Shown piece by piece: positions 1 to 64,000 of a stretch of 64,000 nucleotides of DNA (positions are counted from its first letter, which is position 1; each line of letters begins with the position of its first letter). The stretch comes from Streptomyces katrae. GTDB taxonomy: Bacteria > Actinomycetota > Actinomycetes > Streptomycetales > Streptomycetaceae. The stretch lies in contig NZ_CP020042.1 of assembly GCF_002028425.1 (NCBI RefSeq), positions 5,307,560-5,371,559 of the forward strand, written 5' to 3'. The translations under genes and the position numbers were made by a program. Below the pieces are notes generated by a model. It did not search any database and was not told the origin of the DNA. It saw only the letters and a list, made by a program, of their open reading frames with translations.

Positions 1-816
1 CAGGCCCAGCCGCCGCTGCAGGTCGCCGAGCTGCCCCGGCATCCGCGGCACCCCCAGCTGCCCCAGCGGACCCTGACCGGCCCCCGGAACGCCCTGCGCG
101 TTCCCCGTGGCCGCGCCGGCGCCCACCGCGCCGACCGACTGCTCCGCCATCAGCATCTCGCTCGACTGCAGCAGCACCGTGCCCGCCCCGACGAACTCGA
201 ACTGGTGCTCCTCGCCCGAGGCGCCGCCGAGACCCGTCAGCGCGCGCAGCCCGCCGATCACGCCGGACATGTAGCCGTGGTCGTAGTGGTGGCACGGGGA
301 GGGGCAGTCAGCCCAGCCCACCAGCGCCTGCGGGTCCACGCGCAGCGGCGGCTCCATGAAGACCACCGGACCGTTGGACGCCGCGACGAACTTCCCGGTT
401 CCGATCAGCGTGAGGAAACCCGGCACGATCGACTGCTTCAGCGCGAGGGAGGGCTGGTACGCCAGCAGGTTGCCCGACCGGATGGTCAGGTTGCCGTCGT
501 CCAGGTCGTAGGAGTTCACGTCGAAGGCGCGGTCGGCCAGCAGCATCTTGCCCTGGCCCTCCGCCACCACCCAGTCGCTCGCGTGCAGCGGCGAGTGGAA
601 GCTGGTGCGCAGCAGCCGGTCGAAGCGGCCGTGGCCGATGCCGTTGAACTCGATGCGCCCGTAGTACGAGATCATCTTGCCCTTCTGCAGGAACCACTGG
701 TTCCCCTTGAGCTCCACGCAGAAGGTGTACTTGTTCACGTTGTCGTCGGAGGGCAGCGTGTACGGGTCGAAGACCGTCGGACCGCCCGGCCCGCCGCTCA
801 CGGGGCCAAAGTTCAC
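1..816 (-). CDS. AIM24 family protein, first of three (3' end outside window)
   Basis: This reading frame starts with GTG at 816 and runs without a stop to the window edge, so the C-terminus is missing. The first 272 codons show the beta-rich, glycine-heavy pattern of the AIM24 family (PF01987), including a stretch reading EEHQFEFVGAGTVLLQSSE, followed by an Ala/Gly/Pro/Gln-rich tail. AIM24 proteins are small trimer-forming beta proteins; the bacterial ones have no settled function and the name comes from a mitochondrial protein. The GTG overlaps the stop of the preceding gene by four bases (GTGA), so the two are translationally coupled. It is the most divergent of the three paralogues and the longest. 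Family call fairly sure; role unknown. Confidence 0.8.
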   Translation of the reverse strand, partial: MNFGPVSGGPGGPTVFDPYTLPSDDNVNKYTFCVELKGNQWFLQKGKMISYYGRIEFNGIGHGRFDRLLRTSFHSPLHASDWVVAEGQGKMLLADRAFDVNSYDLDDGNLTIRSGNLLAYQPSLALKQSIVPGFLTLIGTGKFVAASNGPVVFMEPPLRVDPQALVGWADCPSPCHHYDHGYMSGVIGGLRALTGLGGASGEEHQFEFVGAGTVLLQSSEMLMAEQSVGAVGAGAATGNAQGVPGAGQGPLGQLGVPRMPGQLGDLQRRLGL

Positions 817-1463
817 AGCTTCTCCTCCGAGGCCTGTACGTAGACCGCGCCCTGGCCGGACAGTTCCAGCTGGAACGCCTCGCCCGAGCCGCGCCCCACC
901 ATGTCCCGCCAGCCGAGCGCGGTGGAGAGCTTGTTCCTGACGTCCCCGTGGTGGGCCACGTACGCCTGCGGGTCGACGTGGACCGGCCGGTTCGGGGTGA
1001 TGGGGAGCTCGATGACCCCGCCGTGGGCCATCACGGCGACCGCGCCGTGGCCCTTGAGGGTGGTGGTGAACAGGCCCTGCCCCGTCACCTGGCCGCGCAC
1101 CATGCCCATGACCCCGCCCTGCGAGCCCATGAACATCGTGCCCTGCTGGAGGGTGCCGTCGAAGGCGAGCAGCCGGTCCGCCTCCACGTAGAGGGTGTCG
1201 CCCTGGAGGTTGATCACCTGGATGTGGTGGCCGCCGTGGCCGAACATCACCGTGCCGCTGCCCTCCACCTCCATCAGCGGGGTCTGCTCGTTCGCCACCC
1301 GGCGCCCGATCATGCCCATGACGCCGCCCTGGCCGCCGGTGATGCTCGGGGTGAAGGACACCTCGCCGCGGTAGGCGAGCATCGCCCCGCGCTGGCTGTA
1401 CATCTTCTGCCCGGGGACCACCTGGGCCTCGACCATCTTCGAGTTGATCTCGCGGAACGGCAT
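813..1463 (-). CDS. AIM24 family protein, second of three
   Basis: A 216-residue protein. It has the tandem beta-strand pattern of AIM24 proteins: an N-terminal part with QRGAMLAYRGEVSF, repeated GGVMGM turns, and a C-terminal WRDMVGRGSGEAFQLELSG segment that is almost duplicated in the neighbour (IGEGSGEAFQIRFEG). The ATG shares one base with the stop of the upstream gene (TGATG) and its own stop overlaps the next start, so the three paralogues form one operon. No signal peptide or membrane segment is visible. The GGVMGM repeats are rich in glycine and methionine. Cellular role unknown; the tandem triplication suggests a hetero-oligomer, which is inference only. Confidence 0.85.
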   Translation of the reverse strand: MPFREINSKMVEAQVVPGQKMYSQRGAMLAYRGEVSFTPSITGGQGGVMGMIGRRVANEQTPLMEVEGSGTVMFGHGGHHIQVINLQGDTLYVEADRLLAFDGTLQQGTMFMGSQGGVMGMVRGQVTGQGLFTTTLKGHGAVAVMAHGGVIELPITPNRPVHVDPQAYVAHHGDVRNKLSTALGWRDMVGRGSGEAFQLELSGQGAVYVQASEEKL

Positions 1464-2101
1464 CAGATGTCACCCCCGATCGTGTTGCGCTCGCTGGGCT
1501 GCACGTACACCAGGCCCTCGCCCTCGAACCGGATCTGGAACGCCTCGCCGGAGCCCTCGCCGATCAGGGTGCGGAAGGTGATCCCCGACTGGAAGGACTG
1601 CTGGAGGTTGCCGGTGTGGGCGATGTACGCGCCCGGGTCCACCGAGAGGGGGTACTGGGCGCTGACGCGCAGCACCACCGCCGGGCCGTCGGACATGATC
1701 GCCGCCTGGCCGGAGCCCTCCACGGTCGTCGTGAAGAGCCCGTTGCCGGTGCTCGCGCCGCGCAGGCCGGTGAACGTCGTGCCGGTGCGCAGGGAGGAGT
1801 CGGTGCACAGCAGGTTGCTGGACTCGACGTACAGCTTCTCCCCGTGCAGGTTCACCAGGTTGATCTCACTCGCACGGTCCGCGAAATAGCAGGTGCCGTG
1901 CCCCTGTACCTCCATCACGGTCATCTGCTCGCCGGTGAGCCGGCGCGTCACCATTCCGCGGAGGCCTTCGCCGCCGCCCGTCATCTTCTTGAAGGCCATC
2001 TGCCCGTCGTACGCGACCATGGAGCCGTTCTTCGCTTTCACGGCGTCCCCGGTCAGCTCGACGGCCAGCACCTTGCTGCCTTGGAGTCGGAACTGAGCCA
2101 C
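1463..2101 (-). CDS. AIM24 family protein, third of three and first in the operon
   Basis: A 212-residue AIM24-family protein. I chose the GTG at 2101 because the conserved start AQFRLQGSKVLAVEL follows it directly and because a TACCGT hexamer ends exactly 7 nt upstream, which suits a leaderless transcript; no Shine-Dalgarno sequence is visible. A longer frame to 2164 exists but adds an unconserved leader. The protein carries the GSMVAYDGQMAF and GEGSGEAFQI segments seen in its neighbours. It would be the promoter-proximal gene of the three-gene AIM24 operon. Function not established in bacteria. Confidence 0.85.
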   Translation of the reverse strand: MAQFRLQGSKVLAVELTGDAVKAKNGSMVAYDGQMAFKKMTGGGEGLRGMVTRRLTGEQMTVMEVQGHGTCYFADRASEINLVNLHGEKLYVESSNLLCTDSSLRTGTTFTGLRGASTGNGLFTTTVEGSGQAAIMSDGPAVVLRVSAQYPLSVDPGAYIAHTGNLQQSFQSGITFRTLIGEGSGEAFQIRFEGEGLVYVQPSERNTIGGDI

Positions 2102-2114
2102 GGGGATGACGGTA
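2102..2114 (-). promoter_or_regulatory. -10 element and leaderless start of the AIM24 operon
   Basis: On the minus strand TACCGT (2114-2109) is followed by the 7-nt spacer CATCCCC and then the GTG start. This TANNNT-7-start spacing recurs in the window and implies transcription starting at or next to the start codon. A -35 box is not obvious. Confidence 0.5.
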
Positions 2115-2262
2115 TCGGCACCGGGCGGCACCGAACAGGGTCCGGAGGCCGATATGCGCCACATTCGCCGGGGTTGGGGCTTCCGGCCCCCCGCCCGAAG
2201 ATCCCCAGGAGCGGCTGAGACACTGGAACGGCCCCCCCGGTCCCCGGCCCCGAAGGTTCCAC

Positions 2263-2607
2263 GTGGACATCAAGACCGCCTCCGCCCTGCACCGGCTGCG
2301 CCTCATCTCCGTCCCGGAGGCGCTGTCGTTCCCGGCCCTGCTGATCTTCGGCTCCCTGCTGAGCCGGATCTCGGACATCGACTACCTGATGATGCCGCTG
2401 GGCATCCTGCACGGGATCCTGTTCGTCATCTACGCGGTCTTCCTGCTGGACGTGTGGAACAAGGCGAAGTGGCCGCTGAAGAAGGTCGCCCTCTTCTTCC
2501 TGCTGGCGCTGCTGCCGTTCGGCGGGCTCTACGGCGACCGGCTGCTCAAGCGGGACGAGGCCGACAGCGTCGTCGCCGCCCGCGCGCGTGAGGCGGCCCG
2601 GGCGTGA
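2263..2607 (+). CDS. DUF3817 small membrane protein
   Basis: A 114-residue protein with three hydrophobic segments (about residues 18-36, 40-62 and 70-88), matching DUF3817. The family signature is the [21 protein letters not shown] core, here at about residues 48-68: a His-Gly then an aromatic helix ending in a Lys-Ala-Lys-Trp cytoplasmic edge. The start is GTG at 2263 with GAAGG six bases upstream. The stop overlaps the next start (GTGA). A second DUF3817 gene lies at 6065. The function of the family is unknown; it is an integral membrane protein. Confidence 0.85.
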
Positions 2608-2900
2608 TCGTCGCGTTCTCGGTGACCCCGCTGGGGGTGGGTGAGGAGGTCGGCGAGTACGTCGCCGACGCGGTGCGCGTGGTGCGCGAGTCCGGGCTGC
2701 CGAACCGCACCGACGCCATGTTCACCACCGTGGAAGGTGAGTGGGACGAGGTGATGGACGTCGTCCGGCGTGCCGTGGCCGCAGTGGAGGAGCGCGCCCC
2801 GAGGGTCTCCTTCATCTTGAAGGCCGACATCCGCCCTGGCGTCACCGACGGCATCACCTCGAAGGTCGAAACGGTCGAACGCCACCTCGCGCGGGACTGA
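2604..2900 (+). CDS. MTH1187/YkoF-type thiamine-binding protein
   Basis: A 98-residue protein that fits the MTH1187 (DUF77) thiamine-binding fold: it opens with [21 protein letters not shown], has the central [18 protein letters not shown] segment, and ends [20 protein letters not shown]. Family members are beta-alpha-beta proteins that bind thiamine-like compounds or act as accessory factors; they are not known enzymes. The GTG start lies inside the stop of the DUF3817 gene, so the two are coupled. A strong hairpin follows the stop. Confidence is good for the family, low for the ligand in this organism. Confidence 0.85.
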
Positions 2901-2922
2901 CCCCGCCCCCCGAAGCCGCTTC

Positions 2923-2963
2923 CGCGAGCGCCCCCCGCCCCTTTCCGGCGGGGGGCGCTCGCG
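2923..2963. terminator. Bidirectional hairpin terminator
   Basis: A perfect 17-bp GC-rich stem (2923-2939 with 2947-2963) and a 7-nt loop lie between two convergent genes. There is no T-run, as usual for high-GC actinomycete terminators. Confidence 0.85.
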
Positions 2964-2975
2964 CACGTCCCGGGG

Positions 2976-3971
2976 TCAGTCCGCCGGGGCGCCCGAGGCC
3001 AGGGCTATGGCCAGCGGGGTGCGCTCGTAGCGGACCTGGTGGCCGTGGCGGGCGGAGATCAGCAGGCCCGCCTCCTGAAGCACCTTCAGATGGGCCGAGA
3101 CCGTGGACGCGGCCAGGCCCAGCCGGTGGGCCAGCGCCGTGGTGGACGCCGGCTCCTCCAGGGCGCACAGCACGTCGGCCCGGGCCCGGCCCAGCAGCCG
3201 GGCGAGAGCGGCCGGGGTGTCCTGCCGTACCGGGGTCCACAGGGCGCCGATGCCCCGGGCCGCGTAGACCACGGTCGGCTGCCAGGGCGGTTCGAAGCCG
3301 CCCGCGATCTGCGGCCAGACGAAGGCGCTCGGCATCAGCAGCAGCCCCTGGCCGCCCAGGACCCGCGCGTGGTGGGAGGGCCGCTCGATGGTCAGGGTGA
3401 GAGAGGCGGAGTCCCAGGAGACGTCCGGGTGGAGCCCGTCGAAGAGGGCCTCCAGCCCGCCGGCGGCGAGCCGGCGGGTGTGGAAGAGGACGTCCGCCTC
3501 CAGCAGGGCCCGCAGCCGCGGCCAGTGCGGCTCGACCAGCGCCGTCCAGGCCCGCTCCAAGAGGTCGGCCAGCTCCCGTACGGACCGGGCGGGGTCCGCG
3601 AGCAGGTAACGGCCCAGCTCGCTGTCGAGCGCGCCCGGGGTGCAGGCCAGGGAGCGGCGCATGTCCTCGCGCGCCTCGTCCGGGTCCGCCGCGCGGACCA
3701 GGGCCAGCTCCTCCGCGAAGGAGACGCCCGGTCCCGCCGGCGGCGGGCTGACGAAGTCCGTGCTGTGCCCGCGCCGGGGCATCAGCAGCCACAGCGGCCG
3801 CAGGTCCAGCCCCGCGGCCGCGGCGCGGATCCCGCGCAGCCAGGGCAGGTGGTAGCCCTGCCGGTCGGGGCGCTTGAGGGTGCGCACCGCCTCCTGGGTC
3901 TCCCACAGGGGCGACAGCGCGAACCGGCAGCGCAGCAGGTCCTCGTGCCCGAAGTGGTGGAGCAGTCCCAT
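2976..3971 (-). CDS. ArsR-type winged-helix regulator with DUF5937 domain
   Basis: A 331-residue protein. The C-terminal 75 residues form an ArsR-like winged helix with the recognition segment ASTVSAHLKVLQEAGLLIS and wing RHGHQVRYERTPLA. The long N-terminal part (LLRCRFALSPLWETQEAVR) is typical of DUF5937, which nearly always accompanies this DNA-binding domain in Streptomyces. Start ATG at 3971 has AGGAAGG nine bases upstream. The gene is divergent from an MFS exporter 116 bp away, so it probably represses or activates that exporter and itself. No metal-binding cysteine pair of the classic ArsR type is visible, so the inducer is unlikely to be arsenic. Confidence 0.85.
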   Translation of the reverse strand: MGLLHHFGHEDLLRCRFALSPLWETQEAVRTLKRPDRQGYHLPWLRGIRAAAAGLDLRPLWLLMPRRGHSTDFVSPPPAGPGVSFAEELALVRAADPDEAREDMRRSLACTPGALDSELGRYLLADPARSVRELADLLERAWTALVEPHWPRLRALLEADVLFHTRRLAAGGLEALFDGLHPDVSWDSASLTLTIERPSHHARVLGGQGLLLMPSAFVWPQIAGGFEPPWQPTVVYAARGIGALWTPVRQDTPAALARLLGRARADVLCALEEPASTTALAHRLGLAASTVSAHLKVLQEAGLLISARHGHQVRYERTPLAIALASGAPAD

Positions 3972-4087
3972 GCCCGGCCGCCTTCCTCGTGTACGCGCCG
4001 ACGGTGCCGACCGGGGGACTCTGCCGCAACATTCGTCCCCACGCGAATCACTGCACCCCCGGCCCCGGCCCCGGAAGGCTGTGGCGC

Positions 4088-5461
4088 ATGCCGACCGACT
4101 CCGAAGTCCCCGCCGGCGGGCCCGCCCCCCGCACCGCCCCCCGCCCCGCCGCGTCCGGCGCCCCGGGTGCCGGGCCCGACGTGACGCCGGGCCGCCGCCC
4201 CGCCGCGTCCCCGGCCGCCGGGGCGCCGCCCGCTGCGGGGGACGCCGGACCCGCCGCCGCGGGGGCCGGTTACCGGGACGTGTTCCGCGTCCCCGAGTTC
4301 CCCGCCGTCTTCGCCGCGCACCTGATGTCCGTGCTCGGCGTCGTCGTCGCCGAGATCTCCCTCACCGTCCTGGTCTACCGCGCCACCGGCTCACCCCTGA
4401 TGAGCGCGCTCACCTTCGCCCTCGGCTTCCTCCCCTACGCCTTCGGCGGCACTCTGCTCGCCGGGATCGCCGACCGGTACCCCGCCCGGCGGGTGCTCAC
4501 CGCCTGCGACCTGCTGTGCGCCGCCTGCGCGGCGGCCATGGTCTGGCCGGGCACGCCGATCGCGGGGATCCTCGTCCTGCGCTGCGCCATGGCCTTCGTC
4601 GCGCCGCTCTTCCAGGGCGCCCGCAGCGCCTCCCTCGCCGACATCCTCGGCTCCGGCGAGGCCTTCGTCCTCGGCCGGTCGCTGCTGCGGATGGTCGCGC
4701 AGAGTGCCCAGCTCACCGGCTTCGGCCTCGGCGGCCTGCTGCTGACCGTCACGGCCCCGCGCGGGGCGATCGCCCTCACCGCCGCCGGGTTCCTGGCCTC
4801 CGCCCTGCTGCTGCGCCTGGGCACCCGCCCCCGGCCCGCCCGCGCCGGGGCCGTCCGGCATTCCGCGCTCGGCGGGCTGCGCGCCGTGTTCGGGAACCGC
4901 CGGCTGCGCGCCCTGACCCTGCTGTGCTGGATGCCGTCCGCCTTCACCGTCGTCCCGGAGGCCCTGCTCACCCCCTACGCCGACGGCATCGGCGCCGGGA
5001 CCGTCACCCTCGGGATCCTGATGTGCGCCCTTCCCGTGGGCACCATCGCGGGTGAACTCTGGGCCGGCTCCGCCCTCACCGCGCGGACGCGGGCGCGGAT
5101 CACCGCCCCGCTGGCCGCCGTCTGCCTGCTCCCCCTCCTCCTGTATGCGCTCCGCCCCGGCCCCGTCGCCGTCGCGGTGGCGCTGGTCCTGGCCGGGCTG
5201 GCGCACGCCCATGCCCTCGGCGTCGACCGGATGTACGTGGACGCCGTCCCCGACGAGCTGCGGGGCCGGGCGATGACCCTGCTGAGCACCGGGGTGATGA
5301 CCCTCCAGGGGGTGGGCATGGCGCTGGCCGGAGCCGCCGCCGAGGTCTTCCCCGCCCATGCCGTCGTGGCCGGGTCGGCCGTGCTCGGCACCCTCGTCAT
5401 CCTCGTCCTGCTCGCGGAGCTCCGCGCCACCGGGGCCCGTGCCGGGCGGGCCGAAGAGTGA
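4088..5461 (+). CDS. MFS transporter
   Basis: A 457-residue major facilitator protein. I chose ATG 4088 (MPTDSEV) because GGAAGG lies upstream; the longer frame from 3989 reads through the promoter of the divergent gene. The first 60 residues are a Pro/Ala/Gly-rich tail, then about 12 hydrophobic helices begin at FPAVFAAHLMSVLGVVVAEI. The cytoplasmic loop 2-3 motif is ADRYPARRVL. Related Streptomyces proteins are usually called efflux pumps; substrate unknown. The divergent DUF5937 regulator is the likely controller. The next gene (MarR) starts 43 bp after the stop. Confidence 0.85.
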   Translation: MPTDSEVPAGGPAPRTAPRPAASGAPGAGPDVTPGRRPAASPAAGAPPAAGDAGPAAAGAGYRDVFRVPEFPAVFAAHLMSVLGVVVAEISLTVLVYRATGSPLMSALTFALGFLPYAFGGTLLAGIADRYPARRVLTACDLLCAACAAAMVWPGTPIAGILVLRCAMAFVAPLFQGARSASLADILGSGEAFVLGRSLLRMVAQSAQLTGFGLGGLLLTVTAPRGAIALTAAGFLASALLLRLGTRPRPARAGAVRHSALGGLRAVFGNRRLRALTLLCWMPSAFTVVPEALLTPYADGIGAGTVTLGILMCALPVGTIAGELWAGSALTARTRARITAPLAAVCLLPLLLYALRPGPVAVAVALVLAGLAHAHALGVDRMYVDAVPDELRGRAMTLLSTGVMTLQGVGMALAGAAAEVFPAHAVVAGSAVLGTLVILVLLAELRATGARAGRAEE

Positions 5462-5491
5462 GACGGGCGGCACCGGAAATGAACCGCCCGG

Positions 5492-5504
5492 TAGGGTCTG
5501 GTGG
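5492..5504 (+). promoter_or_regulatory. -10 element, leaderless start of the MarR gene
   Basis: TAGGGT (5492-5497) followed by seven bases and the ATG at 5505. No ribosome binding site is present, so a leaderless mRNA is likely. Confidence 0.5.
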
Positions 5505-6014
5505 ATGCCGAAGCCGCTCAGCCTCCCCTTCGATCCCATCGCCCGCGCCGACGAGCTGTGGCGCCAGCGCTGGGGGCCCGTGCCGTCCATGGCCGCGATC
5601 ACCTCGATCATGCGCGCGCACCAGATCCTGCTCGGCGAGGTCGACGCGGTGGTCAAGCCGTACGGCCTGACCTTCGCCCGGTACGAGGCGCTCGTGCTGC
5701 TCACGTTCTCCCAGGCGGGGGAGCTGCCGATGTCGAAGATCGGCGAGCGCCTGATGGTCCACCCGACCTCGGTGACGAACACCGTGGACCGGCTGGTGAG
5801 GTCCGGGCTGGTGGCCAAGCGGCCCAACCCGCAGGACGGGCGCGGCACGCTCGCCTCGATCACGGAGAAGGGCCGCGAGGTCGTCGAGGCGGCGACCAAG
5901 GACCTGATGGCGGTCGACTTCGGCCTCGGGGTCTACGACGCCGAGGAGTGCGCGGAGATCTTCGCCCTGCTCAGGCCGCTGCGGGTGGCCGCCGGCGACT
6001 TCGAGGAGGGCTGA
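5505..6014 (+). CDS. MarR family transcriptional regulator
   Basis: A 169-residue MarR protein. The winged helix is clear: ELPMSKIGERLMVHPTSVTNTVDRLVRSGLV as HTH, then a wing with RPNPQDGRGTLASITEKG, where the Asp-x-Arg of the wing tip is kept. The start at 5505 (MPKPLSLPFDP) is chosen from the TANNNT element 7 nt upstream; the frame opens earlier but inside the MFS gene. It is followed by a DUF3817 gene on the same strand. The effector is unknown. Such regulators usually respond to phenolic or lipid ligands and often control a neighbouring exporter, here perhaps the MFS gene. Confidence 0.9.
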   Translation: MPKPLSLPFDPIARADELWRQRWGPVPSMAAITSIMRAHQILLGEVDAVVKPYGLTFARYEALVLLTFSQAGELPMSKIGERLMVHPTSVTNTVDRLVRSGLVAKRPNPQDGRGTLASITEKGREVVEAATKDLMAVDFGLGVYDAEECAEIFALLRPLRVAAGDFEEG

Positions 6015-6051
6015 GCGCCGGGGTGCGTCAAGATCGAGCAAATCGGGCGGT

Positions 6052-6064
6052 TACGCTCGACGGC
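6052..6064 (+). promoter_or_regulatory. -10 element, leaderless start of the second DUF3817 gene
   Basis: TACGCT at 6052-6057, spacer CGACGGC, ATG at 6065. The -35 region (around 6028-6033) is only weakly like the consensus. Confidence 0.45.
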
Positions 6065-6394
6065 ATGAAACGAAGCGTGCTGACCCGCTACCGCGTCATG
6101 GCCTACGTGACCGCGGTCATGCTCCTGATCCTCTGTGCCTGCATGGTGGCGAAGTACGGCTTCGACACCGGCGCCGACCTGACCCTCGCGGTCTCGCAGG
6201 TCCACGGCGTGCTCTTCATGATCTACCTGGTCTTCGCCTTCGACCTCGGCTCCAAGGCCAAGTGGCCCTTCGGCAAGCTGCTGTGGGTCCTGGCGTCGGG
6301 CACGATCCCGCTGGCCGCCTTCTTCGTCGAGCGCGGCGTGCGCGCCGAGGTGGAGCCGCTGGTCGCGGACGCCCCGGTCACCGTCGGCGCGTAG
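6065..6394 (+). CDS. DUF3817 small membrane protein, second copy
   Basis: A 109-residue paralogue of the protein at 2263. It has three hydrophobic helices and the same signature, VHGVLFMIYLVFAFDLGSKAKW, in about residues 46-67. The start at 6065 follows a -10-like hexamer by seven bases. The C-terminal 20 residues are acidic and not conserved between the two copies. A hairpin lies 50 bp after the stop, before icmA. Function unknown. Confidence 0.85.
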   Translation: MKRSVLTRYRVMAYVTAVMLLILCACMVAKYGFDTGADLTLAVSQVHGVLFMIYLVFAFDLGSKAKWPFGKLLWVLASGTIPLAAFFVERGVRAEVEPLVADAPVTVGA

Positions 6395-6442
6395 CGGCGT
6401 CCGGGCCCGCTCGCGCGGGACTGCAGCGACGCTCGACATCAC

Positions 6443-6468
6443 ACCCCTGGGGAAGACTCCCCGGGGGT
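6443..6468 (+). terminator. Hairpin upstream of icmA
   Basis: An 11-bp stem (6443-6453 with 6458-6468, one G-T pair) and a 4-nt loop, followed by TTG. It probably ends the DUF3817 transcript just before the icmA promoter. Confidence 0.6.
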
Positions 6469-6474
6469 TTGCCA

Positions 6475-6511
6475 TCGACATTTACTAGGACGTCCTAGTA
6501 AATTCAAAGGC
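6475..6511 (+). promoter_or_regulatory. icmA promoter with a perfect 22-bp palindromic operator
   Basis: TCGACA (6475-6480, five of six to TTGACA), an 18-nt spacer, TAAATT (6499-6504), seven bases, then the ATG. The bases 6481-6502 form a perfect 22-bp palindrome whose right half is the reverse complement of TTTACTAGGAC. It fills the spacer and covers the -10 box, so a bound dimer would block RNA polymerase. The cognate regulator is not identified; a TetR gene lies downstream of icmA. Confidence 0.75.
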
Positions 6512-8212
6512 ATGGACGCTGACGCCATCGAGGAGGGCCGCCGCCGCTGGCAGGCCCGTTATGACAAGGCCCGCAAGCGGGACGCGGACTTCACCACGCT
6601 CTCCGGCGATGAGGTCGACCCCGTCTACGGCCCCCGGCCCGGAGACGCCTACGAGGGCTTCGAGCGCATCGGATGGCCGGGGGAGTACCCCTACACCCGC
6701 GGCCTGCACGCCACCGGCTACCGCGGGCGCACGTGGACCATCCGGCAGTTCGCGGGCTTCGGCAACGCCGAGCAGACCAACGAGCGCTACAAGATGATCC
6801 TGGCCGCCGGAGGCGGCGGGCTCTCGGTCGCCTTCGACATGCCCACCCTGATGGGCCGCGACTCCGACGACCCGCGCTCGCTGGGCGAGGTCGGGCACTG
6901 CGGCGTCGCCATCGACTCCGCCGCCGACATGGAGGTCCTCTTCAAGGACATCCCGCTCGGTGACGTGACCACCTCGATGACCATCTCCGGCCCGGCGGTC
7001 CCCGCCTTCTGCATGTACCTCGTCGCCGCCGAACGGCAGGGCGTCGACCCGTCCGTGCTCAACGGCACCCTCCAGACGGACATCTTCAAGGAGTACATCG
7101 CGCAGAAGGAGTGGCTCTTCGAACCCGAGCCGCACCTGCGCCTGATCGGCGACCTGATCGAGTACTGCGCGAACGGCATCCCGGCCTACAAGCCGCTGTC
7201 CGTCTCCGGGTACCACATCCGCGAGGCCGGGGCCACGGCCGCGCAGGAGCTCGCCTACACCCTCGCCGACGGCTTCGGCTACGTGGAACTCGGCCTTTCC
7301 CGCGGCCTGGACGTGGACCACTTCGCGCCCGGCCTCTCCTTCTTCTTCGACGCGCACCTCGACTTCTTCGAGGAGATCGCCAAGTTCCGCGCCGCCCGCC
7401 GGATCTGGGCCCGCTGGATGAAGGAGGTGTACGGCGCCAAGAACGAGAAGTCGATGTGGCTGCGCTTCCACACGCAGACCGCCGGCGTCTCCCTCACGGC
7501 CCAGCAGCCCTACAACAACGTGGTGCGCACTGCCGTCGAGGCCCTCGCGGCCGTCCTCGGCGGCACCAACTCCCTGCACACCAACGCCCTCGACGAGACC
7601 CTCGCCCTGCCCAGTGAGCAGGCCGCCGAGATCGCGCTGCGCACCCAGCAGGTGCTGATGGAGGAGACCGGCGTCGCCAACGTCGCCGACCCGCTGGGCG
7701 GCTCCTGGTACGTCGAGCAGCTCACGGACCGCATCGAGGCCGACGCCGAGAAGATCTTCGACCAGATCAAGGAACGCGGCCTGCGCGCCCACCCGGACGG
7801 GCAGCACCCGATCGGCCCCATCACCTCGGGCATCCTGCGCGGCATCGAGGACGGCTGGTTCACCGGCGAGATCGCCGAGTCGGCCTTCCAGTACCAGCGC
7901 GCCCTGGAGAAGGGCGAGAAGCGCGTCGTCGGGGTCAACGTCCACCACGGCTCGGTCACCGGCGACCTGGAGATCCTCCGCGTCAGCCACGAGGTCGAGC
8001 GCGAGCAGGTGCGCGTGCTCGCCGCCCGCAAGGAGCGCCGCGACGACGCCAGGGTCACGGCCGCGCTGGCGGCGATGCTGGACGCCGCCCGGGACGGTTC
8101 GAACATGATCCCGGCCATGCTGGACGCGGTGCGGGCCGAGGCCACGATGGGCGAGATCTGCAACGTCCTGCGCGACGAGTGGGGCACCTACACCGAGCCC
8201 CCGGGCTTCTAG
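6512..8212 (+). CDS. icmA: Isobutyryl-CoA mutase large subunit
   Basis: A 566-residue coenzyme-B12 mutase subunit that interconverts isobutyryl-CoA and n-butyryl-CoA together with a small B12-binding subunit. It has the TIM-barrel substrate domain only and lacks the C-terminal B12-binding domain of one-piece mutases; its length equals IcmA of S. cinnamonensis as I recall it. Two active-site residues separate it from methylmalonyl-CoA mutase: Phe80 (in TIRQFAGF, Tyr in MCM) and Gln198 (in KEYIAQKE, Arg in MCM). Both are the isobutyryl-CoA mutase type. No IcmB-like gene is nearby, so the partner must be elsewhere. It links valine and fatty-acid breakdown to butyryl-CoA, a polyketide precursor. 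Expression is probably controlled through the promoter palindrome. Confidence 0.92.
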   Translation: MDADAIEEGRRRWQARYDKARKRDADFTTLSGDEVDPVYGPRPGDAYEGFERIGWPGEYPYTRGLHATGYRGRTWTIRQFAGFGNAEQTNERYKMILAAGGGGLSVAFDMPTLMGRDSDDPRSLGEVGHCGVAIDSAADMEVLFKDIPLGDVTTSMTISGPAVPAFCMYLVAAERQGVDPSVLNGTLQTDIFKEYIAQKEWLFEPEPHLRLIGDLIEYCANGIPAYKPLSVSGYHIREAGATAAQELAYTLADGFGYVELGLSRGLDVDHFAPGLSFFFDAHLDFFEEIAKFRAARRIWARWMKEVYGAKNEKSMWLRFHTQTAGVSLTAQQPYNNVVRTAVEALAAVLGGTNSLHTNALDETLALPSEQAAEIALRTQQVLMEETGVANVADPLGGSWYVEQLTDRIEADAEKIFDQIKERGLRAHPDGQHPIGPITSGILRGIEDGWFTGEIAESAFQYQRALEKGEKRVVGVNVHHGSVTGDLEILRVSHEVEREQVRVLAARKERRDDARVTAALAAMLDAARDGSNMIPAMLDAVRAEATMGEICNVLRDEWGTYTEPPGF

Positions 8213-8230
8213 CCCCGTCCGCCGGTGCCC

Positions 8231-8275
8231 AGGGCCGGCCGCGCGGTTCCCCACGGGGAGCCCGCGGCCGGCCCT
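8231..8275. terminator. Bidirectional hairpin between icmA and the TetR gene
   Basis: A perfect 13-bp stem (8231-8243 with 8263-8275) with a further paired inner part, between two convergent genes. Confidence 0.8.
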
Positions 8276-8293
8276 GCGCGTGCTCCGGGCGCC

Positions 8294-8926
8294 TCAGGCG
8301 CGGGCCGTCAGCCCGTGCATCAGCAGCGCGGTGAAGGCCGCCACCCAGCCCTCGTCCACCGGCTCGGAGCTGACCAGCGCCCGGTGCACCACCGTGCCCG
8401 CGATCACGTCGAAGATCAGGTCCGTGGTGTGCCCGGCGAGGGACTGGTCCTCCTCGTACGGGAGTTCCCCGCGGGCCTGCGCCCGTTCGCGACCCAGTAC
8501 GACGAGACGTTTCTGCCGGTCCACGATCGCCGACCGGATCCGGTCCCGCAGCGCCTCGTCCCGGGTGGACTCGGCGACCACCGCCATCAGGGCCGTCCGG
8601 GCCTCCGGGCGCCGCAGCAGCTCCGCGAACTGCAGGACCACGTACTCGATGTCCGCTTCCAGCGAGCCCCGGTCGGGCAGCTCCAGCGCGTCGAACAGCT
8701 CCGCCACCGCGTCCACGACCAGCTCGTTCTTGCCCGCCCAGCGCCGGTAGAGGGTGGTCTTCGCGACCCCGGCCCGGGCCGAGACGTCCCCCATGGTCAG
8801 CTTCGACCAGCCCAGTTCCACCAGCGCGTCCCGCGTCGCCGCGAGGATCGCCGCGTCCGCCGCCGCGCTGCGGGGGCGGCCGGTGCGGCCGGGCCGGTGG
8901 GTGGTGCGGGAGCACGGGTTGCGCAT
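8294..8926 (-). CDS. TetR family transcriptional regulator
   Basis: A 210-residue TetR protein: basic N-terminus with GRPRSAAADAAILAATRDALVE, then the HTH LTMGDVSARAGVAKTTLYRRW and a helical ligand domain. The frame opens at 8938, but I prefer ATG 8926 because TATGGT ends 7 nt before it and overlaps the earlier ATG. Two palindromes are candidate targets: the one at 9013-9035, about 90 bp upstream of this gene and in front of the thioredoxin/TPR gene, and the icmA operator; the former is closer. Effector unknown, possibly an acyl-CoA given the icmA neighbour (inference). Confidence 0.88.
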   Translation of the reverse strand: MRNPCSRTTHRPGRTGRPRSAAADAAILAATRDALVELGWSKLTMGDVSARAGVAKTTLYRRWAGKNELVVDAVAELFDALELPDRGSLEADIEYVVLQFAELLRRPEARTALMAVVAESTRDEALRDRIRSAIVDRQKRLVVLGRERAQARGELPYEEDQSLAGHTTDLIFDVIAGTVVHRALVSSEPVDEGWVAAFTALLMHGLTARA

Positions 8927-8939
8927 GGCCGAGACCATA
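8927..8939 (-). promoter_or_regulatory. -10 element, leaderless start of the TetR gene
   Basis: On the minus strand TATGGT (8939-8934), spacer CTCGGCC, ATG 8926. The hexamer covers an alternative ATG at 8938, which argues for the shorter protein. Confidence 0.5.
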
Positions 8940-9012
8940 CCCGTCAGTAGCGGAACCGTCGGGGGCCCCGGCGCTGTGGTTCAGATCACGGAGCGCCCGG
9001 CGCCCGGGGGAG

Positions 9013-9035
9013 TTACGCTACGGCTCGTAGCGTAA
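9013..9035. promoter_or_regulatory. Palindromic operator in the TetR / thioredoxin-TPR intergenic region
   Basis: A perfect inverted repeat with 10-bp arms (TTACGCTACG and its complement) around a 3-bp centre. It sits about 90 bp from the TetR start and 160 bp from the thioredoxin-like gene, and contains TANNNT hexamers on both strands. The form fits a TetR-type site. Confidence 0.6.
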
Positions 9036-9197
9036 GAGCGGCAACCACGCGAAGAGCTACCGGCGCCAGGTGGGGACCCGGCGCCACCACAACGCAGGGC
9101 AAGAGCAACACCACGCGAAACCGTCGGGGACGAGGTTTCGCACGGGATCTTCCGGGATCCTTTTCGTCGGCGCGCGCACACGGGGGAGGATGTACGC

Positions 9198-10181
9198 ATG
9201 CAGCCCAGAAACATGTCCATGAGCGGCGTCGTCGACCTCGCCGCGGTGAAGGCGGCCGGCGAAGCCAAGGCGAAGGCCGAGCAGGCCCGCGCGGAGGCGG
9301 CCCGCCAGGCCGGCGGCGGCGCGCCCGGCGGCGCGGTCCCGCCGTCCGCTCTCGTCATCGACGTCAGCGAGGCCGGCTTCGAGAGCGACGTCCTCCAGCT
9401 GTCCAACGAGGTCCCGGTCGTCCTCGACTTCTGGGCCGAGTGGTGCGAGCCGTGCAAGCAGCTCGGCCCGCTCCTGGAGCGGCTGGCCGTCGAGGCGAAC
9501 GGACGCTTCGTCCTGGCGAAGATCGACGTCGACGCCAATCAGATGCTGATGCAGCAGTTCGGTATCCAGGGCATCCCGGCCGTGTTCGCCGTGGTCGCCG
9601 GCCAGGTGCTGCCGCTGTTCCAGGGCGTGGCCCCCGAGCAGCAGATCCGCGAGACCCTGGCCCAGCTGGTCCAGGTCGCCGAGGAGCGCTTCGGCATCCT
9701 CGGCCTCCAGGTCGACCCCGACGCCGCGGGCGCACCCGCGGCCCCGGCCCCCGTGCCGGCCGGCCCGTACGACGCGCTGCTGGAGGCGGCGGTCGCCGCG
9801 CTGGACGCGGGCGACCTGGGCGGCGCCGTGCAGGCGTACAAGAACGTGCTCGCGGACGACCCGGCCAACAGCGAGGCCAAGCTGGGCCTGGCCCAGGCCG
9901 AACTGCTCTCCCGGGTGCAGCACATGAACCCGCAGACGGTGCGCGCCGCCGCCGCCGAGAACCCGCGCGACCCCGCCGCCCAGATGGCCGCGGCCGACCT
10001 GGACCTGGCCGGCGGTCACGTGGCGGACGCCTTCTCCCGCCTGGTGGACACCGTGCGGGTGACGGCGGGCGACGACCGGGACTCCGTACGGGTGCGACTG
10101 CTGGAGCTGTTCGAGGTGATCGGCGCCGACGACCCGCGGGTGACCGCGGCCCGCACGGCGCTGGCACGCGTCCTCTTCTGA
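9198..10181 (+). CDS. Thioredoxin-like / tetratricopeptide protein (CnoX/YbbN type)
   Basis: A 327-residue cytoplasmic protein. Residues about 50-160 are a thioredoxin fold with WAEWCEPCKQLGPLLERLA; both CXXC cysteines are kept, unlike E. coli CnoX, which lacks the classic pair. The cis-proline loop is GIQGIPAVFAV. Residues about 190-327 are TPR-like helices (ALDAGDLGGAVQAYKNVLADDPAN). In the CnoX family this layout serves chaperone and redox-protective roles with GroEL and DnaK. The first 45 residues are Ala/Lys-rich and poorly conserved. Start ATG 9198 has GGGGAGGA seven bases upstream. It stands alone, with a complex hairpin after it. Confidence 0.88.
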   Translation: MQPRNMSMSGVVDLAAVKAAGEAKAKAEQARAEAARQAGGGAPGGAVPPSALVIDVSEAGFESDVLQLSNEVPVVLDFWAEWCEPCKQLGPLLERLAVEANGRFVLAKIDVDANQMLMQQFGIQGIPAVFAVVAGQVLPLFQGVAPEQQIRETLAQLVQVAEERFGILGLQVDPDAAGAPAAPAPVPAGPYDALLEAAVAALDAGDLGGAVQAYKNVLADDPANSEAKLGLAQAELLSRVQHMNPQTVRAAAAENPRDPAAQMAAADLDLAGGHVADAFSRLVDTVRVTAGDDRDSVRVRLLELFEVIGADDPRVTAARTALARVLF

Positions 10182-10265
10182 GCGCGGCCGCCGTCTGGAG
10201 CGCCGCCGGGCCCCGGCTGGAGCGGCGCACCGCCGGGTGACCGGCGATTTGTTGACACAGAGATA

Positions 10266-10311
10266 AACAGCGGCCGCGCTTTGCCAAAACTTGGCAATCG
10301 TGGCCGCTGTT
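10266..10311 (+). terminator. Nested inverted repeat after the thioredoxin/TPR gene
   Basis: Two inverted repeats nest here: an outer 10-bp pair (10266-10275 with 10302-10311) and an inner 7-bp pair TTGCCAA/TTGGCAA (10281-10287 with 10291-10297). It could be a terminator or a protein-binding cruciform. It lies in the 617-bp gap before the next gene, in which I see no open reading frame that looks coding. Confidence 0.5.
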
Positions 10312-10435
10312 ACTCGCAGTAAATGGAGCCCCGTGAACTGTCCGGTTGGTTCCTTCTTCACCCCTTCTGTCGTGGCCCAGGGTGACACCCTGTGTGGCCG
10401 CTGTGTGCCGTAGGGCAGCCCTCCGGTTACCCAGC

Positions 10436-10453
10436 CGTTACCCGCGAGTAACG
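10436..10453. promoter_or_regulatory. Inverted repeat CGTTAC-N6-GTAACG
   Basis: A perfect 6-bp inverted repeat with a 6-bp centre, with a further GTTACCC direct copy just upstream (10426-10432). It lies 346 bp before the DUF6230 start and may be an operator for that unit; no clear -10/-35 pair was found beside it. Confidence 0.35.
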
Positions 10454-10798
10454 ACCCCCCTTGTGCCCCGGCCTGGAATGGACCACGATCGGCGACGCTC
10501 GGTCCTTCCCGTAGAGCCGCTCATCCGGCGGCCGCGGTGGAGGGTCCCCACCGGGTGGGCCGGTGGCACGCACACCGGCCGTGGACAGGGGGGTCTCTGC
10601 CACACCGGCAGGGCCTGTCCTCCAGGTTGCGCGAACGCGTGGCCCAGTGGTTGTCGCTCGGGGGTGATCGCCGGTGTATCGGACGCGGCTGCGCCGCGGC
10701 TCGGCCGCCTGCGCTCCTTCCCGAGGACGTAGCACTTCTCCCATCCCAGGCCGGGCTCTGTCCGGACCGGAGATGTACGTCCGAGAAGGAGGAACGAA

Positions 10799-11446
10799 AT
10801 GAGTTCTCAGGTTCGTGGCGGGACCAGATGGAAGCGCTTCGCGCTCGTCATGGTGCCGTCCATCGCGGCCACGGCCGCGGTCGGTGTGGGTCTGGCGCAG
10901 GGCGCCCTCGCGGCCTCGTTCAGCGTTTCCGGCCAGGACTTCAAGGTGTCGGCCGACGAGCTCGTCGGCCATGACCTGATCCAGTACGGCAGCGTCGCCG
11001 ACGGTGCCACGCTGGGTTCGAAGGAGACGGCCCACCACCCGGTGACCATCTCCGGCTTCAGCTCCGCCAAGATCACGAACATGTGCCAGTCGCTGGTCAC
11101 CCCGGTGCCGGTCCTCGGCGGGGCCATCACGCTGCAGCTGCGCACCGGCAACAAGGGCCGCTCGGCCGAGGCCACCAACCTCTACCTCGACGTGGCCGAG
11201 CTGGACGCGGACGCCAAGTTCGACCAGCTCGACATCGGTGTCGCGGTGGGCGACGGCAGCCACACGACCAAGCCGGTCCCCGGCACGGTCGCGGACAACG
11301 GCCTGTTCTCGCAGCGGGCCAAGACGGCCACGCTGACGAACGTCCGTCAGAAGGCGTGGGCGACGACGGCGGGTACCTTCACCCTGCCCGACCTCAAGCT
11401 GCGTCTGCTGAGCGGCAACCAGCCGTGCTACCAGGACGAGAAGTAG
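10799..11446 (+). CDS. DUF6230 family exported protein
   Basis: A 215-residue protein matching the actinomycete DUF6230 family, sometimes labelled cholesterol esterase without evidence. It starts with a basic region and a hydrophobic stretch (ALVMVPSIAATAAVGVGLAQGALA, about residues 15-38) ending in an AXA-like site, so it is a secreted or membrane-anchored beta-rich protein. Two cysteines (KITNMCQSL and NQPCYQ) could form a disulfide. AAGGAGGA lies just upstream of the ATG. It is followed by DUF6114 and a secreted Pro/Ser-rich protein in the same direction, a trio I regard as one operon. Function unknown. Confidence 0.85.
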   Translation: MSSQVRGGTRWKRFALVMVPSIAATAAVGVGLAQGALAASFSVSGQDFKVSADELVGHDLIQYGSVADGATLGSKETAHHPVTISGFSSAKITNMCQSLVTPVPVLGGAITLQLRTGNKGRSAEATNLYLDVAELDADAKFDQLDIGVAVGDGSHTTKPVPGTVADNGLFSQRAKTATLTNVRQKAWATTAGTFTLPDLKLRLLSGNQPCYQDEK

Positions 11447-11555
11447 GCCGGTTCCGTCCTGTGAGGTGACCGGGCGGGCGGCGGCGGTCGCCGTCGTGCG
11501 CCCGTCCGGGCTCCACAGAGTTCTCCGTACCACCGTTTTCAGGGAGCTGTTGTCC

Positions 11556-12110
11556 ATGAACCCCGAGGCCCCGGTTCGCGCCGCAGACGACCACTGGCTC
11601 ACCGTCGTGTACTACCGGTTTCGCGCCTGGCGGGGCCAGCGTCCCTTCTGGGCGGGTCTGTTCACCCTTCTCGGTGGTGTACCCATCGCCTACTTCCCCT
11701 ACGCGGACGTCCGGCTGGGCAACATCACCCTCGCGATGGCGACGACGGCCGGGTCCGGTTCGCTGATCATCGGCGTCCTGCTGATCACGCTGGGACTGGC
11801 CGTCTGGTTCCAGAAGGGCATCCGCGTCTTCGCGGGCGTCGCCGCGATCCTGCTGGCCCTGGTGTCGATCCCGGTGTCCAACCTCGGCGGTTTCTTCATC
11901 GGCTTCCTCTGCTCCCTGGTCGGCGGTGCCCTCGCACTGTCCTGGGCGCCCGGAGTGCCCGTGGAGGAGGAGCCCCACGAGGGCGACGCGGAGCAGGCGC
12001 ACGACCTGCCGGACCCCTTCCAGGGCATCCCGGCTCCCCGTGAGACGGAAACGCCGTACGTGACCGAGAAGACTGCCCACGCCGATGGCGGGAGGAACAG
12101 TGCGGGGTGA
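11556..12110 (+). CDS. DUF6114 family membrane protein
   Basis: A 184-residue protein with about four membrane segments after the RFRAWRGQRPFWAGLFTLLGG motif that marks DUF6114. ATG 11556 has AGGGAG nine bases upstream; the frame is open from 11466 but without a site. The C-terminal 45 residues are acidic and cytoplasmic or surface-exposed (VEEEPHEGDAEQAHDLPDP). The 3' end overlaps the start of the next gene. In Streptomyces DUF6230 and DUF6114 genes travel together, which suggests a complex at the envelope (inference). Confidence 0.85.
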   Translation: MNPEAPVRAADDHWLTVVYYRFRAWRGQRPFWAGLFTLLGGVPIAYFPYADVRLGNITLAMATTAGSGSLIIGVLLITLGLAVWFQKGIRVFAGVAAILLALVSIPVSNLGGFFIGFLCSLVGGALALSWAPGVPVEEEPHEGDAEQAHDLPDPFQGIPAPRETETPYVTEKTAHADGGRNSAG

Positions 12111-13410
12111 CGAGACGCAGCGGGGCGTGGCCCCCGGTGCAGAGTCCCGTGAGAGAAGGGGCCGCCACGCGGCGCCCAGGAAGTCGCTGCTGAACAAGCT
12201 CCAGATACCCGTCGGCAAGACGATGGCGCTCGCGGCGATGCCGACGGCCGTGCTCGTCGGGATGGGCATGGCCCCCAAGCTGGCCCTGGCCGACGACAAG
12301 GAGATCCCCTTCGCGCCCGGCCCGTGCGTGACGCGCTCCGACGAACCCTCCCCGTCGGCCTCGCCGTCCCCGTCCGGCTCCCCGTCCGCCTCGCCCTCGC
12401 CCGGTACGTCGCCGGGCGCGAGCCCCGCGCCGGACGCGAGCAAGGCTCCCAAGCCCGGTGCGAGTCCCGCGGCGACCCCGTCGGCGAAGCAGCCCGAGGC
12501 CCCCAAGGAGCGCAAGCAGGAGACCCCGGCGGCCAAGCCGTCCGCCAGTGCCTCCCCGTCCCCCTCGGCGGCCAAGACGACGAACCCGCTCGACCCGCTG
12601 GGCGTCGGCGACGCCCTCAAGGGCCTGGTGGACGCCCTCGGCAGGCCCCTCCAGGGCGCGCAGAAGCCGGCGCCCGCCCCCAGTACGCCGAGCACCCCGA
12701 AGGCCCCCGCCGCCGACCCGCAGGCCGACGCGATCCGCGACGCCGCCCACCAGGCCGGCGCCACGGTCGAGGAGCTGCCCCAGTCGGTCAAGGACACCGT
12801 CAAGACCCCGAAGGACGAGACGGGCAAGACGGCGGACGACGCGGGCAAGGCGGACACCGACAAGGCCGACGGCGCCTCGCCCTCCCCCTCCACCACGGCG
12901 GACCCGAACGGCAAGCAGCCCTTCCCCTGTCCCACCTTCGACGCCAAGGCCCTGGCCGACGCGAAGCTGGAGCAGGGCATCCCGCTCCTGCCCGACGAGC
13001 CCTGGTACCTGGACAGCTCGCTGCTGACCCTCTACGGCCTGGACTACGAGGGCATCGTCGAGGTGAAGACGGCCGGCGGGCACACCAAGAAGGTCCTGAA
13101 GTTCACGGCGGACTCGCTGGACATCAAGGACCTCTACCAGACGGTCGGCAAGACGGGGAACGTCGCCCACCTGAAGTCGCGCCCGGGCTCCACGTCCAAG
13201 ATCCGCGACGGCAAGGTGACGATGTACACGGAGAGCCTCAAGGGCAACCTCTTCGGGCTCATCCCGATCGAGTTCACCCCGAACAGCCCGCCGCCCCTGA
13301 ACGTCCCCTTCGCGTTCTTCACGAACGTCAAGGTCGTCCAGGCCGGCCAGTTCGGCGGCAACCTCACGGTCCCGGGCCTGCACAACTACATCGGCCCGCC
13401 GGAGGGCTAG
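12100..13410 (+). CDS. Secreted Pro/Ser/Ala-rich protein of the DUF6230-DUF6114 unit
   Basis: A 436-residue protein. I chose GTG 12100 because GGAGGA lies five bases upstream; an ATG at 12085 in frame is possible. Residues about 45-65 form a signal segment (ALAAMPTAVLVGMGMAPKLALA). Then comes a long low-complexity linker with repeated SPSAS/SPSPG blocks and acidic Lys/Asp stretches (about residues 75-265). The C-terminal 165 residues are a folded domain beginning at PCPTFDAKALADAKLEQGIP and ending PGLHNYIGPPEG. The linker looks like a cell-wall-spanning spacer. I do not recognise the folded domain. It overlaps the DUF6114 gene by 11 bp and ends at a strong terminator. Confidence 0.8.
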   Translation: MRGDETQRGVAPGAESRERRGRHAAPRKSLLNKLQIPVGKTMALAAMPTAVLVGMGMAPKLALADDKEIPFAPGPCVTRSDEPSPSASPSPSGSPSASPSPGTSPGASPAPDASKAPKPGASPAATPSAKQPEAPKERKQETPAAKPSASASPSPSAAKTTNPLDPLGVGDALKGLVDALGRPLQGAQKPAPAPSTPSTPKAPAADPQADAIRDAAHQAGATVEELPQSVKDTVKTPKDETGKTADDAGKADTDKADGASPSPSTTADPNGKQPFPCPTFDAKALADAKLEQGIPLLPDEPWYLDSSLLTLYGLDYEGIVEVKTAGGHTKKVLKFTADSLDIKDLYQTVGKTGNVAHLKSRPGSTSKIRDGKVTMYTESLKGNLFGLIPIEFTPNSPPPLNVPFAFFTNVKVVQAGQFGGNLTVPGLHNYIGPPEG

Positions 13411-13445
13411 TCCGCGCCACGCCGCGCCGCATCCGAGCGGAAAGC

Positions 13446-13498
13446 ACCGAGGGCGGCACCCCGGGTCCCTGTGACGGGACCGGGGTGCCGCCCTCGGT
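13446..13498. terminator. Bidirectional hairpin before pyk
   Basis: Stem of more than 20 bp with one bulged G around a 6-nt loop, between convergent genes. Confidence 0.85.
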
Positions 13499-13530
13499 CT
13501 CTGTGCGGCGGAGTGGGGCGGCCCGGGGGC

Positions 13531-14961
13531 TCAGTCGCGGGCGGTGCCGCCCAGGTGGTGGACGCGGACCATGTTGGTCGTGCCCGGGACACCGGGGGGA
13601 GAACCGGCCGTGATGATCATGGTGTCGCCCGGGTTGAAGCGCTGGAGCTTCAGCACCTCGGCGTCGACCAGGTCGACCATGGCGTCGGTGCTGTCCGCGT
13701 GCGGGACGACGGCGGACTCGACGCCCCAGCTCAGGGTGAGCTGGTTGCGGGTGTTCACGTCGGTGGTGAACGCCAGGATCGGCTGCTGGGCGCGATAGCG
13801 GGACAGGCGGCGGGCGGTGTCGCCGGACTGGGTGAAGGCGACCAGGGCCTTGCCGTCGAGGAAGTCCGCGATCTCGCAGGCCGCGCGGGCGACGGAGCCG
13901 CCCTGGGTACGCGGCTTCTTGCCCGGGACCAGCGGCTGGAGGCCCTTGGAGAGGAGCTCCTCCTCGGCCGCCGTGACGATCTTCGACATCGTCTTGACGG
14001 TCTCGATCGGGTACGCGCCCACCGAGGACTCGGCGGAGAGCATGACCGCGTCGGCGCCGTCGAGGATGGCGTTGGCGACGTCGGAGGCCTCCGCGCGGGT
14101 CGGGCGGGAGTTGGTGATCATCGACTCCATCATCTGGGTGGCGACGATGACCGGCTTGGCGTTGCGGCGGCACATCTCGATGAGCCGCTTCTGGACCATC
14201 GGGACCTTCTCGAGCGGGTACTCGACGGCCAGGTCGCCGCGGGCCACCATGACCGCGTCGAAGGCCGCGACCACGGCCTCCATGTTCTCGACGGCCTGCG
14301 GCTTCTCCACCTTGGCGATGACGGGGACCCGGCGGCCCTCCTCGTCCATGACGCGGTGGACGTCCTTGACGTCGTTGGCGTCGCGGACGAAGGACAGGGC
14401 GACCATGTCGCAGCCCATCCGCAGGGCGAAGCGCAGGTCGTCGACGTCCTTCTCCGACAGGGCGGGGACGTTCACGGCGGCACCCGGCAGGTTGATGCCC
14501 TTGTGGTCCGAGATGACACCGCCCTCGATGACGATGGTCCTGACCCGCGGGCCCTCGACCTCGGTCACCCGCAGCTCGACGTTGCCGTCGTTGATCAGGA
14601 TCTGGTCACCCTTGGCGACGTCGCCCGGGAGGCCCTTGTAGGTGGTGCCGCAGATGGACTTGTCGCCCGGGACGTCCTCGGTGGTGATGGTGAACTCGTC
14701 ACCGCGCACCAGCTCGACGGGACCCTCGGCGAAGGTCTCCAGACGGATCTTCGGACCCTGGAGGTCGGCGAGTACGCCGACCGCGCGCCCGGTCTCCTCG
14801 CAAGCCCTCCGGACGCGGTCGTACCGCTCCTGGTGTTCTGCCTGGGAACCGTGGCTGAAGTTGAATCGGGCCACGTTCATACCTGCCTCGATGAGTGCTT
14901 TCAGCTGCTCAAGCGAGTCGACGGCGGGGCCCAGCGTGCAGACGATTTTGGAACGGCGCAT
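13531..14961 (-). CDS. pyk: Pyruvate kinase
   Basis: A 476-residue enzyme of lower glycolysis: phosphoenolpyruvate plus ADP gives pyruvate plus ATP. It has the N-terminal RRSKIVCTLGPA, the NFSHGSQAEH loop, the catalytic-lysine motif VIAKVEKPQAVEN at about residues 215-227, the metal-binding MVARGDLAVE and TQMMESM segments, and a full C-terminal allosteric domain (FTQSGDTARRLSRYR). The ATG at 14961 has TAGGAT exactly 7 nt upstream and no Shine-Dalgarno, so it is probably leaderless. It lies next to ackA and pta on the same strand, separated by 62 bp, which may allow separate control of the acetate branch. Streptomyces usually have two pyk genes; which one this is cannot be told here. Confidence 0.95.
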   Translation of the reverse strand: MRRSKIVCTLGPAVDSLEQLKALIEAGMNVARFNFSHGSQAEHQERYDRVRRACEETGRAVGVLADLQGPKIRLETFAEGPVELVRGDEFTITTEDVPGDKSICGTTYKGLPGDVAKGDQILINDGNVELRVTEVEGPRVRTIVIEGGVISDHKGINLPGAAVNVPALSEKDVDDLRFALRMGCDMVALSFVRDANDVKDVHRVMDEEGRRVPVIAKVEKPQAVENMEAVVAAFDAVMVARGDLAVEYPLEKVPMVQKRLIEMCRRNAKPVIVATQMMESMITNSRPTRAEASDVANAILDGADAVMLSAESSVGAYPIETVKTMSKIVTAAEEELLSKGLQPLVPGKKPRTQGGSVARAACEIADFLDGKALVAFTQSGDTARRLSRYRAQQPILAFTTDVNTRNQLTLSWGVESAVVPHADSTDAMVDLVDAEVLKLQRFNPGDTMIITAGSPPGVPGTTNMVRVHHLGGTARD

Positions 14962-14974
14962 GAAGCGGATCCTA
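14962..14974 (-). promoter_or_regulatory. pyk -10 element, leaderless start
   Basis: TAGGAT (14974-14969 on the minus strand), spacer CCGCTTC, ATG 14961. A 12-bp palindrome CGGAATATTCCG at 14991-15002 lies about where the -35 region should be and could be an operator. Confidence 0.6.
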
Positions 14975-15023
14975 TCCGTTTGTTTCGTAGCGGAATATTC
15001 CGTCTGGTGGAAAGTCCAAGTGA

Positions 15024-16238
15024 CTACCTGGTAACCAGCGCGTACGCCTGGGTGGCGATCTCCAGCTCCTCATCGGTGGGCACCACGGCCACCGCCACCC
15101 GCGCGTAGTCCGTCGAGATGAGCCGGGGCTCCGGGGAGCGCGCCGCGTTCGCCTCCAGGTCCAGCGCGAGCCCCAGCTCCTCCAGTCCGGAAACCGCCGC
15201 CTCCCGCACCACCGAGGCGTTCTCGCCGACGCCCGCCGTGAACACCACCGCGTCCACCCGGCCCAGCACCGCCGTGTAGGCGCCGATGTACTTCTTCAGC
15301 CGGTGCACGTACGCCGCCAGCGCCAGGCGCGCCGACTCGTCGCCCTCGCCCGCCCGCCGGGTCACCTCGCGCATGTCGTTGTCGCCGCACAGACCCAGCA
15401 GACCGCTCTTCTTGTTGAGCAGCGAGTCGATCTCGTCGACCGAGAGCCCGCCCACCCGCGCCAGGTGGAAGACCACCGCCGGGTCCAGGTCCCCGGAGCG
15501 GGTCCCCATGACCAGCCCCTCCAGCGGGGTCAGCCCCATCGAGGTCTCCACGCACACCCCGCCGCGCACGGCCGAGGCGGAGGCCCCGTTCCCCAGGTGC
15601 AGCACGATCACGTTGACCTCCTCCACCGGCTTGCCCAGCAGCGCGGCCGCGGCCCGGGAGACGTAGGCGTGGGAGGTGCCGTGGAAGCCGTACCGCCGGA
15701 TGGAGTACTTCTCGGCGGTCGCCGCGTCGATCGCGTACCGGGCCACGTGCTCCGGCATCGTCGAGTGGAAGGCCGTGTCGAAGACGGCCACCTGCGGGAG
15801 GTCCGCGCGCAGCTCGCGGGCCACCTCTATGCCGGTCACGTTCGCCGGGTTGTGCAGCGGGGCCAGCGGGATCAGGCTGCGGATCTCCGCCAGCACCTCG
15901 TCGTCGATCACCGTCGGGGCGGTGAACCGGGTCCCGCCGTGCACCACCCGGTGTCCCACGGCGGCCAGTTCGGGGGAGTCCAGGCCCAGGCCGTCCGCCG
16001 CCAGCTCCTCGGCCACCGCCCGCAGCGCCTGCGCGTGGTCGGCGATCGCGCCGGTCCGTTCGCGCTTGCCGCCCGCGGCGCCCGGCCCGGCGAGCGGCTC
16101 GTGGACCAGGCGCGAGCCGTCCTCCCCGATCCGCTCCACCAGGCCCACGGCCAGCCGGGACGAGTCGGCCATGTCGAGGAGCTGGTACTTGACCGACGAG
16201 GAGCCGGAGTTGAGGACGAGTACGCGCGTTGCGGTCAC
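15024..16238 (-). CDS. ackA: Acetate kinase
   Basis: A 404-residue enzyme that interconverts acetyl phosphate plus ADP and acetate plus ATP. It shows the ASKHA-fold motifs RVLVLNSGSSSVKYQLLD at the N-terminus, VFDTAFHSTMP, RRYGFHGTSHAYVSR, HLGNGASASAV, and the C-terminal VFTAGVGENAS. GTG 16238 is chosen from homology and AAGGAAAG eight bases upstream; a much longer frame runs back through pta but is an artefact of high GC. Only 50 bp separate it from pta, so the two form the usual overflow operon for acetyl-CoA. Confidence 0.95.
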   Translation of the reverse strand: MTATRVLVLNSGSSSVKYQLLDMADSSRLAVGLVERIGEDGSRLVHEPLAGPGAAGGKRERTGAIADHAQALRAVAEELAADGLGLDSPELAAVGHRVVHGGTRFTAPTVIDDEVLAEIRSLIPLAPLHNPANVTGIEVARELRADLPQVAVFDTAFHSTMPEHVARYAIDAATAEKYSIRRYGFHGTSHAYVSRAAAALLGKPVEEVNVIVLHLGNGASASAVRGGVCVETSMGLTPLEGLVMGTRSGDLDPAVVFHLARVGGLSVDEIDSLLNKKSGLLGLCGDNDMREVTRRAGEGDESARLALAAYVHRLKKYIGAYTAVLGRVDAVVFTAGVGENASVVREAAVSGLEELGLALDLEANAARSPEPRLISTDYARVAVAVVPTDEELEIATQAYALVTR

Positions 16239-16288
16239 GGCGGGAGTCTTTCCTTCGGACGGAGGGATGCGGGGGAGGCGGGGCGGGG

Positions 16289-18379
16289 TCAGGCGGTGGG
16301 CGCTGCCGCGCCCTGGGACTGCGCCTGGATCGCGGTGATCGCCACCGTGGTGACGATGTCCTGGACGAGCGCCCCGCGCGAGAGGTCGTTGACGGGCTTG
16401 CGCAGGCCCTGGAGGACCGGGCCGACCGCGACGGCGCCCGCCGAACGCTGCACGGCCTTGTAGGTGTTGTTGCCCGTGTTCAGGTCCGGGAAGATCAGCA
16501 CGCTCGCCCGGCCGGCCACCTCGGAGCCGGGCAGCTTGGTCGCCGCCACCGAGGGCTCCACGGCCGCGTCGTACTGGATCGGCCCCTCGATCAGCAGGTC
16601 CGGGCGCTGCTCGCGGACGGTCTCGGTGGCCTTGCGGACCTTCTCCACGTCCGCGCCGGAGCCGGAGGTGCCGGTGGAGTACGACAGCATCGCGATCCGC
16701 GGCTCGACGCCGAAGGCCGCGGCGGTGGCCGCCGACTGGACGGCGATGTCGGCGAGCTGCTCGGCGTTCGGGTCCGGGTTGACCGCGCAGTCCCCGTACA
16801 CGAGGACCTGGTCGGCCAGGCACATGAAGAAGACGGAGGAGACGATCGAGGCCTCCGGCTTGGTCTTGATGATCTCGAAGGCCGGGCGGATGGTCGCGGC
16901 GGTGGAGTGCACCGCGCCGGAGACCATGCCGTCGGCCAGGCCCTCCTGGACCATCAGCGTGCCGAAGTAGTTGACGTCGGTGACCACGTCGTGGGCCAGC
17001 TCGACGGTCATGCCCTTGTGGGCGCGGGCCTGCGCGTAGTACTCGGCGAACCGTTCCCGCAGGGGCGAGTCCGCCGGGTCGATGAGCTGCGCGCCCGAGA
17101 TGTCGACGCCGAGGTCGGCCGCCTTCTTGAGGATCGCCTGCTCCTCGCCCAGCAGGGTCAGGTCGCAGACCCCCCGGCGCAGCACCACGTCCGCGGCGCG
17201 CAGCACCCGCTCCTCGGTGCCCTCGGGCAGGACCACGCGCCGCCGCTCCGAGCGGGCCCGCTCCAGCAGCTCGTGCTCGAACATCATCGGGGTGACGCGC
17301 TCGGAGCGGGCCACCGACAGCAGGCCGCGCAGCTCGGCGGTGTCCACGTGGCGTTCGAAGAGGCCGAGCGCGGTCTCCAGCTTGCGCGGGGTCGCGGAGT
17401 TCAAACGGCTCTGCAGGGAGAAGAGTTCGGCAGCCGTCGGGAAGCTGTTGCCGGCCACCGAGACCACCGGGGTGCCGGGCGCCAGCTTCGAGGCGAGGGT
17501 GAGGATGTCCTGCCCCGGGCGCTCGCCCAGGGTCAGCAGGACGCCGGCGATCGGCGGGGTGCCGGAGGTGTGCGCGGCCAGGGCTCCGACGACCAGGTCG
17601 GCGCGGTCCCCGGGGGTGACCACCAGGCAGCCGGGGGTCAGGGCGGCCAGGAAGTTCGGCAGCATCGCACCGCCGAAGACGAAGTCCACGGCGTCGCGCG
17701 CCAGCCCGGCGTCGTCGCCGAGCAGCACCTCGCCGCCGAGGGCCCGGGTGATCTGGGCGACGGTCGGCGCGGAGAGGGTCTTGTCGTCCGGCAGGACGTA
17801 GCAGGGCACGGGCAGACGGGCGGCGAGCCGCTCGGCTATGGAGTCCCGGTCCGCCGCGGCGACCCGGTTGACCACCATCGCCACCACGTGGCAGCCCAGG
17901 CCCTCGTAGGCCCGGTAGGCGCCCTGGGCCTCGGCGCTCACGGCGCCGGCGGGCTGCTTGGTGCCGCCCACCACGGGGATGACGACCGCGCCCAGCTCGT
18001 TGGCGAGCCGGGCGTTGAGGGCCAGCTCGTCGGGGAGGTTGGTGTCGGCGTAGTCGGTGCCGAGGACCAGCATGACCTCGTAGTCGCGGGCCACCCGGTG
18101 GTAGCGGTCCACGAGCGTGGAGACCAGCTCGTCGGTGCCCTTCTCGGCCAGGACCGCGGCGGCCTCCCCGTACTCCATGCCGTAGGCGGCCGAGGCGTCC
18201 TGGTCGAGCCGGTAGCGGGCCTTGAGCAGGTCGAAGAGGCGGTCCGGTGCGTCGTGCAGCAGCGGACGGTAGACGCCGACCCGGCCCGTCTGCCGGGTCA
18301 GGAGCTCCATGATCCCCAGTTCGACGACCTGGCGGCCGTCCCCCCGCTCGATCCCGGTCACATACACGCTGCGCGTCAC
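16289..18379 (-). CDS. pta: Phosphate acetyltransferase (long form)
   Basis: A 696-residue enzyme that converts acetyl-CoA plus phosphate to acetyl phosphate plus CoA. It has the long layout: an N-terminal BioD-like P-loop domain (residues about 1-200), a DRTGG domain (TPGDRADLVVGALA at about 245-258) and the catalytic PTA domain from about residue 365 (SERRRVVLPEGTEERVLRAA to LNTGNNTYKAVQRSAGA). The P-loop region has no clear GKT, so it is probably regulatory. GTG 18379 has GGAG seven bases upstream; the longer frame to 18487 crosses the promoter. Upstream gene of the pta-ackA pair. Confidence 0.94.
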   Translation of the reverse strand: MTRSVYVTGIERGDGRQVVELGIMELLTRQTGRVGVYRPLLHDAPDRLFDLLKARYRLDQDASAAYGMEYGEAAAVLAEKGTDELVSTLVDRYHRVARDYEVMLVLGTDYADTNLPDELALNARLANELGAVVIPVVGGTKQPAGAVSAEAQGAYRAYEGLGCHVVAMVVNRVAAADRDSIAERLAARLPVPCYVLPDDKTLSAPTVAQITRALGGEVLLGDDAGLARDAVDFVFGGAMLPNFLAALTPGCLVVTPGDRADLVVGALAAHTSGTPPIAGVLLTLGERPGQDILTLASKLAPGTPVVSVAGNSFPTAAELFSLQSRLNSATPRKLETALGLFERHVDTAELRGLLSVARSERVTPMMFEHELLERARSERRRVVLPEGTEERVLRAADVVLRRGVCDLTLLGEEQAILKKAADLGVDISGAQLIDPADSPLRERFAEYYAQARAHKGMTVELAHDVVTDVNYFGTLMVQEGLADGMVSGAVHSTAATIRPAFEIIKTKPEASIVSSVFFMCLADQVLVYGDCAVNPDPNAEQLADIAVQSAATAAAFGVEPRIAMLSYSTGTSGSGADVEKVRKATETVREQRPDLLIEGPIQYDAAVEPSVAATKLPGSEVAGRASVLIFPDLNTGNNTYKAVQRSAGAVAVGPVLQGLRKPVNDLSRGALVQDIVTTVAITAIQAQSQGAAAPTA

Positions 18380-18444
18380 GCGTGCTCTCCGTCCATGCTG
18401 TGGCTGTCGGTTTTGGTCTGGCGGTTTTGGTGTGGCTCGACCTC

Positions 18445-18473
18445 TTGACAATACCCCGGTCAGTGGATAAAGC
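18445..18473 (+). promoter_or_regulatory. Possible pfkA promoter
   Basis: A perfect TTGACA (18445-18450), a 17-nt spacer and TAAAGC (18468-18473). The last base of the -10 is off consensus. It would give a leader of about 155 nt before pfkA and lies in the shared region with pta. Confidence 0.4.
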
Positions 18474-18634
18474 GCCCGCCGGAACAAAGGCCCGGGAGGC
18501 CGGGACCAAAGGCCTGGTGGCGCAGTGGTGCGGAGGGTGCGGCACCCCGCCGCCGTGGAACAATCGGACAGGTGGGATCAATACGCCCACCAGGTGCGGC
18601 CAGTACCAGGACCAGGAGCAGGAGACACAGGACG

Positions 18635-19660
18635 ATGCGTATCGGAGTTCTCACCGCAGGCGGCGACTGTCCCGGCCTGAACGCCGTCATCCGGTCGGTC
18701 GTACACCGCGCACTGGTCGGCCACGGCGACGAGGTCATCGGCTTCGAGGACGGGTTCAAGGGACTCCTCGACGGCCACTACCGCCCCCTGGACATCAATG
18801 CCGTCAGCGGCATCCTGGCCCGCGGCGGCACCATCCTCGGCTCGGCCCGCATGGAGCGCGCCCGGCTGCACGAAGCCGCCGAGAACGCGGCGGAACTCGC
18901 GCGGCGCTACCAGCTCGACGCCCTGATCCCGATCGGCGGCGAGGGCACCCTGACGGCCTCGCGGATGCTCGCCGACGCCGGGATGCCGGTCGTCGGCGTC
19001 CCCAAGACCATCGACAACGACATCTCCGCCACCGACCGCACCTTCGGCTTCGACACCGCCGTCACCGTCGCCACCGAAGCCATCGACCGCCTCAAGACCA
19101 CCGCGGAATCCCACCAGCGCGTGATGGTCGTCGAGGTCATGGGCCGCCACGCGGGCTGGATCGCCCTGGAGTCCGGCATGGCCGGCGGCGCCCACGGCAT
19201 CTGCCTGCCGGAGCGGCTCTTCGAAGTGGACGCCCTGGTGAAGATGGTGGAGGAGCGGTTCGCCCGGGGCAAGAAGTTCGCCGTCGTCTGCGTCGCCGAG
19301 GGAGCGCACCCCGCCGAGGGCTCCATGCCCTACGAGAAGGGCGCCATCGACGCGTACGGCCACGAGCGCTTCGCCGGCATCGGCAACCGCCTGGCCGTCG
19401 AGCTGGAGCACCGGCTGGGCAAGGAGGCCCGCCCGGTCATCCTCGGCCACGTCCAGCGCGGCGGCGTGCCCACCGCCTACGACCGCGTCCTGGCCACCCG
19501 CTTCGGCTGGCACGCCGTCGAGGCCGTGCACCGCGGGGACTTCGGCAACATGACGGCCCTGCGCGGCACCGAGGTCGTCATGGCCCCGCTGGCCGATGCC
19601 GTCGCCGAGCTGAAGAGGGTCCCCGACGACCGCATGTACGAGGCCGAGTCCGTCTTCTGA
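18635..19660 (+). CDS. pfkA: 6-phosphofructokinase
   Basis: A 341-residue PfkA-family enzyme for fructose 6-phosphate phosphorylation. It opens with MRIGVLTAGGDCPGLNAVI. The phosphoryl-donor loop reads IGGEGTLTA: a Gly where PPi enzymes have Asp, which favours ATP. A few residues on, the catalytic loop is PKTIDND with a Lys where classic ATP enzymes have Gly. This Gly/Lys mix is, as I recall, usual for actinomycete ATP-dependent enzymes. Further motifs are MGRHAGWIAL and LGHVQRGG. The start at 18635 is chosen because homologues begin there; the frame opens 63 bp earlier. In S. coelicolor an orthologue of this region affects carbon flow to antibiotics, as far as I recall. Confidence 0.93.
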   Translation: MRIGVLTAGGDCPGLNAVIRSVVHRALVGHGDEVIGFEDGFKGLLDGHYRPLDINAVSGILARGGTILGSARMERARLHEAAENAAELARRYQLDALIPIGGEGTLTASRMLADAGMPVVGVPKTIDNDISATDRTFGFDTAVTVATEAIDRLKTTAESHQRVMVVEVMGRHAGWIALESGMAGGAHGICLPERLFEVDALVKMVEERFARGKKFAVVCVAEGAHPAEGSMPYEKGAIDAYGHERFAGIGNRLAVELEHRLGKEARPVILGHVQRGGVPTAYDRVLATRFGWHAVEAVHRGDFGNMTALRGTEVVMAPLADAVAELKRVPDDRMYEAESVF

Positions 19661-19711
19661 CCGGGCCCTGCGTCCCGGCCCGCCGGGACCCTCGTCCCCG
19701 GTTCCGCGCCG

Positions 19712-19756
19712 GACGGCCCCGGTCGCCCTCCCGTGAGAGGGACGACCGGGGCCGTC
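19712..19756. terminator. Bidirectional hairpin after pfkA
   Basis: A 14-bp outer stem plus a 5-bp inner stem, between convergent pfkA and the XRE-type gene. Confidence 0.8.
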
Positions 19757-19812
19757 GCGTACGGGCGCGGGGTGCCGGACGTGCCGTTGCGCGTGCCGCC
19801 GGACGTGCCGCC

Positions 19813-20496
19813 TCACGCACCGCCGCCGGCCAGCGACCAGAACCGCTCCGAGATCGCCTCCAGGTACTCCCGGCCGGCGTCGCCGGTCCAGGTCGCGCTG
19901 TCGCCGCCGCCCCAGCTGACCGTGGCCACCATCCGCTGCTGGTACTCGTTGTAGAGCAGCTCCAGGATCCGCTCCAGATGGGCCTTGGGTACCGGCAGCA
20001 GCTTGGCCAGCGGCTTCACGTACGCCTGCCAGCGGGTGGTCGCCGCGCTGCGCAGCAGCCCGTCGAGCTCGTCCTGCCTGCCGCTCACCCCCACGAACTG
20101 GGCCAGGCTCAGCTTCAGCACCGAGGCGAGGGCGGCGGACTGGCGCTCGTTGCCCCTCCAGCGCCCGCTCTCCTCCATCTTCAGGTACGCGCCCGGCTCC
20201 ACTCCGACCCGGCGGGCCAGGTCCTCGGGGTCCATGCCCCGGGCCAGCCGGTGCTCCCGCAGGGTGACGGGCTCGGCGAGCAGCTCCCCGGGGGAACACC
20301 AGAGCACGCCGGCGAGGGCGGTGAGCTCGGCGGAACTGGGCGACTGCTCGCCCTGCTCCCAGGCCATCACGGTCTCGGGTGCGACGAGCAGGCCGTACTG
20401 CGCCCGCAGGCCGTAGGCGACATGACCGGGCGCCATGCCCAGGGCCGCGCGCAGGCGGCGCGCGGCGGGGGCATTGAAAGGTGGGCTGGAGTGCAC
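19813..20496 (-). CDS. Helix-turn-helix (XRE-like) regulator
   Basis: A 227-residue protein with two HTH-like segments: an N-terminal one around GHVAYGLRAQYGLLVAPETVMAWEQGEQSPSSAEL and an XRE-type one around LREHRLARGMDPEDLARRVGVEPGAYLKMEESGRW. The C-terminal 100 residues are a helical domain ending LYNEYQQRMVATVSWGGGDSATWTGDAG, common in Streptomyces proteins of this type. I chose GTG 20496 because TACCGT precedes it by seven bases. Targets unknown. It is divergent from the MerR-thioredoxin pair, about 350 bp away. Confidence 0.82.
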   Translation of the reverse strand: MHSSPPFNAPAARRLRAALGMAPGHVAYGLRAQYGLLVAPETVMAWEQGEQSPSSAELTALAGVLWCSPGELLAEPVTLREHRLARGMDPEDLARRVGVEPGAYLKMEESGRWRGNERQSAALASVLKLSLAQFVGVSGRQDELDGLLRSAATTRWQAYVKPLAKLLPVPKAHLERILELLYNEYQQRMVATVSWGGGDSATWTGDAGREYLEAISERFWSLAGGGA

Positions 20497-20509
20497 ACGG
20501 CACACGGTA
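20497..20509 (-). promoter_or_regulatory. -10 element, leaderless start of the XRE-like gene
   Basis: TACCGT (20509-20504 on the minus strand), spacer GTGCCGT, GTG 20496. Confidence 0.45.
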
Positions 20510-20811
20510 GGAGTGGCCGAGCCTCGCCGACTACAGACTATTCAAACAAGCCAATAACTCGTAGGAAAGTCCTATGGAGTTCATGACTTTATGCGGTTTT
20601 CCCGGCGACTGTCCGGTAATCGGATGCAGGAAGATCCATTGACAGCGTACGGATCCGGCCACTGCGATGTGGGCGCCTTTCCCGGACCCGCCGCGTGATC
20701 CCCGCCACACACCGTGAACCGCACCCCCACGCCGTACGTGATCCATATCGGGGCCCTCGCATACGGGGGTGGCGAGGGCCCCCGCACGTCCCGCCCCGCA
20801 GCCCCTATCCC

Positions 20812-20836
20812 TGACGTCGGCGTCAAGGAATACGGT
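20812..20836 (+). promoter_or_regulatory. MerR-type operator and -10 box of the merR-trx operon
   Basis: A short inverted repeat TGACG-N4-CGTCA (20812-20825) is followed by TACGGT (20831-20836) six bases before the MerR start. MerR proteins bind such dyads inside the spacer of their own promoter, so autoregulation is likely (inference). Confidence 0.5.
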
Positions 20837-20842
20837 CGGCCC

Positions 20843-21250
20843 ATGCGCATCGGCGAACTGGCGAAACGGGCCGGGACCAGCACCCGCACGCTGAGGTACT
20901 ACGAGTCGCGCGGTCTGCTGACCGCCCGGCGGACCGGCAACGGCTACCGCGACTACGACGAGGACGACCTGCGGCTCCTGCTCCAGATCCGCACCCTCCA
21001 GGACTTCGGCTTCGACCTGGAGGACACCCGCCCCTTCGTCGACTGCCTGCGCGACGGCCACCCGGCCGGCGACAGCTGCCCCGCCTCGCTCGCCGTCTAC
21101 CGCCGCAAGCTCGCCGAGCTCGACGGGCTGATCGGCCGGCTGGCGGACGTACGCGAGCAGGTCGCGCACCAGTTGGCGGCGGCCGAGGAGGCCGCCGGAC
21201 AGGTACAGCCGCGCTGCGAGATGGCCGGCTGGGAGAGGGGAACACGATGA
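20843..21250 (+). CDS. MerR family transcriptional regulator
   Basis: A 135-residue MerR protein: MRIGELAKRAGTSTRTLRYYESRGLL is the HTH, GNGYRDYDEDDLRLLLQI the wing, and a coiled-coil dimerisation helix follows (RRKLAELDGLIGRLADVREQVAHQL). Three cysteines in the second half (VDCLRDG, DSCPAS, PRCEM) could sense metals or redox state. The start is set by homology at 20843; upstream frame is unconserved. Its stop overlaps the start of a thioredoxin gene (ATGA), so a thiol-redox signal is a reasonable guess for the effector. Confidence 0.9.
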   Translation: MRIGELAKRAGTSTRTLRYYESRGLLTARRTGNGYRDYDEDDLRLLLQIRTLQDFGFDLEDTRPFVDCLRDGHPAGDSCPASLAVYRRKLAELDGLIGRLADVREQVAHQLAAAEEAAGQVQPRCEMAGWERGTR

Positions 21251-21591
21251 TCCACGCCAAGGGTGTGGCCGAGGTGACCGACGCGGACTTCGCGGCGGAG
21301 GTGCTGGCCGAGCGGGACCGCCCGGTCCTGGTGGAGTTCACCGCGGACTGGTGCGGCCCCTGCCGCCAGCTGGCCCCCGTGCTCTCCGCCGTGGCGGCCG
21401 AGGAGGCCGGGCGCCTGAAGGTCGTGCAGATCGACGCGGACACCAACCCCGGCGCCGTCACGCGCTACGGGGTGCTGTCCATGCCGACCCTGCTCCTCTT
21501 CCGCGACGGCGAGCCCGTCCGGCAGCTCGTCGGCGCCCGGCCCAAGCGCCGCCTCCTCCAGGAGCTGGAGGAGGCGCTCGTCAGGGCCTGA
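21247..21591 (+). CDS. trxA: Thioredoxin
   Basis: A 114-residue thioredoxin with the active site FTADWCGPCRQLAP, the cis-Pro loop YGVLSMPTLLLFRDG and the usual fold length. It reduces protein disulfides using thioredoxin reductase. It is coupled by ATGA to the MerR regulator. The 3' end overlaps the end of the convergent glgB gene by 11 bp, so there is no room for a separate terminator. Confidence 0.93.
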   Translation: MIHAKGVAEVTDADFAAEVLAERDRPVLVEFTADWCGPCRQLAPVLSAVAAEEAGRLKVVQIDADTNPGAVTRYGVLSMPTLLLFRDGEPVRQLVGARPKRRLLQELEEALVRA

Positions 21592-23866
21592 GCCAGACCG
21601 TCGCCATCGGCGGGAGCGTCATCCGCAGGCTCCTCGCGCGGCCCTGGGCCGGGACCGGCTCCGGACACAGCGGGCGGTCGTGGTGGACGCCGCTCCCGCC
21701 GTACACCTCCCGGTCCGTGTTGAGGACCTCCCGCCACACCGGAACCTCCTCCGGCACCCCGATCCGGTAGCCGTGCCGGACCACCGGCGAGAAGTTCGAC
21801 ACGCACAGCAGCGGCGAGCCGTCGTTTCCGTACCTCAGGAAGGCGAACACGTTGTCGTCGGCCGCGTCCGCCTCCACCCACGCGAAGCCCTCCGGCACCG
21901 AGTCCCGCTCCCACAGCGCCGGCGCCGCCGCGTACGCCCGGTTCAGGTCGCGCACCAGCTCCCGCACCCCCCGGTGGTCCCCGGCCGCCGGGTAGGAGGA
22001 GTCCAGCACCCACCAGTCCGGCCCGTAGGTCTCCGACCACTCCGAACCCTGCGCGAACTCCTGCCCCATGAACAGCAGCTGCTTGCCCGGATGGGCCCAC
22101 ATGAACCCCAGGTACGCCCGGTGCGTGGCCCGCTGCTGCCACCAGTCGCCCGGCATCTTCGACACCAGCGAGCGCTTGCCGTGCACCACCTCGTCGTGGG
22201 AGATGGGCAGCACGAAGTTCTCGCTGAACGCGTACACCATCCCGAAGGTCATGTCGTGGTGGTGGTACTTGCGGTGCACCGGCTCCTTCGACACGTACCG
22301 CAGCGTGTCGTGCATCCAGCCCATGTTCCACTTCAGCCCGAAGCCCAGCCCGCCCGAGTCCGTCGGCCGCGTCACCCCGTCCCAGGCCGTGGACTCCTCC
22401 GCGATCGTCACCACGCCCGGGCAGCGCCGGTACACCGTCGCGTTCATCTCCTGGAGCAGCGCCACCGCGTCCAGGTCCTCCCGGCCGCCGTGCTCGTTCG
22501 GCGACCAGTCGCCCTCGCCGCGCGAGTAGTCCAGGTACAGCATCGAGGCCACCGCGTCCACGCGCAGCCCGTCCACGTGGAACTCCTGGCACCAGTACAC
22601 GGCGTTGGCCACCAGGAAGTTGCGGACCTCCTTGCGCCCGTAGTCGAACTCCAGCGTCCCCCAGTCCGGGTGCGCCGCCCGCCGCGGGTCCTGGTGCTCG
22701 TACAGCGGCCGCCCGTCGAACTCGGCCAGCGCCCACGCGTCGCGCGGGAAGTGCGCCGGCACCCAGTCGACGATCACCCCGATCCCGGCCCGGTGCAGCG
22801 AGTCCACCAGGAACCGGAAGTCGTCCGGGGTGCCCAGCCGCGAGGTCGGCGCGTAGAAGCCGGTGACCTGGTAGCCCCACGAGCCGCCGAAGGGGTGCTC
22901 GGCGACCGGCATGAACTCCACGTGCGTGAAGCCCAGCTCCTTGACGTACGAGGGCAGCTGCTCGGCCAGGCTGCGGTAGCTCAGCCCCGGCCGCCATGAC
23001 GCCAGGTGCAGCTCGTAGACCGACATCGGCGCCTGGTGCGCCGGCCGGCCCCCGCGCGCGGCCATCCACCGCGCGTCGCCCCACTCGTACCGGGACGCCG
23101 TGACCACCGAGGCGTTGGCCGGCGGGACCTCCGCGTACCGGGCCATCGGGTCGGCGCGCAGGGTGTGGCCGCCGTCCGGGCGGGTGATGTCGTACTTGTA
23201 CAGGGTCCCCTCGCCGATCCCCGGCAGGAACAGCTCCCACACCCCGGTCGAGCCCAGCGAACGCATCGGGTACGCCACGGAGTCCCAGTACGAGAAGTCC
23301 CCGGTGACCCGGACGCCCTGTGCGTTGGGCGCCCACACCGTGAACCGGGTGCCGGCCACCCCCTGGTGCTCCATGACCTGCGAGCCCAGCGCCGTCCACA
23401 GCTCCTCGTGCCGGCCCTCGCCGATCAGGTGCAGGTCCAGCTCGCCGAGGGTGGGCAGGAACCGGTACGGGTCGTGGACCTCGATCTCGTCCTTCTCGTA
23501 CGCCACCAGCAGCCGGTAGTCCGGTACCCCGGTCAGCGGCAGCAGCCCGGAGAACAGCCCGTCGCCCTCGTCGAGGAGCTCGGCCCGCAGCCCCTTCGCC
23601 ACGATCGTGACGGCCTTCGCGTACGGGCGCAGCACCCGGAAGGCCACCCCGCCCCGCTGGGCGCGGGCGCCCAGCAGCGCGTGCGGGTCGTGGTGGCGGC
23701 CCTCCAGCAGCCGGGCCCGTTCCCCCGGGTCCAGCGCGGGGGCCGGCCGGACCCCGTGGGGCGGGGCGGTGCGGCGGGCACGCGGGGCGCGGGGGCGCTT
23801 CGCGGCTTCCGGGACCGCTGCGGCTTCCTCGCGGACGGTCGGTGACGGCTGTCGTGCGGCGCTCAC
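21581..23866 (-). CDS. glgB: 1,4-alpha-glucan branching enzyme
   Basis: A 761-residue GH13 enzyme that makes alpha-1,6 branches in the glucan built by GlgE. N-terminal region: a Pro/Ala/Arg-rich tail of about 40 residues, then two CBM48-like modules (DPHALLGARAQRGGVAFRV; GTRFTVWAPNAQGVRVTGDF). The catalytic barrel holds the nucleophile in GLRVDAVASM (about 436), the acid in TIAEESTAW (about 489) and the transition-state Asp in ISHDEVVHGK (about 558). GTG 23866 has AGGAGG eight bases upstream and overlaps the mak stop (GTGA); the longer frame is spurious. Last gene of the glgE-treS-mak-glgB run. Confidence 0.95.
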   Translation of the reverse strand: MSAARQPSPTVREEAAAVPEAAKRPRAPRARRTAPPHGVRPAPALDPGERARLLEGRHHDPHALLGARAQRGGVAFRVLRPYAKAVTIVAKGLRAELLDEGDGLFSGLLPLTGVPDYRLLVAYEKDEIEVHDPYRFLPTLGELDLHLIGEGRHEELWTALGSQVMEHQGVAGTRFTVWAPNAQGVRVTGDFSYWDSVAYPMRSLGSTGVWELFLPGIGEGTLYKYDITRPDGGHTLRADPMARYAEVPPANASVVTASRYEWGDARWMAARGGRPAHQAPMSVYELHLASWRPGLSYRSLAEQLPSYVKELGFTHVEFMPVAEHPFGGSWGYQVTGFYAPTSRLGTPDDFRFLVDSLHRAGIGVIVDWVPAHFPRDAWALAEFDGRPLYEHQDPRRAAHPDWGTLEFDYGRKEVRNFLVANAVYWCQEFHVDGLRVDAVASMLYLDYSRGEGDWSPNEHGGREDLDAVALLQEMNATVYRRCPGVVTIAEESTAWDGVTRPTDSGGLGFGLKWNMGWMHDTLRYVSKEPVHRKYHHHDMTFGMVYAFSENFVLPISHDEVVHGKRSLVSKMPGDWWQQRATHRAYLGFMWAHPGKQLLFMGQEFAQGSEWSETYGPDWWVLDSSYPAAGDHRGVRELVRDLNRAYAAAPALWERDSVPEGFAWVEADAADDNVFAFLRYGNDGSPLLCVSNFSPVVRHGYRIGVPEEVPVWREVLNTDREVYGGSGVHHDRPLCPEPVPAQGRARSLRMTLPPMATVWLRP

Positions 23867-25296
23867 GCGAGCGGCCTCCTCGGGGGCTTCGGGTGGGGGG
23901 CGGTGCCGGGAAGGGGCGGGGGCATGCGGTGTGCGGGGCGTTCGGGCGCCGACAGCCGGCGGATCGCCGCCATCGGGACGTGCAGCCAGTCGGGGCGGTG
24001 CCGGAACTCGTAGCGGGCCTCGTACACGGCCTTGTCGGTCTCGTACGCGCGCAGCAGGACCGGGTCCTCGCGCGGGTCGCGGCCGGTGGTGCGGGCGTAG
24101 CCCTCGCAGAACGCGGCCCGGCAGGCGTCCGCCCAGGCGGGGGCGAAGGGCCGGTGCGAGCGGGCGGCGTAGTCGAAGGAGCGCAGTATCCCGGCGATGT
24201 CGCGGACGGCCGGTTCGGGCCGGCGCCGGTCGGCCAGCGGGCGGGCCGGCTCGCCCTCGAAGTCGATCAGCGCCCAGCTGCCGTCGGCGGTGCGCAGGGT
24301 CTGGCCCAGGTGCAGGTCCCCGTGGATGCGCTGGGCGGGCACCCCGGCCCCCCGCGAGGCGGCCAGGGCGTCGAAGGCGCCGCGCAGCCCGGCCTCGAAG
24401 GGCCGCAGCGCGGGCACCTCGCGGGCGGTGGCGGCCAGCCGCGCGGTCATCCCGGCGGCGAGCCGGGCCGTCTGCTCGGGACCGAGGGCCAGGGTGGGCA
24501 GGGCGTCGGCCAGGGCGCTGTGCACCTCGGCGGTGGCCCGGCCCAGGGCGTGTGCCTCGGCGGTGAAGTCGGCGCCGGCGCCGAGCCGGCGCAGGGCCAG
24601 CTGCCAGCCGTCGTCGGAACCGCGCAGGTAGGGCTGGAGCACGCCCAGGGTCAACGGTTCTCCACCGCCCGGCGCGGCCTCGTACCAGGCCACCGGGGCG
24701 GGGACGCGGGCGCAGCCGGCGGCGGCGAGGGCTCTGGGCAGCTCCAGGTCCGGGTTGATCCCGGGGCCGACCCGGCGGAACACCTTCAGGATGTACGAAT
24801 CCCCGTAGATCAGCGAGGAGTTGGTCTGCTCCCCGGACAGCGGCCGGGGGGTGAGCCCGGCCTCGATCGGGGTGTGCGGGTCCCGGTCGAAGCGCAGCGG
24901 CCCCAGGGTTCCGGGGGAGCGCAGCCGCTCCAGCAGCATGGCGGCGAGCCGGGGGTCGCCCAGGGCGGCGTACACGGCCATCCCGGCGTACGGGCCGGAC
25001 CGGGGGTGGCCGATCAGGGTGGGGGCGAGGGCGGGGGGCAGCGGGGACGGGCGGATGCCCAGCAGCAGTTGGTAGCAGTCCCCGTCCACGTCGAGCAGCA
25101 GGTGCAGCAGGCCCGGGACGGAGCCCGGCGGCAGCAGCTCGGCGGCCGAGACGGGCCTGAGCCGGCCGATCCCGCGTCCCTTTCCCGCGAACCAGCGTTG
25201 CGCGGGCAGCCATTCCCGCAGCATCGGTTCGAGCGGGCCGATCCCGGCGGCCGGGTCGGCCGTCAGCCGGCTCCGGGCGGATGCAGCCTCCGACAT
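23863..25296 (-). CDS. mak: Maltokinase (Mak/Pep2)
   Basis: A 477-residue kinase with an aminoglycoside-phosphotransferase-like fold. It phosphorylates maltose with ATP to maltose 1-phosphate, the substrate of GlgE. The N-terminal cap has LREWLPAQRWFAGKGR, typical of Mak. The catalytic loop is RIHGDLHLGQTL and the metal motif LIDFEGEPARPLADRR. The C-terminal part has TDKAVYEARYEFRHRPDWLHVPM, also characteristic. Unlike many actinomycetes it is not fused to TreS here. It is coupled to glgB by a four-base overlap and lies 186 bp after treS. Confidence 0.93.
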   Translation of the reverse strand: MSEAASARSRLTADPAAGIGPLEPMLREWLPAQRWFAGKGRGIGRLRPVSAAELLPPGSVPGLLHLLLDVDGDCYQLLLGIRPSPLPPALAPTLIGHPRSGPYAGMAVYAALGDPRLAAMLLERLRSPGTLGPLRFDRDPHTPIEAGLTPRPLSGEQTNSSLIYGDSYILKVFRRVGPGINPDLELPRALAAAGCARVPAPVAWYEAAPGGGEPLTLGVLQPYLRGSDDGWQLALRRLGAGADFTAEAHALGRATAEVHSALADALPTLALGPEQTARLAAGMTARLAATAREVPALRPFEAGLRGAFDALAASRGAGVPAQRIHGDLHLGQTLRTADGSWALIDFEGEPARPLADRRRPEPAVRDIAGILRSFDYAARSHRPFAPAWADACRAAFCEGYARTTGRDPREDPVLLRAYETDKAVYEARYEFRHRPDWLHVPMAAIRRLSAPERPAHRMPPPLPGTAPHPKPPRRPLA

Positions 25297-25463
25297 GGCG
25301 TCGCGTCCTTTCCCCGGGCCGTCACAGAATGCGCAGAGTGTCCCGGATGTGCGGCAGTTGCTTCTCCGGTAAGTGCGAGTGTCGGGTCAGGATGCTCCGT
25401 ACAGGGGCGGGCGTTGACCCGTTGGAGTGCCCGCCCCGTTCCGGTGCCGCGCGGGTTCGCGCG

Positions 25464-25480
25464 GCCGGCCTTCGGCCGGC
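25464..25480 (-). terminator. Hairpin between treS and mak
   Basis: A perfect 7-bp stem (GCCGGCC/GGCCGGC) with a 3-nt loop directly after the treS stop. It may reduce read-through from glgE-treS into mak-glgB. The rest of the 186-bp gap could hold a second promoter, but I see no clear one. Confidence 0.45.
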
Positions 25481-25482
25481 GC

Positions 25483-27173
<1,691 letters not shown>

Positions 27174-27177
<4 letters not shown>

Positions 27178-29168
27178 GTGGTGGGTGACCCTCCGGTGGG
27201 CGGGGACGGTCGCAGGGCGGCCAGTACGTGCGCGGGCGTGCGGCCCGGCTCCAGGCGTACGTAGTTCGCCCTGCCCCAGTGGTAGGTCTCGCCGGTGAGC
27301 TCGTCGCGCACCGCGAGGGACCCGTGCCAGTCGAGGCCGAGTACCGGCATGTCCAACGAGACCGTCGCCTCCTGGGTGTGGTGCGGGTCGAGGTTGACGA
27401 CCACCAGTACGGAATTTCCTCCCGCGTGCTTCGAATAGGCGATCACCTGTTCGTTGTCGGTCGCGTGGAAGTGGATGTCCCGTAGCTGCTGGAGGGCCGG
27501 GTTGCGCCGGCGCAGCCGGTTCAGGGCCGTGATCAGCGGGGCGATGGAACGGCCCTCGCGGTCGGCCGCCGCCCAGTCGCGGGGGCGCAGTTCGTACTTC
27601 TCGGAGTTCAGGTACTCCTCGCTGCCCTCGCGCACCGGCTCGTTCTCGCACAGCTCGTAGCCGGCGTAGACGCCCCAGGTGGGGGAGAGGGTGGCGGCGA
27701 GGACCGCGCGGACCTCGAAGGCGGGGCGGCCGCCCTTCTGGAGGTACTCGTGGAGGATGTCGGGCGTGTTGACGAAGAAGTTCGGCCGCATCACGGAGGC
27801 CGAACGGGTCCCGGACAGCTCGGTCAGGTACTCGGTCAGCTCGGCCTTGGTGTTGCGCCAGGTGAAGTACGTGTACGACTGCTGGAAGCCGACCGAGGCG
27901 AGCGCGCGCATCATCGCGGGCCGGGTGAAGGCCTCCGCCAGGAAGATCACGTCGGGATCGCTCTTGTTGATGTCCGCGATCACCTTCTGCCAGAAGACGA
28001 CCGGCTTGGTGTGCGGGTTGTCGACGCGGAAGATCCGGACCCCGTGGTCCATCCAGTGGCGCAGGATCCGGCAGGTCTCCTCCACGATCCCGGCCATGTC
28101 GTTGTCGAAGTGGACCGGGTAGATGTCCTGGTACTTCTTCGGCGGGTTCTCGGCGTAGGCGATCGTCCCGTCGGCCCGGTGGCGGAACCACTCCGGGTGC
28201 TTCTCCACCCAGGGGTGGTCCGGGGAGCACTGGAGGGCGAAGTCCAGGGCGATCTCCATCCGCAGCTCACGGGCGCGCGCCACGAAGGCGTCGAAGTCCT
28301 CCAGCGTCCCGAGGTCCGGGTGGACGGCGTCGTGCCCGCCCTCCGGGGAACCGATGGCCCACGGCACTCCGGGATCCCAACTACCCGCTGACAGCGTGTT
28401 GTTGGGGCCCTTGCGGAAGGTCGACCCGATCGGGTGGATCGGCGGCAGGTACACCACGTCGAACCCCATCGCGGCGATGGCCGGAAGCCGGTCGGCGGCG
28501 GTCCGGAAGGTGCCGCTGACAGGGGCCGAGCCGGGCTCCACCACCGCTCCCTCGGAGCGGGGGAACATCTCGTACCAGGAGCCGAAGAGGGCCCGCTTGC
28601 GCTCGACCAGCAGCGGCAGCGCCTTCGCGGAGGTCACCAGCTCCCGGTACGGGCGCCGGGCCAGCGCCGCGTCGACGGCCGGGGCGAGCGCCGCCGCGTG
28701 GCGCGCCTCCACGGTCAGGTCCTCGTTGCGCATCGCATCGGCCGCGGCCAGCACGGCCTCGCGCCCGTCGCGCTTGGGAACCTTCGCGGCCGCCCGCTCG
28801 TAGAGCTCGGCGCCTTCCAGGAACAGCAGCCCGGTGTCGATGCCCGCCGGGACCTTGACCGCGGCATGGGCCCGCCAGGTGGCGACCGGATCGCTCCACG
28901 CCTCGACGGTGTACGTCCACCTCCCCTCGACCTCGGCGGACACCCGGGCACACCAGCGGTCGGTACCGGGGGCCAGCTCGCGCATCGGCACCGGCGGGCG
29001 CAGCCGCCCGCTCGGATCGCGCAGGACCACATGGGCGGAAACGGCGTCGTGACCCTCCCGGAACACGGTGGCGGAAATCTCGAAGACCTCGTCCACCACC
29101 GCTTTGGCGGGTCTGGCGCCGCAGTCGACGGCGGGGAGGACGTCCAGCACGGGAATGCGACCGATCAT
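27174..29168 (-). CDS. glgE: Alpha-1,4-glucan:maltose-1-phosphate maltosyltransferase
   Basis: A 664-residue GH13_3 enzyme that extends alpha-1,4-glucan with maltosyl units from maltose 1-phosphate and releases phosphate. Layout: N-terminal beta domain with [21 protein letters not shown], a helical dimer insert, and the barrel. The nucleophile lies in [10 protein letters not shown] (about 383) and the acid in FLAEAFTRP (about 411), close to the Asp394/Glu423 pair of the S. coelicolor enzyme. The substrate lysine segment [13 protein letters not shown] is present. ATG 29168 has AGGTGA upstream; a frame to 29312 is open but unconserved. First gene of the cluster. Streptomyces often carry two such clusters used at different stages of development. 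Confidence 0.95.
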
Positions 29169-29664
29169 GATGGGATCACCTGGGGGCAGTTCGCAGGGCT
29201 CGGTGACGGGCCGGCCGGGACCGCGGCCGGTAGTGCACGCTCTGTTCGCTCTGTTTCTAGCCGCTCGGAAGACGGCTGGGCTGCGGGCATGGCCGCTCCT
29301 GTCCGCGTTCACTCGGGTGGCGGGAGAAGGTCGGGGGTTTGCCGTGCGCGTACCGCGTGTACCCGCTGAGCCCTTCCCAATCCTCCAGCGCCCAATCCGT
29401 GCTGTGGGTCAACTACTCGTACGTAGGGAGCGCCCCATTCCCCAAGGGGCCGCTCGACATCGGTCGAGGCTCCGTCAAGTCGGCGAGGACCAGGTGACGT
29501 CCAACGTGTCACCCCTTCCACCCTCGTCCCGCTGACCCCCTCACTCCCCATGCGCACGCCCCGCACCGCAGCGCGGGCGCTGGCCGCACACCCCTCGGAC
29601 TGACGGTGTTTCAGCACTTCGGAAGGGGTCACCCGGGCGCCTGATCCGCGCGAGAATGCGCGGC
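29169..29664. promoter_or_regulatory. Divergent control region between glgE and the HEAT-like gene
   Basis: A 496-bp stretch without a credible gene; the open frames across it have no conserved features. It must hold the glgE promoter on the minus strand. A GTACG-rich patch at about 29420-29434 (CTCGTACGTAGGG) is the only local dyad I noticed. No convincing -10/-35 pair. Confidence 0.3.
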
Positions 29665-30519
29665 ATGGGCCTGACCGAGCAGCTCGTGCATCCCGACCCC
29701 CGGCAGCGCGCGGAAGCCGCGAGACGGGTGAGCGGGGCGGTGTGGGACCCCGGGGCGGAGGCGGAACTGGCCGGGGTGCTCGTCGAGGCCGCCTGCGCCG
29801 AGGAGGACCCCGGCGCCCTGGAGGCCCAGACCGGCGCGCTCGTCGCCGTCGAAGGCGGGATCAGCGACCTCGGGCTCCAGCGGCTCGGGCTGGTCTGGCC
29901 CGCGCCGCCCGTGCTGGAACGGCTCCTCGCCCGGGCCGGCCGGCTCCAGGTCTCCGCGCCCGTCACCCCCGGCGGGGCCGCCACCCTCGCCGTGGTGCGC
30001 TGCCTGCGCGGGGCACCCCGTACCGGGTCGCGGCTGCGCACCCCCGGCGGGGCGTGGGTGGTCCTGGAACGGATCGAGCTCTACGGGCGGGCCGTCGACC
30101 GGCTCGACGCCGGCAGCACCGCCCGGGTCCTGCTGTCCGGGGCCGGGGCGCGCGGGCTGGAGGAGTGGGACCGGCTCGAAGCCGACCCCCGCGCGCGCGA
30201 CTGCGTCCGCCGGATGGGCGACCCCGACCCGCGGGTACGGCGCCTGGCGGCGGAGGAGGCCGCCGACTGGCCCGACGCCTGGGACGGGGACGACGGCCGC
30301 CGGCTGTGCACCGCCCTGGCCCGCGCCGCCGTCACCGAGACCGACCCCGAGGCGCGCGAGGGAGAGCTGTACGCCCTGCTGCGGCTCGGCCACTTCGCCT
30401 CCGCGGCCGTCCTGACCCTGCTGCGCGGCCTCGAACGCCGCCTCGTTCCGCCCCCGCTGCGCCCCTACCTGGACGACCTGTTGGACGAACGGCCACCCGG
30501 CGACCGGGTCCGGCAGTAG
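29665..30519 (+). CDS. Hypothetical protein, HEAT-like repeats possible
   Basis: A 284-residue soluble, helix-rich and acidic protein of unknown family. The segments ADPRARDCVRRMGDPDPRVRRLAAEE and EDPGALEAQTGALVAVEGG look like single HEAT or PBS-lyase repeats, which fits an all-helical solenoid. No catalytic motif, signal peptide or membrane segment is visible. ATG 29665 or ATG 29656 may be the start; I chose 29665 because a GAGAAT hexamer ends 7 nt before it. It lies 76 bp before glgP on the same strand, so it could be co-transcribed with it, but there is no evidence of a role in glycogen. Confidence 0.65.
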   Translation: MGLTEQLVHPDPRQRAEAARRVSGAVWDPGAEAELAGVLVEAACAEEDPGALEAQTGALVAVEGGISDLGLQRLGLVWPAPPVLERLLARAGRLQVSAPVTPGGAATLAVVRCLRGAPRTGSRLRTPGGAWVVLERIELYGRAVDRLDAGSTARVLLSGAGARGLEEWDRLEADPRARDCVRRMGDPDPRVRRLAAEEAADWPDAWDGDDGRRLCTALARAAVTETDPEAREGELYALLRLGHFASAAVLTLLRGLERRLVPPPLRPYLDDLLDERPPGDRVRQ

Positions 30520-30595
30520 CCTTCCGGGGGCGTTGCGTGCCTGCACAGCGTGGTGCGGCCGCTCCGATCCGTCATCCCCTGCGAAGGTGGAACAC

Positions 30596-33235
30596 GTGAA
30601 GGCTATCCGTCGATTCACCGTGCGCCCCGTCCTCCCCGAGCCCCTCATGCCACTCGCCGAACTCGCGCGCAACCTGCGCTGGTCGTGGCATACGGAAACC
30701 CGCGAACTCTTCCAATCCGTCGACCCCGAGGGCTGGCGGGCCGCCGGCGGCGACCCCGTCCGACTGCTCGGCTCCGTCTCCGCCGCCCGGCTCTCCGAAC
30801 TCGCCGCCGACCGGCGCTTCCTGCGCCGGCTCGCCGTCGCCGTCGCCGACCTCGACGACTACCTCCACGGCGGCAGGTGGTACCAGACCCACGAGAACAA
30901 CGGCGGCCTCCCCGCCGCCATCGCCTACTTCTCCCCCGAATTCGGCATCACCGCAGCCCTTCCCCAGTACTCCGGCGGACTCGGGATCCTGGCCGGCGAC
31001 CACCTCAAGGCCGCCAGCGACCTCGGCGTCCCCATCGTCGGCGTCGGCCTGCTCTACCGGCACGGCTACTTCCGCCAGTCCCTCTCCCGCGACGGCTGGC
31101 AGCAGGAGCACTACCCGGTCCTCGACCCCCAGGAGCTGCCCCTCAGCCTGCTCCGCCAGGAGGACGGCACCCCCGCCCGCGTCACCCTCGCCCTCCCCGG
31201 CGGCCGGTCGTTGCACGCGCACATCTGGCAGGCCCGCGTCGGCCGCGTCCCGCTGCTCCTGCTCGACTCCGACGTCGAGGACAACGACGCCGGCGCCCGC
31301 GAGGTGACCGACCGCCTCTACGGCGGCGGCAGCGACCACCGCCTCCTCCAGGAGATGCTGCTCGGCATCGGCGGCGTCCGGGCCGTCCGCGCCTACTGCC
31401 GCATCACCGGCCACCCCGCCCCCGAGGTCTTCCACACCAACGAGGGACACGCCGGCTTCCTCGGCCTCGAACGCATAAGGGAACTGGAAGGGGAGCGCGG
31501 CCTCGGCTTCGAGGCCGCCGTCGAAGCCGTCCGCGCCGGGACCGTCTTCACCACCCACACCCCCGTCCCCGCCGGCATCGACCGCTTCGAGCGCTCCCTG
31601 GTCGCCCGCCACTTCGGCGACGGCGGCGAACTCGCCGGCCTGCCCGTCGACCGGATCCTGGAACTCGGCGCCGAGTCCTACCCCGGCGGCGACCCCGGGG
31701 TCTTCAACATGGCCGTCATGGGCCTGCGCCTCGCCCAGCGCGCCAACGGGGTCTCCACCCTCCACGGCGCGGTCAGCCGCGGCATGTTCGCCGGGCTCTG
31801 GCCGGGCTTCGACGCGGCCGACGTGCCCATCACCTCCGTGACCAACGGGGTGCACGCCCCGACCTGGGTCGCCCCCGAGGTGATGCGGCTCGGCACCCGT
31901 CAGATCGGCGCCGGGCGTACCGAGGACGCCCTCGCCGTCGGCGGCTCCACCCGCTGGGACGCCGTCGCGCAGATCGCCGACCAGGACGTGTGGGACGTAC
32001 GGCGCTCCCTGCGCGAGCAACTCGTCCAGGAGGTGCGCGACCGGCTGCGCGCCTCCTGGAAGCAGCGCGGTGCCGCCGACGCCGAACTCGGCTGGGTGGA
32101 CGGCGTCCTCGACCCGGACGTGCTCACCATCGGCTTCGCCCGCCGCGTCCCCTCGTACAAGCGGCTCACGCTGATGCTGCGCGACCCCGATCGGCTGCGC
32201 GCCCTGCTGCTGGACCCCGACCGCCCGGTGCAGATCGTCGTCGCGGGCAAGGCGCACCCGGCGGACGACGGCGGCAAGCGGCTCGTCCAGGAGCTGGTGC
32301 GCTTCTCGGACGACCCGCGCGTGCGCCACCGGATCGTCTTCCTGCCGGACTACGGCATGGCCATGGCGCAGAAGCTGTACCCGGGCTGCGACGTCTGGCT
32401 CAACAACCCGCTGCGGCCGCTGGAGGCCTGCGGGACCAGCGGGATGAAGGCCGCGCTCAACGGCTGCCTCAACCTGTCCGTCCTGGACGGCTGGTGGGAC
32501 GAGTGGTTCGAGCCCGACTTCGGCTGGGCCATCCCCACCGCCGACGGCCTCGGCACGGACGAGGAGCGGCGCGACGACCTGGAGGCGGCCGCCCTCTACG
32601 AGCTGATCGAGAACCGGGTGGCCCCCCGCTTCTACGACCGGTCGGGCCGCAGCGGGCTGCCCGACCGGTGGATCGAGATGGTCCGGCGCACCCTGGTGTC
32701 CCTGGGCCCGAAGGTGCTCGCGGGGCGGATGGTACGGGAGTACGTGGAACGGATCTACGCCCCCGCCGCGCTCTCCCACCGCGCCCTGACCGCCGACGCG
32801 GCCCGGGACCTGGCCTGGTGGAAGGGCCGGATCCGGGCGGCCTGGCCGAGGGTCGCCGTCGAGCACGTGGAGGCCGTCGCCGCGACGCCGGTGGGCGGTA
32901 CCGCCGAGCTGGGGGCCACCCTCACGCTGCGGGTGCGGGTGGCGCTGGACGCGCTCGCGCCGGAGGACGTGGAGGTGCAGGCCGTCGCGGGACGGGTGGA
33001 CGCCCAGGACGTGATCAAGGACGGGCGGGCCTTCCCGCTCAAGCCCTCCGCCGGTCCCGACCTGGAGGGGCGCTGGGTGTACGAGGGCCCGCTCGCCCTC
33101 GACCGGACGGGGCCCTTCGGCTACACGGTACGGGTGCTGCCCACGCACCCGCTGCTGGCGACCCCGGCCGAACTGGGCCTGGTCGCGGGCCCGGTGGTGG
33201 ACGCCGAACGGGCGGGCGGCGTCCTGCTGCGGTGA
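30596..33235 (+). CDS. glgP: Alpha-glucan phosphorylase
   Basis: An 879-residue GT35 enzyme that releases glucose 1-phosphate from alpha-glucan. It begins with the DUF3417 region typical of the actinobacterial form (RRFTVRPVLPEPLMPLAELA, NLRWSWH). Motifs: AYFSPEFGI, YSGGLGILAGDHLKAASDLG, VFHTNEGHAGFL, FTTHTPVPAGID, and the PLP-lysine region EACGTSGMKAALNGC (Lys about 617). The C-terminal 150 residues carry an Ig-like extension. GTG 30596 has GAAGGTGG just upstream and homologues start there. It is divergent from glgE and completes turnover of the GlgE-made glucan. Confidence 0.94.
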   Translation: MKAIRRFTVRPVLPEPLMPLAELARNLRWSWHTETRELFQSVDPEGWRAAGGDPVRLLGSVSAARLSELAADRRFLRRLAVAVADLDDYLHGGRWYQTHENNGGLPAAIAYFSPEFGITAALPQYSGGLGILAGDHLKAASDLGVPIVGVGLLYRHGYFRQSLSRDGWQQEHYPVLDPQELPLSLLRQEDGTPARVTLALPGGRSLHAHIWQARVGRVPLLLLDSDVEDNDAGAREVTDRLYGGGSDHRLLQEMLLGIGGVRAVRAYCRITGHPAPEVFHTNEGHAGFLGLERIRELEGERGLGFEAAVEAVRAGTVFTTHTPVPAGIDRFERSLVARHFGDGGELAGLPVDRILELGAESYPGGDPGVFNMAVMGLRLAQRANGVSTLHGAVSRGMFAGLWPGFDAADVPITSVTNGVHAPTWVAPEVMRLGTRQIGAGRTEDALAVGGSTRWDAVAQIADQDVWDVRRSLREQLVQEVRDRLRASWKQRGAADAELGWVDGVLDPDVLTIGFARRVPSYKRLTLMLRDPDRLRALLLDPDRPVQIVVAGKAHPADDGGKRLVQELVRFSDDPRVRHRIVFLPDYGMAMAQKLYPGCDVWLNNPLRPLEACGTSGMKAALNGCLNLSVLDGWWDEWFEPDFGWAIPTADGLGTDEERRDDLEAAALYELIENRVAPRFYDRSGRSGLPDRWIEMVRRTLVSLGPKVLAGRMVREYVERIYAPAALSHRALTADAARDLAWWKGRIRAAWPRVAVEHVEAVAATPVGGTAELGATLTLRVRVALDALAPEDVEVQAVAGRVDAQDVIKDGRAFPLKPSAGPDLEGRWVYEGPLALDRTGPFGYTVRVLPTHPLLATPAELGLVAGPVVDAERAGGVLLR

Positions 33236-33328
33236 GGGCCGGGTGGTGAGGCCCGGGCGGTGACAGCCGGGTGGTGACGGCCGGGGGTACGGCCGGGTGG
33301 TGAGGCCCGGGTGGTGAGGGCCGGGCCT
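33236..33328 (+). repeat. Tandem 14-bp repeat after glgP
   Basis: Directly after the glgP stop, about six copies of a GGCCCGGGTGGTGA-like unit follow each other (starts near 33236, 33250, 33264, 33278, 33290, 33304, with a partial at 33318). The fourth copy is 12 bp. Units carry TGA, so read-through is stopped. It lies between two convergent genes and may act as a terminator. Confidence 0.8.
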
Positions 33329-33341
33329 CGCCGCCCGGGGG

Positions 33342-34385
33342 TCAGGGGGCGGGCGGCGGGTCCACCAGCCGGCCGTCCTCGACCAGCATCCCGGCCCGCT
33401 TGAGGGTCCGCAGGTTCGGGATCACCTCCACCTGCCCGATGCCCGGCACCGCGCCGATCCGCTCGGTCAGGTACGTGTACAGCGCGTCGGTGTCCCGGCA
33501 CAGCACCACGGCCAGCAGGTTCGCCGCCCCGGTGATGGCCGCCGCGAACGGCACCTCCGGATGGCCCGCCAGCGCGGCCCCCACCTCCGCCAGCCGGGCC
33601 GGCGGCACGGTCAGCAGCAGGGAGGTGTCCGTCTCGAAGCCCAGGTGCTCGGGGATGATCTCCACGTCGAAGAAGACCGCCCCGCGCTCCCGCAGCCGCT
33701 CCAGCCGGCGCCGGGCCGTGGACTCCGACAGCCCCGAGGCCTTGGCCAGTTCCGGGTAGCCCGCCCGGCCGTCCCGCCGCAGCACCCCCAGCAGTGCCAG
33801 CTCGGCCTCGTCGAGGGTGTAGCGTGCCTGCCCGTACTCCGGCGCGAGCGGCGGCGGGCGCAGGGCGGCCACCTGGTCCGGGCGCAGCCCCTCCAGCCCC
33901 GCCCAGACCCCGGGGCCGCCGATGTACTTGCGCAGGACGGTGTGCGCGCTGATGGCCGTCACCCGCCGGGTGCGGGGCAGCTTCTCCAGGAGCAGGGCGT
34001 CGCGGTCCTCCCGGGTCCGGGCCCGGGTCATGCAGTGGATCTCCGTACCGCCCGAGTTCAGCGACACCCACGCGATGTCCGGCCGCCGGGCCAGCGCCTC
34101 GGCCACCGCGACCGCCGCGTCGGGTGCGCACTGCACGCGCAGCCAGGACTCGAACAGCCCGACCCGGCTCCCGACGGGCAGTCCGACGACCCGCAGCAGG
34201 CCGTTGCCGCGCAGCCGGTGGTAGCGCCGCACCACGGTCTGGTCGGAGACCTCCAGCACCTCCGCGAGCCGGCTGAAGGGCGCCCGCCCGTCGATGGACA
34301 GGGCGTGCGCGAGGAGCCGGTCGAAGGCGTCCAGCTCGGTGGGGCGGTTTCCGGCCCGGAGTGTGGGATGCATGGTTTCCATCAT
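33342..34385 (-). CDS. Lrp/AsnC family regulator with two AsnC units
   Basis: A 347-residue protein made of two Lrp/AsnC halves. Unit 1: LDAFDRLLAHALSIDGRAPFSRLAEVLEVSDQTVVRRYHRLR. Unit 2: LDEAELALLGVLRRDGRAGYPELAKASGLSESTARRRLERLRE, followed by a RAM-like ligand domain with FDVEIIPEHLGFETDTSLLL. The doubled form is common in Streptomyces. Start: ATG at 34385 has GAGG eight bases upstream; ATG 34373 with AATGAT 7 nt before it is an alternative. Divergent from the MFS exporter at 34532, its most likely target. Confidence 0.85.
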   Translation of the reverse strand: MMETMHPTLRAGNRPTELDAFDRLLAHALSIDGRAPFSRLAEVLEVSDQTVVRRYHRLRGNGLLRVVGLPVGSRVGLFESWLRVQCAPDAAVAVAEALARRPDIAWVSLNSGGTEIHCMTRARTREDRDALLLEKLPRTRRVTAISAHTVLRKYIGGPGVWAGLEGLRPDQVAALRPPPLAPEYGQARYTLDEAELALLGVLRRDGRAGYPELAKASGLSESTARRRLERLRERGAVFFDVEIIPEHLGFETDTSLLLTVPPARLAEVGAALAGHPEVPFAAAITGAANLLAVVLCRDTDALYTYLTERIGAVPGIGQVEVIPNLRTLKRAGMLVEDGRLVDPPPAP

Positions 34386-34531
34386 TCCAGGCGCCTCGAT
34401 AACGGGAATTCTGCGGAAGGGACCTTCCGGGTGGGTGATTCGGGGACCCACTGCCACGGTGGGGCGACCACAGCGAAGATCCCGCCGGGCACCGACGACC
34501 CCGGCTCGGAAGAACCAAGAGGAGAAGACCC

Positions 34532-36049
34532 ATGCGCAAATGGCTGCCGCTGACGGCGGTGTGCATCGGGGCGTTCATGCTCCTGGTCGACGTCACGATC
34601 GTGACCGTCGCCCTCCCGGACATGGCCGCCGACATGCACACAGGCTTCTCGGGGCTCCAGTGGGTGATGGACATCTACGCCCTCGCCCTCGCCGCCCTGC
34701 TGCTCGGCTCGGGCTCGCTCGCCGACCGGATCGGCCGCCGCCGGGTCTACCTCGGCGGGCTCGTGCTCTTCGCCGGCGCCTCCCTCGTCTGCGGCCTGGC
34801 CGACGGGCCGGGGGCGCTGATCGCGTTCCGTGCCGTCCAGGGCATCGGCGGCGCGGCGATGGCCGCCACGTCCATGGCCCTGCTCAGCGCCTCCTACCAG
34901 GGCCGCGACCGGGGGATCGCCTTCGGCGTCTGGGGCGCGGTCAACGGTGCCGCCGCGGCGGCCGGGCCGATCGTCGGCGGGCTGCTCACCGAGCACTTCG
35001 GCTGGCGCTGGATCTTCTTCATCAACCTGCCGCTGTGCGCCCTGGCGGTGTTCGTGACCCTCAGGGCGGTGGCGGAGTCCCGCGACCCGCGCGCCCAGGG
35101 GCTGGACCTGCCCGGCATGGCCACCTTCACCGTGGGGGCCGGGGCCCTGACGTACGCGCTGATCCGGGCCGGTGAGGACGGCTGGACCTCGCCCGCCGCC
35201 CTGGGGCTGTTCGCCCTGGCTGCGGTGGCGTTCGCCGCCTTCGTCCTCGTCGAGCTGCGCGGCTCCCGCCCGATGCTGGACCTCTCGCTCTTCCGCAGCC
35301 CGGCCTTCGCGGCGGTCATGACCGCGGGACTGCTGACTTCCGGGGCGGCGTTCTCGTACCTGATGTACGTCTCCCTGTGGCTGCAGTCCGCCGAGGGGAT
35401 GACCCCGGTGGGCGCCGGTCTGGCGCTGGTGCCGATGAGCCTGGCGGCCTTCGTCGTCGCGGCGGTGGCCGGGCGGCTGCTGCACGGGGTCTCCGCACGG
35501 CTGACCATCGGCGGCGGACTGCTGCTGATCGGCGCGGGCGCGCTGCTCCAGGCCTGGATGCTGGACGCGGGCGACAGCTGGCCCGCGCTGGTGCCGGGGC
35601 TGGCGCTGACCGGGGTCGGCGTGGGCGTCTCGATGCCGGCGCTGGCGGCCACCGCCATGGGGGCGGTGCCGCCGGCCCGGGCGGGCATGGCCGGCGGTGT
35701 GCTGAACACCTCGCGGCAGCTGGGTACGGCCCTGGGCATCGCGGTGCTGGGCGGGGTGTTCCACGCCGGGCTGAGGGACGGGCTCGCCGGCCGGCCGGCG
35801 AGCACCGCCGACGCGCTGGCCTCCGGCGGGGCGGGGCGGCTGCTGGCCTCCGTGCCGGGGGCGCGGGCGTGGGTGGATGCGGCGTTCGCGAGCGGGCTGC
35901 GGGAGGCGTTCGTGGTCTCGGGGGCGCTGGGCCTGGCCGGAGGCCTGGTGGTCCTCCTCCTGATCCGCCGCCCGACGGCGCCCGCCGCCCCGTCCGGGGC
36001 GGCCGTCCCGGCCCAGGCGCAGCGCGTTTCCAGCCCCGCCGGCGACTGA
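34532..36049 (+). CDS. MFS drug exporter, DHA2 (EmrB/QacA) type
   Basis: A 505-residue protein with about 14 membrane segments. Family motifs: LLVDVTIVTVALPDMA in helix 1, LQWVMDIYALALAALLL, the loop ADRIGRRRVYLGGL (motif A), FRAVQGIGGAAMAATSMALL, and the helix-5 motif C region WGAVNGAAAAAGPIVGGLL. Such pumps export toxic organic compounds in exchange for protons. GAGGAG lies nine bases before the ATG. It is divergent from a doubled Lrp regulator across 146 bp. Substrate not predictable. Confidence 0.92.
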   Translation: MRKWLPLTAVCIGAFMLLVDVTIVTVALPDMAADMHTGFSGLQWVMDIYALALAALLLGSGSLADRIGRRRVYLGGLVLFAGASLVCGLADGPGALIAFRAVQGIGGAAMAATSMALLSASYQGRDRGIAFGVWGAVNGAAAAAGPIVGGLLTEHFGWRWIFFINLPLCALAVFVTLRAVAESRDPRAQGLDLPGMATFTVGAGALTYALIRAGEDGWTSPAALGLFALAAVAFAAFVLVELRGSRPMLDLSLFRSPAFAAVMTAGLLTSGAAFSYLMYVSLWLQSAEGMTPVGAGLALVPMSLAAFVVAAVAGRLLHGVSARLTIGGGLLLIGAGALLQAWMLDAGDSWPALVPGLALTGVGVGVSMPALAATAMGAVPPARAGMAGGVLNTSRQLGTALGIAVLGGVFHAGLRDGLAGRPASTADALASGGAGRLLASVPGARAWVDAAFASGLREAFVVSGALGLAGGLVVLLLIRRPTAPAAPSGAAVPAQAQRVSSPAGD

Positions 36050-36227
36050 GGCGCGGGGTCCGGGGCGGCCCCCGGAGAACGGGTGAAGGGCGGGGCGGGG
36101 AGGCGGCCCCGCGCGGCGGACCAGGAGGGTGAACCTCCGAACACCTGGCGCATGGCGCCACTGCGGAGCCCCCGCCGACTCCTAGGCTGCCCCGCGGACC
36201 CCCGCCCCGCGAGAAACGGACCCCGCC

Positions 36228-36722
36228 ATGCGCCTGCGCCCCACCGCGACCGCCGCCGCCACGCTCCTCGCCTCCGCCGCCCTCGTCCTGCCCACCGCGG
36301 GCCAGGCCCTGGCCAACGGCCACGACGACCTCGGCGAGATCCATTACCGGCTCCCGGACGACGACGGCAGCCGGACCATCGAGCCGGCCGACAACGACAC
36401 CTGCTACCGGCTGACGGGCACCGGCCGCGACCGCGCGGCCTACGCGGTGTGGAACGAGACCGATTCGCTGGTCCTCGTCTTCCGCGACGAGAGCTGCGGC
36501 GGCGAGGCCCAGGAGGTGCTGCGGCCGGGCGAGCGCGCGCACGACCTGAACGCCCGCTCGGTCTACCTCAAGCCGACCGACGACGACCACCACCACGGCC
36601 GCCACGACCGCGACGACGACTGGGGCGACGAGGACCGTGCCCGGCCCCGCCAGGAGCGCGGCAAGGACCGCGTCGTCTTCGACAAGGCCTTCCTCGACGC
36701 GGCCTTCCGCTCGATCGGCTGA
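36228..36722 (+). CDS. Small secreted protein, His/Asp-rich
   Basis: A 164-residue protein with a signal peptide (TATAAATLLASAALVLPTAG, cleavage near GQALANG). The mature part has two cysteines (NDTCYRL, DESCGGE) that may pair, and a charged stretch with three neighbouring His and many Asp (PTDDDHHHGRHDRDDD) at about residues 120-135 that could bind metal ions. The family is not known to me. A strong hairpin follows. It faces the M4 protease gene. Confidence 0.75.
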   Translation: MRLRPTATAAATLLASAALVLPTAGQALANGHDDLGEIHYRLPDDDGSRTIEPADNDTCYRLTGTGRDRAAYAVWNETDSLVLVFRDESCGGEAQEVLRPGERAHDLNARSVYLKPTDDDHHHGRHDRDDDWGDEDRARPRQERGKDRVVFDKAFLDAAFRSIG

Positions 36723-36743
36723 CCCGCAGCAGCACATGGAACA

Positions 36744-36778
36744 GGGCCGCCCGGGGAGGTTTCCTCCCGGGCGGCCCC
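36744..36778. terminator. Bidirectional hairpin between the small secreted protein and the protease
   Basis: A 15-16 bp GC stem with one bulge and a TTT loop (36744-36759 with 36763-36778). Confidence 0.8.
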
Positions 36779-36823
36779 GTGGTTTCAGCGGTTCAGCCGT
36801 GGTTCACTCCCTGCCCCGAGGGG

Positions 36824-39097
36824 TCAGAAGGTGAGCTTCCAGCTGTCGATCTTGCCCGTGTCCAGGCTGGCGTTGTCGTTGACGCGCAGCTTCCAGACGC
36901 CGTTGGCGACCTCGGAGGAGGCGTCGACGGTGTAGCTCTTGATGATGTTGTCGGCGCTGCCGCCCGAGCGGTTGTGCAGGTTGTAGACGCTGCCGTCAGG
37001 CGCCACCAGGTCGACCTTCAGGTCGCCGATGTAGGTGTGCAGGATGTTGACGTCCACCTTGAGGGTGGACGGCGCGTTGCCCGAGCGGGTGACGGTGATC
37101 GGGGACTCGACCGTGGCGTTGTCGTTGATCGCGTAGTCGGTCGTGTTCTCGAACACGTTCTGCTGCGCGGTCCCGACGGTCCAGGTGAAGGACGCGGTGC
37201 CCGTCTTGCTCGCCGAGTCGGTGACGGTCACGGTCACGTTGGACGTGCCCGCGGTGGTCGCCGTACCGGAGATCAGACCGGTGGAGGAGTTGATCGACAG
37301 GCCGGCCGGCAGGCCGGTCGCCGAGTAGGTCAGGGCGCCCGCGTTGGTGCTGGTCGCCTGGACCTGGAGGCTCACCGGGGTGTTGATCACGGTGGTCTGG
37401 TTCGGGATCGCGGTGACGGTGACCCCGTCGTTGATGCGCGGGCCGACGTTGATGGCGGCCCAGGCGTTGGCCACGTTGTTGTACGTGGCCGAGCCGGCGC
37501 CGTACAGGTCGGCGGCGGCCTTCAGGGTCTGGACGCGGGCGTCGGCGTAGTTGGTGGTCGACTTGAAGTAGCCCACCGTCAGCGCGCGGAACCAGATCTT
37601 CGCGGCGGCGTCACGGCCGATCGCGGTGACCGGGAGGCCGTCGGAGGTCGGCGAGTTGTAGCTCACGCCGTTGATGACCTTGGCGCCGGAGCCCTCGGAG
37701 GCCAGGTAGAACCAGTGGTTCGCCGGACCCGAGGAGTAGTGGACGTCGATCGAGCTGATGCCGGAGTACCAGGCGTCCTTGGACGCGCCGTCCTTGCTCG
37801 GCTTGTCCATGTAGCGCAGCGGGGTGCCGTCGCCGTTGATGTCGATCTTCTCGCCGACGAGGTAGTCGCCGACGTCGGCCGGGTTGTTGGCCCAGAACTC
37901 GACGGCCGCGGCCATGATGTCGGAGGTGGCCTCGTTCAGACCGCCGGGCTCACCGCTGTAGGTCATGTTGCCGGTGACCGAGGTCAGACCGTGGGTCATC
38001 TCGTGCGCGGCCACGTCGATGGAGGTGAGGGGCTTGTTGTTGCCCTCGCCGTCACCGTAGGTCATGCAGAAGCAGGAGTCGTCCCAGAAGGCGTTCACGT
38101 ACGCGTTGCCGTAGTGGACCCGGCTGTACGGGGCCACGCCGTCGTTGCGCAGGCCGTTGCGGCCGTGGACGTTCTTGTAGTAGTCCCAGGTCAGCTGGGC
38201 GCCGTAGGCGGCGTCCGCGCCGGCCGTCTCCTTGTTGGAGGGCAGGCCGTTGCCCCAGACGTCGGTGGTCTTGCTGAACAGCGTGCCGGTGCCGGACGAA
38301 CCACCGTTGAGGTTGTACGTCTTGTGGCCGCCGCGGGTGCCGTCGGTCAGCGTGTAGTTGCTGCCGGACAGGGTGGTGCCGAGGGTGACCTGGCCGCTGT
38401 ACTGCGTGTTGCCCGTGCCGGTCTCGACGGACTGCCACTGGCTGATCTTCGCGCCGGTCTTGGCGTTGGTGATCACGTGCAGCCGGCTCGGGGTGCCGTC
38501 GTCCTGGAGCCCGCCGACGACCGTCTCGTAGGCGAGGACCGGAACGCCGTCCGCGGCCCAGATCACCTTGCGGGCGCCCTTGTCGGCCTTGGACTGCTTG
38601 GAGCCCTCGGAGTTGGCGGCGGCGACCGCCTGGCCCTCCGCGTCGGCCGCGCTGACCGTGGCGTTGGTGTCGGAGACCTTGATCTCGTGCTGAGTCGCCT
38701 TGGTGACGCTCTTGGTCACCCCGCCCTTCGCGTGGACGGTCAGGTCACCGCCGAGCACCGGCAGACCGTCGTAGGTCCGCTCGTAGGTGGTGTGGGTGGT
38801 GCCGTCGGCGTCCTTGACCACATCGCGGACGATCAGCTTCTCACCGCTGCCGAGGCCGAGCGCCTTGGCGGCCTGCGCGGTGGTCGAGTTGGCCTCGCTG
38901 ATGAGCGTCGCACGCTCCGAAGCGCTGAGTACGACATTGGCCGCGCCCGGGTTGGGCTGGGCGGCCGTGCGGGTCTGCGACGCGGTGGCGTCGGCGGCGG
39001 CGGTGGCGGTACCGGCCTGCATACCTACGGCGACCAGGGCCGCCGCGGCTACGAGTGCGCCGGCCGCGGTGGCACGCCGCTGGGGGGTGGGACTCAA
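36824..39097 (-). CDS. Secreted M4 family zinc metalloprotease
   Basis: A 757-residue thermolysin-like prepro-enzyme. Signal peptide about residues 1-34 (TAAGALVAAAALVAVGMQAG), FTP/PepSY propeptide to about 200, then the catalytic domain with the zinc motif DVAAHEMTHGLTS (about 362-374) and the third ligand in GGLNEATSDIMAA (about 384-396); the catalytic His lies in SIDVHYSSGPANHWFYL. C-terminal extensions: a putative-Ig (He_PIG) domain of about 90 residues and a P/proprotein-convertase domain (about 640-757). The start is TTG 39097 (LSPTPQRR) with AAGGAG seven bases upstream; an upstream in-frame TTG at 39115 overlaps that site. It probably degrades extracellular protein during growth or development. 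Confidence 0.93.
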   Translation of the reverse strand: MSPTPQRRATAAGALVAAAALVAVGMQAGTATAAADATASQTRTAAQPNPGAANVVLSASERATLISEANSTTAQAAKALGLGSGEKLIVRDVVKDADGTTHTTYERTYDGLPVLGGDLTVHAKGGVTKSVTKATQHEIKVSDTNATVSAADAEGQAVAAANSEGSKQSKADKGARKVIWAADGVPVLAYETVVGGLQDDGTPSRLHVITNAKTGAKISQWQSVETGTGNTQYSGQVTLGTTLSGSNYTLTDGTRGGHKTYNLNGGSSGTGTLFSKTTDVWGNGLPSNKETAGADAAYGAQLTWDYYKNVHGRNGLRNDGVAPYSRVHYGNAYVNAFWDDSCFCMTYGDGEGNNKPLTSIDVAAHEMTHGLTSVTGNMTYSGEPGGLNEATSDIMAAAVEFWANNPADVGDYLVGEKIDINGDGTPLRYMDKPSKDGASKDAWYSGISSIDVHYSSGPANHWFYLASEGSGAKVINGVSYNSPTSDGLPVTAIGRDAAAKIWFRALTVGYFKSTTNYADARVQTLKAAADLYGAGSATYNNVANAWAAINVGPRINDGVTVTAIPNQTTVINTPVSLQVQATSTNAGALTYSATGLPAGLSINSSTGLISGTATTAGTSNVTVTVTDSASKTGTASFTWTVGTAQQNVFENTTDYAINDNATVESPITVTRSGNAPSTLKVDVNILHTYIGDLKVDLVAPDGSVYNLHNRSGGSADNIIKSYTVDASSEVANGVWKLRVNDNASLDTGKIDSWKLTF

Positions 39098-39277
39098 CGC
39101 AGACTCCTTCTGCAAGGGGGGTTCCGGATGGCTGGGTGGGCCACCGGGCAGATCAGGGCTGTGCGATGAACGGATCAGAGCGTGACAGCTGGAGTGTCCA
39201 ATGTCAGGGCCACATCAAAAGGTTGGCTGGAAACGGTTCGTTGTCCGAAGAGACGTATCCGGTATCCGAACCATTCA

Positions 39278-39293
39278 CCTTCGCGTGCGAAGG
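39278..39293. promoter_or_regulatory. Palindrome upstream of the metalloprotease
   Basis: CCTTCGC-GT-GCGAAGG: 7-bp arms around a 2-bp centre, about 180 bp before the protease start, in the 381-bp gap between the protease and the EPS priming gene. Candidate operator. Confidence 0.4.
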
Positions 39294-39370
39294 AACTCCG
39301 GATGCGGTGGAACGGTTGGTACCGGTTGCTAACCCTTGGGTAACAAGAGGCCCCGTTCACCCAAACGGCA

Positions 39371-39398
39371 TTTACCGTACGGGTGTTTGTCGTACTGT
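39371..39398 (+). promoter_or_regulatory. Possible promoter of the EPS priming transferase
   Basis: TTTACC (39371-39376), a 16-nt spacer, and TACTGT (39393-39398), giving a leader of about 75 nt. Confidence 0.4.
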
Positions 39399-39478
39399 TT
39401 CCCGGTGCGACAGATGTTCGTTGCCCGGGGAAGCAGCGGACATGCGCCAGCGACATAGACCACGTGCCAGGGGGGCCC

Positions 39479-40966
39479 ATGAGGCATGTCCATTTTCCTG
39501 CGCAAAGAGTGGCCGCGGCGGCCGGTGGTTCGGACGGGCCCCAGGACGCCCCCGCGCGGCGCATCGGTGACAAGGCCCGCTGGTACCTGCCCGCCGCCGT
39601 GGGTGCCGACTTCGCCGGCGCTGCCGTGCCCGTCGGCCTGGTCTTCGACGCGGCGCAGCAGGCCAGGCCCGTGTACTGCGCCCTCGGTGCGGCCCTCGCC
39701 TGGGCCGGCGTACAGGCCCTGCGGCGACGTTACGCCACCCGGGCCCTCGGAGAATCCCGCGGAGTGCTGCCCGTCGTCCACGACTGGCTGATTCTCATCG
39801 GCGTCCTGGCCGTCGTCCGCGTGCTCACCGGGGAGAGCACGCCCCGGCTGGCCGCCCTCGGCGCACTGCTGCCCGCCCTCCTGGTCACCGTCGCCTGCCG
39901 CAAACTGACCTACCGTCACCTCCACGCCGCCCGCCGCGAGGCCCAGGCCGTCAGCCGGGTCCTGGTCGTCGGCGAACCGGCGGCGGCCGACCACGTCATC
40001 GCCCACCTCGCGGCGCGCACCGACCACCCCTACGTGGTCGTCGGCGTGTGCCCGGTCGGCGAGGGCGCCCCCGAAGGCGGCGTGCCCGTCGCGGCCCGGC
40101 TCGGCGCCCGGATGCCCGAGGCCCCGACCGAGGACCCGGCCGCCGTGCTCGGCGCCGTCCGCAGCCACCACGCCGACCTGGTGCTGGTGGTGCCCGGGGC
40201 GCGGATCGCGGGGGAGCGGCTGCGCCGGGTGGCGTGGGCGCTGCACGACGAGGGACTGGAGATGGCGGTCTTCCCCGGCCTGGTGGAGGTCTCCGTCAAG
40301 CGGCTGGAGACCCTGTCCGCCGGCGGGCTCGCCGTGCTGCGGGTCGCCCCGCCCGTGCGCCGGGGGGCCCAGCCCCTGCTCAAGTCGGCGCTCGACCGGG
40401 TGGCGGCCGCGGCCGGACTGCTCCTGCTGTCACCGCTGTTCCTCGGGCTGGTGCTCGCCATCCGCCTCGGCTCGCGCGGCCCGGCCTTCTACAGCCAGCG
40501 CCGGATCGGGCGCGACGGGGTCCCGTTCGTCATGTGGAAGTTCCGCACCATGGTGGAGGACGCCGACCGGCTCAAGGCCGAGCTGTCGGCGTCCAACGAG
40601 AACGACGGGCTGATGTTCAAGATGCGCCGCGACCCCCGGGTGACCCGGGTGGGCCGGCTGCTGCGCCGCACCTCGCTGGACGAACTGCCCCAGCTGTACA
40701 ACGTGCTGACGGGCAGCATGTCCCTGGTCGGCCCGCGGCCGCCGCTGCCCGAGGAGGTGGCGCAGTACGACGAGGTCGAGCTGCGCCGGCTCACCGTGCG
40801 GCCCGGGATGACGGGGCTGTGGCAGATCAGCGGACGCTCCGACCTCTCCTGGGACGAAACGATTCAGCTCGATCTCCAGTACGTGGACAACTGGTCCTTC
40901 ACCAGCGACGTCGACGTCATGGGCCGTACCCTCCGCGCCGTCGTCGACGGTCGCGGAGCGTACTGA
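39479..40966 (+). CDS. Polyprenyl-phosphate sugar-1-phosphate transferase (EPS priming enzyme)
   Basis: A 495-residue membrane protein of the WbaP/CpsE/WcaJ family. It starts EPS repeat-unit assembly by moving a sugar phosphate from a nucleotide sugar to undecaprenyl phosphate. The N-terminal half has about four helices and a CoA-binding-like domain (VSRVLVVGEPAAADHVIAHL). The C-terminal half (about 295-495) is the bacterial sugar-transferase domain: KSALDRVAAAAGLLLLSPLF helix, GPAFYSQRRIGRDGVPFVMWKFRTM, LRRTSLDELPQLYNVL, SMSLVGPRPPLPEEV, RPGMTGLWQISGRSDL. The donor sugar cannot be told. ATG 39479 has AGGGGGG six bases upstream. First gene of the EPS locus. Confidence 0.92.
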   Translation: MRHVHFPAQRVAAAAGGSDGPQDAPARRIGDKARWYLPAAVGADFAGAAVPVGLVFDAAQQARPVYCALGAALAWAGVQALRRRYATRALGESRGVLPVVHDWLILIGVLAVVRVLTGESTPRLAALGALLPALLVTVACRKLTYRHLHAARREAQAVSRVLVVGEPAAADHVIAHLAARTDHPYVVVGVCPVGEGAPEGGVPVAARLGARMPEAPTEDPAAVLGAVRSHHADLVLVVPGARIAGERLRRVAWALHDEGLEMAVFPGLVEVSVKRLETLSAGGLAVLRVAPPVRRGAQPLLKSALDRVAAAAGLLLLSPLFLGLVLAIRLGSRGPAFYSQRRIGRDGVPFVMWKFRTMVEDADRLKAELSASNENDGLMFKMRRDPRVTRVGRLLRRTSLDELPQLYNVLTGSMSLVGPRPPLPEEVAQYDEVELRRLTVRPGMTGLWQISGRSDLSWDETIQLDLQYVDNWSFTSDVDVMGRTLRAVVDGRGAY

Positions 40967-40985
40967 GGGGCCGGCGGCGTTGACG

Positions 40986-41930
40986 TCAGTTCTGCTCCAG
41001 CCACCACCGGTAGGTGGAGGCGATGCCCTCGCGCAGCCCGATGCCGGGCTTCCAGCCCAGCGCGTTCAGGCGGGACACGTCGAGCAGCTTGCGCGGGGTG
41101 CCGTCCGGCTTGGAGGTGTCCCAGGCGAGCCGGCCCTCGAAGCCGGTCACCTCGGCGACCGTCTCGGCCAGCGCCCTGATGGTCAGGTCCTCGCCGCAGC
41201 CGATGTTGACGGGCTCGTCCCCGTCGTAGCGCTCCAGCAGCACCGCGCAGGCGGCCGCCAGGTCGTCCACGTGCAGGAACTCGCGGCGCGGGGTGCCGCT
41301 GCCCCACAGGGTGACCTCGTCGCGGCCCTCGGCGGCGGCCTCGTGGAAACGCCGGATGAGCGCGGGCAGCACGTGCGAGGACTCGAGGTCGAAGTTGTCC
41401 CCGGGGCCGTAGAGGTTGGTGGGCATGGCGGAGATGTAGGAGGCGCCGTACTGCTTGCGGTACGACTGGACCTGCACGATGCCCGCGATCTTCGCCAGGG
41501 CGTAGGCCTCGTTGGTCGGCTCCAGCGGTCCGGTCAGGAGGGCGTCCTCCGTGATGGGCTGCGGGGCGAGCTTGGGGTAGATGCAGGAGGAGCCCAGGAA
41601 CAGCAGCCGGCCCACACCCGCGGCGTGCGCGCCGCCGATGACGCTGAGCTGGATCCTGAGGTTGTCCTCCAGAAACTGCACCGGGTAGGTGCTGTTGGCC
41701 ATGATCCCGCCGACCTTGGCGGCGGCCAGTACCACGGCGTCGGGACGGACGTCCCTCAGGTACGCCTCCGTCGCGGCGGCGTCGCGCAGGTCGAGGTCGG
41801 CGCGGCCGCGGGTGAGCACCTCGTGCCCGTCGGCGGTCAGGCGGCGGACGACCGCGGAGCCCACCAGGCCGCGGTGTCCGGCGACGAAGACGCGGGCGTG
41901 CGGGGGCAGGAGCGGCTGCGGATTAGTCAT
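40986..41930 (-). CDS. fcl: GDP-L-fucose synthase
   Basis: A 314-residue extended short-chain dehydrogenase that epimerises and reduces GDP-4-keto-6-deoxy-mannose to GDP-L-fucose with NADPH. The Rossmann motif is [17 protein letters not shown], the catalytic Ser lies in [11 protein letters not shown], and the Tyr/Lys pair is [11 protein letters not shown]. The segment [19 protein letters not shown] is specific to this enzyme group. It is divergent from gmd, which makes its substrate. Start ATG 41930; a CATCAT hexamer lies 7 nt before it. Confidence 0.95.
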
Positions 41931-42055
41931 ACCGCCGATGATGCCAGTCCGCCGCGGCGGGCCGGTGCGGGCTTAGGGTGTCCCACCCGCCCCACAGACC
42001 ACACACCGAGGCGAAGCCTCACAAAGAACAGCAACAACGGACCCCAGGGGGACCC

Positions 42056-43069
42056 ATGGGCAAGACCGCACTGATCACCGGCGTCACCGGACAGGACGGC
42101 TCGTACCTCGCCGAGCTCCTGCTCTCGAAGGGCTACACGGTGCACGGGCTCGTGCGGCGGTCCTCCAGCTTCAACACGGAGCGGATCGACCACGTCTACC
42201 AGGACCCGCAGACGGCGAACCGTTCCTTCGTCCTGCACCACGCCGACCTCTCCGACGGCGTCGCCCTGGTGAACCTGCTGCGCGACATACGCCCCGACGA
42301 GGTCTACAACCTCGGCGCCCAGTCCCATGTCCGGGTCTCCTTCGACGCCCCCCTCTACACGGGCGACGTCACCGGCCTCGGCGCGCTGCGGCTGCTGGAG
42401 GCCATCCGGGCCAGCGGCGTCGACACCCGGATCTACCAGGCCTCGTCCTCGGAGATGTACGGCTCCACCCCGCCCCCGCAGAACGAGGACACCCCCTTCC
42501 ACCCGCGCAGCCCCTACGGCGCGGCGAAGGTCTTCGCGTACTGGACGACGGTCAACTACCGCGAGGCGTACGACATGTTCGCCGTCAACGGGATCCTCTT
42601 CAACCACGAGTCCCCGCGCCGCGGCGAGACCTTCGTGACCCGCAAGATCACCCGTGCGGTCGCCCGGATCAAGGCCGGCCTCCAGGACCACCTCTACCTC
42701 GGCAACCTCGACGCCGTCCGCGACTGGGGGTACGCCCCCGAGTACGTGGAGGCCATGTGGCGCATGCTCCAGCAGGACGAGCCGACCGACTACGTGGTCG
42801 CCACCGGAGTCGCCGCCACCGTACGGGAGTTCGTCGAGTCCTCCTTCACCCACGCCGGCCTCGACTGGAACGAGCACGTCCGCTACGACCCCAAGTACGA
42901 GCGCCCCAGCGAGGTCGACGCCCTCATCGGCGACGCCTCCAAGGCGCGCGAGATCCTCGGCTGGAAGCCGACGGTCCTCGTGCCCGAACTGGCCCGCATC
43001 ATGGTCGACGCGGACGTCCGGCAGGTCGAGGACCAACTGGCGGGCGCCACCGTACGCATCGACCGCTGA
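42056..43069 (+). CDS. gmd: GDP-mannose 4,6-dehydratase
   Basis: A 337-residue NADP-dependent enzyme that converts GDP-D-mannose to GDP-4-keto-6-deoxy-D-mannose, the first step to GDP-fucose or GDP-rhamnose. Motifs: [58 protein letters not shown] (Tyr/Lys) and [21 protein letters not shown] 42056 has CAGGGGGA five bases upstream; the longer frame is unconserved. With the divergent fcl it provides GDP-L-fucose, so the polymer probably contains fucose (inference). Confidence 0.96.
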
Positions 43070-43079
43070 GGCCGTATCC

Positions 43080-43101
43080 TTCGCCTACGATTCGCCTACG
43101 A
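43080..43101 (+). repeat. Direct repeat of 11 bp after gmd
   Basis: TTCGCCTACGA occurs twice head to tail. It lies just after the gmd stop in the 258-bp gap before the large secreted protein. Confidence 0.7.
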
Positions 43102-43229
43102 TTTGCCGTGTCCCGGTCATGTCTGCGTTGTTCCGCGGCTCTGACCGGGGCCAACCTGCCGTATGTCGGCGTGGACTCCTCCGAACCGGCCCCCGTTGAC
43201 CCCAAGTTGGTATGCAGTGGGTCAAGTGA

Positions 43230-43260
43230 GGTGACCGGGACGTCACCCGAGTCCTAGTCT
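43230..43260 (+). promoter_or_regulatory. Possible promoter/operator of the secreted LamG protein
   Basis: An inverted repeat GGTGAC-N6-GTCACC (43230-43247) lies just before TAGTCT (43255-43260). The hexamer would give a leader of about 60 nt. Confidence 0.35.
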
Positions 43261-43327
43261 GCGTCGGATACACACGGCTGTTCGTACAGTTCCAGCCATC
43301 AGACCGGGCGATTGCCCTGGGGGGCTC

Positions 43328-46102
43328 ATGCGTAGATCCAGAGGGCTGACTGCTGCCCTCGTCCTGTCACTGGCCGGCGCCGGCGCCGGCATGGGGGTGG
43401 TGCTGATGCCCTCGGCATCGGCCCTGACGCTGCCAGTGGCCTTCACCGCCGACGAACTGCCCACCTGGCAGCCGGACGGCGTCGTCTTCGCCATGGCCCA
43501 GGCGAACGGCACCGTCTTCGCCGGCGGCACCTTCTCGGCCGTCCGCCCGCCCGACGGCGCCGCGGGCACCGAGCAGGAGGCCGTGAACTTCGTGGCGCTC
43601 GACGCCGCCACCGGCAACCCCACCGCCTGCAAGCTGGCCTTCACCGTCGGCGACGGCACCGCGACCGTCCGGGCGCTGACCGTCTCCAAGGACGGCAAGA
43701 CCCTCTACGCGGGCGGCTACTTCGGCGCAGTCAACGGCACCCCGGTCTCCAGCCTCGCGGCCGTCGACATCGAGACCTGCACCCCCAAGGCCTCCTTCCA
43801 CCCCGCCGTCCCCGCCACCGTGCGCGCGCTCGACGTCACCGACGACACCCTCTACATCGGCGGCGACTTCGCCACCGTCGAGGGCCAGACCCGCGAGCGG
43901 TTCGCCGCGGTCGACGCCGCCTCCGGCGCCCTCAAGCCCTTCACCGCCAACGCGGACGAGCCGGGCCGGGCCGTCAAGGTCAGCAACGACGGCAAGAACG
44001 TCCTCCTCGGCGGCGACTTCTTCACGGTCAACGGCTCCAACTCGCACGCCCTGGCGGTCGTCAACGCCACCACCGGCGCGGTCACCAAGACCTACGGCAA
44101 CATCCCGTCGAACTCGGTCGTCAAGGACATCGCCGCCGACGCCACCGGCTACTACACCGGCAACGAGGGCTCCGGCGGCGGCGTCTTCGACGGCCGCATC
44201 GGCCTGGGCCTCGACTTCAACGAGAAGTGGCGCGACCGCTGCCTCGGCGCGACCCAGTTCGTCCTCCCCTACGACGGCGTCCTCTACAGCGCCTCGCACG
44301 GCCACGACTGCTCCACCGAGCTGGAGTTCCCCGACGGCAAGCGCAACTTCCTGATGGCGCAGCCCACCGACCACACCGGCACGCCCCCCGCCCCCGTGGA
44401 CGGCTTCGTGCGCGGCCCGCGCAAGCTCGGCTGGCACCCCACCGCCAACGACGGCATCGGCGAGGGCATCGGCCCGCGCGTCATGGCCGTCGCGGAGAAG
44501 GCCGACGTCAAGTACCTCTGGGTCGGCGGCGAGTTCACCCAGATCAACGGCAAGCCGCAGGCGGGCCTGACCCGCTTCGCCAACACCGGCGACGTCGGCG
44601 CGCCCACCACCCCGGTCGCCAGCGCCGCCGCCATCAAGCCCGGCGAGGTCCAGGTCCGCTGGCGCACCAGCTACGACCAGGACGACAGCAAGCTGACCTA
44701 CCGGATCTACCGCAACGGTTCGGCCACCCCGATCCAGACCATGACCGCCGACTCCCTGGAGTTCGAGCGGCCCCAGGCCTCCTGGACCGACACCACCGTC
44801 AAGGCCGGCCAGTCCTACACCTACCGGGTGACCGCCACCGACGGCGCCGGCAACACCAGCGCCCTGTCGGCCACCGCCTCCGTGACCGTCCCGGCCTCCG
44901 TCGCGGCCTACCCGGACAAGGTCCGCGCCGACGGCGCCAGCCTGTACTGGCGCTACGACGACACCGTCAGCCCGTACGTGGCCGACTCCTCCGACGGCGG
45001 CAACACCAGCGGCATCCAGGTGGGCGCCCCGGCGCTGAACCAGAGCCCGGGCGCCGTCACCGGCACCAGCACGGCCATGGGCTTCAACGGCACCAGCCAG
45101 CAGGTGTACAGCGACCACCGCCAGTTCGTGAGCAGCAGCTTCACCGTCGAGACCTGGTTCAAGACCAACACCACGCGCGGCGGCAAGCTGATCGGCTTCG
45201 GCAACAACACGGTCAACAACAGCGGCTCCTACGACAAGCAGCTGTACATGACCAACACCGGCCGCCTCGCCTTCGGCGTCTACAACGGCTCGACCCGCAC
45301 CATCACCACGGGCCTGTTCGAGACGTACAACGACAACAAGTGGCACCACGTCGTCGGCACCCAGGGCCCCGGCGGCATGACGCTCTACGTCGACGGCCAG
45401 AACAAGGGCACCAACAGCGCCACCACCTCCACCCCGTACGCCGGCTACTGGCACGTGGGCGGCGACAACCTCAACAGCTGGCCGAACCGCCCGACGAGCA
45501 ACTTCTTCGCCGGCCAGATCGACGAGACCGCCGTCTACCCGACGGCCCTCACCCAGGCCCAGGTCAAGAGCCACTACGACCTCGCCAAGGCCCCGGCCGA
45601 CACGGTCTCCAAGGTCCCCGCGGCCGAGGACACCTACATCAACCAGGGCGCCCCGGCCACGGCCTACGGCACCTCCACGCAGCTCGCCGTGCGCGGCACC
45701 TCCACGTACGAGTCGTACCTGCGCTTCACCCTCCCGGCCGCCCCGGCCGGACAGGTCCTGAAGGCCGCCTCCCTCCAGTTCAAGACCTCCACGCAGACCG
45801 GCGCCGGCACCGCCGACACCGTCTCCGTGGTCCCGGTCACCGGCACCTGGAGCGGCGCGGGCACCACGTTCAACACCAAGCCCACCCTCGGCACCACCCC
45901 GCTCGGCAGCATCGCGGGCGTGCCGGACGGCTCGGCGATCCAGAACGTCGAGCTCGACACCGCCGCGCTCTCCGCGGTGCTGGGCAGCAGCTACAGCCTC
46001 GGCCTGACCAGCACGGGCACCGACGCGCTGTGGCTCTGGTCCTCGGAGTCGACCGCCGCGGACGCCGCTCCGCAGCTGGTCCTCACCTTCGGCCAGAAGT
46101 AA
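43328..46102 (+). CDS. Large secreted protein: beta-propeller-like, FN3, LamG and DNRLRE domains
   Basis: A 924-residue exported protein. Signal peptide about 1-32 (LTAALVLSLAGAGAGMGVVL, site near ASALT). Residues about 40-420 are repeats of the form VFAGGTFSAV, LYAGGYFGAVNG, LYIGGDFATVEG, VLLGGDFFTVNG and LWVGGEFTQING, which suggests a beta-propeller. About 425-525 is an FN3 domain (PGEVQVRWRTSYDQDDSKL). About 535-755 is a LamG/concanavalin-like domain (FTVETWFKTNTTRGGKLIGF, WHHVVGTQGPGGMTLYVDG). About 760-924 is a DNRLRE (CBM96-like) domain (AEDTYINQGAPATAYGTST). All are binding modules with no visible catalytic site. It may bind the exopolysaccharide or wall made by the neighbouring genes (inference). 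A perfect hairpin follows. Confidence 0.85.
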   Translation: MRRSRGLTAALVLSLAGAGAGMGVVLMPSASALTLPVAFTADELPTWQPDGVVFAMAQANGTVFAGGTFSAVRPPDGAAGTEQEAVNFVALDAATGNPTACKLAFTVGDGTATVRALTVSKDGKTLYAGGYFGAVNGTPVSSLAAVDIETCTPKASFHPAVPATVRALDVTDDTLYIGGDFATVEGQTRERFAAVDAASGALKPFTANADEPGRAVKVSNDGKNVLLGGDFFTVNGSNSHALAVVNATTGAVTKTYGNIPSNSVVKDIAADATGYYTGNEGSGGGVFDGRIGLGLDFNEKWRDRCLGATQFVLPYDGVLYSASHGHDCSTELEFPDGKRNFLMAQPTDHTGTPPAPVDGFVRGPRKLGWHPTANDGIGEGIGPRVMAVAEKADVKYLWVGGEFTQINGKPQAGLTRFANTGDVGAPTTPVASAAAIKPGEVQVRWRTSYDQDDSKLTYRIYRNGSATPIQTMTADSLEFERPQASWTDTTVKAGQSYTYRVTATDGAGNTSALSATASVTVPASVAAYPDKVRADGASLYWRYDDTVSPYVADSSDGGNTSGIQVGAPALNQSPGAVTGTSTAMGFNGTSQQVYSDHRQFVSSSFTVETWFKTNTTRGGKLIGFGNNTVNNSGSYDKQLYMTNTGRLAFGVYNGSTRTITTGLFETYNDNKWHHVVGTQGPGGMTLYVDGQNKGTNSATTSTPYAGYWHVGGDNLNSWPNRPTSNFFAGQIDETAVYPTALTQAQVKSHYDLAKAPADTVSKVPAAEDTYINQGAPATAYGTSTQLAVRGTSTYESYLRFTLPAAPAGQVLKAASLQFKTSTQTGAGTADTVSVVPVTGTWSGAGTTFNTKPTLGTTPLGSIAGVPDGSAIQNVELDTAALSAVLGSSYSLGLTSTGTDALWLWSSESTAADAAPQLVLTFGQK

Positions 46103-46112
46103 CCACCCGAGA

Positions 46113-46151
46113 CGTACGGGGCCCGGCGCTTCGGCTGCCGGGCCCCGTACG
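46113..46151. terminator. Hairpin after the LamG protein gene
   Basis: A perfect 15-bp stem (46113-46127 with 46137-46151) and a 9-nt loop. Confidence 0.85.
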
Positions 46152-46176
46152 CCTTCTCCTCTCCACGGGAGCCCCG

Positions 46177-46866
46177 ATGCACCTCCGCTCCGCGGCGGCG
46201 ACCACCGCCCTCCTCCTGGCCTCCGCCCTGACCCTCACCGGATGCAGCTCCTCCGGCGACACCAAGGCCGACGCCGCCCCGGCCAAGCCGAAGCCGCCGG
46301 CCGCATCACCGGCCCCCGACCCGGCGGACGCCACCACGCCCCCCGCCACCGCGGACCCGAACGCCAAGCCGACCGGCCCGGTCCTCCCGGACGCGCAGCT
46401 CACCCCGAAGACGGGCAGCTTCAAGGCGAACGAGAAGCAGTACCTGAGCGGCCGCGTCCCGGACAAGACCGACCCCGCGGCCGTCCTCCAGACCGGCCAG
46501 GAGACCTGCCAGCGCGTGGAACGCACCGCCAAGCACGACAAGGACGCCGCGGCCGCCTCGATCGCCTCGGGCGAGCTGACGGGCGCGAGGGACGCGATCA
46601 CCTACCTCTGCCCCGACCAGAAGCCGATCCTGGCGACGGCGGAAAGGGGCTTCCCCGACGGCTCCAGCAAGGACCCAGCCTCGGGCATCTACCGCGCCGT
46701 CACCCAGTCCACCACCTGCACCTGGGAGGCCAAGGACACGGACGGCATCGCCCTCGCCTGGGGCCCGGATGCCCCGCCCAAGCCGGGCGACAGGATCACG
46801 GCCGCGATCCCCGCAGGCACAGCCACCTTCACCTCGACCAACTGCTACGCCTGGCTCCCGGCGTAA
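46177..46866 (+). CDS. Putative lipoprotein
   Basis: A 229-residue protein with a lipoprotein signal: basic N-terminus, hydrophobic stretch ATTALLLASALTLTGC and lipobox LTGC with Cys at about residue 25. A Pro/Ala-rich tether follows to about residue 60. The rest is a small folded domain with four cysteines (ETCQRV, YLCPDQ, TTCTWE, TNCYAW) that may form two disulfides. Family unknown. GGGAG lies five bases upstream of the ATG. It sits between two hairpins, so it is probably transcribed alone. Confidence 0.8.
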   Translation: MHLRSAAATTALLLASALTLTGCSSSGDTKADAAPAKPKPPAASPAPDPADATTPPATADPNAKPTGPVLPDAQLTPKTGSFKANEKQYLSGRVPDKTDPAAVLQTGQETCQRVERTAKHDKDAAAASIASGELTGARDAITYLCPDQKPILATAERGFPDGSSKDPASGIYRAVTQSTTCTWEAKDTDGIALAWGPDAPPKPGDRITAAIPAGTATFTSTNCYAWLPA

Positions 46867-46880
46867 CCCCACCCGCCCCC

Positions 46881-46916
46881 GGACGCCGCCGCACCCCTTC
46901 CCGGTCGGCGGCGTCC
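46881..46916. terminator. Hairpin between the lipoprotein gene and the small convergent gene
   Basis: A perfect 11-bp stem (46881-46891 with 46906-46916). Confidence 0.75.
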
Positions 46917-46924
46917 GTGCGTCG

Positions 46925-47152
46925 TCAGGAGAGCAGCGAGATGTTGCCGAGCGCCGTGGACCACTCGATCCCGGAGGCGGGCCGGATGTAGGCAAGCCGC
47001 ACCCAGTGCTCCTGCCCTCCGAAGGTGCACACCTGTTCATACACGACGGCCATCAGCCGGCCCGTCCCCTTGCTCGGGATGTCCATCACGGTCCGCCCGA
47101 GCCATGGGTGCCACTCGTGTCCGAAGGCGTCGTCATAGGTCATGGGAGTCAC
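46925..47152 (-). CDS. Small hypothetical protein
   Basis: A 75-residue protein without signal or membrane segment. Recognisable parts are GHEWHPWLGRTVMDIPSKGTG and EQVCTFGGQEHWVRLAYIRPASG, which look like a small beta-barrel of a type common in Streptomyces near regulator genes. The start may be GTG 47152 or ATG 47143; neither has a strong ribosome site. It is divergent from the XRE-DUF5919 gene, 263 bp away. Family not recognised. Confidence 0.6.
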   Translation of the reverse strand: MTPMTYDDAFGHEWHPWLGRTVMDIPSKGTGRLMAVVYEQVCTFGGQEHWVRLAYIRPASGIEWSTALGNISLLS

Positions 47153-47415
47153 CAGCCATCCCGCTCACTCCTGGTCGGGGAGCGGCAGAGGCGAGGAACC
47201 GTGCCCAGCCGCGTGCGGCCCGCGCGAGCAGGTGGGGGCTCGGGTCGGGAGGGGGTTGGTGCAGGGGAACCTTGCCGTCGCTGCCCGTGCGCGTTTCGTC
47301 CATGACTGCAGGAAACCGCTCGAAGTAGTGGACGCATCACGGTCCGTATGGACGTTAAGGGACGTCTCGATCTACGGTGAAAACGTCCTGGCGTCCCGGA
47401 GGGAAGGCCAAGTCC

Positions 47416-48147
47416 ATGGCCAACGAGCGTCTACGCGCCGCCATTTCGGCGAGCTCGGCCACCATCCAGTCGGTTGCCGCCCAAGTCGGGGTGGATCCGA
47501 AGACGGTGGAGCGCTGGATCACGACGGGCCGGACGCCGCACCGGTCCCATCGCTGGAAGGCCGCGACGTTCCTCGGTGTCGACGAGCTCTACCTCTGGCC
47601 GACGGTCGCGCGGCAGGCCGAGACGGCGAGCGCCTCCGAGCTGGTCACCTACTACCCGCACCGCGGTGTAGTACCGGTCGACCTGTGGTCGTCGTTGATC
47701 GACAACGCGGTGAGCCACATCGAAGTCCTCGTCTACGCGGGCTTGTTCCTCTTCGACGGCCATCCCGAACTCGCGGACTGGCTGGCCCGGAAGGCGCGGG
47801 CCGGAGCACAAGTGCGCATCCTCCTCGGCGATCCCGCCTCCGAGGTGATCCGGCAACGAGGCGAGGAGGAAGGGATCGGCGCGGACCTCGCCGCGCGCTC
47901 GCGCATGACGCGGCGCTATCTCGATCCGGCCATGACGACCCCCGGAGTCGAGGTCCGACTGCACGAGACGATCCTCTACAACTCGCTGTACCGCTTCGAC
48001 GACGACGTACTCGTCAACCCCCACGTGCTCGGAGCGCCCGCAGGCCAGAACCCGGTCCTGCACTTCCGCTACATCCCGGGCGGCCGGAGCTTCCGGCACT
48101 ACATGAAGAGCTTCGACTACGCCTGGGAGCGCGGTACGGCGGCCTAG
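47416..48147 (+). CDS. XRE-type HTH protein with DUF5919 (PLD-like) domain
   Basis: A 243-residue protein. N-terminus: an XRE helix-turn-helix (IQSVAAQVGVDPKTVERWI, then FLGVDELYLWP). From about residue 80 the DUF5919 domain follows (ELVTYYPHRGVVPVDLW, IEVLVYAGLFLFDG, AGAQVRILLGDPASEVIRQRG). This domain resembles one half of a phospholipase D fold; the place of the HKD motif reads RLHETILYNSLYRFDD, with His but no Lys, so catalysis is doubtful. ATG 47416 has AGGGAAGG upstream. A NUDIX gene follows 10 bp later and a convergent HD gene after that. The domain suggests binding of a nucleotide or phosphate ligand to control DNA binding (inference). Confidence 0.8.
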   Translation: MANERLRAAISASSATIQSVAAQVGVDPKTVERWITTGRTPHRSHRWKAATFLGVDELYLWPTVARQAETASASELVTYYPHRGVVPVDLWSSLIDNAVSHIEVLVYAGLFLFDGHPELADWLARKARAGAQVRILLGDPASEVIRQRGEEEGIGADLAARSRMTRRYLDPAMTTPGVEVRLHETILYNSLYRFDDDVLVNPHVLGAPAGQNPVLHFRYIPGGRSFRHYMKSFDYAWERGTAA

Positions 48148-48157
48148 GCTGGTCGGC
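48145..48157 (+). promoter_or_regulatory. -10 element of the NUDIX gene overlapping the upstream stop codon
   Basis: TAGGCT at 48145-48150, seven bases, ATG 48158. The TAG is also the stop codon of the XRE-DUF5919 gene, so the NUDIX gene can have its own leaderless transcript. Confidence 0.5.
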
Positions 48158-48628
48158 ATGGCCCGAGTGGACTACTTCAACGACCCGAACGCGCCCGAGG
48201 CGAACAGCATCGTCCCGTCCGTGACCGTCGTGGCCCTGGACGGTGAGGGGCGGGTCCTGCTCATCCACAGAACCGACAACGGCCTGTGGGCCCTGCCCGG
48301 CGGGGGTGTGGACACCGGCGAGTCCGTCGCGGAGGCCGCCGTACGCGAGACGCGTGAAGAGACGGGGTTCGAGGTCGAGGTGACCGGCCTCGTCGGTCTG
48401 TACACCAACCCGCGCCACGTCATCGCGTACGACGACGGAGAAGTCCGCCAGCAGTTCTCGATCTGCTTCTCGGCCCGCATCGTGGGCGGCGTCCGCCGGA
48501 CGAGCAGCGAGAGCCGAGAGGTCGCCTTCCTCGCCCCCGGCGACCTCGATGACATGCGGATCCATCCGTCCATGCGGTTGCGCATCGAGCACGGGCTTTC
48601 CCGGCGGACCGAGCCCTACATCGGCTGA
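48158..48628 (+). CDS. NUDIX hydrolase
   Basis: A 156-residue enzyme of the NUDIX superfamily, which cleaves nucleoside diphosphates linked to another group. The NUDIX box GX5EX7REUXEEXGU is complete: GGGVDTGESVAEAAVRETRE followed by ETGF, at about residues 48-71. The substrate cannot be told. The C-terminal ADPGDLDDMRIHPSMRLRIEH-like stretch (here FLAPGDLDDMRIHPSMRLR) is common in Streptomyces NUDIX proteins that follow DUF5919 regulators. The 3' end overlaps the convergent HD gene by 13 bp. Confidence 0.9.
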   Translation: MARVDYFNDPNAPEANSIVPSVTVVALDGEGRVLLIHRTDNGLWALPGGGVDTGESVAEAAVRETREETGFEVEVTGLVGLYTNPRHVIAYDDGEVRQQFSICFSARIVGGVRRTSSESREVAFLAPGDLDDMRIHPSMRLRIEHGLSRRTEPYIG

Positions 48629-49179
48629 CCGGCCAAACGGGCGTGGGTACGGGCGACCGCTGCCGCCAAGGCCGGCACCGCCGTGCTGATCGCCGTGTGG
48701 ACCTCACTGCCCGGCGGGTACCTGGTGAGGATCTCGCCGATGCGGTCCGCGAAGACGAGGCGCTGGCCGGCCGGTCCGGTCGTCATGTCGGCGCAGGTGA
48801 GGGCGTCCAGGAGCACCGGATCACCCCGGTCGTACGCGTCGAGTTCCGCCGAGAGCCCCCGCTGCTCGGCCTCGTACACGGCTCCCGAGTGGTGGGCGAC
48901 CAGGCTCACGAGCCGTGCCGGGACGCCCCGCGTCGCCAGGTACCTGGCGCCGTCGAGGGGGTGGAACCCGGTGTCACGGAGCGCAGGGGCGTACCCGATG
49001 TCGTGCAGCCACGCCGCCGCCACCAGCAGTTCCCCTTGGGCCGAGGGAACGGCCGCGGCCAGCTCACGCGCGCGCTCCGCGACTGCCTGAGTGTGCAGCC
49101 AGCGGTCGCCCAGCGGAGGCAGGAGGGACGCGGCCAGCCCGGCCGCTCCCCGGGCGGAGTCCAGTGCGGATGGAACCAT
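48616..49179 (-). CDS. HD domain protein (putative phosphohydrolase)
   Basis: A 187-residue HD-domain protein. The metal ligands are in RWLHTQAVAERA (first His), AAWLHDIGYAPAL (the HD pair, about residues 57-58) and LVAHHSGA, with a final Asp in LTCADMTTGP. HD proteins hydrolyse nucleotides, cyclic nucleotides or (p)ppGpp. I chose ATG 49179 because TACGGT ends 7 nt before it; a GTG at 49188 is in frame. It is convergent with the NUDIX gene. Confidence 0.87.
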   Translation of the reverse strand: MVPSALDSARGAAGLAASLLPPLGDRWLHTQAVAERARELAAAVPSAQGELLVAAAWLHDIGYAPALRDTGFHPLDGARYLATRGVPARLVSLVAHHSGAVYEAEQRGLSAELDAYDRGDPVLLDALTCADMTTGPAGQRLVFADRIGEILTRYPPGSEVHTAISTAVPALAAAVARTHARLAGQPM

Positions 49180-49192
49180 GGCATCCACCGTA
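49180..49192 (-). promoter_or_regulatory. -10 element, leaderless start of the HD gene
   Basis: TACGGT (49192-49187 on the minus strand), spacer GGATGCC, ATG 49179. Confidence 0.45.
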
Positions 49193-49260
49193 TCGATCTG
49201 CGCCCCTCCCGCCCCTAGAGCCCGTCTTCAAAGTGATCTTGGATTGTGGATCACGGAGTG

Positions 49261-49553
49261 GTGATATGCCGCCATGAACTGTCCGATGCCGAATGGGGCC
49301 TCATACGTCCGTTGCTGCCCCGGCCTGCGCTGGGGCGGCTCCGGCTGGACGACCGGATCGTCCTCAACGGGATCGTGTGGAAGTTCCGCGCCGGTGTTCC
49401 CTGGCGGGGACGTCCCTGAGCAGCAACGTCGTGGAACGGTGCTTCAACCGCCTCAAGCAGTGGCGAGGCATCGCCACCCCCTACGACAAGACCGCCCAGT
49501 CCTACAGGGCAGCCGTCACCCTCGCATCGATCCTGATGTGGGCGGATCTTTGA
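49261..49553 (+). pseudogene. IS5-family transposase relic with an internal deletion
   Basis: The first 52 codons from GTG 49261 encode a transposase N-terminus (HELSDAEWGLIRPLLPRP, then VLNGIVWKFRAGVPWR) and end at a TGA at 49417. Immediately after, in another frame, the C-terminus of the same family appears (SSNVVERCFNRLKQWRG, KTAQSYRAAVTLASILMWA) to 49553. The whole catalytic DDE core is missing, so a deletion of roughly 600 bp joined the two ends. The left flank (49216-49260) looks like the element end; no matching right terminal repeat is visible. Not functional. Confidence 0.85.
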
Positions 49554-49561
49554 TGCCGTCC

Positions 49562-50479
49562 CTAACCGACAAGGCGGCGGCGCCAGTCCAGGGGGCTGAC
49601 GGTGATGGCCCGGCCGGGGTCACGGTCCCACTGGGCGTGGAGGCCGACTGCTGTGAGGGCAGCCACGACCTCGTGGCCGATGGCTGCAGTGGTCTCGGAC
49701 GAGCCGTCGAAACCGCCGTAGAGGAGCATCAGTCCGTGGCCAGCTGCGGCAGAATCTGTGCACTGGGTGTGGAAATAGACGAAGCCGCGGGCGTCGGTCC
49801 CTCCTTCACCGTCGATCTCGGCCTGGCCACAGTTACGGCAGCAGGCGAAGTTCTCGCGGGAGGTGATTCCGGCCTCCTGCAGGGCGGTGAACGCGCGAGT
49901 GAGCCGTTCAGGGTCGGTCTCGCCCTGCCATGCGGCCTGCTCTGCGACCCGCTCCAGCCACAACCGGTCGGCCAGCGCCTCCGCCTGCTCCCGCGAAACG
50001 GGCCGGCGGTCCTTGGCGACCAGGTAGTCCTCCGCAAGCTCGGCCAGTTCGGCGCGGGAGGCGTAGCCGCAGACCAGCACTTCGCGGACGCGCTTCTCCA
50101 ACTCCTCGCGTTCGTCTTCGTCGAGGTCGAGCGGTGGCACCTCGCGGGCGGGGCCCATGTCCAGCAGCGACCAAGGCAGGCCATCGCCCCAACCGGCCTC
50201 CTGGCGGGCCCAGCCGGTAATCGCCGCAACCACGTCCTCGGGCCCGTCGGCCATCGCCTGGAAATGCCGTTCAGCTGAACCGTCGCGGTACTCGAGCGTG
50301 TAATCAGTACCGGCCTTGTGCCAGACCTGGGCGAAGACATCAGGCAGGTCAGGTATCCGCTGGACCACCAGGAACCGGTCACCCTCGCCACCGATACGCC
50401 GGACCAACCCAGCCAGCTCCTCGGCAGACACACGGACGTACCGCTCCCAGTTCTCCGTCTTCACCACGATCTCGAGCAT
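49562..50479 (-). CDS. DUF6891-like protein
   Basis: A 305-residue soluble protein. The C-terminal half fits DUF6891: LTRAFTALQEAGITSRENFA followed by CCRNCGQAEI, then GFVYFHTQCTDSAAAGHGLM. The CC-x2-C and later Cys could bind zinc. The N-terminal 110 residues are a separate alpha-beta region (WERYVRVSAEELAGLVRRIG) resembling immunity-like or SMI1-type small domains in tone only; I do not claim a family. It lies just beside the IS5 relic on the opposite strand, so it may be part of a transferred segment. Function unknown. Confidence 0.7.
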   Translation of the reverse strand: MLEIVVKTENWERYVRVSAEELAGLVRRIGGEGDRFLVVQRIPDLPDVFAQVWHKAGTDYTLEYRDGSAERHFQAMADGPEDVVAAITGWARQEAGWGDGLPWSLLDMGPAREVPPLDLDEDEREELEKRVREVLVCGYASRAELAELAEDYLVAKDRRPVSREQAEALADRLWLERVAEQAAWQGETDPERLTRAFTALQEAGITSRENFACCRNCGQAEIDGEGGTDARGFVYFHTQCTDSAAAGHGLMLLYGGFDGSSETTAAIGHEVVAALTAVGLHAQWDRDPGRAITVSPLDWRRRLVG

Positions 50480-50574
50480 GCGCAGACTCTGACATACCCC
50501 TCTGACTGCGAACCTACCGGGATTCGATCAGCCCTGATCCTGGGTGGCCGGCGGCCAAGGTTTGACGACAGGCC

Positions 50575-51690
50575 CTAGCGGCTGATGTCCTCGTACACCC
50601 CGAGCAGGGTGTCCAGGACCGAGGCCATCGAGAAGGACTTCGCCGCCAGTTCGCGGGCCGCCGCCGACGCCGCGGCGTTTTCGGACGGGGCCAGGAGGGT
50701 GAGGACCGCCTCCGAGACACCCTGCGGGCCCTGGTCCACCGCTCGGCCCGCGCCCGAGGTCGCGATGTCGCGGGCCAGGCCGTTGGAGTGGGTGACCACC
50801 GTGGGGACGCCCACCGCCAGGGCCTCCAGGACCGACATGGGGAAGGGTTCGTCCACCGAGGGGAGGACGTAGACGTGGGCGCGGCGGAGTTCCGTCAGGA
50901 CCTCCGCGCTGGAGAGCGGGCCCGGGACCGTGAAGCGGGCTGTGAGGCCCAGGGCGGTGATGCGGGCGCGGACGGCGGCCAGTTCGCCCTCGTCGGGGCC
51001 CGCCACCACGAACTCCGCCTCCGGGTGGACCGCCAGCACCGCCGGGGCCGCGTCCACGAAGTCCACCGGCCGCTTGCGGGCCTGCAGGCGTGCCGAGTAC
51101 AGGATGCGGGGCGGGCCGCTCAGAGGCGGGCGCTCCTCCTGGGACGGGGTGCCGTTGACCAGCCGGACCGCCTGGGAGAGGGGCGGGGTGCCGACCACCG
51201 CGTCCAGACCCGTCCGCTCGTGCGGGGTCAGGTACAGGAGCGCGTCCGCGCCGCGCAGCAGGCGGCGTACCGCCACCGCGTCCAGGACCTTCGCCAGGAG
51301 CCTGTCGCTCGGGTCCACCATGCCGTGGGTCTGGAGGACGAGGGGCTTGCCCGCGCGCAGGGCCGCCAGGGCGAGGGGGAGCGTCACCAGGTCGCGGGCC
51401 AGATGGACGTGGACCAGGTCCGCCTCCCGCACCAGACGGGACGCCGAGGCCAGCAGGGCCGGCGAGGTCATCCCGCTGAAGCCGAGGGGGAGCAGACGGC
51501 GGGCCGGGAAGAGCTTCGCCGGGACGCCCTCCACGGACGTGGGCCAGGGGTCGAAGCCCTCCCCGAGGGCCAGCAGCCGCGCCTCGTGGCCCCGTTCCCG
51601 CAGCCCCTTGGCCAGGTTGAGGGCCACCCGCACCGGGCCGCCGAAGGCGTGCGAGGGGGAGTGCAGCGTGACGGCGTGCAGGATCTTCAC
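50575..51690 (-). CDS. GT4 family glycosyltransferase
   Basis: A 371-residue GT-B enzyme that adds a sugar in EPS repeat-unit assembly. N-terminal acceptor half: MKILHAVTLHSPSHAFGGPV and LVHVHLARDLVTLPLALAAL. Donor half: PRILYSARLQARKRPVDFV, EFVVAGPDEGELAA, and the EX7E region VLPSVDEPFPMSVLEALAVGVPTVV with both glutamates. Predicted cytoplasmic, possibly membrane-associated. Sugar specificity unknown. It lies between two insertions, the IS5 relic/DUF6891 region and the TnpB element, but is intact. Confidence 0.9.
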   Translation of the reverse strand: MKILHAVTLHSPSHAFGGPVRVALNLAKGLRERGHEARLLALGEGFDPWPTSVEGVPAKLFPARRLLPLGFSGMTSPALLASASRLVREADLVHVHLARDLVTLPLALAALRAGKPLVLQTHGMVDPSDRLLAKVLDAVAVRRLLRGADALLYLTPHERTGLDAVVGTPPLSQAVRLVNGTPSQEERPPLSGPPRILYSARLQARKRPVDFVDAAPAVLAVHPEAEFVVAGPDEGELAAVRARITALGLTARFTVPGPLSSAEVLTELRRAHVYVLPSVDEPFPMSVLEALAVGVPTVVTHSNGLARDIATSGAGRAVDQGPQGVSEAVLTLLAPSENAAASAAARELAAKSFSMASVLDTLLGVYEDISR

Positions 51691-51773
51691 TGGATGTCCC
51701 CTCGGCTGTCCCGGCCTTCAGGCCGGGGAGGAACGGGCCCTCGTACCGGAGCTGCGAAGCAGCATGGTTCGCT

Positions 51774-51785
51774 GAACATATGTTC
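51774..51785. promoter_or_regulatory. LexA-like (SOS) box upstream of tnpB
   Basis: A perfect 12-bp palindrome GAACATATGTTC, equal to the Gram-positive SOS consensus GAAC-N4-GTTC. A possible -10 (TACTCT, 51793-51798) lies just downstream, so a LexA dimer could block the tnpB promoter. Confidence 0.55.
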
Positions 51786-51830
51786 TGACCTGTACTCTCT
51801 TCCGTTTTCAGTCAGGGCTGTTAGTTTCGG

Positions 51831-53051
51831 ATGGTGACGACAGCAGCTATGGGCGACGGGGCCGGGTACGCCCGGTACACCTACCGGCTGCGCGTGTCGT
51901 CCACCGCCCGGACCCGCCTGGAGGGCGAGTGGGCGCGCTGTCGCTGGGTGTGGAACGAGTGCGTGGCGATGTCCCGCAAGGTCCACGGTCTGAACAAGGC
52001 CAGGGGCGGGAAGATCACGTGTGGTCCGGCGCAGCTGGACAAAATGCTGACCCGGGCCCGTGGGCCGATGCCCTGGCTGCGTGAGGGCGCTTCGGTTCCG
52101 CAGCAGCAGACCATCCGGGATTTCGCGAAGTCCCGAGCGAAGGCGCTCGGGGACATCAAGGCGAAGCTGCCGATGCGGCAGGGGGCTGGGATGCCCCGTA
52201 TCAAGCGGAAGCGGAGACCATCCCCCACCCTCAACTACACCCAGCGGGGATTCCGTCTGCGTGGTGGCCGTCTGCACTTGGCCGGTGGGATCGAGCTGAC
52301 GGTGGTGTGGTCCCGGGACCTCCCGGCGACGCCCACGTCGGTACGCGTGTACCAGGACAGCCTCGACCGCTGGTACGCCTCGTTCGTCGTCGCCACCGAC
52401 ACCGTCCCGCTGCCCGCCACCGGTAAGGTGATCGGGATCGACTGGGGCGTGAAGGAGACTGCGACCACCACCTCCGAGGCCCACGATCTGCCGCATGCCG
52501 AGCACGGCAGAAGGGCCGCACAGCGCCTGGCCCGCTACCAGCGGATGATGGCCCGACGCGCGACGCCGAAGAACCGGCCCGACACCGCCGGATACCGCAA
52601 AGCCCGCAGGGCTGCGGCGAGGGAGTCGAAGAAGCTGGCCCGGCAGCGGCAAGACACCGCCCGCAAGTGGGCCAAGACAGTCGTACGCGACCACGACCAG
52701 CTCGCGGTGGAGGACTTCCGGCCGAAATTCCTTGCGAAGTCCACGATGACACGCAAGGCCGCCGACGCCGCCATCTCGGCGACGAAGACTGCGCTGGTCG
52801 AGATGGCCCGCAAACACGGCCGCACTGTGCACCTGGTCCCCCCTGCGCACACCACCATGGATTGCGCACGGTGCGGAGCGAGAGCCAAGCACGCACTCCC
52901 CCTCTCCGAAAGAACGTATACGTGCACCACGTGCGGCACGGTGTCCCCGAGGGACAAGAACTCCGCCCATGTGATGCTCGTCCGGGCTGGTCTCAACCCG
53001 GCTGATGCTGATCTTGTAAGACCTGCCCCTGCTAGGGGGTGGGCGAAGTGA
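51831..53051 (+). CDS. tnpB: RNA-guided endonuclease TnpB
   Basis: A 406-residue TnpB. RuvC-like catalytic residues are all present: Asp in IGIDWGVKETAT (about 203), Glu in LAVEDFRPKF (about 293) and Asp in PRDKNSAHVML (about 375). The zinc finger is intact: CARCGARAKH and CTTCGTVS (about 345-365). The N-terminal half has the wedge/REC part (RWVWNECVAMSRKVHGLNKA, QQQTIRDFAKSRAKALGDIK). TnpB proteins cut DNA next to a target-adjacent motif using an omega-RNA made from the right end of the element. Start ATG 51831 or GTG 51834. It inserted into the EPS locus between a GT4 gene and the acetyltransferase. Confidence 0.93.
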   Translation: MVTTAAMGDGAGYARYTYRLRVSSTARTRLEGEWARCRWVWNECVAMSRKVHGLNKARGGKITCGPAQLDKMLTRARGPMPWLREGASVPQQQTIRDFAKSRAKALGDIKAKLPMRQGAGMPRIKRKRRPSPTLNYTQRGFRLRGGRLHLAGGIELTVVWSRDLPATPTSVRVYQDSLDRWYASFVVATDTVPLPATGKVIGIDWGVKETATTTSEAHDLPHAEHGRRAAQRLARYQRMMARRATPKNRPDTAGYRKARRAAARESKKLARQRQDTARKWAKTVVRDHDQLAVEDFRPKFLAKSTMTRKAADAAISATKTALVEMARKHGRTVHLVPPAHTTMDCARCGARAKHALPLSERTYTCTTCGTVSPRDKNSAHVMLVRAGLNPADADLVRPAPARGWAK

Positions 53052-53105
53052 GTCAGGAATCCCCTTCAATGAGGGAGGGGAGGTTTCAATTCGGTTCCTC
53101 CACCG
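52950..53105 (+). ncRNA. Predicted omega-RNA (reRNA) of the TnpB element
   Basis: By analogy with IS605 elements the guide RNA overlaps the 3' end of tnpB. Here a small hairpin (CCCCT-GCT-AGGGG, about 53028-53040) and a second stem (CCCC at 53061-53064 with GGGG near 53077-53080) precede the right border at about 53089. The guide would begin at TTCGGTTCCTCC just outside the element. Ends are estimates. Confidence 0.4.
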
Positions 53106-53646
53106 GGCGGCGGCGGCCGTCCTGGGTCTGCAGGGTCAGCGCGGGCAGGTCCTTGTGGACCACCGAACCGGCTCCGGCCACCGCGCAGCGGCCCACCGTC
53201 ACCCCCGCCAGCACCGTCGCCCGCACCGCCACCCACGCGCCGTCCTCGACGGTGATCGGAGCGTTGCGGTAGCGGAAGTCGGCGGCCCGGTGGTCATGCG
53301 AGCCCGTGCACAGCATCGACTCCTGCGACAGGCACACGTGCGAACCGATCGTCACCGGCTCCAGGTTGAGCAGCCAGGCACCCTCGCCGATCCACGTGTG
53401 GTCTCCGACCTTCAGCTTCCACGGCCACAGCACCCGCACCCTGTGCCGGATCAGCACCCCCTCGCCGATCTCCGCCCCGAACGCCCGCAGCAGCGCCACG
53501 CGCAGCCGGGCGGGGCAGAACCACGACATGAACAGGGTGTTCATCACCGCGAACCACAGGGCCTGCGTCAACAGCCCCCGCCCCTTGTCGTATCCGGCCA
53601 GCGTGAAGGCAGGAAGATTGCGCACCGGTCGCCCCCGTCGTCCCAC
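53086..53646 (-). CDS. WcaF-type acetyltransferase (left-handed beta-helix)
   Basis: A 186-residue acyltransferase that probably O-acetylates the EPS. It shows hexapeptide repeats (IGEGVLIRHRVRV, VGDHTWIGEGAWL, IGSHVCLSQESML, VEDGAWVAVRATVLAGVTVG) and the WcaF hallmark CTGSHDHRAADFRYRNAPI. The start may be GTG 53646 (after GGGGAGG) or GTG 53625 (RNLPAFTLAGYDKG, after GGGGG). The TGA stop is made from bases of the neighbouring TnpB element right end, so the last residues may differ from the ancestral protein. Confidence 0.85.
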   Translation of the reverse strand: MGRRGRPVRNLPAFTLAGYDKGRGLLTQALWFAVMNTLFMSWFCPARLRVALLRAFGAEIGEGVLIRHRVRVLWPWKLKVGDHTWIGEGAWLLNLEPVTIGSHVCLSQESMLCTGSHDHRAADFRYRNAPITVEDGAWVAVRATVLAGVTVGRCAVAGAGSVVHKDLPALTLQTQDGRRRPVEEPN

Positions 53647-53671
53647 GCGCCTCCCCTGGCGCGGAACGCTC

Positions 53672-53681
53672 AGACTAGACT
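53672..53681. promoter_or_regulatory. Overlapping divergent -10 boxes
   Basis: AGACTAGACT gives TAGTCT on the minus strand (53677-53672) for the acetyltransferase and TAGACT on the plus strand (53676-53681) for the polymerase. The two promoters would compete for RNA polymerase. -35 boxes are weak. Confidence 0.35.
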
Positions 53682-53715
53682 GCGCGCGGATCACGCACAT
53701 GGGGTGGGGGCAAAG

Positions 53716-55227
53716 GTGGCTACGGACATACGCACGCCCAGCGTGAAAGCGGCGCCCCCGGCATCCGTGGACGAGGCCCAGTGGGGGCGGGTCACCACCC
53801 CGCGCACCCTCCTCTCCCGCGCCCTGTCCGTGCCGCTCGCGCTCGGATTCACCGTGTTCCTGCCGGTGTTCGTCGCCGCACAGTCCGGCGACGGGCAGGA
53901 GGACGCCGCGTTCTGGCTCCAGCTCGTGCTCACCATGTACGCGGGCGCGCGCCTCTCCGCCATGGTGCTGACCAGCCGCCGCAAGCTCCTCCAGGGCTCC
54001 TTCTGGCTGTTCGTCTACATGGCCATGGGCGTGGCCCCGCTCGCCCAGGCCGTCCTCGGCCGCGTCCCGACCCCCGTCGTCGGACCGCGCTCCGACCTCA
54101 CCCTCGCCATCGGCCTGGTCCTCCTCGGCTGCACCGCCTTCGACGTCGGCGTGCTCCTCGCCCGCCACCGCCCTGCCGGGCGCGCGGGCGGCTCCCCGAA
54201 GGAACCCCGGCCCGTCATGGCACACCGGCGCCGGCTCCAGCTCCTGACCGCCATCGCCTTCGTGTGCAGCGCCGCGTTCATCCTCAAGCTGGGCGGGCCC
54301 GCCGTCTTCTTCTCCAGCCGCCAGGAGATCATCGCCGGCATCCAGGACGCGGGTGTCTCCAACGGCGACGGCCAGGCCGGCCAGGCCCTGCTGCGCGGCT
54401 TCGGCACGGTGCCGGCGCTGCTCGCCATGCTGCTGTACACACGCTGGCTGATCACCTCGACGTACGCCCGCCGCAAGGTGTCCGTCATCGTCACCTGGGC
54501 GGCGCTCCTCGCCCTCAACCTCGTCGTCAACAACCCGATCTCGAACCCGCGCTACTGGTTCCTGACGGTCATGTTCGCGATGCTGTTCACCCTCTTCCCG
54601 GTCAGCGCCGCCATGTACCGCGTCGCACTGTCCATGGCCGTGGTCGTCGCCCTCCTCGTCTTCCCCTTCGCGGACCGCTTCCGCTACGACGAGAAGAACT
54701 ACAAGCCCGTCGAGACGACCTCGTTCCTGGAGCCGATGGCGCTCAAGGACTACGACCAGATCGGCATGTTCGCCAACACCATCACCTTCTCCGAATCCGG
54801 CCCCGGCCACTTCTACGGCCGCCAGCTCGCCGGCTCCGTCTTCTTCGCGGTGCCCCGCTCGGTGTGGCCGGGCAAGCCGCGCGACACGGGCGTGATGGTC
54901 GGCCAGTGGATGGGAACGGTCAACACCAACCTCTCCTCCCCGATCTGGGCCGAGCTGTGGCTGGACTTCGGCCCCCTCGGCATGGGCGCCGGCCTGCTGG
55001 CCATCGGCTACGCCGCCGCCCGCGTCGACCGCCGCTACGCGAAGCGCGCCACCCGCCGCTCACCGCCGGGCAGCCTGATCTCGGTGGTGGTGCCGCTCGT
55101 CGCGGGCTACTCGTTCATCCTGCTGCGCGGCCCGCTCCTGCAGGCCTCGGGCCGCGTCGCCATCGCCGCGATGTGCCTGGCCCTGGTGGCGACGTACCGC
55201 ACGGACAGGAACATCACCCTGCGCTGA
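53716..55227 (+). CDS. Wzy-like EPS polymerase (O-antigen ligase/polymerase type)
   Basis: A 503-residue integral membrane protein with about 10-12 helices. A large extracellular loop (about residues 315-395) contains RYDEKNYKPVETTSFLEPMA and FYGRQLAGSVFFAVPRSVWPGKPRDTG; this combination is typical of oligosaccharide repeat-unit polymerases that act after the flippase. GTG 53716 is preceded by GGGGTGGGGG; the long frame upstream reads through the divergent gene and is spurious. A repeated element starts 18 bp after the stop. Confidence 0.82.
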   Translation: MATDIRTPSVKAAPPASVDEAQWGRVTTPRTLLSRALSVPLALGFTVFLPVFVAAQSGDGQEDAAFWLQLVLTMYAGARLSAMVLTSRRKLLQGSFWLFVYMAMGVAPLAQAVLGRVPTPVVGPRSDLTLAIGLVLLGCTAFDVGVLLARHRPAGRAGGSPKEPRPVMAHRRRLQLLTAIAFVCSAAFILKLGGPAVFFSSRQEIIAGIQDAGVSNGDGQAGQALLRGFGTVPALLAMLLYTRWLITSTYARRKVSVIVTWAALLALNLVVNNPISNPRYWFLTVMFAMLFTLFPVSAAMYRVALSMAVVVALLVFPFADRFRYDEKNYKPVETTSFLEPMALKDYDQIGMFANTITFSESGPGHFYGRQLAGSVFFAVPRSVWPGKPRDTGVMVGQWMGTVNTNLSSPIWAELWLDFGPLGMGAGLLAIGYAAARVDRRYAKRATRRSPPGSLISVVVPLVAGYSFILLRGPLLQASGRVAIAAMCLALVATYRTDRNITLR

Positions 55228-55245
55228 GGCCGGGTGGGGGCCCGC

Positions 55246-55669
55246 CATCTCCCCCTCGAGGGGCCGGGCGTTGGACGGCGCCTGCCCACCCACCTCGCGG
55301 CGGGGTCCGGGCGGGGCGGAACCGGATAGCGGCCGGCACCCAGGAGGGTCGGGGTTCCAGCCGGGCGGTCTCAGGGATGGGTTGGGGCTTTCCCGTCAGT
55401 CTCATCGTCCTTCCGCGTCGGGCCGCCCTGTCAAGGGCGCTCCTTCGTCGCGTCGCTTCGCGATCGCCTGCGGCGACCCTTGACAGGGCACCCCGCCGCG
55501 AAATGCCGAAGACTGCCGGGAAACCCCCAAAGGAACGGGACGGAGGTTCATGGGCCATGCGGCCGTATCAGCGACCAGGCGGGGACGCCGGGGGCGGCCT
55601 CGCCGGGCATCCGGGCCGCCAGGATTGCCATCCGGGGCCGCGATCCGCGCCAGATCGCTACGCGCTCCT
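55246..55669 (+). repeat. Left arm of a large inverted repeat
   Basis: About 420 bp that recurs in reverse orientation at 58471-58869. The middle 160 bp (about 55390-55551) differ at only a handful of positions. It includes a stem-loop with perfect 12-bp arms (CCCTGTCAAGGG at 55426-55437, its complement at 55477-55488). The arm starts 18 bp after the polymerase stop. No credible gene lies in it. Confidence 0.85.
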
Positions 55670-55786
55670 CCCGCCTCGGCGGCCAGCGGCCGTCTTGGGC
55701 CGGGATGCTCTCCGGATCGGCTTTTGGTACCGTCGCCAGCCCCAGGCGGCCGTGGACGCCGGATTTCGGCAGCGCGTAGCGATCTG
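55651..55786. repeat. MITE-like unit with perfect 16-bp terminal inverted repeats
   Basis: CAGATCGCTACGCGCT (55651-55666) and its exact reverse complement (55771-55786) bracket 104 bp without coding features. The same 16-mer recurs at 58474-58489 and with two changes at 58371-58386. No target duplication was identified. Confidence 0.65.
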
Positions 55787-55879
55787 ACGCGCCCCCAAGC
55801 CCGGATGCTGCTCAGTTCGTCATTTGGTGCAGGTATCAGCGCCAGGCGGGACGCGGACGCTGAGAGGTCGTTTTCGTCC

Positions 55880-56752
55880 GATGTTTCATCCGGGATGGGG
55901 CGTTTGGTGGTCTTCGCTGGGTCGCGCCACGAGAGGGTGTTCTCGTCGGCGAGGCGGCGGGCCATGAGGTCGGTCATGGCGAGGTTGATCAGGGCTCCGG
56001 AGCGGGTGGGCGGGGTCTCGTAGTCCCGGGCCAGGCGGCGGTGGAGCATGAGCCAGCCGTAGGTCCTCTCGACCGCCCACCGCTTCGGGATCGGAGTGAA
56101 ACCCCTTGATTCGGGCCTGCGGACGGTGATCTCCATGTCGATGCCCAGGGTCGCGGCGTGCTTGACGACGTGCTGGCGGTAGCCGCCGTCTACCCCCACC
56201 TTGCGGACGGTGGGGTGCTCTGCAGCGACCTGGTCCAGGAGCCGGGTGCCGGCGTCCGAGTCCTGCACGCTGGCCGCGGTGACCAGCACGGCCAGCAGGA
56301 GACCGAGCGTGTCGGTAACGATGCTCCGCTCACGTCCGACGATCTTCTTGCCCGCGTCGATACCCTGTCCGGCGGCGTGGACGCTGGTGGAGGTCTTGAC
56401 GCTCTGGGCGTCGATCACACAGGCCGACGGTTCGCCGCCCCGCCCCTCCTTCTCCCGCAGCAGCTGCCTGAGCAGGCCTTGAGCTGGGCGAAGATGCCCT
56501 CGTCGGCCCATTTGGCGAGTAGCCGTAGACCGTGTTCCAGGGCGGGAAGCCGCGCGGGAGGTAGCGCCACTGCACGCCGGTGCGGTCCACGTACAAGATC
56601 GCGTCCATGATGTCCCGCAGGTCGTGCTCGGGCGGCTGGCCGAAGTCCAAGGCCCGACCCCGGCGCTCGAAACGCCAGGCAGCAAGGACCGGCTCTATCA
56701 ACTCCCAACGGACATCGGACAGATCGCTCGGATACGGACGTCGCTTCGCCAT
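55880..56752 (-). pseudogene. IS5-family transposase with two frameshifts
   Basis: The N-terminus starts at ATG 56752 ([20 protein letters not shown], then [19 protein letters not shown]). After VYGY a one-base loss moves the frame to [14 protein letters not shown]; after that a second shift leads into [20 protein letters not shown]. The DDE residues are all present in the last frame: Asp in [11 protein letters not shown], Asp in KVGVDGGYRQH, Glu in RWAVERTYGWLML. No stop is met at the element end, so the original C-terminus is unclear. Two shifts make a programmed frameshift unlikely; I regard it as inactive. Confidence 0.8.
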
Positions 56753-56850
56753 GCTTCCGGCGTACCGCGACAGACCGAGTGCACCCGGGCGCACACCCGC
56801 GACGGTGGAAGCACACGACCGCAAGGCCAGACATCCTGGGATGAGACAGG
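55880..56850 (-). mobile_element. Degenerate IS5-family insertion sequence
   Basis: The transposase remnant is bracketed by similar ends: about 55880-55898 and 56832-56850 (reverse complement) share TGTYTCATCC with the flanking GGATG. These imperfect ends may be the terminal repeats. The element interrupts the repeated module that begins at 55771. Confidence 0.5.
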
Positions 56851-56852
56851 AT

Positions 56853-57086
56853 TAGGCCGTCTTCCATCCCATCGGCCACCTCACATGCGCCAAAGACATC
56901 GACCGCCTCCACGACGTCGCCGGCACCATGATCCGATACCCGGGGAATCAGTACGTACACGACCAGTCCAGGTGAAAACGACCCCTTGGGGCAGAGGCCT
57001 GGCGCCTGGCCGGACGGGCATCGCGCAGCGCAACCCATGGGGCAAGTCCAGGTAAGTGCTTCTGGGCTGGTCAGTAGGCGGTTCGT
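56853..57086. other. Non-coding or decayed stretch next to the IS5 element
   Basis: A 234-bp stretch with no complete gene. On the plus strand a 40-codon open stretch reads VFHPIGHLTCAKDIDRLHDV and ends at TGA near 56975; it could be a gene fragment but I do not recognise it. Two short similar segments, CCAGTCCAGGTGAAA and CAAGTCCAGGTAAGT, are present. Confidence 0.4.
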
Positions 57087-57839
57087 TCACGACCCGTGCC
57101 GGGCAGCGTAGATCACTTCAACGGCTGGACCGCACCCTGCCGGCAGCCCTGCCACCACAAGCCCTACGGCCTCCTCGGCTGTGTCGACGATGCTTATGGG
57201 AAAACTCGGATCATACAGCCTGATGACCCTCCAGATTCCCTCTCCAGCTGGGAAGATGCTGGGAACGTCACTTCCGGGAGTCGAGATCGTGCGGCGACGG
57301 AATTGCAGGGAGCCGTGGGTGACCCTGGGGAACAGTGAGCGCAATTCGGGTGTGGCGTAAGCGGCTTCCACCAACTCCTGGTCAATCAGATCGGGTGACA
57401 TGCGGCGGATCGCCGCCCATTCGTATTCCACACCTCTTCCCTGATCATGCGCCACTGCTTCGGGGGACACCCTCAAAAATTTCCAGCGGAGGGACATATC
57501 GGCGAGCGGGGTTCCTGATTGCCAAGCGTGAGCAATCTCGACGGCAACGTCCAGGGATGCAGTGGAACCGAAAGCCGCGACTCCAATCAGGGGCATCTCA
57601 ATCGCGATCTTTACTTCTCGATGCTCTGGGGCCAGCTCCAGTCGGGCATCTCCAAATTCCGCCTCAACGGCGGCGGCGAAATGAGTTGACAGACCTTCTG
57701 GCGCATGTGCCTCATTGAGGTCGACTAGTGAAAGCCCCAACCGCCCACTCGTCACCCGTAGGGCAGCGACCAGACTCCCGTCCTCAGCTGCCAGTTCCGG
57801 ATACAGACTGGGATCCGGTTTCATCACTCCATCATTCAT
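57087..57839 (-). CDS. DUF6193-like protein
   Basis: A 250-residue soluble protein. The C-terminal part follows the DUF6193 pattern: LVEAAYATPELRSLFPRVTH, SLQFRRRTIS, then the closing TAEEAVGLVVAGLPAGCGPA. Members are labelled natural product biosynthesis proteins in databases without known activity. ATG 57839 has GGAGG eight bases upstream; the longer frame to 57977 is unconserved. The gene and its flanks are clearly lower in GC than the rest of the window, which suggests transfer. It is the only intact gene in the inverted-repeat island. Confidence 0.75.
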   Translation of the reverse strand: MNDGVMKPDPSLYPELAAEDGSLVAALRVTSGRLGLSLVDLNEAHAPEGLSTHFAAAVEAEFGDARLELAPEHREVKIAIEMPLIGVAAFGSTASLDVAVEIAHAWQSGTPLADMSLRWKFLRVSPEAVAHDQGRGVEYEWAAIRRMSPDLIDQELVEAAYATPELRSLFPRVTHGSLQFRRRTISTPGSDVPSIFPAGEGIWRVIRLYDPSFPISIVDTAEEAVGLVVAGLPAGCGPAVEVIYAARHGS

Positions 57840-57989
57840 AACGTCGCCCTCCACCCCGCACAATAAAAATCTCAAACTATACGATCCGATCCCGGTGCGT
57901 GCTAGCCAGCACGCACCGGGATGCATATTTTCAGGAAACCCGAGAATGACGGGCTCGAGACTCCTATGTGAGCCCAATCTTTCAGCCGC

Positions 57990-58220
57990 CTATTGGAATT
58001 CCTTAAACGGGTCGTCGATGCGTGCCTCTTCACCCTTCCAGTAGAACTTGACCGATCCCCAGCTTTGCTCGGAAACCGAACCAGGTGTCAACTTCCTCAT
58101 GATGACGCCCAACTCCCAAGCCGTTTGCTGTCCGTCTGACGCCTGCGTCTGCCAAGGCTTTCCAGCAAGCGGGCGCCCACGAGCCCAGGTGAATTGGAAG
58201 GCTGCCTGCGCATCCGTGAA
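57990..58220 (-). pseudogene. N-terminally truncated small gene
   Basis: On the minus strand 76 codons read through from FTDAQAAFQFTWARGRPLAG to VKFYWKGEEARIDDPFKEFQ and a TAG stop. The composition looks like real protein, but there is no start codon: an in-frame TAG (58223-58221) directly precedes it, itself two codons after an ATG. It is the 3' part of an unrecognised gene, or a gene with a nonsense mutation. Lower GC than the neighbourhood. Confidence 0.55.
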
Positions 58221-58254
58221 CTATTTCATGTTGTTATCGAGAAGATGATCTAAG

Positions 58255-58362
58255 GAGGACGCGATCTTCACCGAGGGATTCGCTGCCGCCTGGTTCGTGC
58301 CCGTGGCGAATCTGTTCCTGCCCCACCGGGTCGCGCGGCAGACCTGGCGTGCCAGCACTGAA
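58255..58362 (+). pseudogene. Fragment of a DUF4328-type membrane protein gene
   Basis: 36 codons on the plus strand read FTEGFAAAWFVPVANLFLPH followed by RVARQTWRAST. The WFVPVANLFLPxxVxxxxWRAS pattern is the core of DUF4328 proteins. Both ends are lost: no start upstream and the sequence changes at the repeated module at 58371. Confidence 0.6.
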
Positions 58363-58370
58363 ATCAGAGG

Positions 58371-58489
58371 AGAGCGTAGCGATTTGATGCGCCCACCGGC
58401 CCCGGATGCCGGATCCGTCGTCCTTCCCTGCGGGCAGCGGCTCCAGGCGGTCGTCGGACGCTGAGAAATGAGGAGCGCGTAGCGATCTG
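58371..58489 (+). repeat. Two head-to-tail copies of the GCGTAGCGATCTG module
   Basis: AGAGCGTAGCGATTTG (58371-58386) and AGCGCGTAGCGATCTG (58474-58489) lie 103 bp apart in the same direction. The text after each resembles that after the copies at 55771 (plus) and 55666 (minus): GCGCCC or CGCG, then CGGATGC, then CAGGCGG or CCTGGTCGCTGA. Confidence 0.65.
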
Positions 58490-58869
58490 TCGCGAATCGC
58501 GGCCCCGATTCACCGGCTCATCGGCCCGGATGCTTGGCGAGGCGGCCCCCGACCTACCCGCCTGGTCGCTGATCCCGCCGCATGTCCTATGAACGTCCGT
58601 CCCGTTCCTTTGGGGGTTTCCCGGCAGTCTTCGGCATTTCGCGGCGGGACGGCCTGTCAAGGGTCGCCGCAGGCGATCGCGAAGCGACGCGACGAAGGAG
58701 CGCCCTTGACAGGGTGGCCCGACGCGGAAGGACGATGAGACTGACGGGAAACCCCCAACCGATCTCTGAGACCGCCGAGTGAAACCCCGACCCTCCTGGG
58801 TGCCGGTCCGCTGTCCCGTTCCGGGCCGGTCAGGCGCCGCCCAGCGCCCGGCCCCTTGAGGGGGAGATG
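58471..58869 (-). repeat. Right arm of the large inverted repeat
   Basis: Reverse-complement partner of 55246-55669, with a gap of about 20 bp in the outer third. It has the same internal stem-loop (58653-58714). The arm ends 9 bp from the flippase stop codon, mirroring the left arm beside the polymerase stop. Confidence 0.85.
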
Positions 58870-58878
58870 GCGGGCCCG

Positions 58879-60102
58879 TCACGCCGCCGTGCCCACCTCC
58901 GCCGGTGCCTCCATGCGTACCCGGCCCACCCGGGTCCACGCCGCCGCCGCCTTTGCCGCCGAGCCCGCCGTCAGGCCCCAGGCGGCGCCCGTTACGCCCC
59001 ACGCCGCGTACCCGCCCAGCAGCAGGGCCACCGACAGCAGGGAGAAGACGACCTGGAGCGACAGCGTGGCCCTCGGGTTCAGCACCCGCAGGGTCAGCAG
59101 TGCGCAGGTTCCCAGGCCCATCACCGCGTACTGGGCGCCCGTCGCCGGGAGCAGGGCGGACGCCGCCGCCCAGGTGTCGCCCAGCAGGTGCCGGCCCAGC
59201 CGGTCCGGCAGGGCGTACAGGACCGCCGCCCAGCCGGCGCCGAGCACCGCGAGGGCGGCGCCCATCAGGGCGGTCAGCCGGACCACGCCCCGTTTGCCGG
59301 ACGCCCGGCCCACGATCGGCGGGCCGAAGGCGTTGGCGGAGTTGAACAGCACGTTCAGCGGCCCGAACAGGGTCGTGGCCCCGCGCAGGGCGCCCACCGC
59401 CAGCGGGGTCGCGAAGGCGCCCAGCCCGAGCACCGCGAGCTGGCTGGAGCCGTTGCCGACGGCGAACTCGACCACGAACCGCTGCCCGAGGTGCCCCCGG
59501 CGCAGGTACGGGCGGACGTCCCCGCGCGCCCCGCGGACGTACGGGCGCAGCAGCCACACCCCCAGCCCCAGCGCGGGCAGCGCGGACACCCCCCACACCA
59601 GCACCAGCCGCGCGGCCGAAGCCCCCTGCGGCTGCACGGCCAGCGCCGCGACCACGCACACCAGCCGCAGCGCGTCGGCGGCCAGCGCCCGCCCGGGCAC
59701 CCGCAGGGTGGAGAAGCAGTACCGCAGCCCGTCCTGGACGAGGACCAGCGGCAGGACGAGTCCCAGCGCGAGGAACGCCCACCCGGCGTCGCCGGGCACG
59801 ACCAGACCCGCCACCGCCAGCACCAGCCCGGCCACCCCCGCCGCCCCGGCCGTGAACAGCACCGACGACCGGCACACCGTCCCCAGCCGGCCGGCCGCCT
59901 CCTTCTCCAGCACCACGGTCTGGCCGACATAGGCCATGTTCAGTCCGAGGAGCACGCTGAAGGTCACGTACACCATCGAGAAGTCGGCGAAGCCGGACGC
60001 CGAGGACAGCCGGGCGGCCAGCACCAGCACCAGGATGTTGGTGGCGCTGGAGGCGGCCTGGTCCAGGACCGAGGCGACCGCGGCGAGGCCCCGACGGCTC
60101 AC
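58879..60102 (-). CDS. Wzx-like polysaccharide flippase
   Basis: A 407-residue integral membrane protein with about 12 helices in the MATE/MOP style (GLAAVASVLDQAASSATNILVLVLAARL at the start; VEFAVGNGSSQLAVLGLGAF in the second half). It would move the lipid-linked repeat unit across the membrane. GTG 60102 overlaps the upstream stop (GTGA). The second part of the EPS assembly operon: GT4, Wzz-like, Wzx. The C-terminal tail is short. Confidence 0.85.
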   Translation of the reverse strand: MSRRGLAAVASVLDQAASSATNILVLVLAARLSSASGFADFSMVYVTFSVLLGLNMAYVGQTVVLEKEAAGRLGTVCRSSVLFTAGAAGVAGLVLAVAGLVVPGDAGWAFLALGLVLPLVLVQDGLRYCFSTLRVPGRALAADALRLVCVVAALAVQPQGASAARLVLVWGVSALPALGLGVWLLRPYVRGARGDVRPYLRRGHLGQRFVVEFAVGNGSSQLAVLGLGAFATPLAVGALRGATTLFGPLNVLFNSANAFGPPIVGRASGKRGVVRLTALMGAALAVLGAGWAAVLYALPDRLGRHLLGDTWAAASALLPATGAQYAVMGLGTCALLTLRVLNPRATLSLQVVFSLLSVALLLGGYAAWGVTGAAWGLTAGSAAKAAAAWTRVGRVRMEAPAEVGTAA

Positions 60103-61859
60103 CTCCGGCCCGTGCGGACCGTGCGCAGGGCGACGGTGTCGCCGCCCTCACCCGGCAGCCGCCCGCCGGTCGCGTCCGGCCCGTGCGCCGGACCGGGCTG
60201 CGCGGAGCCCGGCGCGGGGGCGGCGGAGGCGCCGGGGGAGGTGTCCCGCTTGGACCTCTGGCCCGGCAGCGGGTGGTGCAGCACCGCGCCCAGCACGGTC
60301 CCGCCGGCCCCGCTGATCAGCTCGCGGATCCGGGCCAGGTCGCTGCGGTGCACGGCCCGCGGGTCGCAGACGACCAGGACCCCGTCGACGCGGTCGACGA
60401 GCGCGAGCGCGTCGGCGTACGAGAGCACCGGCGGCGCGAGCACGACGACGGTGGAGTTGGGGGAGTCGGCCTCGGAGATCAGCCGGGTCGCGCGCGGGGA
60501 GGTCAGCGCGCGGGCCACGTTGCGCACCCGGTCGCCCGGGATCAGGTCGAAGGCGCCCGACTCCCCGGCGTCCACCACCAGCTGCCGCCCGTCCGGCCAG
60601 TCGCTCTCCCCGGTTCCGCCGCCGAAACCGTCGCCCAGCAGGCCCGTGCCGGCCGTGCTCCCGGCCCCGCCCGGCAGCCGGCTCCAGCGCGGCCGTCCGC
60701 CCGCGTCCGTCGGCAGCTGGCTGGCCAGTACCGGGGTGCGCAGGTCGGCCTCGATGAGCAGGACGTCCTTGCCGGTCTCGGCGAAGGAGGCGGCCAGGTT
60801 CACGGCCACCGCGGCAGCCGTGACGCTGCTGCCGCGCGGTGCGACGACCAGCAGCCGGCGCCGGTCGGCGAAGCGGGAGTCGTAGGCCAGCCGGAAGGCC
60901 ACCGAGCGGTACTCCTCGGCGAGCCGGGGATCCGCCTCGCCGGCCGCGAGCAGCGGGCCGCCGCCCGTCTTGTCCCGGGGCAGGTAGCCCAGTACGGGCG
61001 CCCGCAGGGCCCGGGCCACGTCCCCCTCGGAGCGCGGCGCGGGGTCGAAGACCAGCCGCACCCAGGCGGCGAGCAGGCCCAGGGCCAGGCCGGTGGCCGC
61101 GCCGAGTGCGAGGGACATGGGGATGCCCGGCCCGTCGGGTGCGCCGGGCGGGGCGGCCGGGCTGGTGATCCGGCCCGGCGTCATGTCCAGGGCCTGGAGC
61201 TTGCTGATGTTGTTGTTGAGGGTGTTGACCTTGCTCTGGAGGTCGGTCTTGGAGCCCAGCGCCGCGTCGCGGGCGGTGCCCGCCGGCATGTTGTTGATCT
61301 GCTTGGCGAGGTCGTCGAGCTGCTTGGCGACGGGGTCGCGCTGGTCCGCGTAGCCCTTGACCATCGTGTCGCGGGTGACGTCGAGGGCTTCCTGCCGCTT
61401 GAGCAGGTAGGCCTGGGCCATGCCGTTCGCCCGCTTGGCGGCCTCCTTGGGGGAGGAGGCGGTGTAGGTGAAGCGGAGCAGCATCGTCTGCGGCGGGTTG
61501 GTCACCTGGAGGCCGGCGCGCAGCGCGGCGACGTCCTTGTCCGCGACCCCGAGCTTCTTCGCCGCCTGCTCGGCTATGGAGCTGGAGAGGGCGACCTGCC
61601 GCTCGGAGCCGATGTTGATGGCCTTGTCGGGTGCCAGGCTCGGGTTGAACGGGTCGTCGGTGGGGGCGCGCAGCACCACGTCCGCGACGGACACGTAGGT
61701 GTCGGCGGTGGAGATGCCGAGGTAGACGCCGCCCAGCAGGCCGATGCCCACGCCGGCGCCGAGCAGCCTGCGGTAGCGGAGCAGCTGCTTGAACTGGTCC
61801 CTGAGGAGGTCCGGTTCGTCCTCGGGCGGGGCCGCTGCCGGGCGGTTCGTCTCGGTCAC
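60099..61859 (-). CDS. Wzz / BY-kinase-like EPS co-polymerase with degenerate P-loop
   Basis: A 586-residue protein. The N-terminal part is a chain-length (Wzz) domain with membrane helices at about 33-52 and 250-272 (the second includes PMSLALGAATGLALGLLAAW) and a coiled region between (QLDDLAKQINNM; TDLQSKVNTLNNNISKLQAL). From about 300 a CpsD-like nucleotide-binding fold follows: LAEEYRSVAFRLAY, then APRGSSVTAAAVAVNLAASF in the Walker A place, which lacks the GKS/T lysine, and VLLIEADLRTP at Walker A'. The C-terminus has no Tyr cluster. So it probably regulates chain length without tyrosine kinase activity. GTG 61859 overlaps the GT4 stop. Confidence 0.82.
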   Translation of the reverse strand: MTETNRPAAAPPEDEPDLLRDQFKQLLRYRRLLGAGVGIGLLGGVYLGISTADTYVSVADVVLRAPTDDPFNPSLAPDKAINIGSERQVALSSSIAEQAAKKLGVADKDVAALRAGLQVTNPPQTMLLRFTYTASSPKEAAKRANGMAQAYLLKRQEALDVTRDTMVKGYADQRDPVAKQLDDLAKQINNMPAGTARDAALGSKTDLQSKVNTLNNNISKLQALDMTPGRITSPAAPPGAPDGPGIPMSLALGAATGLALGLLAAWVRLVFDPAPRSEGDVARALRAPVLGYLPRDKTGGGPLLAAGEADPRLAEEYRSVAFRLAYDSRFADRRRLLVVAPRGSSVTAAAVAVNLAASFAETGKDVLLIEADLRTPVLASQLPTDAGGRPRWSRLPGGAGSTAGTGLLGDGFGGGTGESDWPDGRQLVVDAGESGAFDLIPGDRVRNVARALTSPRATRLISEADSPNSTVVVLAPPVLSYADALALVDRVDGVLVVCDPRAVHRSDLARIRELISGAGGTVLGAVLHHPLPGQRSKRDTSPGASAAPAPGSAQPGPAHGPDATGGRLPGEGGDTVALRTVRTGRR

Positions 61860-63091
61860 GACTGGGGACCCCCAAGTGCTTCGTCGATCAGTGCGTCGAT
61901 GCGGGCGAGGCCCGCCTCACGGCTCAGGTGGGCCGCCACGTGGACGGGCCCGGCCGCGCCCAGCGCGTCCGCGCCCCCGGGGTCCTCCGCCAGGGCCCGG
62001 ACGGCCTTCAGGAGGGCCTCGGGGTCCTCCGGCGGTACGAGGACGCCGGCGCCCGAACGCTCCACCTCCTGGGCGGTCCCGCCCTGCGCCGCGACGGAGG
62101 CGACGACGGGCCGGCCGGCCTGGAAGTAGGAGGTGAGCTTGGACGGAACGCTCATGTCCAGCACGGCCGCGTGCTGCGTGACCGCGAGCACGTCCGCCGC
62201 GGCGAGGATATCGGGGAACTCCCCGTCGGCGGCAGGGGGGATGATGTCCAGGTTGGGCACGTCGGCGGCGAGCTCGGCGAGGGCCGCGCGCCGGCTGCCG
62301 TCGCCCATGAGGACGAAGCGGACGCGCGGGTCGAGCCGGGCGGCGCCGACGAGGACTTCCAGGCCCTGCTTGAGGCCCATGTTGCCGGAGTGCAGGACCA
62401 CGGTCTGGTCCGGCGCCCAGCCCAGGTGGCGCCTGGTCTCCCCGCGGGGCTTGGTGGGCCCGGGCACGTGCGACCAGTTGGGCACCACGCGGATCCGCTT
62501 CGGGTCCACTCCCATGCCCACGACCCGGTCCACGAATGTCTCGTGGATGACGCCGACCAGGGCGCCCCGCTTGAGGGCGTACGCCTCCGCCCGTCCGGCC
62601 AGCGCGGCCGCCTTGTCCCCGCCGCTGATGCCGCTCTGCGCGGCGGCGGCCCCCATCAGGTCCTGGACCACCGGGACGAACGGGACCTTCCAGCGGGCGG
62701 CGAGCCGCGCGGCCAGCACCCCGCCGGCCAGGCTGGGCATCTGGGCCATCACCGCGTGCGGCTTCGGCATCCGGGGCGGGGCCACCGCCCCGTGCAGCAG
62801 AATCGATCCTTCGAACAGGGCCCGCTTCACGGCGGTCTGGTGGGCCGGGACGGTGTGCGCGCGCCGGTGCACGGTGACGCCCGCGCGCCGTTCGGTGCGC
62901 CGCAGCGCTCCCTTGTACTCGGGCTCCAGGGACCAGGCCGGATAGTGCGGCATACCGGCCAGAACGTGGGTGTCATGGCCGGAACTCGCCCAGTGCTCCG
63001 CGATCTGGGTGGCGTACGGGCCTATACCCGCGTGCTCCGGGGCGTAGTTGGTGGAAACCAGCAACAGCCGCCGGTGGCCGGATGTGGACAC
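61856..63091 (-). CDS. GT4 family glycosyltransferase
   Basis: A 411-residue GT-B enzyme. N-terminus RRLLLVSTNYAPEHAGIGPY and MPHYPAW are typical of WcaI-like EPS transferases. The donor half has TVVLHSGNMGLKQGLEVLV, RFVLMGDGSRRAALAELA, and VPSKLTSYFQAGRPVVASV, where the usual E of EX7E is replaced by a WcaI-like Pro-Ser-Lys segment. GTG 63091 has GGGGA six bases upstream. First gene of the minus-strand EPS operon that ends with the flippase. Confidence 0.88.
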   Translation of the reverse strand: MSTSGHRRLLLVSTNYAPEHAGIGPYATQIAEHWASSGHDTHVLAGMPHYPAWSLEPEYKGALRRTERRAGVTVHRRAHTVPAHQTAVKRALFEGSILLHGAVAPPRMPKPHAVMAQMPSLAGGVLAARLAARWKVPFVPVVQDLMGAAAAQSGISGGDKAAALAGRAEAYALKRGALVGVIHETFVDRVVGMGVDPKRIRVVPNWSHVPGPTKPRGETRRHLGWAPDQTVVLHSGNMGLKQGLEVLVGAARLDPRVRFVLMGDGSRRAALAELAADVPNLDIIPPAADGEFPDILAAADVLAVTQHAAVLDMSVPSKLTSYFQAGRPVVASVAAQGGTAQEVERSGAGVLVPPEDPEALLKAVRALAEDPGGADALGAAGPVHVAAHLSREAGLARIDALIDEALGGPQS

Positions 63092-63218
63092 TGAACGTCC
63101 CCTTCTCCCCTGGATGATGCGCACGTCACCCTATGCGTTCACCGACAGGCTGTGGAACGTGCGCGCTATTGTCTGCTAATCCGCCGCGCCGGGGGGCGCG
63201 GCCTGTGGGGGGTAACTG

Positions 63219-63740
63219 ATGACGGAGCACCACATGTCCGATGCCGTGCCGTCCGCGCGCCGGCCGTACCGGGTGGGCTACGCGCCCGGTGCCTACGACC
63301 TGTTCCACATAGGCCACCTCAACATCCTCCGGCACGCCCGCAGCCAGTGCGACTACCTGGTGGCGGGCGTGGTCTCGGACGAGATGGCCGAACTGGCCAA
63401 GGGGCGCCGCCCGATGATCCCCCTGGTCGAGCGGCTGGAGATCGTCCGCAGCGTCAAGTACGTCGACGCCGCCTTCGTCGAGACGGTCCCGGACAAGGTG
63501 GAGACGTGGAAGCAGGTCCGCTTCGACGTCATCTTCAAGGGCGACGACTGGCGCGGCACGCCCAAGGGGGCCAAGCTGGAACGGGACTTCGCCGCCCACG
63601 GGGTCGACGTCGTCTACTTCCCCTACACGGTGCACACCTCCAGCACCCAGCTGCGCCGGGCCCTGGACGCCCTCGCCCAGCCGCAGCCCGTGCCCCTGCA
63701 CCAGCCGCTGGCCGAGCCCCTCACCGCCGAACGGCGCTGA
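63219..63740 (+). CDS. Cytidylyltransferase-like protein (TagD type)
   Basis: A 173-residue nucleotidyltransferase. The HxGH motif lies in YAPGAYDLFHIGHLNILRHA, the second motif is VVSDEMAELAKGRRPMIPL, and DVIFKGDDWRGTPKG fits the binding loop of glycerol-3-phosphate cytidylyltransferases. It would make a CDP-activated alcohol, such as CDP-glycerol. ATG 63219 has GGGGGG six bases upstream. The 3' end overlaps the convergent membrane gene by 20 bp. A polymer decorated with glycerol phosphate is possible (inference). Confidence 0.87.
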   Translation: MTEHHMSDAVPSARRPYRVGYAPGAYDLFHIGHLNILRHARSQCDYLVAGVVSDEMAELAKGRRPMIPLVERLEIVRSVKYVDAAFVETVPDKVETWKQVRFDVIFKGDDWRGTPKGAKLERDFAAHGVDVVYFPYTVHTSSTQLRRALDALAQPQPVPLHQPLAEPLTAERR

Positions 63741-64000
63741 GCTCCCGGAACCACTTCGCCAGGAAGGCGAGCAGGAACAGCGCGGCGACCGCGCCCAGCC
63801 CCGCGTACGCCCAGCGGAACAGCGCCCCGCCGCCCAGCAGCAGGAACACCAGGCAGAACACCCCGTAGTCCACGGGCAGCAGCGCCACCGCGCGCAGCGT
63901 CGACGGCGCCGCCGCGGGGCTCCCCGGGGCGGCCTTGGGCTTGAGCTTCTCGGTGAGCAGCCCGCCGAAGAAGGTCACCACCGCGGCGAACTGGAAGCTC
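63721..64000 (-). CDS. Membrane protein C-terminus, possibly a CDP-alcohol phosphatidyltransferase (5' end outside window)
   Basis: The frame is open to the window edge and reads SFQFAAVVTFFGGLLTEKLK near its start and LAFLAKWFRELSAVRR at its end, with two hydrophobic segments between (VDYGVFCLVFLLLGGGALF; YAGLGAVAALFLLAFL). In Streptomyces a gene with this tail often sits beside the TagD-like gene and belongs to the CDP-alcohol phosphatidyltransferase family, which would use its product. Only 93 codons are visible, so this is a guess from context. Confidence 0.5.
   Translation of the reverse strand, partial: SFQFAAVVTFFGGLLTEKLKPKAAPGSPAAAPSTLRAVALLPVDYGVFCLVFLLLGGGALFRWAYAGLGAVAALFLLAFLAKWFRELSAVRR

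What the first reader, a model, noticed from the sequence alone, without database searches (positions are those of the whole stretch)
55246..58869. Island bounded by ~400-bp inverted repeats between the EPS polymerase and flippase genes
Two repeats in opposite orientation sit right beside the stops of two convergent EPS genes (18 bp from the polymerase stop and 9 bp from the flippase stop). The middle 160 bp are nearly identical, and each arm has the same internal stem-loop with CCCTGTCAAGGG arms. Between them lie a dead IS5 copy, a DUF6193 gene and gene fragments. Homologous recombination between the arms would invert about 3 kb without touching the EPS genes. Either this is a repeat family placed at gene ends that later trapped foreign DNA, or an undescribed element that inserts by its arms.
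Basis: seen in the sequence. Interest (0 to 1): 0.75.

Follow-up and report, generated by a model that had tools for sequence, protein, structure and literature searches.

The report
Streptomyces foldback islands that swap genes
The mirrored repeats flanking this small island belong to a family of about thirty loci in the genome; in related Streptomyces some of these loci sit at the same places but hold different genes, and at one of them the same gene was found flipped, so they look like an undescribed gene-docking system.

Summary
Inverted arms of about 470 bp run from window 55238 to 58877, 10 bp and 1 bp from the two convergent stops. They are one copy of a repeat family: 20 inverted pairs of 1.1-3.7 kb plus 10 single-arm loci in this genome. 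Each arm has a sharp outer end, a conserved hairpin core and inward tandem units of about 103 bp. Cargo-free copies are 1.1-1.5 kb palindromes, as in foldback elements; others hold accessory genes. None of 15 relatives has arms at our site and five have the two genes nearly abutting, so ours is an insertion. Other sites are shared between species. Their arms resemble other arms of the same genome (119 of 125 nearest neighbours), not the same site in a relative, while cargo is usually absent or unrelated in the other species. At one site the same cargo lies in opposite orientations in different species, switching at the arm units. Best reading: non-autonomous foldback-type islands whose arms recombine, inverting and probably exchanging cargo. 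The inserting enzyme is unknown, no target duplication was seen, and inversion of our own island is untested.

The parts
   Evidence: ORF list; no Pfam/NCBIfam family; matched in 15 of 15 relatives searched
55238..55702 (+). left arm: outer end at 55238, hairpin core, first inward unit of about 103 bp
55402..55512 (.). palindromic core hairpin (CCCTGTCAAGGG ... CCCTTGACAGGG)
   Evidence: I6; z -5.5; 54 of the 126 arms located: 20 consensus pairs, 3 of them with kept changes on both sides
55703..55865 (-). turn-round: unit in the opposite direction (AGCGCGTAGCGATCTG at 55771), so the palindrome centre lies left of the cargo
   Evidence: L081 4559-4725 in reverse; I11
55886..56790 (-). fragmentary IS5-type insertion sequence
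   Evidence: (several frames); borders approximate
57087..57845 (-). DUF6193 gene, cargo (252 aa, GC 60%)
   Evidence: E 3.7e-26; GC
57846..58357 (.). low-GC fragments (57%)
58358..58877 (-). right arm: inward units 58358-58507, hairpin core about 58628-58738, outer end at 58877
   Evidence: no Pfam/NCBIfam family; found beside the left neighbour in 14 of 15 relatives

Best explanation
This is one member of a dispersed family of non-autonomous, foldback-type islands in Streptomyces. SHOWN: two long inverted arms (outer end, hairpin core, inward tandem units of about 103 bp) meet in a palindrome or enclose accessory genes; about 30 loci in this genome; a site gained in this lineage and other sites shared between species; arms more alike within a genome than at the same site between species; cargo present, absent or different at shared sites; one cargo found in both orientations at one site. 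INFERRED: host homologous recombination between arms does three things. It inverts the cargo (both arms of one island), homogenises arms (gene conversion between islands), and moves or exchanges cargo between islands. New sites, such as the one between the two EPS genes, arise by an insertion step of unknown enzymology, tolerated chiefly at gene 3' ends.
For: 20 inverted pairs of fixed polarity against at most 4 in 1000 random placements of 50 arms. The outer-end motif (up to 6 edits allowed) is found at 30 places in 22 of 29 fetched regions, one antisense overlap dropped, with both ends in 8. Empty EPS site: 0 of 15 relatives show arms; the stops are about 35-110 bp apart in G054, G150, G087, G215 and G058. 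Copies of about 1.15 kb with unrelated flanks in G054 are 98.6% and 96.1% identical. 119 of 125 arms have their nearest neighbour at another locus of the same genome; same-site arms of other species reach 0.60-0.80 although matched flanks are about 70-96% identical. Of 12 site groups matched on both flanks, 10 have a member with at least 500 bp of cargo; in 9 of these no 100-bp stretch is shared: 4 hold unrelated cargo on more than one side, 5 hold cargo on one side and 211 bp or less on the other. At the tenth (FtsW/RodA site, families) a GntR-UTRA gene lies one way in G189, G243, G285 and the other in G055, G070; between G055 and G285 the switch falls at the innermost arm units. A GntR gene 85% identical over 204 aa occurs at a different arm site in G054.
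Against: No target duplication, transposase or recombinase was identified; Y1 (PF01797) gave no match in the genome. At two other own sites 0 of 20 and 0 of 10 relatives show arms, so old shared docking sites are not the rule everywhere. G070 has the inverted cargo but no detectable arms, and at that site G055 and G285 show one arm plus units opposite and G243 one side only. Cargo exchange is inferred from presence patterns; independent gain and loss could mimic it. Three own loci in the matched groups (L058, L061, L080) are single-arm loci, so cargo beyond the arm would be missed. DUF6193 relatives at 12 other places show no arm within about 1.5 kb. Two groups matched on one flank only (L062/L231, L068/L230) were left out; there the small-protein gene lies outside the own arms.
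Confidence: 0.6

Rival explanations
1. A classical transposon family: a transposase supplied in trans moves the palindromic element (a long-armed MITE). Similar arms within a genome reflect recent transposition bursts and turnover at preferred targets, and cargo is incidental insertion and deletion.
For: Sharp outer ends; near-identical copies with unrelated flanks; presence/absence at sites; own cargo includes an IS5 relic and one G189 island a DDE_5 transposase; five of the nine groups without shared cargo are simply cargo against little or none.
Against: No target duplication at the eight loci with both ends (by eye). Eight of 11 two-armed G189 islands share flanks with an own-genome arm site, five on both sides and three on one, which independent insertion explains only with strong site preference. 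Mosaic arms (left and right of one island often unlike each other) fit gene conversion better.
Confidence: 0.23
2. Site-specific cassette system: the inner unit end (about position 75 of 105) is a recombination site for a dedicated integrase, like attC/attI in integrons.
For: In nine own islands 9 of 18 cargo-facing junctions fall at unit positions 72-77 (about 1 expected if uniform), for several different genes. Over all loci scanned it is 47 of 74 (my tally).
Against: The other 9 of 18 end at 84-105. Several junctions carry the same small-protein gene and are not independent. Position 74 is also the native centre junction in cargo-free copies, which swells the 47 of 74. No integrase was among the cargo families found in the part scanned.
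Confidence: 0.1
3. The arms are cis-acting gene-end repeats (terminators or RNA-stabilising hairpins) placed by duplication; pairing only reflects convergent neighbours.
For: Own element loci: 13 of 30 convergent and 1 of 30 divergent, against 27 and 34 of 161 other neighbouring gene pairs (crude gene calls). Stable hairpin, mostly invariant pairs with some paired changes. One linear-plasmid copy lies between convergent genes.
Against: 16 of 30 loci lie between tandem genes, several of them with paired arms; inward unit arrays join in a palindrome; ordinary gene-end hairpins remain outside the element at L083.
Confidence: 0.07

Closest known systems
Foldback / Galileo elements of Drosophila (PMC3573991, abstract read; related papers seen as listings)
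   Same: Very long, internally repetitive inverted repeats; copies that are only two arms or one arm; exchange of sequence among copies; inversions
   Different: Bacterial; no own transposase seen; arms enclose changing accessory genes at sites shared between species; no target duplication seen
Inversion of insertion sequences by recombination between terminal inverted repeats in Wolbachia (PMC3004938, abstract read)
   Same: Inversion of what lies between inverted repeats, flanks untouched
   Different: There the repeats are the ends of known IS; here long arms without a transposase, with changing cargo and genome-wide likeness of arms
REP/REPIN sequences moved by RAYT transposases (recalled, no call)
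   Same: Paired inverted extragenic palindromes without own transposase
   Different: Arms much longer, with unit arrays and cargo; no Y1 transposase found in the genome
Integron gene cassettes (recalled, no call)
   Same: Small accessory genes at a repeated site
   Different: One cargo block per island at many loci, inverted flanking arms, no integrase seen in the cargo scanned

Membership tests
Foldback/Galileo-type element | long terminal inverted repeats made of internal tandem repeats | tested here: met
   arms of about 470 bp plus several 103-bp units in most own pairs
Foldback/Galileo-type element | multicopy, present/absent at orthologous sites | tested here: met
Foldback/Galileo-type element | target-site duplication | tested here: not met
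   flanks of the 8 loci with both ends compared by eye, none seen; old or eroded ends could hide it
Foldback/Galileo-type element | autonomous partner with transposase | tested here: inconclusive
   part of the cargo scanned: no shared transposase; DDE_5 in one G189 island, IS5 relic in ours
REPIN/RAYT | Y1 transposase in the genome | tested here: not met
   0 matches; the same search rings in 5 of 14 control genomes
Integron cassette | integrase and attC-type sites | tested here: inconclusive
   no integrase among scanned cargo; no genome-wide integrase search was made; junction preference in 9 of 18
IS composite transposon | intact IS copies as flanking arms | tested here: not met
   the IS5 relic lies inside, not in the arms; the arms are palindromic repeats shared by the whole family
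Invertible DNA with dedicated recombinase | linked site-specific invertase and mixed orientations in one culture | not testable with these tools
   no reads; inversion seen only between species

The most novel reading that the evidence does not exclude
A distributed gene-exchange network: tens of docking sites per genome, kept alike by gene conversion, let any accessory gene between two arms move to any other site, flip, or be replaced by incoming DNA (for example from plasmids carrying arms) through ordinary homologous recombination, so that the homogenised arms act as a shared recombination address instead of an integrase.
Probability: 0.38. Interest if true: 0.85.

Novelty: new variant of a known kind. 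Interest (0 to 1): 0.7.

Why it matters
Streptomyces genomes gain and lose small accessory genes all the time, often by routes that are not known (general knowledge, no call). A repeat family that marks such spots, is alike within each genome and flips or swaps its contents would give a concrete, testable route, and would bring foldback-type biology into bacteria. It would also explain a class of variable spots beside core genes and offer natural landing sites for strain work in a soil genus.

Tried and rejected
RNA family search of 55000-59200: one match, E 0.55, far below its gathering score, taken as chance. RAYT/REPIN rejected for lack of a Y1 match. A shared transposase was looked for in part of the cargo and not found; PHROGs named 0 of 7 cargo proteins given. 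The small protein of about 70-100 aa recurring in many islands has no Pfam family in the one copy scanned and no PHROGs family in the two scanned. DUF6193 as travelling cargo: 12 other places in 11 of 32 genomes (the own one included), none with an arm in the 3.3-3.8 kb held. Literature: searches listed no paper whose title or abstract start describes such a Streptomyces family; only listings were seen (25 of 53 papers, 15 of 17, 15 of 19), abstracts were read for PMC3004938 and PMC3573991 only, and subscription journals are mostly not held. A multiple alignment of outer arms was too gappy to define ends; ends were defined by motif instead.

Limits. Gene calls are from my own codon-score script, so neighbour orientation counts are approximate. 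Relatives are unnamed; three contig lengths of G189 equal those of Streptomyces sp. NBC_00249. At the FtsW/RodA site 15 relatives were searched but G058 was dropped because its contig ends there, leaving 14. Arm absence at sites means no BLAST match to two arm types above 55 bits and 60 bp or at E 0.01 with one arm. In one search only two candidates per genome were scored.
Full report
What is there. The two arms exist and are inverted. Their conserved outer ends lie at 55238 and 58877, 10 bp and 1 bp from the stops of the convergent neighbours. From outside inwards each arm has a sharp end GGGCCCGCCATC(T/G)CCCCCTCGAGGGG, a variable GC-rich stretch, a palindromic core of about 110-150 bp and inward units of about 103 bp carrying AGATCGCTACGCGC. 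In our island the palindrome turns round left of the cargo, so the IS5 relic, the DUF6193 gene and the low-GC fragments interrupt its right half.

A family, mostly in pairs. A search of the own genome with the left arm gave 157 matches including fragments. Twenty loci are inverted pairs spanning 1,084-3,704 bp with the outer end outside; random placement of 50 arms gave at most 4 such pairs in 1000 trials. Ten more loci have one detected arm or a compact palindrome. I fetched 29 regions with 30 element loci. Cargo-free copies such as L078 are palindromes of arm, units, centre, inverted units, arm. Neighbours are often convergent (13 of 30), seldom divergent (1 of 30) and otherwise tandem (16 of 30) by crude gene calls.

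Spread. Of 295 genomes of the genus drawn (the own one included), 65 match the L078 core at E 0.001 or better and 32 at 1e-10 or better (the second figure is my tally). In a first draw of 41 genomes, 14 matched the left arm at E 0.001, several of them weakly. Inverted pairs recur in G189, G054, G070, G215 and G150, and in Streptomyces lavendulae CCM 3239, where 4 of 7 loci show both arms in the 8-kb stretch held. One arm-like stretch (63% of the query, 78% identity) sits between convergent genes on a linear plasmid. Within G054, copies L171 and L173 are 98.6% identical over 1.15 kb with unrelated flanks, and L170 and L172 96.1%.

Sites. At our site the left gene is present in 15 of 15 relatives searched, with the right gene beside it in 14; none shows arms, and in five the stops are only about 35-110 bp apart. 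In the fifteenth, G189, the right gene was not found in the 6.5 kb read. So our island is most simply a gain in this lineage. At two other own sites, 0 of 20 and 0 of 10 relatives show arms; at the first each relative holds 0.67-7.9 kb of other DNA. At the FtsW/RodA site (L074; families) 14 relatives could be read: G054 and G189 show both arms, G055 and G285 one arm plus units opposite, G243 one side only; six have short gaps of roughly 5-80 bp (G087, G090, G294, G099, G012, G273); G070, G215 and G150 hold inserts without detectable arms. Eight of the 11 two-armed G189 islands share flanks with an own-genome arm site, five on both sides and three on one.

Arms evolve together. For 125 arms from nine genomes the most similar arm at another locus belongs to the same genome in 119. 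Of the six exceptions, two come from genomes with only one arm in the set; the other four are the arms of own island L073 and of G189's L237. Same-site arms in other species reach 0.60-0.80, same-genome arms commonly 0.85-1.00. The left and right arms of one island are often not each other's closest relatives. This is the mark of ectopic gene conversion, or of turnover.

Cargo changes and flips. Among 12 site groups matched on both flanks, 10 have a member with at least 500 bp of cargo; in 9 of these no 100-bp stretch of cargo is shared between species. In four of the nine (L069, L179, L185 and L236 groups) more than one member holds cargo and it is unrelated; in five (L058, L060, L061, L180, L243 groups) one member holds cargo and the other 211 bp or less, and L058 and L061 are single-arm loci. 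Two further groups matched on one flank only were left out; there a shared small-protein gene lies outside the own arms. At the FtsW/RodA site G189, G243 and G285 hold a GntR-UTRA gene in one orientation and G055 and G070 in the other, with flanks collinear; between G055 and G285 the switch falls at the innermost arm units. G070 has no detectable arms there. The own genome has a glyoxalase at that site and G054 a PadR regulator with an alpha/beta hydrolase. A GntR gene 85% identical over 204 aa to the G189 one, shorter at its start, sits at another arm site in G054 (L179), where G189 has an HAD hydrolase and an acetyltransferase. Other cargo: flavoprotein, NUDIX, CutA, DUF4097, mycothiol transferase, NmrA, GDSL lipase with a DDE_5 transposase, aldo-keto reductase with TetR, AraC-GyrI.

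Junctions and hairpin. Nine of 18 cargo junctions in nine own islands fall at unit positions 72-77, several right at a cargo gene's stop codon; the other nine do not, and some share one gene. The core hairpin is stable. In 54 of the 126 arms located 15 of 20 consensus pairs never vary or nearly so, three show kept changes on both sides and two of those three also break in other arms, so covariation support is modest.

How it most likely works. Shown: the architecture, the gain at our site, within-genome likeness of arms, cargo differences at shared sites, one cargo in both orientations. Inferred: homologous recombination between the arms flips and exchanges cargo and homogenises arms. Not known: the enzyme that makes a new site; no target duplication was seen at the eight loci with both ends (by eye), and the Y1 family gave no match. 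Our own island's inversion is predicted, not observed.

Compared with what is known. In form the family is closest to Foldback/Galileo elements (PMC3573991, abstract), and the flip is the process reported for Wolbachia insertion sequences (PMC3004938, abstract). It fails their target-duplication criterion as far as tested, and no transposase could be tied to it, so I describe it as working like them without filing it as a member.

Noticed in passing
L057, L062, L068, L076, L191, L192, L230, L231, L232, L234, L238 and others: A small protein of about 70-100 aa (..RRRVRDIASG.EGELMAVINENVSD..AYIR..GREFTTAV..) recurs in or beside many islands; no Pfam family in the one copy scanned, no PHROGs family in the two scanned.
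   Followed up: partly
L083 and orthologues L144-L163: Between the downstream hairpins of one convergent gene pair each of 20 relatives has 0.67-7.9 kb of other DNA without arms; several share blocks. A variable spot independent of the arms.
   Followed up: partly
L170 and L172 centre: In G054 copies the central palindrome has its loop as CAAAG in one copy and CTTTG in the other, as if the loop had flipped.
   Followed up: no
51831-53051 (+): OrfB/TnpB-type IS605 gene (PF01385, PF07282) in the gene cluster upstream of the island; the own genome gave no Y1 match.
   Followed up: no
G012:C1:8453550-8454009 and 9032680-9033037: The match to the gene left of L078 is split in G012 into two pieces 0.58 Mb apart, one near the contig end, suggesting a large rearrangement.
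   Followed up: no
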